The position numbers were made by a program, and so were the translations under genes. Below the pieces are notes generated by a model that was given only the letters and a program-made list of their open reading frames with translations, had not been told where the DNA came from and did no database searches. This document shows positions 1 to 27,469 of a stretch of 27,469 bases of DNA, in pieces. How positions within the stretch are numbered: the stretch's first letter is position 1; every line of letters starts with the position of its first letter. Origin of the DNA: a virus; the IMG/VR virus record IMGVR_UViG_3300014960_000003, positions 1 through 27,469 of that record; one strand, written 5' to 3'.

Positions 1-317
1 AGGTCAGACAGCAGGCGCCAGAACTGGATGAGCATGACGGCCTCGCCATCGGCGTCTGAGCACAGCACCGCGGGCTTGTCGTGCTGGAAACGATAGCCAA
101 TGCAGAGCACCTGGCCGCTTAAGGCATCCAGGGCGGCGTTGCGGATGTAGTCGGCCGCGTGGCTTTCCTCTGCCTTCTGGATTTTCTCGGCGATCAGGTC
201 CGGGTTCTTGATGTTGCCAAACTTGAGCTGGCTTGGATCGAAAGGCGGGATGCGAAGCTGATCGACCGGCAGAGGCCCAGTCTCGATGTCGAAGATGATG
301 GTTGGATTTGCTGGCAT
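1..317 (-). CDS. DEDD-type 3'-5' exonuclease, N-terminal part (runs off the left edge)
   Basis: I translated this frame by hand; it stays open for 105 codons from an ATG to the window edge. The protein begins MPANPTIIFDIETGPLPVDQ. The strand followed by D-I-E is the ExoI motif (DxE) of DnaQ/PolB-type 3'-5' exonucleases, with Asp and Glu as metal ligands. Near residue 77 a QVLCIGYRF segment fits the second beta strand of that fold. ExoII and ExoIII would lie outside the window. As known for the family, such phage enzymes act on DNA, either as polymerase proofreading domains or as stand-alone exonucleases; which applies here cannot be seen. The leader before the ATG lacks a Shine-Dalgarno and is A/C-rich. 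The gene follows a helix-turn-helix gene and an SSB-like gene, which fits DNA replication or recombination. The family is fairly sure, the exact role is not. Confidence 0.75.
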   Translation of the reverse strand, partial: MPANPTIIFDIETGPLPVDQLRIPPFDPSQLKFGNIKNPDLIAEKIQKAEESHAADYIRNAALDALSGQVLCIGYRFQHDKPAVLCSDADGEAVMLIQFWRLLSD

Positions 318-328
318 TGTTGGAAGTG

Positions 329-352
329 TTGGAAGTTGTTGTGCGTTTGTCC
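329..352 (-). promoter_or_regulatory. Leader element shared with position 7099-7121
   Basis: On the coding strand this stretch reads GGACAAACGCACAACAACTT followed by CCAA, and lies 11 bases before the exonuclease ATG. A near-identical stretch precedes the lysozyme-like gene at 7094, differing by two substitutions and one indel. It replaces a Shine-Dalgarno here, so it may be a translation leader, an operator or part of a promoter. The function is inferred only from its repetition and position. Confidence 0.4.
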
Positions 353-415
353 CGATGCGCACCCCCGGCAGTCCCCATGAATCCCGATGGCAACGGGCCA
401 CCGGAAAGTGTCAGA

Positions 416-802
416 TCATTTTCCGCAGTGCGGGCAGATGTTGGCCGTGGTTCTCGGCCGTTTGTGGATCATTGGAACACCAAGCCACTCGCAGATCTCG
501 GCGTAACTCACCCAGCCAAAGCCGGTGATGACGTTAGGATGCAGGTGACCCGTGGCATAAAGTGCCATGGCCTCCGACTTGTCCTTGATTGCCATGCGTT
601 CCAACACGTTAAACGTGCGGGTGGTGAACGGGAAACCCCATTGGGCTTGGATCTCGGCCTTCGCCTTGGCGGCCTGCGAGATCTGGCTCACCCGTTGCTT
701 GGTAACACCGAGCACGCTGGCGATCTTGGTGACGGTGAATCCCTGGGCCTTGAGCTGCATCACCTCTGGGATCATGTGCTGCAGCTTCTGATAGACTCTC
801 AT
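416..802 (-). CDS. Helix-turn-helix DNA-binding protein with C-terminal CPHCGK
   Basis: This is a 128-aa protein of unrecognised family. Residues about 22-45 (FTVTKIASVLGVTKQRVSQI) form a clear helix-turn-helix of the sigma-region-4/MarR-like type, with the usual A-x-x-x-G-V-T spacing and a recognition helix containing KQRVSQ. A second helical segment, around VSYAEICEWLGVPM near residues 97-110, resembles another HTH. The last residues contain one C-P-H-C pair, half of a zinc ribbon with no second pair, so zinc binding would need dimerisation. It starts three bases after the stop of the SSB-like gene, so the two are probably co-transcribed and co-translated. A role as regulator or replication accessory is inference. 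Confidence 0.65.
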   Translation of the reverse strand: MRVYQKLQHMIPEVMQLKAQGFTVTKIASVLGVTKQRVSQISQAAKAKAEIQAQWGFPFTTRTFNVLERMAIKDKSEAMALYATGHLHPNVITGFGWVSYAEICEWLGVPMIHKRPRTTANICPHCGK

Positions 803-805
803 GGC

Positions 806-1546
806 TTAAAAAGGCACATCGTCGAAGCTGGGATCTTCCGCCTTCTCGATTTCCTCGAGGCGCTTTGTAACCGCGGCGATCAGCATGATGTCTTCAGCCG
901 TCTTTCCGCTGTTGACCTTAGCCTTCGGCAGCCAGTGCTCGGCCAGGCCGCGCACAGCATCTGACGTTAGCTCCGACAACGGCACGCCCTTGAACTTTCC
1001 AACGTGCACCTTGACGTCTGCCAGCTTCACAGGAGAAGCCGTAGCAGGCACCACGGTGGTCACCTTGTCGTCTTCCTTGGGCGGCCTGTCCTGCAGTCGC
1101 ACCCACAGGCCCGACGGCTTCAACGGCTCGCCATGCTTGTGCGGCATGATCAGCTTGATGTTGGCGAACGTCTTGGTGCCGTCCTGGCTCTTCTCATGGA
1201 CGATCACCACGGTGGCCTGGCGCCCGATGAGGCCGTCCAGGTCGAGGTTGTTGGTCTCCTCGGCAGTGAGCGGCCTGCCGAACCAGTCCTTCAGGAACCG
1301 GGTCAGGCCGGCCTTCTCGTGCAGACTTGGGGTCATTGGGGCGGTCATCACCACCCATGGCTGCACCGGGTTCCGGCTCTTGTCGATTAGGTCGAGCTCG
1401 AATGCGATTTTAAACTTTTGTTTGGTGCCGTACTGCGTTTCGTAGGCCTTGAGCGGCGTGATGTCGACGCACACTGCTCGGCCGGTGTATTCCGGGCACG
1501 GCTCGAAATTGCCGCCGCCCTTGTTGCTTGTGACTGTGATTCCCAT
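806..1546 (-). CDS. Single-stranded DNA-binding protein-like, acidic tail ending DDVPF
   Basis: This 246-aa protein has an N-terminal region (about 1-145) rich in alternating strands, compatible with the OB-like domain of phage ssDNA-binding proteins. It ends EKAEDPSFDDVPF. That tail closely matches the conserved tip of bacterial SSB (acidic residues then D-D-I-P-F), which binds partner enzymes such as exonucleases, primase and RecO. Between them, GKFKGVPLSEL at about residues 178-195 resembles the short motif of DUF3820-type proteins. Neighbours are a DEDD exonuclease and an HTH protein, a sensible setting for an SSB. The start ATG has no Shine-Dalgarno; about 30 bases of A/C-rich leader precede it. 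SSB function is inferred from the tail, size and context; the OB fold itself is not proven from sequence. Confidence 0.6.
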   Translation of the reverse strand: MGITVTSNKGGGNFEPCPEYTGRAVCVDITPLKAYETQYGTKQKFKIAFELDLIDKSRNPVQPWVVMTAPMTPSLHEKAGLTRFLKDWFGRPLTAEETNNLDLDGLIGRQATVVIVHEKSQDGTKTFANIKLIMPHKHGEPLKPSGLWVRLQDRPPKEDDKVTTVVPATASPVKLADVKVHVGKFKGVPLSELTSDAVRGLAEHWLPKAKVNSGKTAEDIMLIAAVTKRLEEIEKAEDPSFDDVPF

Positions 1547-1576
1547 CTGTTGCTGTTTGTTTGTGTTGTTGTTGTC
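1547..1576 (-). promoter_or_regulatory. A/C-rich, Shine-Dalgarno-free leader of the SSB-like gene
   Basis: The coding-strand leader is almost only A and C (repeats of ACA and CAA, ending CAGCAACAG before ATG). It follows directly on the stop of the 64-aa gene. It contrasts sharply with the AAGGAGG sites used by the genes just upstream, and probably keeps the start site unfolded for SD-independent initiation. Confidence 0.4.
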
Positions 1577-1771
1577 TTACTTCGAGGCCTGTTTCTCGAC
1601 CTCGGAAATCTGTTGTGCCATGCGGGCGTAGTTCGCCCAGTAGTCGGCGAAGCTGTCCCGGATTTTTTTCAGGTTGGCAGGGTCAGCAGCCAGCGCCGCG
1701 GCACCTAGCTTTGAAACGAAGCTGCCACCGTACTCGACCATGCACCGGGCCACGTCACGGTCGTTGATCAC
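1577..1771 (-). CDS. Small helical protein of unknown function (64 aa)
   Basis: I do not recognise the family. I place the start at a GTG overlapping the TGA of the upstream gene (GTGA), with AAAGG a few bases upstream, because an open frame further upstream only reads through the neighbouring gene in the wrong phase. The protein begins VINDRDVARCMVEYGG and is predicted mostly helical: a short Ala/Asp region (AALAADPANLKK) and a terminal helix with YWANYARMAQQISEVEKQ. It has no membrane segment, Cys pair or catalytic motif. It is the last member of the densely overlapped small-gene run and is followed by the A/C-rich leader of the SSB-like gene. Confidence 0.6.
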   Translation of the reverse strand: MINDRDVARCMVEYGGSFVSKLGAAALAADPANLKKIRDSFADYWANYARMAQQISEVEKQASK

Positions 1772-1923
1772 TTGGATCCTTTCCCGCGCTTGCGCCGCCA
1801 GTAGGTCACCTCGTCGATCTTGTAGGCCTTGGCAGCCTTGTGCGCCTGGCCTGCGTCCTTCTTGGATAGGCAATAGACGCCATCCCCTTGGTTCAGTTTC
1901 TTGGCCACGATCTTGTCGTTCAT
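1768..1923 (-). CDS. Very small basic protein (51 aa)
   Basis: This short gene begins ATG overlapping the TGA of the upstream gene (ATGA) and ends in a GTGA overlap with the next one. The protein MNDKIVAKKLNQGDGVYCLS... is strongly basic, with many Lys, and ends YWRRKRGKGSK. A nucleic-acid-binding role is possible from charge alone, but no family is recognised. Both ends being coupled to neighbours is the main support for it being real. Confidence 0.55.
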   Translation of the reverse strand: MNDKIVAKKLNQGDGVYCLSKKDAGQAHKAAKAYKIDEVTYWRRKRGKGSK

Positions 1924-2120
1924 GGTTTGGGTTGAATGATGAAGTCGAAATTGGTCTGCCAGGTCTCGCACAGCCTGTTGTAGCTGTCGTCCTTGATCCG
2001 CCAGGTGCGCGGATCCCGGGTCGCCCCGGTGTGCCGGCATCGGATGCGCACGTCTATGTCTTTGAGTGCCGTGTTGCGCAGCGGGTGGTCGGTGGGCAGC
2101 TCGTGCAGTTTGTTGATCAT
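1920..2120 (-). CDS. Small protein of unknown function (66 aa)
   Basis: It starts with MINKLHELPTDHPLR at an ATG that overlaps the TGA of the preceding gene. The Shine-Dalgarno AAGGAGG lies inside that gene's final codons, a diverged copy of the junction cassette. The remaining protein contains DVRIRCRHTGATRDPRTWRI and a C-terminal FDFIIQPKP. Unlike genes upstream it ends in QPKP rather than KEAKP, so the cassette series stops here. The family is not recognised. It is probably soluble, since no hydrophobic stretch long enough for a membrane is present. Confidence 0.6.
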   Translation of the reverse strand: MINKLHELPTDHPLRNTALKDIDVRIRCRHTGATRDPRTWRIKDDSYNRLCETWQTNFDFIIQPKP

Positions 2121-2134
2121 TTCTCCGCCTCCTT
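2117..2134 (-). repeat. Diverged junction cassette (KEAEK)
   Basis: Coding strand AAGGAGGCGGAGAAATGA. It encodes K-E-A-E-K-stop for the upstream gene and provides SD plus ATGA start for the downstream gene. Compared with the exact copies, the GCC AAG CCG core has become GCG GAG AAA and the start is ATG rather than GTG. Confidence 0.75.
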
Positions 2135-2293
2135 CTCCCACATATTGCGATAAATTGTCGGTCCGTACTCGGTTGTTTCGAGTCCAAGCTCGATCAGGTG
2201 TTTGATGCGTTGCTTCAACGCTTCGTTCTCCGCTCTCAGCGCGTCTCGTTCCTCGAACAGAGACACGACCAGCTTGCCATTGAAGTCACTCAC
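2117..2293 (-). CDS. Coiled-coil mini-protein (58 aa), cassette-linked
   Basis: The start is the GTG inside the junction cassette (VSDFNGKLV...). A longer in-frame reading upstream merely translates the cassette in the wrong phase. Residues about 12-36 (RDALRAENEALKQRIKHLIE) show heptads of Leu/Ile typical of a parallel coiled coil, followed by a Gly-containing turn and TTEYGPTIYRNMWEKEAEK. The segment R-I-K-x-L-x-x-x-G is shared with four other small proteins in this window, so they appear to be paralogues. Function unknown; such proteins may act as oligomerising adaptors or inhibitors of host proteins, which is inference only. Confidence 0.65.
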   Translation of the reverse strand: MSDFNGKLVVSLFEERDALRAENEALKQRIKHLIELGLETTEYGPTIYRNMWEKEAEK

Positions 2294-2307
2294 GGCTTGG
2301 CCTCCTT
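2290..2307 (-). repeat. Junction cassette, exact copy 1
   Basis: Coding strand AAGGAGGCCAAGCCGTGA. It serves three jobs: last codons K-E-A-K-P-stop of the upstream gene, a perfect Shine-Dalgarno, and a GTG start overlapping the stop by four bases. Confidence 0.9.
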
Positions 2308-2547
2308 CACTTTGATCCATTGTAAATACGCATCCGAATCGGATTCATCTCTCAGTCTCAAACGATATGCTATTTCATCCCCCGCCTCCTGCAGCCGCTT
2401 GATGCGGTCTTCAGCGGCATTCAGTTCGCGTTCAAGACTTCTCGCAAACGGAGCGTTTACCCACGGGTTTCCGTCGATGTAAACGACTCGTTCGTCTGTA
2501 CACGGTGTATCGACCATTTTGTTGGTGTTACCAATATGGTTGCTCAT
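2290..2547 (-). CDS. Coiled-coil mini-protein (85 aa) ending KEAKP
   Basis: It starts at an ATG overlapping the preceding TGA (MSNHIGNTNKM), with AAGGAGG seven bases upstream. Residues about 35-66 hold a coiled coil (RSLERELNAAEDRIKRLQEA) followed by GDEIAYRLRLRDES. The R-I-K-R-L-x-E-A-G-D motif is nearly identical to one in the 159-aa gene upstream in the same array, and the underlying 28 bases are 26/28 identical. The N-terminal part (VVYIDGNPWVNAPF) is unique to it. It ends in the cassette-encoded KEAKP. No known function. Confidence 0.65.
   Translation of the reverse strand: MSNHIGNTNKMVDTPCTDERVVYIDGNPWVNAPFARSLERELNAAEDRIKRLQEAGDEIAYRLRLRDESDSDAYLQWIKVKEAKP
2377..2404 (-). repeat. 28-bp repeat within coiled-coil region, copy A
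   Basis: This segment matches 3776-3803 at 26 of 28 positions. It encodes RIKRLQEAGD in the 85-aa gene. The flanks are not alike, so it marks a recently shared or recombined coiled-coil module. Confidence 0.75.
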
Positions 2548-2558
2548 TTGGCCTCCTT
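2544..2558 (-). repeat. Junction cassette, shortened ATG variant
   Basis: Coding strand AAGGAGGCCAAATGA: identical to the exact copies for the first eleven bases, then shortened by one codon. The upstream protein ends KEAK and the downstream gene starts with ATG overlapping TGA. Confidence 0.85.
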
Positions 2559-2933
2559 TACACGGCGGATGCACTTCAGGAGTTCGTTGGAGCAAGTTCC
2601 AAGCGTCCTAGATTGGGTGTCCAGGGACAGGTAGACGCTGTTGTGGGTTCCGTACTGCTGTTTCTGGGCGTTGGCCCTCTCGCGCAGTTTCCGAGACTCA
2701 TCAGACCACTGCTCAACAAGCTCTGTCAGAAGGCTCATCGGGTCGGGTTTGATGCGGTATTCGACAAGGTGCCAGTTCCATTTTGGATCAACCACCGCTT
2801 GCCACGCATCTTCGCTCATGTCTCGGAACCGGAATTCTATTTGCTTGCCTGATTTGAACGCCTGCATGACACCGATCTGGTAGTCGATGTCGGCCGTGTC
2901 TACGGCTGCTTCTCTTGCTTGTTCGCGTGTCAC
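2544..2933 (-). CDS. Hypothetical phage protein with W-x-x-x-EYRIKP motif (129 aa)
   Basis: It starts at the cassette GTG (VTREQAREAAVDTADIDYQIG). Residues about 25-70 contain FKSGKQIEFRFRDMSEDAW and KWNWHLVEYRIKPDP. This 'modify-x-x-W...W-x-W...YRIKP' pattern is a small domain I recognise from many uncharacterised phage early proteins. A helical C-terminal half (LTELVEQWSDESRKLRERANAQKQ) follows, then SNELLKCIRRVKEAK, whose last residues are encoded by the next cassette. It is the largest but one of the cassette-linked genes. The biochemical function of the domain is unknown to me. Confidence 0.7.
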   Translation of the reverse strand: MTREQAREAAVDTADIDYQIGVMQAFKSGKQIEFRFRDMSEDAWQAVVDPKWNWHLVEYRIKPDPMSLLTELVEQWSDESRKLRERANAQKQQYGTHNSVYLSLDTQSRTLGTCSNELLKCIRRVKEAK

Positions 2934-2947
2934 GGCTTGGCCTCCTT
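2930..2947 (-). repeat. Junction cassette, exact copy 2
   Basis: Same 18 bases as at 2290. Flanking codons differ on both sides (TGG before, ACA after the overlap), so identity is limited to the junction. Confidence 0.9.
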
Positions 2948-3118
2948 CCATTTGAATTGAACGTCTCCGCTCGCGTTGTTGGTGTAGTAGGCAACTCCTG
3001 CGCGGATGGATTCTTCTTTGAATTTTGATTTTCCGATGTGGTAACCGAGTGCTAATGCACAGAGCAGAAATATTCCTGTTATTGCTCCGGCGATGGTTGG
3101 AAATGGATCGTCTCTCAC
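2930..3118 (-). CDS. Single-span membrane mini-protein (62 aa) ending KEAKP
   Basis: Starting from the cassette GTG (VRDDPFPTIAG), the protein has one clear membrane helix at about residues 8-28 (TIAGAITGIFLLCALALGYH). A basic stretch (KSKFKEESIRAG) follows, then a short tail ending in KEAKP. By charge, the C-terminal part should stay in the cytoplasm. It is the only membrane protein in the small-gene array. Possible roles such as superinfection exclusion or membrane anchoring of array partners are guesses. It is not obviously a holin, because only one span is present and it lies among early-type genes. Confidence 0.65.
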   Translation of the reverse strand: MRDDPFPTIAGAITGIFLLCALALGYHIGKSKFKEESIRAGVAYYTNNASGDVQFKWKEAKP

Positions 3119-3132
3119 GGCTTGGCCTCCTT
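3115..3132 (-). repeat. Junction cassette, exact copy 3
   Basis: Same 18 bases as at 2290; encodes KEAKP-stop of the 66-aa gene and the SD/GTG start of the membrane mini-protein. Confidence 0.9.
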
Positions 3133-3315
3133 GGATTTTACCCATTGGTCCGACGCTTTTCGGCAGTCTTTGCATGGCCCGTCTTGTCCGCAGCCGCACC
3201 CAATCCGATCATCCAGTTCTGCTCCAAGACGCTGAAGTAGATTGATTCGGGCCTTTAGCTGCTTGTTCTCACGACGCAGCCTGTCGCGCTCTACGACCAG
3301 TATTAGAGCACTCAC
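3115..3315 (-). CDS. Coiled-coil mini-protein with Cys cluster (66 aa), ends KEAKP
   Basis: Translation from the cassette GTG gives VSALILVVERDRLRRENKQL. Residues about 9-34 form a coiled coil (DRLRRENKQLKARINLLQRL) followed by GAELDDRIG, matching the paralogous pattern R-I-x-x-L-x-x-x-G-x-E. Next comes a compact cysteine cluster, CGCGQDGPCKDC, with four Cys in twelve residues. It could bind one zinc ion, which none of the other coiled-coil members show. It ends SDQWVKSKEAKP. The combination suggests an oligomeric, possibly nucleic-acid- or protein-binding factor, but the family is unrecognised. Confidence 0.65.
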   Translation of the reverse strand: MSALILVVERDRLRRENKQLKARINLLQRLGAELDDRIGCGCGQDGPCKDCRKASDQWVKSKEAKP

Positions 3316-3329
3316 GGCTTGGCCTCCTT
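3312..3329 (-). repeat. Junction cassette, exact copy 4
   Basis: Same 18 bases as at 2290; preceded by CAC (His) and followed by GTGAGTGCT. Confidence 0.9.
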
Positions 3330-3659
3330 GTGCGGGACCAGTTTGTAGTCCCAGTCCTCAATGTAACCCGACTCCCTGTCGCGGAACTCGTTGATCCAGA
3401 TCATCTGGTACACTCCGTCATCCACTTCATCGAGGTTGACGATTCGCTGCATTACTGAGTCGGCACCACCACAAGACGCATCCTCTTCGATGGAGAAGAC
3501 ACAGTCCCTGTCGCTCTTTCGCTTGAGGAACTCGATGCGCTTGGTCATGGCGAGCCCACGATTGGTCGTGTAGTAGGTGGTGCTGACCTTGACCACAACG
3601 CCCTTGTAGAGGGCTCTGGAGTCGGGATTGAGCACCGCGTCGAGGTTGAGCGAACTCAC
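3312..3659 (-). CDS. Hypothetical acidic beta-rich protein (115 aa), ends KEAKP
   Basis: From the cassette GTG the protein reads VSSLNLDAVLNPDSRALYKG. The central part (YKGVVVKVSTTYYTTNRGLA, then TKRIEFLKRKSDRDCVFSIEED) looks like a beta-rich fold. The C-terminal region (NLDEVDDGVYQMIWINEFRDRESGYIEDWDYKLVP) resembles the 'x-x-W-x-Y-K-L-V-P' ends of small phage early proteins. It shares no coiled-coil motif with its neighbours, so the array is not simply repeated duplication of one gene. Function unknown. Confidence 0.65.
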   Translation of the reverse strand: MSSLNLDAVLNPDSRALYKGVVVKVSTTYYTTNRGLAMTKRIEFLKRKSDRDCVFSIEEDASCGGADSVMQRIVNLDEVDDGVYQMIWINEFRDRESGYIEDWDYKLVPHKEAKP

Positions 3660-3673
3660 GGCTTGGCCTCCTT
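3656..3673 (-). repeat. Junction cassette, exact copy 5
   Basis: Same 18 bases as at 2290; ends the 159-aa gene and starts the 115-aa gene. Confidence 0.9.
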
Positions 3674-4135
3674 GGCTTCGTGCCATGCTTCACTTGCTTT
3701 GAGCTTGGCCTCCTTTGCTTTGCGCCATCTCTCAACCAGCTCTTCAAAGTCAAGCTGTTCATTGTACGCCATGAAATCCCCCGCCTCCTCCAGCCGCTTG
3801 ATCCTCGCCAACGCCTCCGTGTGCCTCTTCGCCAGTTCGGACACGATGGTCTCTGCGACGTGATCACCCACGCACACGCCGTCCTTCTCGGTCGCGCCGG
3901 GAAAGTTCTTCTGGTCGTCCTTGAACCACGGGTAGCCGAGCACCTTGCCGCAGGTCTGCTCGATCTCTTGGTTCTGCTTGAGGATGCCCTCGTACAGCCG
4001 CTTGACCTTCTCGCTCAGCTGCTCCAACCGCAGAGCAGCCTCGTGGAGCGCAGCGTTGGCCACGCCGTCGTCGGACTGGATCTCTGCGGCCATGACGCGC
4101 AGCGCCATCACCAGCTTTTCGGTGGAGGTGTTCAC
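3656..4135 (-). CDS. Helical coiled-coil protein (159 aa) with buried cassette copy, ends KEAKP
   Basis: The start is GTG in a GTGA overlap (VNTSTEKLVMALRVMAAEIQ) behind a diverged cassette with GGGAGG. Two helical regions are visible: about residues 30-60 (AALRLEQLSEKVKRLYEGIL) and 103-118 (RHTEALARIKRLEEAGDFMA). The second carries the shared R-I-K-R-L-x-E-A-G-D motif and the 28-bp repeat. The C-terminus reads AKEAKLKASEAWHEAKEAKP: it contains KEAK twice because a thirteen-base cassette remnant lies about 40 bases before the real one. I read this as an old junction that lost its stop and start, leaving a fused tail. Function unknown. Confidence 0.7.
   Translation of the reverse strand: MNTSTEKLVMALRVMAAEIQSDDGVANAALHEAALRLEQLSEKVKRLYEGILKQNQEIEQTCGKVLGYPWFKDDQKNFPGATEKDGVCVGDHVAETIVSELAKRHTEALARIKRLEEAGDFMAYNEQLDFEELVERWRKAKEAKLKASEAWHEAKEAKP
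3703..3715 (-). repeat. Buried cassette remnant without stop or start
   Basis: Coding strand AAGGAGGCCAAGC: the first thirteen bases of the junction cassette, in the same reading phase (K-E-A-K), but followed by CTC instead of CGTGA. It retains a perfect SD but no start codon at proper spacing. Confidence 0.8.
3776..3803 (-). repeat. 28-bp repeat within coiled-coil region, copy B
   Basis: Matches 2377-2404 at 26 of 28 positions; encodes RIKRLEEAGD in the 159-aa gene. Confidence 0.75.
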
Positions 4136-4149
4136 AGCTTCACCTCCCT
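4132..4149 (-). repeat. Diverged junction cassette (REVKL)
   Basis: Coding strand AGGGAGGTGAAGCTGTGA. The layout is the same as the exact copies (SD, seven-base spacer, GTGA overlap) with 14 of 18 bases conserved. It is the upstream-most recognisable member of the series. Confidence 0.7.
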
Positions 4150-4449
4150 CGCTTTGAGCATCGCGTCGGCTGCTTGGTATGCGTTCTTCGCGTCAGCTTC
4201 CCAGCTTGAGCCACCTCCATCAGCTAACAACCCCTGCAACGCCGCAGCAGCGAAGTAGTCGCGGAGGGTCATCCCGGGGCTGCCGTACTGCACCTCGCCG
4301 TTTGGGAACTGCAAGTCGGGTTGCGGAAATGCCGGTCCTCCGTCGTTGACCTGGTTGCTCATTGGTCGTTGCAATTGCGGTTGATATGGCCCCGTCTGAC
4401 CAACGGCCGTGAATGATGTTGGCATCGGATCTGGATAGATATGGCTCAT
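4132..4449 (-). CDS. Hypothetical phage protein with GMTLRDYFAAAAL motif (105 aa)
   Basis: It starts at ATG overlapping the previous TGA (MSHIYPDPMPTSFTAVG). The Pro/Gln-rich first 35 residues look disordered. Residues about 36-80 match a familiar but uncharacterised phage protein pattern: NDGGPAFPQPD, then GSPGMTLRDYFAAAALQGLL. The C-terminal WEADAKNAYQAADAMLKAR is helical. Proteins with this 'DGGPAFP ... GMTLRDYFA' pattern are common among small early genes of tailed phages, and I know of no assigned role. It precedes the cassette-linked run and ends in a diverged cassette. Confidence 0.75.
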   Translation of the reverse strand: MSHIYPDPMPTSFTAVGQTGPYQPQLQRPMSNQVNDGGPAFPQPDLQFPNGEVQYGSPGMTLRDYFAAAALQGLLADGGGSSWEADAKNAYQAADAMLKAREVKL

Positions 4450-4763
4450 TGCCGTCCCTCCAGATCCTCGACCACGCTGATGGTCCGGTTCACGTCAGCG
4501 AGCCACTTCTGAACGTAGTCCCTGCGGAAGTCCTCGCGCACGGCGTCTCTCAATGCTTCTTTTGCAAGCGCGATGATAGCGGGAGCCCATGTGTCCCGTC
4601 TCACAGAGACGTGTGGAGCACCCGCTGCTGTGATCACCTCGGACTTGGTGTAGCCCCGCATCCGGGGGTGTTTCAGGGGTGCATCCATAGGCTCCAGCAG
4701 CTTCTCCAGTTCACGATCTGCTGCGTCGTAGAGTGCGGCCTCGATGTCGGATATGGTTTTCAT
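4446..4763 (-). CDS. Helical protein of unknown function (105 aa)
   Basis: MKTISDIEAALYDAADRELE starts at an ATG overlapping the RNA ligase TGA. The protein is helical throughout (EALRDAVREDFRRDYVQKWL) with a central turn region (RMRGYTKSEVITAAGAPHVS). It has no membrane segment or known motif. It ends DLEGRQ, and GGAGGG in those codons serves as the Shine-Dalgarno for the next gene. The close coupling to the RNA ligase suggests co-expression; a functional link is not shown. Confidence 0.65.
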   Translation of the reverse strand: MKTISDIEAALYDAADRELEKLLEPMDAPLKHPRMRGYTKSEVITAAGAPHVSVRRDTWAPAIIALAKEALRDAVREDFRRDYVQKWLADVNRTISVVEDLEGRQ

Positions 4764-5746
4764 TGGTCCTTGTAGTTGCGGTTGATGATCTTAAAACCGA
4801 GCGGACGACCGCTGCCCATGGCACCACCCTTGCACGGTCGCACCACGATTCCCTCGGCGGGGATATTCTTGGTCTCGGTCACGAACTCCATATCGTCGGC
4901 AAGCACTTGCAGTTGGTCGAGCGTCCATCCGATGGGCACGAGCCCAACAAGCGGAACGACTTTGCATGCGAGCTTCTGAGCGCACATGTGCATGTCCGCG
5001 TAGTGGAGCCACTCGCCGGTATCAAGGTTGCGGATCTGGTAGGCGTAGAGCGTCGGCTCCATGAGGCCCATCTGGTTGCCCTGCACACCCGGCCCCATGA
5101 GCTCGCCCTGAATGACGAGGTTCATGTCCGGCGTCAGCGTCAGCTTCTTGGCGGCTCGCCAAAATCCGTTGTTCTCCGACTCCTTGAGCGAAAGGTTGCG
5201 CGAACAGACGTACTCGATCTTGCCCCCGCGCACGATGATGGTGCATGACGATCCATCCAGCTTCATGGTCGCGAAGCACTCCTGCTCTAGGACGAACTTC
5301 ACGATGTCCGGGTTGCTGAGCCCGTTGTCCTCGTCCGTCTTGGGGGCAAGGTGAAGCGGGAAGTTGCCCTGGACCTCGCCGCTCAGGCACGCCGGGATCT
5401 CCTTCTCGTACTTCTTCACGCCGAGCTCACCCCCAACGTCAGCACCAGTCTGCCATCCGCGAACGTGCTCGGGCAGGATCGACAGCGGCTGCACCAGGCC
5501 CTGACTGTACTGGCCACGCAGCTTGATCGTGTTGATGCGGATGGGCTTGTTGCCCTTCTTCAGGAACTCCGACCAAGGTGCGTCTGGGAGGATGGTGTCG
5601 ATGGGGAAGAACACGACCGACTCACCGGCCTTGAACTCGCCCTTGCGGACGATGATCTGCCACCCCAAGACCTTGGCGATCTCAAGGGAGTCTGCGTTCG
5701 TGTGTGGGAATATCTCCGCTATAGTTTCGATGGATGCTAGTTTCAT
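4760..5746 (-). CDS. Rnl5-type RNA ligase (DraRnl-like)
   Basis: This 328-aa protein is an ATP-dependent RNA ligase of the Deinococcus radiodurans DraRnl (Rnl5) type. Residues 1-90 form the family's N-terminal OB-like domain (IFPHTNADSLEIAKVLGWQ, GEFKAGESVVFFPIDTILP, INTIKLRGQYSQGLVQPL). The nucleotidyltransferase motifs follow: motif I MKLDGSS with adenylated Lys162, SRN at 182-184, motif III VIQGELMGPG with Glu215, LYAYQI at about 233, motif IV EGIVVRP with Glu298, and motif V GFKIIN with Lys319. All key residues are present, so it should be active. The known family seals 3'-OH/5'-phosphate nicks in duplexes whose 3' side is RNA. I chose the ATG at MKLASIE; earlier in-frame starts overlap another gene and lack homologous sequence. 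No canonical SD is visible (GAGCAACAAC before ATG). Confidence 0.9.
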   Translation of the reverse strand: MKLASIETIAEIFPHTNADSLEIAKVLGWQIIVRKGEFKAGESVVFFPIDTILPDAPWSEFLKKGNKPIRINTIKLRGQYSQGLVQPLSILPEHVRGWQTGADVGGELGVKKYEKEIPACLSGEVQGNFPLHLAPKTDEDNGLSNPDIVKFVLEQECFATMKLDGSSCTIIVRGGKIEYVCSRNLSLKESENNGFWRAAKKLTLTPDMNLVIQGELMGPGVQGNQMGLMEPTLYAYQIRNLDTGEWLHYADMHMCAQKLACKVVPLVGLVPIGWTLDQLQVLADDMEFVTETKNIPAEGIVVRPCKGGAMGSGRPLGFKIINRNYKDQ

Positions 5747-5754
5747 GTTGTTGC

Positions 5755-5955
5755 TCAGTTTAAACGGTCCCAGTCCTTGATGATTTCCTTCTCGACTGTG
5801 TGGCGAGCGAACGGCTCGTACCTGTCCCGCAGTTCTCCTCCGATTTGTCGCAGCGACTTGATCTTGGCCTCCAGTTGCTCGATGCGTGACTTCGCGTGTT
5901 CGAGCTCCTTGTAGGTCTTCAGCGCGTCCAGCTTGCGCATCTCGTCCAGGCTCAT
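5755..5955 (-). CDS. Coiled-coil mini-protein (66 aa), relative of the cassette-linked family
   Basis: MSLDEMRKLDALKTYKELEH starts in an ATGA overlap with an AGGAT-type Shine-Dalgarno. Residues about 12-42 form a coiled coil (KSRIEQLEAKIKSLRQIGGE) that matches the array's common pattern (K/R-I-K-x-L-x-x-x-G-x-E-x-x-x-R). The C-terminal half (RYEPFARHTVEKEIIKDW) is distinct. It lies outside the cassette run, just upstream of the RNA ligase, so members of this family are not restricted to cassette junctions. Function unknown. Confidence 0.65.
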   Translation of the reverse strand: MSLDEMRKLDALKTYKELEHAKSRIEQLEAKIKSLRQIGGELRDRYEPFARHTVEKEIIKDWDRLN

Positions 5956-6188
5956 CGGTTGATCCTCCCGTGCTCAATCACGGCCTGCACCCCCCGCCGG
6001 CTGCAGCCGATGGCTCGGGCAATTTCATCTCGGCTGGCTCCGTTGTTCCACATCCGCCAGGCCAGTCCGCTGTCGAAGGCCTCGACAGCCTGGGCGAAGT
6101 TGCGTGTGAGCGTGCGCTGCTTCACCTCGGCCTGCTCCGGGAAGCTGATCCAGCCCGCGGCGACAGCCTTGCTCATGTCGATCTTCAC
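5952..6188 (-). CDS. Small helix-turn-helix protein (78 aa)
   Basis: The start is a GTG in a GTGA overlap with the resolvase gene, with GGAGGG upstream (VKIDMSKAVAAGWISFP). The C-terminal part holds a helix-turn-helix at about residues 50-72: GASRDEIARAIGCSRRGVQAVIEHGRI, where the pattern resembles GcrA-like or resolvase-type HTHs that bind DNA. The N-terminal segment (FAQAVEAFDSGLAWRMWNNG) is helical. It is probably a DNA-binding regulator or accessory factor of the resolvase and RNA ligase operon. The target is unknown. Confidence 0.7.
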   Translation of the reverse strand: MKIDMSKAVAAGWISFPEQAEVKQRTLTRNFAQAVEAFDSGLAWRMWNNGASRDEIARAIGCSRRGVQAVIEHGRINR

Positions 6189-6640
6189 TTAAGGCCCTCC
6201 GCGATCATGGCGTGCTCCAGAATGAGCACGGCGTCCGAGGTCTTGAGCGTGATCAGGATGCCGGGCTGGCGCTGCTGGGCGATGCCCTTCAGGTGCGCCT
6301 TCCAGCGCGTGCCATGCGTCTTGCTGTTGCCGGCCCCGATGGTCTTCTGCCAGCGCTGTGGCGGCACCTCAATGCAGCGCACGTTCATGCTGGCGATCAG
6401 GCCATGCAGGAACCCGACGTTGCGACCGAAATTGAACATCGCAGAGCCAGGTGCGCCCTTGCCTCCGATGTAGCCGCCCACCTTCTCGATGTAGACCACG
6501 TCGCTCTGCGACAGGTAGTTGATCATCACCTCCCGCACGTCGCCGTCGGTGTCCGGCATAGGCTCGACGATCACCCGGCCATCGGCAAAGTGCGCGATGC
6601 CGCCGCTCGCCCCGGGATCAATGGCCAGAATGCGTCTCAT
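6185..6640 (-). CDS. RuvC-like Holliday junction resolvase
   Basis: This 151-aa protein belongs to the RNase H-like RuvC superfamily. Residues 1-16 (MRRILAIDPGASGGIA) form the first strand with the catalytic Asp8 and the usual D-P-G. VVYIEKVGGY at 48-57 carries the second acidic residue, Glu52. PPQRWQKTIGAG near 94-104 matches the family's W-K region, and KTSDAVLILEHA near 133-144 supplies the last Asp136. Small phage RuvC-like enzymes of this kind cleave branched DNA before packaging. The start at MRRILAI overlaps the TGA of the previous gene (ATGA); the longer reading frame would only add residues encoded inside that gene. Neighbouring HTH and RHH genes fit a DNA-processing operon. Confidence 0.85.
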   Translation of the reverse strand: MRRILAIDPGASGGIAHFADGRVIVEPMPDTDGDVREVMINYLSQSDVVYIEKVGGYIGGKGAPGSAMFNFGRNVGFLHGLIASMNVRCIEVPPQRWQKTIGAGNSKTHGTRWKAHLKGIAQQRQPGILITLKTSDAVLILEHAMIAEGLK

Positions 6641-6765
6641 TTCGCAGCCCTCCTGAGCCATGCCGCAATAGCCTTGGTGGCCACGGCCTGCAGTTTGGTT
6701 CCGGTTCTCATACAGTATGCCTTGAGTGCCTTGTGTGACTGGTCGCTGATGTTAATGGTCTTCAT
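6637..6765 (-). CDS. Ribbon-helix-helix mini-protein (42 aa)
   Basis: MKTINISDQSHKALKAYCMR gives a short beta strand (KTINIS) followed by two helices with a T-K-L-Q-A-V-A turn. This is the layout of CopG/Arc-type ribbon-helix-helix DNA-binding proteins, whose usual core is about 40-50 residues. It ends AIAAWLRRAAK. It overlaps both neighbours by ATGA, being squeezed between the lysozyme-like and the resolvase genes. It likely acts as a dimeric transcription regulator; the target is not visible. Confidence 0.7.
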   Translation of the reverse strand: MKTINISDQSHKALKAYCMRTGTKLQAVATKAIAAWLRRAAK

Positions 6766-7094
6766 TTCAGGTGCTTCTTGACCTTGGCCCAGTAGGCCTC
6801 GGTCGAAGTCTTGGTATCGCCGCGGGGTCCGCCGTTCCAACGCCGTGCAAGCTGCTCCGGCGTGGCTCCCTTGCCGTAGTGCTTCAGATACGCCTCGCAC
6901 ACAGCGCGGGCCTGCGCCCGGTTGGTCATGTCCTGGTGCCGGTAGTGGCTTCCGGTGATGCGGTTCACATCAACAACCACGGCCTTGTGGATCTGCAGAC
7001 ATCCGATGGCCTTGCCGTTGTCGCCGATGGCCAAGTCGTTGCCGCTGGACTCGACGATGATCAGAGCGCTGATGAGGTTGGAGAGAGTGTTCAT
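6762..7094 (-). CDS. Lysozyme-like (SLT/goose-type) muralytic enzyme, short
   Basis: This 110-aa protein starts MNTLSNLISALIIVESSGND and carries the lysozyme-superfamily signature: catalytic Glu15 in IVESSGN, then LAIGDNGKAIGCLQIH, where G-x-x-Q-I-H follows as in lytic transglycosylases. The rest (NRITGSHYRHQDMTNRAQAR, LARRWNGGPRG) matches the helical core, including the W-N-G-G motif. There is no signal peptide or membrane anchor and no cell-wall-binding domain. As an endolysin it would need a holin to reach the wall; candidate holins lie about 11 kb away at 18116-18468. The short length compared with typical lysozyme domains (about 120-160 aa) suggests a minimal fold. Its leader repeats the element found before the exonuclease gene. 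Confidence 0.75.
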   Translation of the reverse strand: MNTLSNLISALIIVESSGNDLAIGDNGKAIGCLQIHKAVVVDVNRITGSHYRHQDMTNRAQARAVCEAYLKHYGKGATPEQLARRWNGGPRGDTKTSTEAYWAKVKKHLK

Positions 7095-7098
7095 GGAA

Positions 7099-7121
7099 TT
7101 GGAAGTTGCTGCGCGTTGTCC
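7099..7121 (-). promoter_or_regulatory. Leader element shared with position 329-352
   Basis: Coding strand GGACAACGCGCAGCAACTTC followed by CAA, ending four bases before the ATG. It matches the exonuclease leader over about 23 positions with two substitutions and one indel. No Shine-Dalgarno is present in either. Confidence 0.4.
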
Positions 7122-7188
7122 AGTCGCGCCCCTGGGCCATGTATTCCTCACTGGCCGGATGTGGCGATGACGCTCGCCAGGGCGTAAA

Positions 7189-7464
7189 TCAGAGGGTTTT
7201 GTGGCAAAGCACTTGGGCACGATACAGAACAGCCAGCTCCCATGAGATCACGGCGTCACGCACGGCAGACGCCAATCCGTTCCAATCGTTTTCCGGAACG
7301 TTGATGGTGGAAGCCTTGGTGTAGGCGATGAAGCCACGATCAGCCTCAATGGCTGCCGCTCCTTGCTTAAGCGCTACAGCAAGACGCTGCACCGATTCTT
7401 GGCTGCAATCGTTGCGCAGCTCGGCGCAGACGTTTCTGACTTCGGACTCGATTGTGTTGCTCAT
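7189..7464 (-). CDS. Hypothetical protein (91 aa)
   Basis: MSNTIESEVRNVCAELRNDC starts with an ATG behind an A/C-rich leader (GCAATAACACC), not a Shine-Dalgarno. The protein is mostly helical, with an alanine-rich middle (RLAVALKQGAAAIEADRGF) and ends LYRAQVLCHKTL. It has three cysteines but no CxxC pair. Family not recognised. It stands apart from both neighbours: 131 bases separate it from the upstream gene and 94 from the downstream one. It may therefore begin a transcription unit running into the lysozyme-like, resolvase and ligase genes. Confidence 0.6.
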   Translation of the reverse strand: MSNTIESEVRNVCAELRNDCSQESVQRLAVALKQGAAAIEADRGFIAYTKASTINVPENDWNGLASAVRDAVISWELAVLYRAQVLCHKTL

Positions 7465-7595
7465 GGTGTTATTGCTTTGACTTGATTGAACCGACTGCGG
7501 TCAAGCTGCCAGAGGCAAACAAACTCTGCAACACCAAATTACACGATTTTACATTTTTGCGAGAAAACCCAATGTTTATGCGGGTCAAACGGGTG
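7465..7595 (-). promoter_or_regulatory. AT-rich intergenic stretch, possible promoter region
   Basis: This is the longest non-coding gap in the window. Its middle (about 7535-7580) is clearly AT-rich, with TTGGGT followed 15 bases later by TAAAAT on the coding strand. That spacing is short for a sigma70-type promoter, so I mark it only as a candidate. No strong hairpin was seen here. Confidence 0.25.
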
Positions 7596-7892
7596 TCACT
7601 GCTTGGGAACGTATGGCTCTCCCGGGTGCTCCTGGCCATGCTCGGCGAACGCTGCGTAGGCCCGCAGGTCGACGTAGTTGTCCTGGTGAAACACCCTAGC
7701 AGATCGGTGAATCTTGAATGCGCACATCATCAGCTCGACCACGTGCGCTGGCAGTGCGTGCGGGAGGGTGATGCCGTAGTGCTGCTGGATCAGGCCGGTC
7801 CAGGAAAGGCCGATGTTGGCGTGGCTGTGGTGCGGCTCGCCGTAAACCTTGCCGCGCTCCTGGATGGTCGACTGGACGATGTCCTGGCTCAT
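7596..7892 (-). CDS. DUF6378-like phage protein (98 aa)
   Basis: The start MSQDIVQSTIQERGKVYGEP overlaps the upstream TGA (ATGA). The protein matches the pattern of a widespread small phage family (DUF6378-like): QERGKVYGEP near the N-terminus, HSHANIGLSWTGLIQQHYG, a P-x-x-V-x-x-M-M-x-A-F-K-I-x-R region, and NYVDLRAYAAFAE near the end. Residues 1-98 cover the whole usual length. The conserved charged helices recall all-alpha nucleotide-binding or hydrolase folds, but I know of no proven activity. A longer frame upstream lies inside the previous gene and is rejected. Confidence 0.8.
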   Translation of the reverse strand: MSQDIVQSTIQERGKVYGEPHHSHANIGLSWTGLIQQHYGITLPHALPAHVVELMMCAFKIHRSARVFHQDNYVDLRAYAAFAEHGQEHPGEPYVPKQ

Positions 7893-8131
7893 TTTGTGAT
7901 TTCTCGATAATGCGGGACCGGATAGGACCCGCGGGTCGGCATTGGGATCCTGAACAGCTTCACCTCCATCACTCCAGATTCCACCGCAGAGGTTAGGAGC
8001 CGGTTTGTCTGGCTTTGCTGCAGGCCCCAAGTCTTAGCCCACTGCCGGGATGTTTTCCACTCCGATTCCGGGGTCTCGACCTTGCGCTGCAACTCGCGCC
8101 GGATGCGCCTCAGAAGCTCGGAAGATTCCAT
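7889..8131 (-). CDS. Small winged-helix-like protein (80 aa)
   Basis: Two in-frame ATGs are possible. I prefer MESSELLRRIRRELQRKVET because GGGCGAGA precedes it; the other (METGRDK) is seven codons upstream. The gene starts 22 bases inside the end of the metallophosphoesterase gene. Residues about 24-58 (KTSRQWAKTWGLQQSQTNRL, LTSAVESGVMEV) follow the order helix, turn, recognition helix, and a short wing (KLFRIPMPTRGSYPVPHY). This resembles a winged-helix DNA-binding domain in which S-R-Q-W-A-K-T-W-G-L begins the HTH. It could be a local regulator. The family is not certain. Confidence 0.65.
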   Translation of the reverse strand: MESSELLRRIRRELQRKVETPESEWKTSRQWAKTWGLQQSQTNRLLTSAVESGVMEVKLFRIPMPTRGSYPVPHYREITK

Positions 8132-8859
8132 TTTGTCTCGCCCTGTTTCCATTGGTGAACGTAGAGCTGCGCACTGTCCTCGGTGTACTCGCCGAACACC
8201 ACGCCGTGCGACCAAGCCAGCGTACCGCGTCTCCGCAGCGCATAATCCATGCAAGGCACGTCTGCGAGCGTGCCAGGGCTCAGACACACCGGATTGTCGT
8301 TCCGGCGCCCTGTAGCCATGCCTGCGCGATGCGCATGGGCCACCACGGTATTGCCCCAGGTTTCCGCGGTGTCGCGCAGGAAGTTCTCGCTGTAGAGCAG
8401 GCCGTGGCCCCACTGGAACCCGCCCAGCCTATACCAGCTCCGAGGCAGCACGTCGTGGTGCTTGATGAAGACCCTCGCGTGCCGCTCGATGGGCTCGATC
8501 ATCTTGGCCCAGATAGCCTCGGCGAAGCCACGCACCACGGTGTTGTGGTGCTGCATGAACTTCAGCGCCCGCTGGTCGTGATTGCCCAGGATGAAGACGG
8601 TGGGCCGTAGCGCATCGAGGAACTCCCGGCCTCGGTCGATGTCGTCGAGGTAGTCGTCCGCGGCATCCGACTCTGCCGGGTTTGTGAGCGCTCCAGCACG
8701 CAACGAGGCCAGATCGTAAGCATCACCAAGGTGGATCACCTCGTCGGGCTTGTAGAGCTCGCGGAATAGCAGCACCGCAGCCAGAGCATCCTGGTTCGCA
8801 CGGTTGCCATGGCTGCATCCGACAGCCATCACTCGCTTGCGTTGTGGAACAACAACCAC
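8110..8859 (-). CDS. Calcineurin-like metallophosphoesterase
   Basis: This 249-aa protein shows the metallophosphoesterase motif series in order: VGCSHGN (about 13-19), HLGDAYD (43-49), ILGNHDQ (90-96), WGHG (near 150) and VAHAHRAG (near 170). These provide metal ligands for hydrolysis of phosphomono- or diesters. Notably the first motif is C-S-H where the family normally has D-x-H, so one metal ligand appears replaced. The substrate is unknown; phage members have been suggested to act on nucleic acid ends or nucleotides. The start is a GTG (VVVPQRKRVMAVG) that keeps the first beta strand intact; an ATG ten codons later is the alternative. It opens the non-structural gene block, 51 bases after the last tail gene. 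Confidence 0.8.
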   Translation of the reverse strand: MVVVPQRKRVMAVGCSHGNRANQDALAAVLLFRELYKPDEVIHLGDAYDLASLRAGALTNPAESDAADDYLDDIDRGREFLDALRPTVFILGNHDQRALKFMQHHNTVVRGFAEAIWAKMIEPIERHARVFIKHHDVLPRSWYRLGGFQWGHGLLYSENFLRDTAETWGNTVVAHAHRAGMATGRRNDNPVCLSPGTLADVPCMDYALRRRGTLAWSHGVVFGEYTEDSAQLYVHQWKQGETKWNLPSF

Positions 8860-8910
8860 GGTTTATTGCAAGCATGAAAAACAGCCGACGACAATCTCTT
8901 AGGACATCGA

Positions 8911-11709
8911 CTAGCTGGCTAGCTCGTTGGGCAGTCGCAGGTCGACGTAGCGGATGGTCAGATAAACGTAGTTCCCGGTGCTCACGTCGAGGTAGGATGC
9001 CGACTGCCTGCGCTCGCCGTCGCCGTAGTTCCTGAGGTTGTCCCAGGCTGTAGCGGCCACGGGCGTCGTTTCGTATGGGCTGCCGTTCTCGGTGTCCCAA
9101 GCCCAAGCGGTGAAGCCCTGAGTGTTGCAGTATGTTGCTAGGTTGACTGCTGGGACATACCAATAATCGTTTCCACCTGGATCCTGGTCTCGGTAAGCGA
9201 CAATCCCGTTCGCTATCAAAATTGCATATGCCTGTTCAGATACATAGAACGATGGCATCGTTTGCCCAAACTCCCTTCCACTGCTTCCAAGCGTTAACAT
9301 CCCAACCGTCAGAACACCTGATACTCTAGCTGTTCCTGATGCGTCGTAAATCGGGCAAACATCCTGTGCAAGGCATAAAGGCACTGCCCTTGTCCATCCT
9401 CTGACAGACCATTCCAGAAGGTTCCACAACCATGCGCTCTTCGTGATCTTGTGGAACATAGGGCCGCCACCGGGAAGGTCGGGATTTCCGACGACATAAA
9501 ATGGAAGGTTGAAAACCTCGTAATCCCAGCCGTTTGTCCAGGAAAGGTCGGTCAAACCGTCTGAGTAAATCGTCGCATTTGGATTTGGAGCAAGAGGCAC
9601 CGTTGATGCCATGGAAGGCCTGTCTGGATCTTTGAAAATATCGTCCTTAGTGCTCGATAGACCAAATGCAAACCCATTGAATGGATCGACCACCTGCGTG
9701 TACTGGCTTGTCCTATTGGGGCTGCCTGGGATGCGAACGAAAGCGTCGACAGCACCGGCACCACCCCATTTGTTTTCCCAGTAATCAGCACCCCACCCGC
9801 GGGAGTCGATACCACTCGGAGACCAGCCGTAGGCACGCGCCTTCTCGTTGTCGTAAATCGAGCTTGAGAAGCCCCAAGGACCTCCAGGAGGAATAAATGC
9901 ACAGTCTACCGCTTGGAACTTCCACACATTTGGAACAGCGATTGTATCCAGCGAAATTGCCGGAAACAGATTAGACCATTGCGAATTGAAAGTGGTCTTT
10001 TGTTGTTGTAGATATCTGATCGTCGTTCTTGCTGTGTATCTTGTGTTAAACCAAGGTCCTACACCCCAATTAGGAGGCCTGTCAAACACCCATAATGATT
10101 CGTTATCAGCTTTTGCTTCAAAGTTAAGCAAAGTGTCTCCGTCGATTCCTTGACCACTCGTTGTTACTACCATTAACCCCAAAGGAGTCAATGTAACTGC
10201 TCCAACCTTTTCAATTGGAACATCAACCGCATCCTGCCAATTGTTTAGAAAACCCTCTTGCACAGCTATCTTGCGTCGAAGGTTGCGCATTGTGTCGAAT
10301 ATTGTGGGTTCGTTGCCAGCTTCCCAACCACCATCTATGAAAAACCCGACATAGCTTCCTTCCGTGTACTTGTTTGGATAAATCGTCGAGATGGTCACCG
10401 GGCTTGCACCGATCTCCCAGTAAGGCGTGGTCGCCGTGGTGAAGATGTTGGCATCGACCGGATAAATGCGGATGACTCCGGTGTAGGATGTGAGCTCCAG
10501 GCTCGTCGGATTCTGGGTCACCGTCATGCCCAACGACTGCAGGCTTTGCACGAAGCTGGTGATGCCGGTAAACGTCCGCATTTCCCGGCGGATGACGTCG
10601 CCGTTGCTGTTGGACCATTCGACCCGTGCACGCCCCCAGGTAAACACGGCATCCCCGATGGTCGTGTTCGCGTTCACCGGGTCATCGTAAACCCCAGAGT
10701 AAACCTGCCGGATGTCATACGGCACAAACGGGTCATGCACCGCACCCATCACCCGGCGCCATTCCATCATGATGAATGGATTGGCGACGTTGTTGGCCTG
10801 GGCCGAACGCTCCAGCGACAGGAACTCAGATTGCGTAGAGCCGACCGACCATTCGGGAGGCCCTCCCGCAAAAAATGGAACGTCGCCTGTGAAATACGGG
10901 AAGAAATACCTGCAGAACTGGCCTCCTGGCCACACATAGGCCCAGGTGCCGTCAGGCTTGCGTCGAAACGAGCGGCAGCCACCAGGAGGCACAAACTGCC
11001 TGTCTGCACTGCCATCAGGAAGCTGTAGGAACACCACAGCCGACCTGGTGCCGCAGTTGTGCACCCGCCAGCAGTCGTAACGCTGATAACTGCGAAGGAT
11101 GCGGAACTCGTAGATCCCCTCCAGGGCGATCTCGGCCACCGCCAGCCGATGCTTGTGCATTCGACCAGGAGGAAGCGTCGGGTCGATGCCGGCGCCCAGG
11201 CTGCCTCGAACGTAAGAGCTCAGGCCCGGGGTGGTCGGGTCCCAGCCGAGGTGCACATCGTAGGAAACGCCGGCCACCTCCCGCTGCGGGATCTCGAAGC
11301 TGTAGTGGATCGAGGCGACGTCACAGGTGAAAGGATCTCCTGCAGTGACGTAGCGGTCGACGTAGACCTGGCCGCCTTCGACGTCGAGGTGCTTGTTCTC
11401 CAGCTTCGACAGCTCGATCCCGGCCTGCACCTGGCTGTGATCGTCCCGCCAGTTGGTCCCGATGCCCGGGATGTAGTCAGGACCGACAGCGTTGTCTGCC
11501 CGCAGGCGTTTGCAGGCATCAGGATCTAGACGGTAAACGTACCAGACGCCATACGGATACTGGCCCTGCCAAACGCCGTCCTTGCTGTTAGCAAAGAGCG
11601 GCGACTTGCCTGACAGGACTCTATGGCATTTCTGGTCGAACCTGCCGTAAAGGTTGTTCAGGTTCGGCGCCGTCCACATCTTGTCCCGGCGGTCGGTTGC
11701 GAACGGCAT
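8911..11709 (-). CDS. Large virion protein, probable distal tail or receptor-binding protein (932 aa)
   Basis: I do not recognise the family. The protein is rich in aromatic residues, Gly, Pro and Asn, with alternating beta patterns, as in tail tip or spike proteins. Its first 300 residues (MWTAPNLNNLYGRFDQKCHR, FVPPGGCRSFRRKPDGTWAY) contain several Cys. There is no signal peptide or membrane span. It is the last and longest gene of the late block, in the place where tail-tip or receptor-binding genes usually lie. Base composition is odd: by my count it falls to about 37-50% GC per 60 bases in roughly 9115-10380 (residues about 443-865), while both ends exceed 60%. The start ATG has a short A/C-rich leader, TGATCCACC. 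Confidence 0.65.
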   Translation of the reverse strand: MPFATDRRDKMWTAPNLNNLYGRFDQKCHRVLSGKSPLFANSKDGVWQGQYPYGVWYVYRLDPDACKRLRADNAVGPDYIPGIGTNWRDDHSQVQAGIELSKLENKHLDVEGGQVYVDRYVTAGDPFTCDVASIHYSFEIPQREVAGVSYDVHLGWDPTTPGLSSYVRGSLGAGIDPTLPPGRMHKHRLAVAEIALEGIYEFRILRSYQRYDCWRVHNCGTRSAVVFLQLPDGSADRQFVPPGGCRSFRRKPDGTWAYVWPGGQFCRYFFPYFTGDVPFFAGGPPEWSVGSTQSEFLSLERSAQANNVANPFIMMEWRRVMGAVHDPFVPYDIRQVYSGVYDDPVNANTTIGDAVFTWGRARVEWSNSNGDVIRREMRTFTGITSFVQSLQSLGMTVTQNPTSLELTSYTGVIRIYPVDANIFTTATTPYWEIGASPVTISTIYPNKYTEGSYVGFFIDGGWEAGNEPTIFDTMRNLRRKIAVQEGFLNNWQDAVDVPIEKVGAVTLTPLGLMVVTTSGQGIDGDTLLNFEAKADNESLWVFDRPPNWGVGPWFNTRYTARTTIRYLQQQKTTFNSQWSNLFPAISLDTIAVPNVWKFQAVDCAFIPPGGPWGFSSSIYDNEKARAYGWSPSGIDSRGWGADYWENKWGGAGAVDAFVRIPGSPNRTSQYTQVVDPFNGFAFGLSSTKDDIFKDPDRPSMASTVPLAPNPNATIYSDGLTDLSWTNGWDYEVFNLPFYVVGNPDLPGGGPMFHKITKSAWLWNLLEWSVRGWTRAVPLCLAQDVCPIYDASGTARVSGVLTVGMLTLGSSGREFGQTMPSFYVSEQAYAILIANGIVAYRDQDPGGNDYWYVPAVNLATYCNTQGFTAWAWDTENGSPYETTPVAATAWDNLRNYGDGERRQSASYLDVSTGNYVYLTIRYVDLRLPNELAS

Positions 11710-11715
11710 GGTGGA

Positions 11716-11925
11716 TCAGTAGAACCAGGATTCCTCGGCGGTCTGCACGTTGCCGGTGCCCGGCTGTATCTTCAGGGTCGTGCCGTTGGCATTCTGCTCG
11801 ACCCGCTGACCTGGGCCGGCCACCAGTTGAACCCGGCGCACCGCCTCAATCAGTTGGTTGATGGCTCGAGCATGGTCCGATTTCAGACCACGCTCCGACA
11901 GCTTCGCAGGCAGTTGGATCGGCAT
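11716..11925 (-). CDS. Small virion-associated protein (69 aa)
   Basis: MPIQLPAKLSERGLKSDHARAINQLIEAVRR... has a helical N-terminal half. It then has a short beta segment (GPGQRVEQNANGTTLKI), which resembles a pattern I have seen in small tail genes of other phages ('x-x-I-N-x-L-I-E-A-x-R ... G-x-G-x-x-x-x-x-x-x-G-T-T-L'). It ends AEESWFY. It sits six bases before the 932-aa gene and seven after the paralogue pair, so it is probably a small tail component or chaperone. No enzymatic motif. Confidence 0.6.
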   Translation of the reverse strand: MPIQLPAKLSERGLKSDHARAINQLIEAVRRVQLVAGPGQRVEQNANGTTLKIQPGTGNVQTAEESWFY

Positions 11926-11932
11926 GGCAGCA

Positions 11933-12289
11933 TCAGATCTCGCAGAACTGTGCGAAGATCTTCACCGGGCTGTTGATGGCCTTGACGTACATGGTCGCCT
12001 CGACCCGCGGGATGAGAATGAACTCACCAGGCGGGATGATGAAGCTGTAAGGGCTCGAAGGCCCGATGTAGCACCCGTTTAGCTGGTCCATGTTGTAGAT
12101 CAGCAGCTTGTAAGGCGTGGCCAGGTCAGCAGTCAGGTCCAGGGTCTCGTCGGAAGTGCCGACGTCCTGGGTCTGCTGGCCCATATCGCGGCCGGTCATG
12201 TTGACCGTCGCGGTCCACACATTCGGGTTGATTGAGGCCCCGCCCTTGGCGGCGTAGAGCCGGGCCGACATCTCGATCTCGTTAGCCAT
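11933..12289 (-). CDS. Virion structural protein, tandem paralogue 2 (118 aa)
   Basis: The protein starts MANEIEMSARLYAAKGGASI and ends FAQFCEI. It aligns along its whole length with the protein encoded just upstream (shared: M-A-x-E-I-x-M-x-A-R-L-Y-A, D-M-G-x-Q-T-Q, G-T-S, PYKLLI, LIP, FCEI), so the two arose by duplication. Its fold is predicted all-beta (PYSFIIPPGEFILIPRV), like small structural proteins often found behind tape measure genes. The leader AACAAACCACCCGCC before ATG lacks a Shine-Dalgarno. It is likely a tail decoration or distal tail protein; the precise role is unknown. Confidence 0.7.
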   Translation of the reverse strand: MANEIEMSARLYAAKGGASINPNVWTATVNMTGRDMGQQTQDVGTSDETLDLTADLATPYKLLIYNMDQLNGCYIGPSSPYSFIIPPGEFILIPRVEATMYVKAINSPVKIFAQFCEI

Positions 12290-12302
12290 GGCGGGTGGTT
12301 TG

Positions 12303-12677
12303 TTAGATCTCGCAGAAGGTCGCCTGGATCGTCACGTTCGAGGTGTTGGCGATCAGGTAAAGGTTGGTGTTGATGTACGGGATCAACATGGTCTCACCGG
12401 CAGGCAGACGCATGGTGCCGGCGCCAGCAGAGAAGCCCGATGTGAACGACAGCTCGACGTAGTTGGTCGAATCCAGGTTGGAGATCAGCAGCTTGTAGGG
12501 GCTGGTGACGTCGACAGGCACGTCGAGAACCTCCGAGGCCGAGGTGCCGATGAGCTGGGTCTGGCTGCCCATATCGGTGCCGACCATCGTGGCGGTTTTG
12601 GTGTAGGTGACCGACGGCAGGTAAGCGCCATTCTTGGACGCATAAAGCCGGGCCGTCATTTGGATCTCGTCTGCCAT
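12303..12677 (-). CDS. Virion structural protein, tandem paralogue 1 (124 aa)
   Basis: MADEIQMTARLYASKNGAYL... is an all-beta protein with TSPYKLLISNLDSTNYVELS and LPAGETMLIPYINTNLYLIA, ending TIQATFCEI. The 'NLD-S-T-N-Y-V-E ... L-P-A-G-E' pattern is common in small phage virion proteins that follow tail genes. It is the upstream copy of a tandem pair; the two differ most around residues 15-30 and 75-90, possibly surface loops. Its A/C-rich leader (CGCACCCACACAATCT before ATG) has no Shine-Dalgarno. Confidence 0.7.
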   Translation of the reverse strand: MADEIQMTARLYASKNGAYLPSVTYTKTATMVGTDMGSQTQLIGTSASEVLDVPVDVTSPYKLLISNLDSTNYVELSFTSGFSAGAGTMRLPAGETMLIPYINTNLYLIANTSNVTIQATFCEI

Positions 12678-12701
12678 AGATTGTGTGGGTGCGGGTTGTG
12701 G

Positions 12702-13526
12702 TTAGATGAAAGGATACACCAAGATGTCCCAAGGTGCGAAGGTCCAGGAAATCGTTTGTTCGACCTGGTTGGTCTTCACAATGAGATTCGTGGCATAGTT
12801 GGTTTGCCTCCACCCCCATGCCGTTCCTGGCGGCGTCATCATGGGATCAGTCGGAGGCGTCGGCAGCATATTCTGGATGCCGAAAAGGTTCCATGTCTGG
12901 ACGAAGGCGAACGGAGTGTAAACAGGCGGGATCGTCTGTGGCACCTGCGGAAGCCCTAGATTCCCGGAGAATGTAGCGTAACGAGTAAGCACATTCCGAG
13001 GCATCGAGAACGAATCCTGGCCTCGGTTCAACATCTGCCAGACCTTCTGCGCCACCGGGAAATTGCCGATGTTGCTCTCAGGAGGCGTGGGCAATGCCTC
13101 GCCATTCTTTACCGCGGTTTCGATCAGGAACTTGTAGAGGCTGATGTTCCCGGTCGCAGTCGCCTCAGCGATCACCGCAGGCAACGAGAACAACGAGACC
13201 TCGTTGTAATCAGTGCGGAACTCATAGCGGATGTCCGGGATCTCCTGGCCAGCAACGGGGGCAGGCGCCGATGCCAACGGTTCGCCAGGATCAATGGTCG
13301 TCCCGCTGAAAATGACCGTGGCCTCAGAATAAGGCCCTTCCTCGTTGATGGTGTATTTAGCGCCGACCCGGCTCCATTCAAGGCTGGCGATTCTCAGCGC
13401 ATCCTTGCTGCCACGGTAAACGAACGTCCACACCGGGCCAGTGTTGGCCCCGGAGTTGTCGAATCTCCGAGATACTTCGATGTACTCGAAGTTGTTGGGA
13501 TTCGGGATACCTTGGATCGTTGCCAT
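12702..13526 (-). CDS. Probable distal tail / baseplate protein (274 aa)
   Basis: The protein (MATIQGIPNPNNFEYIEVSR...) is beta-rich with no signal or membrane segment: RFDNSGANTGPVWTFVYRG, IRYEFRTDYNEVSLFSLP, and a C-terminal TISWTFAPWDILVYPFI. The central region (LPTPPESNIGNFPVAQKVWQ) is proline-rich. I do not recognise a family. Coming directly after the tape measure gene, it occupies the position of distal tail proteins that close the tail tube, which is inference from gene order. The start ATG follows GATCTGAACC, a leader type repeated before other late genes. Confidence 0.6.
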   Translation of the reverse strand: MATIQGIPNPNNFEYIEVSRRFDNSGANTGPVWTFVYRGSKDALRIASLEWSRVGAKYTINEEGPYSEATVIFSGTTIDPGEPLASAPAPVAGQEIPDIRYEFRTDYNEVSLFSLPAVIAEATATGNISLYKFLIETAVKNGEALPTPPESNIGNFPVAQKVWQMLNRGQDSFSMPRNVLTRYATFSGNLGLPQVPQTIPPVYTPFAFVQTWNLFGIQNMLPTPPTDPMMTPPGTAWGWRQTNYATNLIVKTNQVEQTISWTFAPWDILVYPFI

Positions 13527-13534
13527 GGTTCAGA

Positions 13535-14527
13535 TCATTCCATCGCCTGCACCGTGCGGCCAGTGTTGATGCGCACAGCCCGCATTTCTGCGGTTTGCGC
13601 CCTGCTTTGGTTGAGCAGTCCGGCAGCCCAGGTCGGCATCTGAGCGCTCAGAGCCGAGATGCTTTCCTTGTTCTTAAGGTCGATTCTCGAAAGCGTCCCG
13701 CGCACAACAGGCAGAGGCTCAAATCGGCGGTTGGCGTCTTCCGGCGATTGATAGGCTTCCTGAATCGCAGCCTTCAGCACAGAGCCACGACCGGTGAGCA
13801 TCTGGAAGATGCCTTTCATGCCGTCGTCCAGGCCTTCAGCGTCCTTTACAGCACGTTCTAGCGCATCTGCGAAGAAGTTCACAGAAGGCACAGCCTGCAC
13901 AAGCATCTGCCGCTTGATCTCGTCGATGCGGTCGGCCATTCGGCCAATGGCGTCGATCTGGTCCTTGGTGACCAGATTCAAAGGCCCTAGTTCGTTGATC
14001 TTGGAAATGGCGCCGGCAGCCTTGAATGCCTTCTCGCCAAGAAGCTCCATGATCGCCGCCTGAGTCTGTGCGCTTCTGCCAGCATTCTGATGGGCCTGCC
14101 CCATCCTGTTGATCAGGTCGATGTTCGAGATGCTCCGGTCGTTAAGCTCGGCCACCGAGATGCCGAGGGCTGCGAAATATTCGCGGGCCTTTCCGCCTTC
14201 CTCGACGGCCTTCAATCGCTCCTGGGATACCTTGGTAATAGACTTCGCCATGGTCTCGAATGAGACCCCTGTCTGGCTGGCAAGCACCTGCAGCTTCTGC
14301 ACGTCATCGGTGCTGATGTTGAGCTGCTCCGACAAGTCGCCGATGGCATCGGTGGTCTCGATGACCTTCGAGACGAAGCTCGTCACCGCTGCCACAGACA
14401 AGGCGGCGCCTAACTGGGCGCCAACGCTGCCCCGGAACTTGTCGGTTAGGCTTGTGGCCCGCTTAAGGCCTGATTCGTATGCGGTGCCATCCAGGCCCAG
14501 CTTGGCAATGAGTGAGAAGATAGCCAT
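13535..14527 (-). CDS. Tape measure protein (short, 330 aa)
   Basis: The N-terminus (MAIFSLIAKLGLDGTAYESG, LKRATSLTDKFRGSVGAQLG) matches the opening of phage tape measure proteins, including the Ala/Val-rich hydrophobic stretch at about 38-55. ETTDAIGDLSEQLNISTDDV and QKLQVLASQTGVSFETMAKS resemble the conserved TP901-type tape-measure region with its N-I-S-T-x-D-V-Q-x-L motif. The rest is helical. At 330 residues and about 0.15 nm per residue, it would specify a tail of roughly 50 nm, so the virion should have a short siphovirus tail. A plausible Shine-Dalgarno (AAGGA) lies ahead of the ATG. The preceding gene is the likely tail chaperone. Confidence 0.85.
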   Translation of the reverse strand: MAIFSLIAKLGLDGTAYESGLKRATSLTDKFRGSVGAQLGAALSVAAVTSFVSKVIETTDAIGDLSEQLNISTDDVQKLQVLASQTGVSFETMAKSITKVSQERLKAVEEGGKAREYFAALGISVAELNDRSISNIDLINRMGQAHQNAGRSAQTQAAIMELLGEKAFKAAGAISKINELGPLNLVTKDQIDAIGRMADRIDEIKRQMLVQAVPSVNFFADALERAVKDAEGLDDGMKGIFQMLTGRGSVLKAAIQEAYQSPEDANRRFEPLPVVRGTLSRIDLKNKESISALSAQMPTWAAGLLNQSRAQTAEMRAVRINTGRTVQAME

Positions 14528-14531
14528 TGGT

Positions 14532-15101
14532 TCAGTTCCTTAGACCGACGTGCTGTTCCTGCGCATATCTCCAGAGCGCTTCCTGCTTGTCAGACCACAG
14601 CTCTACATCGCCTCGAAGCTCGGCATTGGTAAGGTAAAACCGTTCCGCATCGACCACCGGCATATTGATCACAGTCGACTCGTCGAATCCGATGGAAACC
14701 AGGCCAACCAGAATGCGTTCAGGCCACGGCATCGTCGGGCTCTTCAGCTTAGACCCTGGCTTTTGAAGGATTTCCGGGCAGTCAGACTGTGCCTCAATCC
14801 ATGATTTCAGCTTCTCGCATTCTGCCAGCAGATTGGCTTTTTTAACTCTGGACCGCATCAACCACAATGGGAACCACCCGAGTCTCGATCCCATCGTTTT
14901 GACAGATTCAATGGCGGACTGGCTGCAGACAATGACAGCTTCGACAAGTGAGTGAGCGTCTGCATGGCCCCCAACGATGAACGGCGAACCCATCCTGTGC
15001 AGCAGAATGGCGTGCCCGACGGTGAACGCCTCCATGCGGAGACCAAGCACCGTCGGCGCAGGCATTACTGTTGCCTTTAGGATGTCGGCCAGGCCGGTCA
15101 C
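14532..15101 (-). CDS. Probable tail assembly chaperone (189 aa)
   Basis: The gene begins at a GTG overlapping the tail tube stop (GTGA; VTGLADILKATVMPAPTVLG). It lies between tail tube and tape measure genes, the standard place for tail assembly chaperones that wrap the tape measure protein. Residues about 12-75 (RMEAFTVGHAILLHRMGSPF, ADAHSLVEAVIVCSQSAIES) and the end (DVELWSDKQEALWRYAQEQH) are helical, and SIGFDESTVINMPVVDAERF recalls the catalytic-free middle of such proteins. I saw no second overlapping frame that would give the frameshifted long form typical of many siphophages. The role is inferred from order and composition. Confidence 0.6.
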   Translation of the reverse strand: MTGLADILKATVMPAPTVLGLRMEAFTVGHAILLHRMGSPFIVGGHADAHSLVEAVIVCSQSAIESVKTMGSRLGWFPLWLMRSRVKKANLLAECEKLKSWIEAQSDCPEILQKPGSKLKSPTMPWPERILVGLVSIGFDESTVINMPVVDAERFYLTNAELRGDVELWSDKQEALWRYAQEQHVGLRN

Positions 15102-15574
15102 AGGTTGGTCGCGGCGCCCGAGGCGGTCAGGTTGGTGTAGCGCTTCAGCGTGATGGTTCCGGTGGCCTTTCCGGTCTGGGTCGTCTTGATAGATCCGCCG
15201 CCAGCATAGATCCAACGGTTTCCGGTCGCAGCATTGATAGCATCAGCATAGCCACCGATCTCGATCACCGGGGCTCCAGTGATGACACAGGTGCCATTGA
15301 CGTCGGGAAGGCTGGCGGCCAGGAGAGCGTTTGCGGTAGAAGCGCCAGACGGTATGAAGTTGACCGTGAGCGTCAGCCGGTTGTTGTAGCCGATGTGTCC
15401 GACAACCTCACCGGAGGAGTTGCGAACCTCCTCGGTGTCCGCCTCATGCGTGATGTCGTAAGACTCGATGTCTGGCGAGACGTAGCCGGTGACAATGAGA
15501 GCGCCCGCGGCATCATAAAGCGCCAGCGAGGCCGGTGATCCAAAAACGTATTTTGTGCCCTGAGTGTTAGCCAT
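15098..15574 (-). CDS. Major tail tube protein
   Basis: This 158-aa protein (MANTQGTKYVFGSPASLALY...) is all-beta and matches the pattern of short tail tube proteins: VSPDIESYDITHEADTEEVR and NSSGEVVGHIGYNNRLTLTV, with the frequently seen E-x-x-x-S-G-E/E-V region. It then has a C-terminal strand set (KTTQTGKATGTITLKRYTNL). The gene order (connector genes, tail terminator, this gene, chaperone, tape measure) supports the assignment. A/C-rich leader (CACATAACCACCCATCATC before ATG) without Shine-Dalgarno, as in the other strongly expressed late genes. Confidence 0.75.
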   Translation of the reverse strand: MANTQGTKYVFGSPASLALYDAAGALIVTGYVSPDIESYDITHEADTEEVRNSSGEVVGHIGYNNRLTLTVNFIPSGASTANALLAASLPDVNGTCVITGAPVIEIGGYADAINAATGNRWIYAGGGSIKTTQTGKATGTITLKRYTNLTASGAATNL

Positions 15575-15586
15575 GATGATGGGTGG

Positions 15587-16069
15587 TTATGTGGTTGCCG
15601 AACAGTAAAGCGTGAATGTCCTGGTGAACGTCCTGGACCTATTGGAAATAGATGATGCCCCGAAATCAAGGGGGGCTGCAAATTGAGCTGTAAATGGCCC
15701 GCTGGCATCGTTTGTTGCTGCATCCAGGGCGGAGGCCCCGGTCTGGTCGAAGAGCGGCAGGATTCGATTGTCGAGCACCTGCACGGTGGTCAGCACATCA
15801 TCCTCGTCGGTGTCGTCGGCCGATAGCTGCAGCTCAACATCGATCTCGACCTCACAGGTCAGATCGGTGCGCTGCACCGGCCTGGCCGAATTGCTCGAGA
15901 CAACCAGCCGAGGGAAGTTTGGCATGGTGTCCTGCTCGTCCGGGTCGTCGTAGAGGCCGCGGCTGTAGGACGTCAGGCACGTCGGCGTGCCGGCGCCTGA
16001 GGCAGACCAATCGGCGGCTGCCAGGTAATCGGCGACAGCCTTCTCGGCTCTAAGGGCGACGGCGTTCAT
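15587..16069 (-). CDS. Tail terminator-like protein (160 aa)
   Basis: MNAVALRAEKAVADYLAAAD starts in an ATGA overlap with the upstream morphogenesis gene. The helical N-terminus is followed by beta strands (NFPRLVVSSNSARPVQRTDL, CEVEIDVELQLSADDTDEDD, RTFTRTFTLYCSATT). This alpha/beta order and the position just before the tail tube gene are typical of tail terminator or completion proteins that cap the tail tube at the head side. The sequence itself is too diverged to name a family. No motif argues for another role. Confidence 0.55.
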   Translation of the reverse strand: MNAVALRAEKAVADYLAAADWSASGAGTPTCLTSYSRGLYDDPDEQDTMPNFPRLVVSSNSARPVQRTDLTCEVEIDVELQLSADDTDEDDVLTTVQVLDNRILPLFDQTGASALDAATNDASGPFTAQFAAPLDFGASSISNRSRTFTRTFTLYCSATT

Positions 16070-16863
16070 TTGATGTCGATCCCGTTGTCCTCCAGCACCT
16101 TGCCGTTGGCAAGCATCGCCTCGGTCATGTGGTTGGTCAGCTCGACTAGCTCGTCATCGAGCGCCTTCTGCATCGCCGGGTTGTAGATACCGGCCACCCG
16201 GTTGTACTGGTTGTCCGCGATGCCGGTGCGCATCGAGACGAAGGCGGTCGGATTCCAACCTGGGACAGCCTGGACGCCGTGCGCCTTGGTTCCCTTGTGC
16301 ACCGCCACGTTCTCTTCTGGCAGCCCGTATTGATTCGCCAAGGCCACCAGGGCGGCGTTTGTCTTCTTCGGCGCCTTGTAGCCTGCAGGCTTCGACAATG
16401 GCTTCCATTTCGGGCTTTGAAACTGAGTGAAGCCACGGTTGTAAATGCGGATAGCCTTGACCACCGCGGAGCGCAGGTAGCCGACCGAGGCAATGCTCTT
16501 ACGCATCAGCGACCTGGCTGCTTCCTTCATTTCCTCGCCATAAAGGCCGCGGCGCCCGGCCTTGGCTTCACGGGCCTGTGCGATCAGGTGCACCCGGCGA
16601 AGCAGGCGGGATCGGCCGATGCGCTTTCCGGTCTTCTTGCTCTTCCGGTTCACGTCGCCTAGAGGCTGGCCGAGGTAGTCGGCGATGCGGCGCCGTTCAG
16701 TAGACGGGCTCTTAGGCGGAACCAGGACAAACAGGCGGACCAGCAGATAGAAGAACCTGGCATTTACCGCCTTGTGCAGGTCCCGCTTGGTGGTCAGCAG
16801 GTATTGCTTCAGCGCGGCGTCAAACCGGCTGGTGTCGACATCCATGTAGACGGCCGGCCTCAT
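16066..16863 (-). CDS. Head-tail morphogenesis protein (265 aa, HK97 gp10-like position)
   Basis: The start is ATG overlapping the connector stop (MRPAVYMDVDTSRFDAALKQ). The N-terminal 45 residues (YLLTTKRDLHKAVNARFFYL) resemble the first helices of HK97 gp10-type connector/completion proteins. The middle is very basic (RKSKKTGKRIGRSRLLRRVH, KWKPLSKPAGYKAPKKT) and longer than in typical family members (about 120-150 aa). The C-terminal section (SMRTGIADNQYNRVAGIYNP) returns to the expected fold. The basic insert may contact DNA or packed capsid; that is inference. Translation is coupled on both sides by four-base overlaps. Confidence 0.55.
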   Translation of the reverse strand: MRPAVYMDVDTSRFDAALKQYLLTTKRDLHKAVNARFFYLLVRLFVLVPPKSPSTERRRIADYLGQPLGDVNRKSKKTGKRIGRSRLLRRVHLIAQAREAKAGRRGLYGEEMKEAARSLMRKSIASVGYLRSAVVKAIRIYNRGFTQFQSPKWKPLSKPAGYKAPKKTNAALVALANQYGLPEENVAVHKGTKAHGVQAVPGWNPTAFVSMRTGIADNQYNRVAGIYNPAMQKALDDELVELTNHMTEAMLANGKVLEDNGIDIK

Positions 16864-17315
16864 TTGGTCTTGGCCCCCAGTTCCAGGCTGTAGTAGGCGC
16901 CAGAGGCATCCACTCGGCATGACAGGATACGGAGCGTGCGCCCCTGGTAGACCAGCGTGCGCCCGACCACCGGCCTGGGCTTGCAGAAGGTCAATGCGAT
17001 GCGGTCGGTATTCTCCAGAAGAACGAATCCGGTGTCCTCCCGCTGCAGCCTCGAGAAGGTCGTGCCCTGGTCCAGGGTGTACAACGTGGTATCCATCGAG
17101 ACCAGCGTGCTGTCGCAGGTCTTCCAATCCGAGAACTTGACAAGGATTCTCGAGGTCACGTTGTCCTGGAAGCCACCAGGCACCGGGGTGTTGCTGTCGG
17201 TGACAGCGGCCGGGATGCACCTGATCGACGAGCCTTCCCAGATAAACATCGGCGACCCCAGCATCTGCTGGAGCACCGTCATGCCCTGCTGGAGACTGGA
17301 ACCGATGGTGGTCAC
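16860..17315 (-). CDS. Head-tail connector protein (151 aa)
   Basis: Starting at GTG in a GTGA overlap (VTTIGSSLQQGMTVLQQMLG), the protein follows a pattern common in head-tail joining proteins. That pattern is a helical start, FIWEGSSIRCIPAAVTDSNT, GGFQDNVTSRILVKFSDW, and near the end PVVGRTLVYQGRTLRILSCR followed by DASGAYYSLEL. The family is otherwise about 110 residues. Here the extra middle (residues about 80-110, TLYTLDQGTTFSRLQREDTG then FVLLENTDRIAL) resembles a phrase in the 78-aa protein at 19873-20109. No clear Shine-Dalgarno, so translation probably depends on coupling to the fibre-like gene before it. Confidence 0.65.
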   Translation of the reverse strand: MTTIGSSLQQGMTVLQQMLGSPMFIWEGSSIRCIPAAVTDSNTPVPGGFQDNVTSRILVKFSDWKTCDSTLVSMDTTLYTLDQGTTFSRLQREDTGFVLLENTDRIALTFCKPRPVVGRTLVYQGRTLRILSCRVDASGAYYSLELGAKTK

Positions 17316-17824
17316 GGTGTCGGGGTCGTGAAGAAGATTCCGGTGACGATCAACCTCGAGGTTGCGTTGACGTGCGGCGTGAGCTGCAAAGCATCGCCGT
17401 TCTCGTAGTGGGTAAGCTGGGCGTAATTGGTGCCTGCCGGGATGTAGGCCTGGATGTCGGTCTTGGCAGCCGATGCAAGATTGTCTGCCCAGAACTCGAC
17501 CGACCCGGAATAGGTCGACGTAAATGGCAGACTGAGGCGGAGATCGCCACTAGCGGTACCGCTCGCATCGGTCACCGTCAGATCGACCGTGAACCAGCGC
17601 AGATTCCATATCTGTGTGTAGCGGGCGGTGTTGACTGTCGTGGTGAACGTCCTGCCACCACCGGAATCAGTCAGCGTAGGCACATAGGCCGTCGCCGAGT
17701 TAAGCGCCGAGATGCTGGTGTAAAGCTCGGTGAAGTTGTCGTTGATCTTCTGCCCGGCGCCCCGGAGCGTGTCCCCGGTGTTGTCGTTGGCGATGGTGCC
17801 GATGTTGATGGTTTGTTGGGCCAT
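17312..17824 (-). CDS. Tail fibre-like appendage protein (170 aa)
   Basis: Its N-terminus, INIGTIANDNTGDTLRGAGQ followed by KINDNFTELY, is the well-known phage fibre repeat ('N-D-x-T-G-D-x-L-R-x-A-x-x-K-I-N-x-N-F-x-E-L-Y'), usually found where fibres attach or trimerise. The rest is beta-rich (AKTDIQAYIPAGTNYAQLTH, GDALQLTPHVNATSRLIVTG), as in carbohydrate-binding fibre tips. It is short for a fibre, so it may be a stand-alone head or tail decoration. It is translationally joined to the connector gene downstream and lies just after the lysis-like cluster. Confidence 0.75.
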   Translation of the reverse strand: MAQQTINIGTIANDNTGDTLRGAGQKINDNFTELYTSISALNSATAYVPTLTDSGGGRTFTTTVNTARYTQIWNLRWFTVDLTVTDASGTASGDLRLSLPFTSTYSGSVEFWADNLASAAKTDIQAYIPAGTNYAQLTHYENGDALQLTPHVNATSRLIVTGIFFTTPTP

Positions 17825-17827
17825 GAT

Positions 17828-18055
17828 TCAGTTCTTAGGCAGGACGTACCAGCCGGAGGGCAGCGTCACTGTGGACGGCCCCACCAGCTTCTTGTTGGCG
17901 TCGAAAGCATAGACGCTGGCACGCACAGGCTTGGCCAGCATCACAGGGTCACCTGAAGGGACCAGGACCACCTTCGTCTGGCAGCCCAGGAAGGTCGGCA
18001 ATACGGCCAGCCAGATCATCCTTGAGAGGCTTCGGTGCTTGGCCGTGTTGTACAT
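17828..18055 (-). CDS. Small lipoprotein, o-spanin-like candidate (75 aa)
   Basis: From the ATG at MYNTAKHRSLSRMIWLAVLP the protein has a basic start, a hydrophobic run and PTFLGC with Cys25, an acceptable lipobox. After cleavage a short mature part remains (QTKVVLVPSGDPVMLAKPVR, ASVYAFDANKKLVGPSTVTL, PSGWYVLPKN). About half the gene lies inside the 56-aa gene in another frame, the classic nesting of Rz1-type outer-membrane spanins in Rz. The mature domain is beta-like, and I recognise the 'VPSGDPV-x-L-A' pattern only from other uncharacterised phage lipoproteins. The start is uncertain: an ATG at MIWLAV is also possible. If the spanin assignment is right, the host is Gram-negative. Confidence 0.6.
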   Translation of the reverse strand: MYNTAKHRSLSRMIWLAVLPTFLGCQTKVVLVPSGDPVMLAKPVRASVYAFDANKKLVGPSTVTLPSGWYVLPKN

Positions 18056-18119
18056 CGGTGGGAGGTGTCTTGCGGATCCAGTCAAGGAACGCCAGGACGA
18101 TCTGGTAGATCCAGTTCAC
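17949..18119 (-). CDS. Short gene (56 aa) overlapping the lipoprotein
   Basis: I found this by hand translation. It begins at GTG overlapping the TGA of the upstream membrane protein gene (GTGA) and reads VNWIYQIVLAFLDWIRKTPP, then DVQHGQAPKPLKDDLAGRIA, ending DLPGLPDEGGPGPFR. The hydrophobic N-terminus (about 13 residues) is too short for a firm membrane span but could be an amphipathic anchor. Small phage proteins with the 'W-x-x-x-L-x-x-F-x-x-W-I-R ... D-L-x-x-R-I-x-x-L-P-G-L' pattern occur next to such lipoproteins. The start of the lipoprotein gene lies within it in another frame, so the pair mimics the Rz/Rz1 layout. Confidence 0.55.
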   Translation of the reverse strand: MNWIYQIVLAFLDWIRKTPPTDVQHGQAPKPLKDDLAGRIADLPGLPDEGGPGPFR

Positions 18120-18298
18120 TCCGGCTTCTTGTCCGCATCCTTGGCCCAGATCAAGCCGATACCGGCGCTGACCGCGGCGATGGTGGCGGTGATGTCGACA
18201 GTGGTCGCAGGGTCGCCGTCGAAGGCAGCCTTCAGGGCGCCGCCGATAGCGATCATGACAGCTCCGACTCCGGCCAGTGTGGTCTTGGTGTTCTTCAT
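18116..18298 (-). CDS. Two-span membrane protein, holin candidate (60 aa)
   Basis: MKNTKTTLAGVGAVMIAIGG starts with ATG overlapping the upstream TGA (ATGA). Two hydrophobic segments lie at about 8-25 (LAGVGAVMIAIGGALKAAF) and 35-52 (VDITATIAAVSAGIGLIWA), separated by FDGDPATT; the tail KDADKKPE is charged. Small size, two spans, basic N-terminus and charged C-terminus fit class II holins. Similar small membrane proteins ('GDPATTVD ... AAVSAGIGLI-x-AKDADK') occur in many phages without proof of holin activity. The neighbours, another small membrane protein and an overlapping lipoprotein pair, strengthen the lysis reading. The muralytic enzyme is not next to it. Confidence 0.6.
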   Translation of the reverse strand: MKNTKTTLAGVGAVMIAIGGALKAAFDGDPATTVDITATIAAVSAGIGLIWAKDADKKPE

Positions 18299-18468
18299 TT
18301 CTTCAGGGCTTTGTAGAGTGCGACACAGGCAGCGATGAAACCAACCACGGCGGTCACAAACCGCAGCCACTCAGTGAGCTGGGGCAGCAACGAGATCACC
18401 GTCGCTGCGCTTGCGGTGGCCAGGGAAACTCCGAGGCCATGACTGCCGCCGTGGTTGGTCGCGTCCAT
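18295..18468 (-). CDS. Second small membrane protein (57 aa)
   Basis: I found this by hand translation: MDATNHGGSHGLGVSLATAS followed by AATVISLLPQLTEWLRFVTA and VVGFIAACVALYKALKK. Two hydrophobic stretches, about 12-28 and 37-52, are separated by a short amphipathic link with PQLTEWLR, and the end is basic. Its ATG follows immediately on the TAA of the previous gene and its stop overlaps the next start. It could be a holin, an antiholin partner of the next gene, or a connector membrane protein. The family is not recognised. Confidence 0.6.
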   Translation of the reverse strand: MDATNHGGSHGLGVSLATASAATVISLLPQLTEWLRFVTAVVGFIAACVALYKALKK

Positions 18469-18633
18469 TTACTCGGATGCTTTGGGTGTTTGTGATTTGA
18501 TGACCGCGGCCTCGATGATGTCGTAGAGCGGAAGGCCGAGCTTCATGTTGTGGACGTTGGTGGCCTTCATGGCGATTTCAACGAGCTGGGCGAGCTGCTG
18601 GGCCTGCTGGAACGTGAATTCAATCGTAACCAT
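18469..18633 (-). CDS. Small helical protein (54 aa)
   Basis: MVTIEFTFQQAQQLAQLVEI starts one base after the stop of the upstream gene. A short strand (TIEFTF) leads into two helices (QQLAQLVEIAMKATNVHNMK, PLYDIIEAAVIKSQTPKASE). This strand-helix-helix pattern ('x-I-x-L-T-x-x-E-A-Q-x-L-x-x-L-V-x-x-A-x-K') is seen in small phage proteins near virion genes; its function is unknown. It ends next to the ATG of the membrane protein gene. Confidence 0.6.
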   Translation of the reverse strand: MVTIEFTFQQAQQLAQLVEIAMKATNVHNMKLGLPLYDIIEAAVIKSQTPKASE

Positions 18634-18634
18634 A

Positions 18635-19000
18635 TCAGGCGGCAGTATCGGCGACCGGCTCGACGGTTTCAACAACGGGCTGCGGAGCAGGAGACCACGG
18701 CAGCGGCAGACTCACAACCGGCGGGTTGATCTGGTTCTGGATCTGCTGCGTGACGTTGGCCTCAATCGCGGTCTTATCGACGCCGTTGGCAAAGCACCAG
18801 TCCAGCACCTGCTGCTCGGTAAGCTGATCGTACGGCGTGAAGCTACCCGTCGGAGGAGCGAACGAGCAGGAGCCGTAACAGGTGCCGGTGTAGCTGTCCT
18901 GCGAGCCGTTGCACCTCCAGTCGGCGGTGATGACGACATCTGTGAGGCTGCCTTCGGTCGGCTTAACGAGAAGGCGTTCGATGATCCAAGAGATGTTCAT
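18635..19000 (-). CDS. DUF7936-like virion-associated protein (121 aa)
   Basis: MNISWIIERLLVKPTEGSLT starts after an A/C-rich leader (CTAATCGAACACACC before ATG). The pattern VVITADWRCNGSQDSYTGTC, YGSCSFAPPTGSFTPYDQLT, EQQVLDWCFANG, and NPPVVSLPLPW near residue 100 matches a recognised family of small phage proteins (DUF7936-like). In that family a 'W-x-x-x-G-x-D-x-x-x-x-x-x-x-Y-G' sheet is followed by 'F-T-P-Y-x-x-L-T-E-x-Q-V'. The C-terminus (APQPVVETVEPVADTAA) is proline- and acid-rich and looks disordered. Members lie near tail fibre genes, as here. Their role in the virion is unknown. Confidence 0.75.
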   Translation of the reverse strand: MNISWIIERLLVKPTEGSLTDVVITADWRCNGSQDSYTGTCYGSCSFAPPTGSFTPYDQLTEQQVLDWCFANGVDKTAIEANVTQQIQNQINPPVVSLPLPWSPAPQPVVETVEPVADTAA

Positions 19001-19011
19001 GGTGTGTTCGA

Positions 19012-19869
19012 TTAGGCAGAAGCGAGCGTGGTGATGGTGCCAGAAGAGCCACGGTACTTCAGCGCACCGGCTTCGACGTAGAGTTGACCTCCGGTGACGT
19101 TCGCAGTCGGAGCGGTGCCGTTGGCAATCTGGATGGTTTTGGCTGCGGTAGTTCCGGCAGCGGTAAGACCTACGAGGATGTTTCCAGATCCATCGATACG
19201 AGCAGCTTCAGTGGTTCCGTTTGTGACATAAAAAACGTGTCCACCGGTTCCATACGAACGGAATGCGGTTCCACCAATGTTTTCAATGACACTGTACTGA
19301 CCGCTCGTTCCACCACGATAAATGGTGAACTTGTTCGCACCGTCAGGATTTGAATCTGCGCCAAGGCTCAACCTGCTGACCGGACTTCCCCCCACCCCCA
19401 ATCCGGTGCTGTTGAGGCGCATCGCTTCGACGTTTCCGACGCCAAACAACAAAGCTCCGGCGCCGTTGTTGTAGAGATAACAATTCGCATCAACCTGCGT
19501 CAAATTCGTGAAATAGGAAGGATCAGTGGTGTCCCAGATTCCAAGGGTTGGTCCAGCAGAGGCTTGAATCGTTAATCCGGTTCCAGATCCAGACACTCCG
19601 GTGACTTTGTTGACAAGACCACCAATGCTTACGTTGTTTGTCGCGCTGTCCACCTTCAGAGTGCTGGTGTCCACCGTCAGGTCGCCGCTGATCGTCGCGC
19701 TGGCGAGCGTGGCGGTGCCGCCTGCGCCGAGGAGTTGGTTGATGGTCGACTTCTTCGTCGTGCCGCTCGCGGCCATTGACGTATCGGAAACATCAACGAT
19801 GACCAGCGGATCAGCCGCCGGATCGACAGTGGAGATAGCCGTTAAGGCTGTGATTTTTGAATCTGCCAT
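19012..19869 (-). CDS. Modular tail fibre / receptor-binding candidate (285 aa)
   Basis: The N-terminus MADSKITALTAISTVDPAAD, followed by PLVIVDVSDTSMAASGTTKK, is a common phage fibre anchor sequence. The middle holds repeated short beta elements (GDLTVDTSTLKVDSATNNVS, GLGVGGSPVSRLSLGADSNP) typical of fibres with 'simple sequence' triple-helical shafts. The end (KTIQIANGTAPTANVTGGQL, YVEAGALKYRGSSGTITTLA) is another widespread fibre module. GC content drops to about 47-50% between about 19190 and 19650 and exceeds 70% near 19700, so the middle may have been swapped independently. There is no enzymatic motif. It is probably a trimeric receptor-binding fibre. Confidence 0.8.
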   Translation of the reverse strand: MADSKITALTAISTVDPAADPLVIVDVSDTSMAASGTTKKSTINQLLGAGGTATLASATISGDLTVDTSTLKVDSATNNVSIGGLVNKVTGVSGSGTGLTIQASAGPTLGIWDTTDPSYFTNLTQVDANCYLYNNGAGALLFGVGNVEAMRLNSTGLGVGGSPVSRLSLGADSNPDGANKFTIYRGGTSGQYSVIENIGGTAFRSYGTGGHVFYVTNGTTEAARIDGSGNILVGLTAAGTTAAKTIQIANGTAPTANVTGGQLYVEAGALKYRGSSGTITTLASA

Positions 19870-19872
19870 AGG

Positions 19873-20109
19873 TCAGTAAACGGTGAGGATGAACTTGTCG
19901 TTGTTTTCTTGTAAAAGGAGATCGGTGCCGTCTTCCAGAGCGATGCGGTCGTAGGTTCCAAACGAGAAGACAATCTTCCCGGTGGCATCCTCCTGGAGAA
20001 CGTAGAACTCGTCCTCCTGGAGCATATCACGGCGAAGGATCGGCAGGTCGTACCCTCCAGCTTGTCCGCTGGGTGGACGATTGGTTCCGATGCCTATGCC
20101 GAGTCTCAT
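19873..20109 (-). CDS. Small beta-rich protein with repeated L-x-E-D/N phrases (78 aa)
   Basis: MRLGIGIGTNRPPSGQAGGY is followed by a chain of short strands: ILRRDMLQEDEFYVLQEDAT, SFGTYDRIALEDGTDLLLQE, NNDKFILTVY. The recurring 'L-x-x-E-D-G-x-x-L-L-L-x-E' phrase is frequent in small phage genes placed beside fibre genes. It forms a self-similar beta sheet. A related phrase lies inside the connector protein at 16860-17315. It is likely a virion decoration or fibre-associated protein. It follows the 87-aa gene by three bases. Confidence 0.65.
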   Translation of the reverse strand: MRLGIGIGTNRPPSGQAGGYDLPILRRDMLQEDEFYVLQEDATGKIVFSFGTYDRIALEDGTDLLLQENNDKFILTVY

Positions 20110-20112
20110 GGA

Positions 20113-20376
20113 TTAGGCAGCGCGGGCCAGAAAGGCAACAGCCTTTCCAGAAGCCAGTTGGAATCCGGTGATGTCACCGCACAATGGAAAACCCGCAGGC
20201 AATGTGATGCCAGTCCAGGTTCCAGAGATCCCGGTGCCGGTGATCGAGGTGAAGACGGTCGGCTCGGTCGGAATCACGGCCGAGAAGTTGCCGGTCTGGG
20301 CAGCGGTGGTCGTCACAGGGAAGAATCCCTGGCGCCCCATGCTGTATTCCATCGAGATGTCAGCTTGAACGGCCAT
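20113..20376 (-). CDS. Small virion protein (87 aa)
   Basis: MAVQADISMEYSMGRQGFFP, then VTTTAAQTGNFSAVIPTEPT, FTSITGTGISGTWTGITLPA and GDITGFQLASGKAVAFLARA. The protein is beta-rich and Thr/Gly-rich without charged clusters, as in small structural proteins or fibre-associated subunits. It starts after CTAAACAAGATTCAAA, a leader without Shine-Dalgarno that begins directly behind the strong hairpin. The family is not recognised; similar short beta proteins follow capsid genes in other phages. Confidence 0.6.
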   Translation of the reverse strand: MAVQADISMEYSMGRQGFFPVTTTAAQTGNFSAVIPTEPTVFTSITGTGISGTWTGITLPAGFPLCGDITGFQLASGKAVAFLARAA

Positions 20377-20393
20377 TTTGAATCTTGTTTAGA

Positions 20394-20425
20394 GGGGGGC
20401 CGCCGAGATTTCCCAGCAGCCCCCC
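20394..20425 (-). terminator. Strong 12-bp hairpin behind the capsid block (no U-tract)
   Basis: Coding strand GGGGGGCTGCTG, an eight-base loop, then CGGCGGCCCCCC: all twelve positions pair (ten Watson-Crick, two G-U). The next bases are TCTAAAC, so a U-run is lacking. It could be a factor-dependent terminator, an RNA-processing site, or a stabiliser that protects the capsid mRNA 3' end. Confidence 0.5.
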
Positions 20426-20436
20426 AATTTGAACGG

Positions 20437-20613
20437 TTAACCTTTTCTGATCTTCGGTGCCAGGGCTCCCTGTATCCACAGGATGAGCTTGCCTCCCTCT
20501 GGGACGTTCGCGGTGTTGAAGTCGGTGCGTTGGAGAGACGCATCGACCTCGGGACCGGCGACAATCTTTGCCTTGCCGTTGCGGTCCACCGAGATGGTTG
20601 TGGCGATTCTCAT
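20437..20613 (-). CDS. Short hypothetical protein (58 aa) after the capsid gene
   Basis: I found this by hand translation: MRIATTISVDRNGKAKIVAG, PEVDASLQRTDFNTANVPEG, GKLILWIQGALAPKIRKG. It starts eleven bases after the capsid stop, with leader GGCTGAACC typical of the late genes here, and ends just before the hairpin. It is a small basic protein with beta pattern. It may be a capsid decoration protein by position (lambda gpD and similar follow the capsid protease), but it is shorter and no homology is recognised. Confidence 0.6.
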   Translation of the reverse strand: MRIATTISVDRNGKAKIVAGPEVDASLQRTDFNTANVPEGGKLILWIQGALAPKIRKG

Positions 20614-20624
20614 GGTTCAGCCTA

Positions 20625-22754
20625 TTAGGCGGTGACCAGAACCTCGGCCTGCGTGGTGTCCGCGGCAGCGGCGCCGAACATGATGTCGTAGGACGCCATG
20701 TGGCTGCGGCTGGCGCGGCTGTACCAGACGGAGAGCAAGCAGCTCAGGCCGTTGTTGGTGGTGACCGTGCGCTGCTCGATGAACTCGCCCGGGATCATTC
20801 CAACCGGAAGGCCGGCGGCGATGGCGATGGCGTCAGGGCCGCAGACGAAACCAACGGCGTTGGTCTCGGCAGAGGTCCATCGGTTGTTCTCGGCGATCAC
20901 GTCAAAGCCGAACCGGCCGTTGTTCAGCGCCTCGTAGCGGCCATCCGGGAAGGTATTGGAAGCCGCGGAGAACTGCAGGCGGGCCAGGTGGCCACCGTCG
21001 AGGATCAGGTTCTTCGAGCGGTAGTTCTTCGCCAGGGCGAGGATCGCCGGGAGATCGCTGGTGTCGAAGTTCGCAGCCGTGCCGATAGCGGTGGCGGCGC
21101 CGTAGTTACCGGAGACCATCAGCGCGGTCAGGACGTCGCTGATGCCGTAGGCGAACAGGTCAGCCGAACCGGCAGCCAGGTCGGCCAGGGCGAAGCCCTG
21201 GTTCAGCTCCTGCTGGGTCACGGTGAAGTTCTTCGAGATCTGATTCACCGTCACCGAGGTGGCGGCCAGCGTGCTGTCGTTGTTGGTCTCCCAGCTCGAC
21301 GGGTTGGTCTGGGCGGCGGTGCCGGTGGTGAACTTCTTCACCTGGACCGTGGCGCGGGGGCGGAGGTTGTCCAGGCCGACGTTTCGAGAGAAGGCGCTGA
21401 CCAAGGCCAGGCGGGTGGCCGCCACGGTGATCACGGCGTCGGCGAGGTAATCAACAACCAGGCCAGAAGCGAACGTGTTCGCGTTCTGCGGGGCGTGCAG
21501 CGCCGACTGGCGGAGCAGCTCGCTGTGGTTCTGGATGAGGAAGTCGCGGCGCTTGGCACCGGCCTGCATCTTCTTGTGGGCCTCGAGCAGCGGGTTGCCG
21601 AGGTTCTCGATGCGAACCGGGGCGACGGGCTCCGGGGCAGGGGCGGCAGTGGGGACCTTGGCCGAGATCGCCGCGGCAACCGCCTTGGCGACGATGGACT
21701 CGATGTCGAGGGCGGCGGACGGCGCGGTAGGAGCGGCCGCCACCACGGTGTTGGTATCACTCATATCAGTGTGTGGTGTCTGTGATGTCGGCGCGGTTGT
21801 CGCGCCATCGCCGGCAGCGGGAGTGCTGTCGGTCGAAATCTTGTCGTCAGGCTCGGAGAGCTCTTCCTCTTCCTCGACCTGGGCAGCCAGTGCCTTGAAC
21901 CAATCACGGCCGGCAGCGCCGCCCCAGAGGTTCGCAGCCACATCGGCCGGTGTGTTGGGCTCGGCCTCGAGGAATCGCTCATTACGAGCCCACCAGGCCA
22001 CAGCCTTCTTGATCTTCTCGACGCTGGGCTCTTCGCCCTTCGCCATGTTGCGAGCCTCGATCACTGTGGCCTCTTCGAGACCATCGCCACCGAGGCCTTC
22101 CTCGTATTGCTGGATCCCTCGCTCGAGGTTCCTGCGCACCGTAGGAGGCGCCGTCCTGGAGACAGCCCGCGGGTGCCAGCAGGCAGCAATAGCCATCTGC
22201 ATCTCGGTCATCTTGTCAGCCAGGCCGAAATTGATGGCCTCCTGGGCGGTGAACCAGGTCTCTTCCTTCATCAAGGCTTTGATCTGATCCATCGGCTTTC
22301 CGGTGTTCTTCGCGTAGATCGAAGCCAGAACTTCGCCGTGCTGATCCAAGGCATCAGCCATCTTCCGCATATCGGAAGAGCTGCCGGCGACCATGCCGGA
22401 AGGGTCATGGATCATAAAGAGCGCCGCGTCGGCGATCTCTACGGTGTCGCCGGCCAGGGCGATGATGGAAGCGATTGAAGCAGCGATGCCGACCACCCGG
22501 GTGGTGACGGGCGCCTGCCGGCCTCGCAGCATATTGTAGATGGCGAAACCGTCCCAGACGTTGCCGCCCGGGCTGTTGATCTCGACCACCAGAGGCCCGG
22601 GGCCAACCGACTGCAGCGCATCGGAGAAAGCCTTGGCAGAGACGCCGGAACCACCGAACCAGTCTTCGCCGATCTGGTCGAAGATCTGGAGCACGGCAGG
22701 CTCAGAGGCCGAGGCCCGCGGGGTGTAAGACAGCCAGTTTGTGACCTTAGTCAT
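20625..22754 (-). CDS. ClpP-like head protease fused to major capsid protein (709 aa)
   Basis: Three parts are visible. Residues 1-200 are an S14 ClpP-like head maturation protease: EINSPGGNVWDGFAIY (58-73), nucleophile Ser93 in GIAASIAS, His116 in MIHDPSG; the position of the ClpP Asp appears to be Glu165 (KEETWFTA). Residues about 225-290 form a small helical domain (IEARNMAKGEEPSVEKIKKA, WWARNERFLEAE, ANLWGGAAGRDW) known from phage head proteins. An acidic, Pro/Ala-rich linker follows. From about 395 the major capsid protein extends to the end (RRDFLIQNHSELLRQSALHA, TVTQQELNQGFALADLAAGS). An ATG at residue 331 (MSDTNTVVAAAPTAPSAALD) with an A/C-rich leader could start a separate 379-aa capsid product. 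The reading frame overlaps the portal gene by eight bases. Confidence 0.85.
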   Translation of the reverse strand: MTKVTNWLSYTPRASASEPAVLQIFDQIGEDWFGGSGVSAKAFSDALQSVGPGPLVVEINSPGGNVWDGFAIYNMLRGRQAPVTTRVVGIAASIASIIALAGDTVEIADAALFMIHDPSGMVAGSSSDMRKMADALDQHGEVLASIYAKNTGKPMDQIKALMKEETWFTAQEAINFGLADKMTEMQMAIAACWHPRAVSRTAPPTVRRNLERGIQQYEEGLGGDGLEEATVIEARNMAKGEEPSVEKIKKAVAWWARNERFLEAEPNTPADVAANLWGGAAGRDWFKALAAQVEEEEELSEPDDKISTDSTPAAGDGATTAPTSQTPHTDMSDTNTVVAAAPTAPSAALDIESIVAKAVAAAISAKVPTAAPAPEPVAPVRIENLGNPLLEAHKKMQAGAKRRDFLIQNHSELLRQSALHAPQNANTFASGLVVDYLADAVITVAATRLALVSAFSRNVGLDNLRPRATVQVKKFTTGTAAQTNPSSWETNNDSTLAATSVTVNQISKNFTVTQQELNQGFALADLAAGSADLFAYGISDVLTALMVSGNYGAATAIGTAANFDTSDLPAILALAKNYRSKNLILDGGHLARLQFSAASNTFPDGRYEALNNGRFGFDVIAENNRWTSAETNAVGFVCGPDAIAIAAGLPVGMIPGEFIEQRTVTTNNGLSCLLSVWYSRASRSHMASYDIMFGAAAADTTQAEVLVTA

Positions 22755-24291
22755 TGTTCTTCTTCGCCTTCAGTTTGCGCTTGGTTGGCGCCTTGGCAAT
22801 AACCTGCTCGGGCGGTTCTGCAGGAATCGGTTCAGGCAACGATTCGCCAGACGGGGTGTCTTCGACAACAGGCAGCGCAGGCTCCGGAGCAATCGGCAGC
22901 TTTTGAGCGGTCGAGATCTCCGAGACGTCGATGCCGTATTTGCTTGCCAGGTCGCGGATGTGCTTGGCCTGCTGGGCCTTGGCTTCGAGCGCCGACCTCC
23001 AGTCGATGCCGCGGGCGCCGTAAATCTCGTCGTAGGTGGTGATGCCGGCCTCGAGCTCGGCGAGCTGGGCCGCGGAGTTGCGGCCGACGTCGACATTCGG
23101 CGCCCGGGGGGCCTGGATCGCCACTTCGTACCAGTCGTCCGGGGAATCCTGCAGGGTAGGATCGACCCGGATGGCATATTCCATCACATATTCCCAGATC
23201 CGACGGGCGGCCGAGGCCATCACCTGGTGGCGGCTCCGGAACCAGACAGAAGACATATCCAAGGCGCCGCGGTAGACGGTGCCCTGCATTCCCTCTGGGA
23301 AGACCAGGACATACGGGATGCCGACGCCCGCGCACACCTTTTCGGTCAGGCTGCGCCAGTATTCCCGCATATTGACGTTTGGGCGGTCGGCCTGGAACTG
23401 CTCGAACTCGTCGCCAGACTTCAGCACCTTCACGGTGCTTCCGAAAATGTTCTCGTAGTAGGTCTGGGCGGTGCCCTGGCTGCCGGCCACACCGGAGCGC
23501 AGGCTTGTGGCCTGAACCTCACCGGAGGCCGTCTTGATCACCTGGGCAACGCTGGAAGCCAGCTTGCAGGATTCCATCTCCAGGCGCTGCAGGTCGTCCA
23601 GGTCGTGCAGGTCGTTGATGACGCACGCCACAAACGGCAGGCCGCGGAGCTGTCCCGCCCGCTGGGCCTCGAAGATGTGGATGATCGAATCCGAGGAAAT
23701 CGACCGGATGTCGGTGAGTTGTCCCTGCTGCTGCTCCTGGCCGATGAAATAGGATAAGGCGCGGCCGGTGCGCTGATCAAACCGAACGCCATCGAAGATG
23801 TCGGGCTGGTTCTCCTGGCCGGTAGGGGTGGCCACCTGCTGTGGCTCGATGAGCTGCAGCCTTGGGCGCCCGGACTCACCGCGGGTCAGCAGGATGAAAG
23901 ATTCGCCATCGTAGAACCAGCCGCGGGCAGCCAACGACATCAGGGTGCCGAACGATTGCCTGGAGCCGATGTCAGGAAAGCGGCACCAAAGATCCCACCA
24001 GCGCTTCGCCCGAATGTTCCAGTCGGGATTCGAGCTGGCCGGCTGCACCGAGAAGTTGCTGCCGACCGTGTAGTTCTCGAAGAGATCGCCCAGGCGGTTC
24101 ATTACCGCGTTGTTCTGCTCAAAGAATCGGCTCTTGCGAACGATCTGCTGCCGGGTGCTGCTGGTGACGTCGAACCTCACCGAGGTGTATGACGTATCCA
24201 GGAACGACCGGCGAATGCTGTTGGTCGCGCCTTCGTAACGGTCGACAGGCGCTGACCGGAACTTGGCCAGGATGTTGTTGAAAAGTCCCAT
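22747..24291 (-). CDS. Portal protein (lambda gpB family)
   Basis: This 514-aa protein matches the lambda-type portal. MGLFNNILAKFRSAPVDRYE and EGATNSIRRSFLDTSYTSVR lead into the family's opening region with RKSRFFEQNNAVMNRLGDLF, where N-N-A-x-x-x-x-x-x-x-x-x-N-x-V-G follows. Then come RGWFYDGESFILLTR, PQVLTP-like LIEPQQVATP, and later KVCAGVGIPYVLVFPEG, a strongly conserved portal segment. It forms the dodecameric DNA entry ring, docks terminase and later the connectors. The C-terminal tail (AEPPEQVIAKAPTKRKLKAK) is basic and disordered. Start ATG and the preceding stop overlap (TGATG). The usual length is 500-550, so it is complete. Confidence 0.9.
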   Translation of the reverse strand: MGLFNNILAKFRSAPVDRYEGATNSIRRSFLDTSYTSVRFDVTSSTRQQIVRKSRFFEQNNAVMNRLGDLFENYTVGSNFSVQPASSNPDWNIRAKRWWDLWCRFPDIGSRQSFGTLMSLAARGWFYDGESFILLTRGESGRPRLQLIEPQQVATPTGQENQPDIFDGVRFDQRTGRALSYFIGQEQQQGQLTDIRSISSDSIIHIFEAQRAGQLRGLPFVACVINDLHDLDDLQRLEMESCKLASSVAQVIKTASGEVQATSLRSGVAGSQGTAQTYYENIFGSTVKVLKSGDEFEQFQADRPNVNMREYWRSLTEKVCAGVGIPYVLVFPEGMQGTVYRGALDMSSVWFRSRHQVMASAARRIWEYVMEYAIRVDPTLQDSPDDWYEVAIQAPRAPNVDVGRNSAAQLAELEAGITTYDEIYGARGIDWRSALEAKAQQAKHIRDLASKYGIDVSEISTAQKLPIAPEPALPVVEDTPSGESLPEPIPAEPPEQVIAKAPTKRKLKAKKNND

Positions 24292-24710
24292 CAGGTCATC
24301 CCGGTGCGAATGGTGCCTTCGCGTCTAAAGTTGGAGAAATCGCCGCCATAGGAGGTGGCAGCCACCAGGACCACCGACATCATCTTGGCGTAGATCTGCG
24401 CATCGGTCGGGCTGGCGATGCCGTCCTGGTTCAGGAAATAGACCGCCAGCTCGTAGTCGGAGATTAGGCTTTCCCACATCTCGACCATCTCGGAAGGCGT
24501 CGGTGCGCCTTTGCCTGGCTCGGCGAACTCGACCGAAACATCCGAGGAAGACGTCGACCGCACAACCTGGCCGGACTCGATGGTCGTGGCCGATGCGATG
24601 CTTTTCGCAGACAATGCAGCCAGAAGCGTCACACCACCAAGAGCGCTGTAAACGCTTCGGAGGTATGCCCTTTTGATGGCCACCGTGTATGTGAACACGG
24701 CGCGGACCAT
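24291..24710 (-). CDS. Small protein in the gpW position (139 aa)
   Basis: MVRAVFTYTVAIKRAYLRSV has an amphipathic/hydrophobic N-terminal segment (YSALGGVTLLAALSAKSIAS, about residues 22-42). Polar regions follow (TTIESGQVVRSTSSSDVSVE), then a helical part (PSEMVEMWESLISDYELAVY, DAQIYAKMMSVVLVAATSYG). In lambda-like phages the gene between large terminase and portal is gpW, a 68-aa head completion protein; the S-S-S-D-V-S-V-E region is reminiscent, but the present protein is twice as long and I cannot confirm homology. The start is uncertain, because no Shine-Dalgarno precedes the ATG and later starts are possible. Confidence 0.5.
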   Translation of the reverse strand: MVRAVFTYTVAIKRAYLRSVYSALGGVTLLAALSAKSIASATTIESGQVVRSTSSSDVSVEFAEPGKGAPTPSEMVEMWESLISDYELAVYFLNQDGIASPTDAQIYAKMMSVVLVAATSYGGDFSNFRREGTIRTGMT

Positions 24711-24729
24711 GCACGGTCTTTTTATTCCA

Positions 24730-26586
24730 TCAAGCCGTTAGCAAAGGCTCCTGCGGGATCAGGTCGTTCCAGAGCATTACCATGGCAAGTTGCATGATCT
24801 CGCAGTCGTGAAGGTGATCAGGCCATTTTTGGTTCCGTTTCTGCCAGACGTGTTTGATCCGGCCTGAACGATTGGCCACGGGTCGCAGCAGGTGTGAATC
24901 GAGGTGCCGCCAGTAGAGATCGGGCTCGGCCAGGTATGCGCCATCGACCTGCCAATCTGCCGGCGGTTGGGAAATGCCCCATTCCCGGTCAATGTCGCCT
25001 TTCCTAAGCCTCGAGAGCATCTCCCGCAGGTGCTCGGTGTCGAACACCAGGAGCGGCTGCACCACGTCGGTGCGCATTGATGAAGACGTCGAAATGCCGA
25101 ACGGATGCACCGCCCCGGACTTGGTTGTGAATCGGGCGCCGACCTCCCGGCCTTTTGTCGGCATCCAGCCGATCAGCATCGGCTTGCGAAGGCCTCCTTC
25201 TGGCGGATAGCGCAGGCCGCACGGGAACGTCACGGGATTGGATGTGATGGTAGAATAACCTCCGCAGGCATCGTAAACGGTTTGCGTGTTGAACCCGGAG
25301 TCGATGCCGACGTCCATGTCGTGCACCTCTAGCTTCACCTGCACCCGTCGGAGTGCGGCGAAATCATCGGCATGGCCGGCGGCCACCAGCGTGCTGTTGC
25401 CGTCCTTCCATTCCCGGCAAACCCACCACAGGTAAGGCGCGACGGCCTGCACGTCTGCGGTCAGGTATCGACGCCCGCCATCCACTCGGACGATCTGGGC
25501 GGTCTCGGTGCGATCCTGCTGCACGTCCTGCTGCTCCCATGGCTCTGCCAGGGTGCCGTTGATGAAGCCCTGCAGGCCGGCCATGGATGCCTTCGCCTCG
25601 AGGAAGGAAACGGCCAGGTGTCCCCAGGTGCATTTGCGGTCGGGGCTGTAGAGGCTCGAAAGGTGGTAAGATCGGACGCCGGGAAGCGCTCCGGCATTCT
25701 CGGGCAGCCATTTGCCGTGGCGAAGCGCAGCGACCTTGTGGGCGTCTGAGATGTGGCCTTGGCAGAGCTGGCAGACGTAATGAGCCGAGGCCCTGATCTT
25801 GGCCAGGTCAGGCTTACCATCCTCGGTGCGGGCGTCGTCCCATGTGACCTGTGACCACAGCAGTTTGATGTGCTCCTTGCAATGCGGGCACGGGATGTAA
25901 AACCGCCGTTGGTCGCCTCGAAGGAAACGCTGCCAGATCCGGCCTTCGACGACAGTGGGTGTGCTGGTCATGAAGGCCTTCGAGCTGCTGAAACTCTTGA
26001 GGCGCTGCTCGGCCAGGTCGAGGGCGTCGGCCTCCTTGGCGGTAGCCTCGGCGAACTTGTCCACCTCGTCGGCGATCAGAACCCGGACGGGGCGGCTCGC
26101 CAGGTTGGCCGGGCTGTTGGAGCCGACGAAGGTGAGCGTCGACCTGGTGAAGTTCTGCTCGAGGTTGGTGATCTTGTCGGCCTCTGCCGGGAAGCATTCG
26201 AGCATCGCCGGGCTGTCCTCGAGCATCGGCATCCACCGACTCTTCGAGAATGACCTGGCCAGATTCTCTGAAGGCATCAGCCACAAGGCCGGGCTCGGCT
26301 CGTTGGCAATCATCCAGGCCAGGCCGGCCATCAGGGTGGTGGTCTTCGATGTCTGACTTCCCCAGCACAGCGTCACCTCGGAGACCGACGGGTCTTTCCA
26401 GGCTTCCATCGGCTCCCGGGTGTACGGGCGCACCGAGGTTGAGAACGGCCCGGGATGCTCGGTCTGCCGTTGGGTAAGGCGTAGGTTGGCCTCGGACCAT
26501 TCGACCACCGTCTGCTGCGGGGTCGGGCGGTAGAGGTTGCGGCGATAGTCGAGCAGGCTGCGTTGAAGGTCGGTCAGGCTTTCCAT
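24730..26586 (-). CDS. terL: Large terminase subunit (GpA-like)
   Basis: This 618-aa protein is the packaging motor and nuclease of the lambda gpA family. The ATPase part has Walker A CWGSQTSKTT (residues 74-83; G-S-Q-T-S-K-T in gpA style) and Walker B VLIADEVD (169-176), followed by the coupling T-S-T-P (FMTSTPTVVEGRIW). Zinc-binding-like pairs occur at IPCPHC and VCQLC in the linker. The C-terminal half carries the nuclease fold, with acidic residues in MDVGIDSGFNTQTVYDACGG. It translocates DNA into the prohead using ATP and cuts concatemers. The gene starts inside the end of the small subunit gene (13-base overlap) with no Shine-Dalgarno, so coupling is likely. Length is typical. Confidence 0.92.
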   Translation of the reverse strand: MESLTDLQRSLLDYRRNLYRPTPQQTVVEWSEANLRLTQRQTEHPGPFSTSVRPYTREPMEAWKDPSVSEVTLCWGSQTSKTTTLMAGLAWMIANEPSPALWLMPSENLARSFSKSRWMPMLEDSPAMLECFPAEADKITNLEQNFTRSTLTFVGSNSPANLASRPVRVLIADEVDKFAEATAKEADALDLAEQRLKSFSSSKAFMTSTPTVVEGRIWQRFLRGDQRRFYIPCPHCKEHIKLLWSQVTWDDARTEDGKPDLAKIRASAHYVCQLCQGHISDAHKVAALRHGKWLPENAGALPGVRSYHLSSLYSPDRKCTWGHLAVSFLEAKASMAGLQGFINGTLAEPWEQQDVQQDRTETAQIVRVDGGRRYLTADVQAVAPYLWWVCREWKDGNSTLVAAGHADDFAALRRVQVKLEVHDMDVGIDSGFNTQTVYDACGGYSTITSNPVTFPCGLRYPPEGGLRKPMLIGWMPTKGREVGARFTTKSGAVHPFGISTSSSMRTDVVQPLLVFDTEHLREMLSRLRKGDIDREWGISQPPADWQVDGAYLAEPDLYWRHLDSHLLRPVANRSGRIKHVWQKRNQKWPDHLHDCEIMQLAMVMLWNDLIPQEPLLTA

Positions 26587-27203
26587 GGGTCGGTATTGTG
26601 TAACGTCTTCAAGGCCACCTCCTGCACCCAGCGATTGAGCTCCCGCTCGGCGTGCTCCGGGTCATGCGGGGCAATGCGCCCGGATAGCTGCTTAGGCATA
26701 GCCTTCAGCAACGAGGCCACGGCGCCATCGTGCTCCTGCATCACCCGGCGCACCCAGTCGCCGGACACAAGGCGGCGCTCCTTCTCGGCCTGGGCGATCA
26801 CCTCGTCCCGGGCGCTGGTCAGGTTCTTCGCTGCCGCGGCATGGATCGCCACTAGGCGCCCGGCGTCTGCCCGGCCGCCTCGAAGGGCTTCGACCGCCAG
26901 ATCGTAGGCAGCCCGCTCGATTTGCCTCTGTCGCTCGTAGGCGCCTTCTGGTGTGTCGGATGAGGCGGCCGCGGTGTTGACAGGTGGCTCGGCTTCCGCG
27001 GGCCTGTAGGGGCCTTCCTGTTCGATGGCGGGGGCGTCATCTGAAGCGGGTGGCGCTGCACCAGGCTTTGCTCTGAAACGGATGTTCTTTTTCCGCCATT
27101 CGTCGGCAGCCTCGGGGCTGTCCATTGGCATCCCGCGTTTGACCAGTTGCGTCACTCGGGGCTGGGTGAGGCCGGCGTGCAGGCCGTATTCCTTATGCGT
27201 CAT
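26574..27203 (-). CDS. terS: Small terminase subunit-like (Nu1-type, 209 aa)
   Basis: The N-terminus has a DNA-binding helix-turn-helix: MTHKEYGLHAGLTQPRVTQL, then VKRGMPMDSPEAADEWRKKN, the Nu1-type winged HTH pattern with 'M-P-M-x-S-x-x-x-A-x-x-W'. A Pro/Glu-rich linker (PAIEQEGPYRPAEAEPPVNT) follows, then a helical oligomerisation region (ERQRQIERAAYDLAVEALRG to RELNRWVQEVALKTLH). It recognises the packaging site and loads the large subunit; the placement directly before TerL confirms it. The start ATG overlaps the stop of the 74-aa gene by four bases. Confidence 0.8.
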   Translation of the reverse strand: MTHKEYGLHAGLTQPRVTQLVKRGMPMDSPEAADEWRKKNIRFRAKPGAAPPASDDAPAIEQEGPYRPAEAEPPVNTAAASSDTPEGAYERQRQIERAAYDLAVEALRGGRADAGRLVAIHAAAAKNLTSARDEVIAQAEKERRLVSGDWVRRVMQEHDGAVASLLKAMPKQLSGRIAPHDPEHAERELNRWVQEVALKTLHNTDPWKA

Positions 27204-27424
27204 GGCTGAAGCGCCTTCTTAATCTCTTCCGGAATCATCGACTCAGGCAGCGTGGCCGCGTATTGCAGCGCCCGGAAAACGCCGTCGTACCTGGAATCAC
27301 CAGGCTTCGGCACGCAATAGGACGCAAGTTGCTCGGGAGGCGTTCCGCGTTTCAAAAGGCGGATAAACCAGGCCACGTTGGCCAGGCCGTACTGTGAAAC
27401 GAGGAAGTCAAGGTGATTTGGCAT
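27200..27424 (-). CDS. Hypothetical protein (74 aa), first gene of the late block
   Basis: MPNHLDFLVSQYGLANVAWF is helical with a Trp/Phe-rich patch, then IRLLKRGTPPEQLASYCVPK and SRYDGVFRALQYAATLPESM, ending IPEEIKKALQP. No family is recognised. It precedes the small terminase and is coupled to it by ATGA. Its ATG follows TGTCAACAAATAGATT, another leader without Shine-Dalgarno. Upstream sequence to the window edge (about 45 bases) may hold the late promoter, but I see no convincing -35/-10 pair. Confidence 0.6.
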   Translation of the reverse strand: MPNHLDFLVSQYGLANVAWFIRLLKRGTPPEQLASYCVPKPGDSRYDGVFRALQYAATLPESMIPEEIKKALQP

Positions 27425-27469
27425 AATCTATTTGTTGACAGCATTACGCGCACATAATCGAAGGGGTCT

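Follow-up and report, generated by a model that had tools for sequence, protein, structure and literature searches.

What keeps one 18-base sequence identical at five gene junctions of a single phage, and does this sequence serve the exchange of genes? The window analyzed here, i.e., the whole stretch of DNA under study, is an IMG/VR virus record of 27,469 bases whose minus strand carries the genes for terminase, portal, and protease/capsid. A chain of small genes, herein referred to as the array, occupies positions 2117-4449, with each gene overlapping its neighbor by four bases; all array junctions within the window are such 4-bp overlaps. Genes were called by a home-made program that rewards 4-base overlaps. 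The array genes, in the order of transcription, and the conserved genes flanking the array are as follows.

6185..6640, minus strand: conserved flank of the array, RuvC-like Holliday junction resolvase (phrog_1770)
4132..4449, minus strand: array gene, 105 aa, family F1 (phrog_2201, function unknown)
3656..4135, minus strand: array gene, 159 aa, coil-rich
3312..3659, minus strand: array gene, 115 aa
3115..3315, minus strand: array gene, 66 aa, coil superfamily F0
2930..3118, minus strand: array gene, 62 aa, family F2, with a single hydrophobic stretch (membrane-like by eye)
2544..2933, minus strand: array gene, 129 aa (phrog_21668, function unknown)
2290..2547, minus strand: array gene, 85 aa, coil superfamily F0, with a TNKMV-DTPCTD N-terminus
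2117..2293, minus strand: array gene, 58 aa (coiled coil by eye)
806..1546, minus strand: conserved flank on the opposite side of the array, family F10 (phrog_862)

A Pfam search gave no function for any array gene, and the array proteins match only PHROGs of unknown function, except for one minor match annotated as a regulator. In comparisons with cultured phages, the array DNA had no match and the cassette with its flank had only weak chance matches. Three array proteins were also searched against cultured phages; two had no match and one had a single weak match. The matches of the window portal in Verrucomicrobiota genomes are only ~30% identical, too weak for a host to be named.

The sequence AAGGAGGCCAAGCCGTGA, herein referred to as the cassette, was found in the window in five exact copies, all on the minus strand and every one at a gene junction. 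It encodes KEAKP-stop, a Shine-Dalgarno sequence (SD) spaced by 7 nt, and an overlapping GTGA start. Thus, at each copy the upstream gene ends in KEAKP, and AAGGAGG lies seven bases 5' of the GTG of the next gene. Dinucleotide shuffles of the window gave a chance expectation of 0.04 copies and never produced five. No further sites with 1-3 mismatches to AAGGAGGCCAAGCCGTGA were found in the window. The exact, diverged, and partial copies are located as follows.

4132..4149, minus strand: diverged cassette AGGGAGGTGAAGCTGTGA, REVKL-stop
3703..3715, minus strand: partial copy AAGGAGGCCAAGC internal to the gene 3656-4135 (family D1, copy 3693-3730)
3656..3673, minus strand: exact cassette 1 in transcription order, KEAKP-stop, SD, GTGA start
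3312..3329, minus strand: exact cassette 2
3115..3132, minus strand: exact cassette 3
2930..2947, minus strand: exact cassette 4
2544..2561, minus strand: diverged cassette GTAAAGGAGGCCAAATGA, KEAK-stop, ATGA start
2290..2307, minus strand: exact cassette 5
2117..2134, minus strand: diverged cassette AAGGAGGCGGAGAAATGA, KEAEK-stop, ATGA start

These coordinates and the shuffles agree with an earlier note on this DNA, which had described the five exact copies with their three signals as well as the diverged forms at 2117, 2544, and 4132. The five junctions, which it had called consecutive, are not strictly so, since the 2544 junction falls between two of them. It had also confined the identity to the junction. 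This holds mainly for the 18-mer, but a weaker TGGxxxAAAGCC-like extension recurs 5' of it in the flank profile, and the copies at 2290 and 3115 are 84% identical over 38 nt.

The cassette is not private to the phage of the window. The exact 18-mer was found in at least 119 IMG/VR contigs and in at least 172 copies, with up to six copies per contig. A second IMG/VR scan, with a 28-base version, found 39 contigs, 8 of them already in the first set, and the overlap of the two scans gives a crude estimate of ~500-700 contigs in total. All contigs are metagenomic. The 18-mer sits in chains of small genes overlapping by 4 bp, on at least two phage backbones. Among the matches listed, nearly all copies are located at gene junctions, all exact copies encode KEAKP in the upstream frame, and the exact 18-mer ends upstream genes of 19 loose or 78 tight families. 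An even spread of the 18-mer through coding sequence, which would have refuted a junction cassette, is absent. In 257 Gb of bacterial and archaeal genomes, only 31 copies were found; all are scattered singletons, and they were rejected as a pointer to the host.

For the analysis of exchange, 100 nt on either side of the exact copies were compared, with sharing set at 80% or more. Among the matches listed, 115 pairs share only the upstream flank and 93 only the downstream one, vs. 31 that share both. In a second, independent contig set, these numbers are 92, 53, and 30, respectively. Copies with the same gene on one side thus mostly have unrelated genes on the other. The 62-aa family F2 of the window (2930..3118) also occurs in relatives with different neighbors. 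In close relatives (terminase 89-95%), gene order is collinear along the backbone but scrambled within the array. Likewise, in the relatives with a window-type terminase, the structural part is collinear, whereas the array, bounded by the RuvC-like gene and the gene 806-1546, is scrambled. Arrays were also found in contigs that lack the window-type terminase and encode a RecT-like protein together with a DUF3799 nuclease.

Breakpoints were mapped in 114 arrays. Ends of homology blocks are located at junctions in 35.5% of cases, vs. 11% at random. Counted from the start codon, the peaks lie at -16 to -13 for left ends and at +4 to +7 for right ends, which are the two edges of the cassette. Among 1090 internal blocks, 120 run from junction to junction in both sequences, with 12 expected by random placement. 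One two-gene block of 649 bp is 100% identical in the contigs L025 and G026, with unrelated flanks; it begins at AAGGAGGCC and ends at CCGTGAGC, exactly cassette to cassette. The two contigs differ in backbone: L025 has the RecT/DUF3799 module, and G026 has a window-type terminase without DUF3799. No clean case of near-identical genomes differing by one cassette-bounded gene was found. Besides the 649-bp block, three more shared blocks were examined at base level.

The position of the crossovers can be narrowed further by the variable base at -7. This base matches in 0.70 of the upstream-only pairs and in 0.70 of the downstream-only pairs, vs. 0.46 for the background and 0.94 for pairs sharing both genes. 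Since it goes with either neighboring gene equally often, crossovers lie inside the cassette, on both sides of -7. A single junction class is kept by 51 of the 58 downstream families that have multiple partners (null 29; 0 of 10000 shuffles). Promiscuous downstream families make up 48 of 64 at the cassette vs. 11 of 22 at other junctions (p about 0.04). In inferred recombinants, the parental junctions share a mean exact run of 10.7 nt vs. 7.9 nt for random partners, and within cassette-like junctions the values are 10.9 and 9.8 nt, so that the excess of shared sequence is modest. The statistical units are related sequences, and the p-values are only indicative. Judged from comparison of contigs, these data demonstrate that whole genes are swapped between phages of different backbones, that the breakpoints coincide with the joint, and that crossovers fall within it. 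The whole-gene swapping proposed in the earlier note is supported by the same genes having different partners and by identity breaking at the cassette edges. A kept gene order with freely diverging junctions, which would have spoken against it, was not seen in the relatives compared.

The best explanation, with a probability of roughly 0.7, is homologous exchange of gene units at a shared translational-coupling joint; the enzyme, the annealing, and the coupling in the cell are inferred. The 18-mer would serve as a standard joint between the small genes of a hypervariable phage gene chain, where the last codons of each gene would hold the SD and the start of its successor. Because these signals lie in the gene's own tail, any gene of the pool could follow any other and be read by coupling. 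Because the nucleotides are identical everywhere, the joint would also be a short stretch of homology. Exchange inside it, between two phages or between two sites in one phage, would swap genes or gene blocks and rebuild an intact joint each time, with the KEAKP tail as a passenger. The inferred route is homologous annealing by a phage RecT-like protein with a PD-(D/E)XK exonuclease; a host or RuvC-like pathway may be an alternative. RecT-like phage recombinases are probably the exchange enzyme, although this is an inference. RecT-like genes were found in 27 of 50 contigs and DUF3799 in 23 of 50; neither was detected in the closest relatives of the window, whose records are incomplete. The proposed mechanism is plausible in that Rad52-like phage recombinases act on homology that is both short and diverged (PMC3945230). 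A dedicated enzyme acting on the joint is possible but unsupported. We also lean toward the view that this nucleotide-standardized joint lets phage lineages trade coupled genes as interchangeable parts, with recombination regenerating the joint.

Can selection alone account for the pattern? Junctions would then have converged on AAGGAGG, 7 nt, and GTGA, while sequence-independent exchange would survive at gene borders. In line with this, the SD bases are the most conserved part of the cassette, a 4-nt overlap, which the gene caller favors, is found at 509 of 517 array junctions, and even the few chance copies of the 18-mer in cellular genomes fall at gene ends. Shuffling at other junctions points in the same direction. 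Non-cassette junctions within 3 kb have 279 and 356 one-side pairs vs. 129 sharing both sides, and the other NTGA junctions were rejected as a quiet control because those of the arrays shuffle too. NTGA junctions more than 3 kb away shuffle much less (16 pairs sharing both sides vs. 6 and 9). Other repeated junction forms were found in arrays, e.g., TGGAAGGAGTGCAAATGA. Since non-cassette array junctions also shuffle, exchange does not require the KEAKP cassette, and the pattern is in part explained by random exchange followed by selection for genes that stay intact. More generally, genes are exchanged at SD-overlap junctions, among which the KEAKP cassette is the dominant standard and not the sole joint. 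Within genes, block ends also concentrate in a 30-base coil segment, a second hotspot (11% of block ends vs. 4%), and the RIKRLEEAGD stretch in coil genes looks like an intragenic exchange point of a like sort.

As the sole cause, however, selection is unlikely, because the identity of spacer and codons goes beyond the needs of SD, spacing, start, and peptide. The Ala codon of the cassette is GCC in 116 cases, GCA in 16, GCT in 2, and GCG in 2, although elsewhere in the array genes Ala codon use is near-even and GCC and GCG are used equally. For this count, one exact copy per locus was dropped, since the loci had been picked by the exact 18-mer. The functionally equivalent GCG cassette was found in only 28 stretches of IMG/VR (31 copies) but is not in the pool: its copies have no solid flanks in common with pool members, only two borderline pairs. 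The SD-breaking GAA control was found in only 11 stretches of IMG/VR; its few copies do share some pool flanks, as rare decayed pool members. The fixed junction class of each downstream family and the base at -7 following both neighbors also disagree with selection only. The earlier note had left the choice between recombination and strong selection for coupling undecided; recombination is favored, and coupling selection alone leaves the fixed spacer and codons unexplained. The codon, junction-class, and parental-run data, which are comparative, favor homologous exchange without proving it.

Growth of the arrays by duplication of one coil gene, with the cassette as its conserved 3' end, is improbable. 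One loosely linked coil superfamily does include 128 of the 162 genes ending in the exact cassette, and an internal duplicate was found in 10 of 114 arrays. However, 18 further loose families without detectable similarity also end in the exact cassette, for which reason pure paralogy was rejected. Moreover, the downstream genes, which lack the tail, are equally mixed, and the cassette has stayed constant next to diverged coding sequence.

A functional C-terminal tag under peptide-level selection, e.g., a signal for binding or degradation, would fit the KEAKP encoded by every exact copy, but it is very doubtful and was rejected. Among cassette variants, other peptides (177) far outnumber KEAKP written in other codons (18), and KEAKL, KEVKP, and KEDKP are among the common variant tails. 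The conserved entity is the nucleotides, not the peptide. Least credible is an assembly artefact, in which short repeats made assemblers join unrelated contigs: the contigs are metagenomic and the joint is a repeat, but parental junctions share fewer than 21 identical bases, under the usual assembly k-mers, in 88% of the inferred recombinants, the same adjacencies recur across contigs (31 pairs, and 30 in the second set), and junctions that lack this repeat shuffle as well.

It is a long-standing question whether phage mosaicism arises by homologous exchange at borders or by random joining followed by selection. The arrays are a large natural system with an exact and countable border, synonymous controls, and recent transfers, which make this question testable. 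They also show how an operon can accept foreign genes while translation is kept, and one 18-mer provides a search handle for a pool of hypervariable small phage genes whose functions are unknown.

Integrons are arrays of one-gene cassettes with attC sites, served by the tyrosine integrase IntI. The phage array likewise consists of exchangeable one-gene units with a common site between them. It differs in that the joint is 18 nt within coding sequence, with neither an attC-like folded site nor a dedicated integrase noticed, and in that the units are coupled in one operon.

The statement of the earlier note that no such system had been described was too strong, since lambdoid nin-region linkers, Start-Associated Sequences, and T4 PeSLs are related in principle. 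Border sequences are absent at most mosaic borders according to the literature (PMC3029335). In mycobacteriophage Island3, genes 67 and 68 share their last 18 codons, which was ascribed to gene-end recombination over ~50 bp (PMC3029335). This is a single event, with no shared start signal described and no family-wide use. The T4 PeSLs are mobile regulatory cassettes (Arbiol, 2010; Comeau, 2014; both as cited in PMC4503421). They too are a regulatory element shared by genes and mediating modular shuffling in hyperplastic regions. A PeSL is an early promoter with a stem-loop and is intergenic, whereas the present cassette is inside coding sequence and would act at translation. It lies within overlapping genes with zero intergenic space and so does not qualify as a PeSL.

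Start-Associated Sequences (SAS) of cluster K mycobacteriophages are 13 bp long with the consensus GGGATAGGAGCCC (PMC3203893), which the cassette sequence does not fit. SAS and the cassette are both repeated SD-containing sequences before genes of different families, with copies nearly all in one orientation and in the non-structural half. In contrast to the cassette, SAS mostly precede genes whose upstream spacing exceeds 50 bp, go with ATG starts, and contain no part of the preceding gene's tail; exchange at SAS has not been shown.

Like the array, the lambdoid nin region has small accessory genes linked by stop/start overlaps, with the SD placed within the preceding gene. Both also have recombination genes and a resolvase within the block or next to it, and boundary sequences proposed as points of homologous exchange. 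Such a gene chain with its linkers was reportedly described for HK620 by Clark and colleagues in 2001. Nin regions are chains of ATGA-linked genes (PMC8022706), and recombination at boundary sequences was proposed for lambdoid mosaicism (Susskind and Botstein, 1978, as cited in PMC3029335). The marks of lambdoid linkers, i.e., a stop/start chain, like sequence at borders of unrelated modules, and breakpoints at the border, are all present here. However, when compared within one genome, the nin junctions of lambda and P22 agree in no more than 13 of 18 bases, vs. 18 of 18 five times in the window. Unlike in nin regions, one sequence is common, among the matches listed, to ~78 tight families and more than 100 contigs, and identical blocks move between backbones. 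In principle, the present joint resembles the nin linkers, but it is far more exact and portable.

Exchange within genes as well as at the cassette (the 18-mer joint between array genes) is suggested by the coiled-coil genes. In the L004-L119 arrays (IMG/VR contigs), these genes contain an internal 30-mer, CGCATCAAGCGGCTGGAGGAGGCGGGGGAT (consensus of 96 instances from 114 arrays), which encodes RIKRLEEAGD and is conserved at the nucleotide level. Because the ends of homology blocks, inferred as breakpoints, are enriched at this 30-mer among the 114 arrays, it is likely an intragenic exchange point.

Additional repeated junction forms, or 'dialects', were found in the arrays, including TGGAAGGAGTGCAAATGA (WKECK and stop) and TGGTTGGAGGGAAGATGA (WLEGR and stop), and these likewise link different genes. 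ORFs hardly longer than the cassette tail were observed in two contigs: in L107, at the copy close to its 5' gene, and in L076 (record G037). They read MTKAKEAKP and VTTIKKTKAKEAKP, each followed by a stop, and look as if the gene had been lost and the joint alone retained.

The following genes were found in the window and immediately adjoining the array of contig L101:

4760-5746 (window), RNA ligase family gene (phrog_968), inside the variable stretch
20625-22754 (window), 709-aa protein with a head maturation protease domain and a long C-terminal extension
L101:1291-4325, RecT-like protein, DUF3799 nuclease, and ThyX thymidylate synthase

The RNA ligase gene was not seen at the corresponding place in the closest relatives of the window. 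The C-terminal extension of the 709-aa protein is probably a fused major capsid protein.
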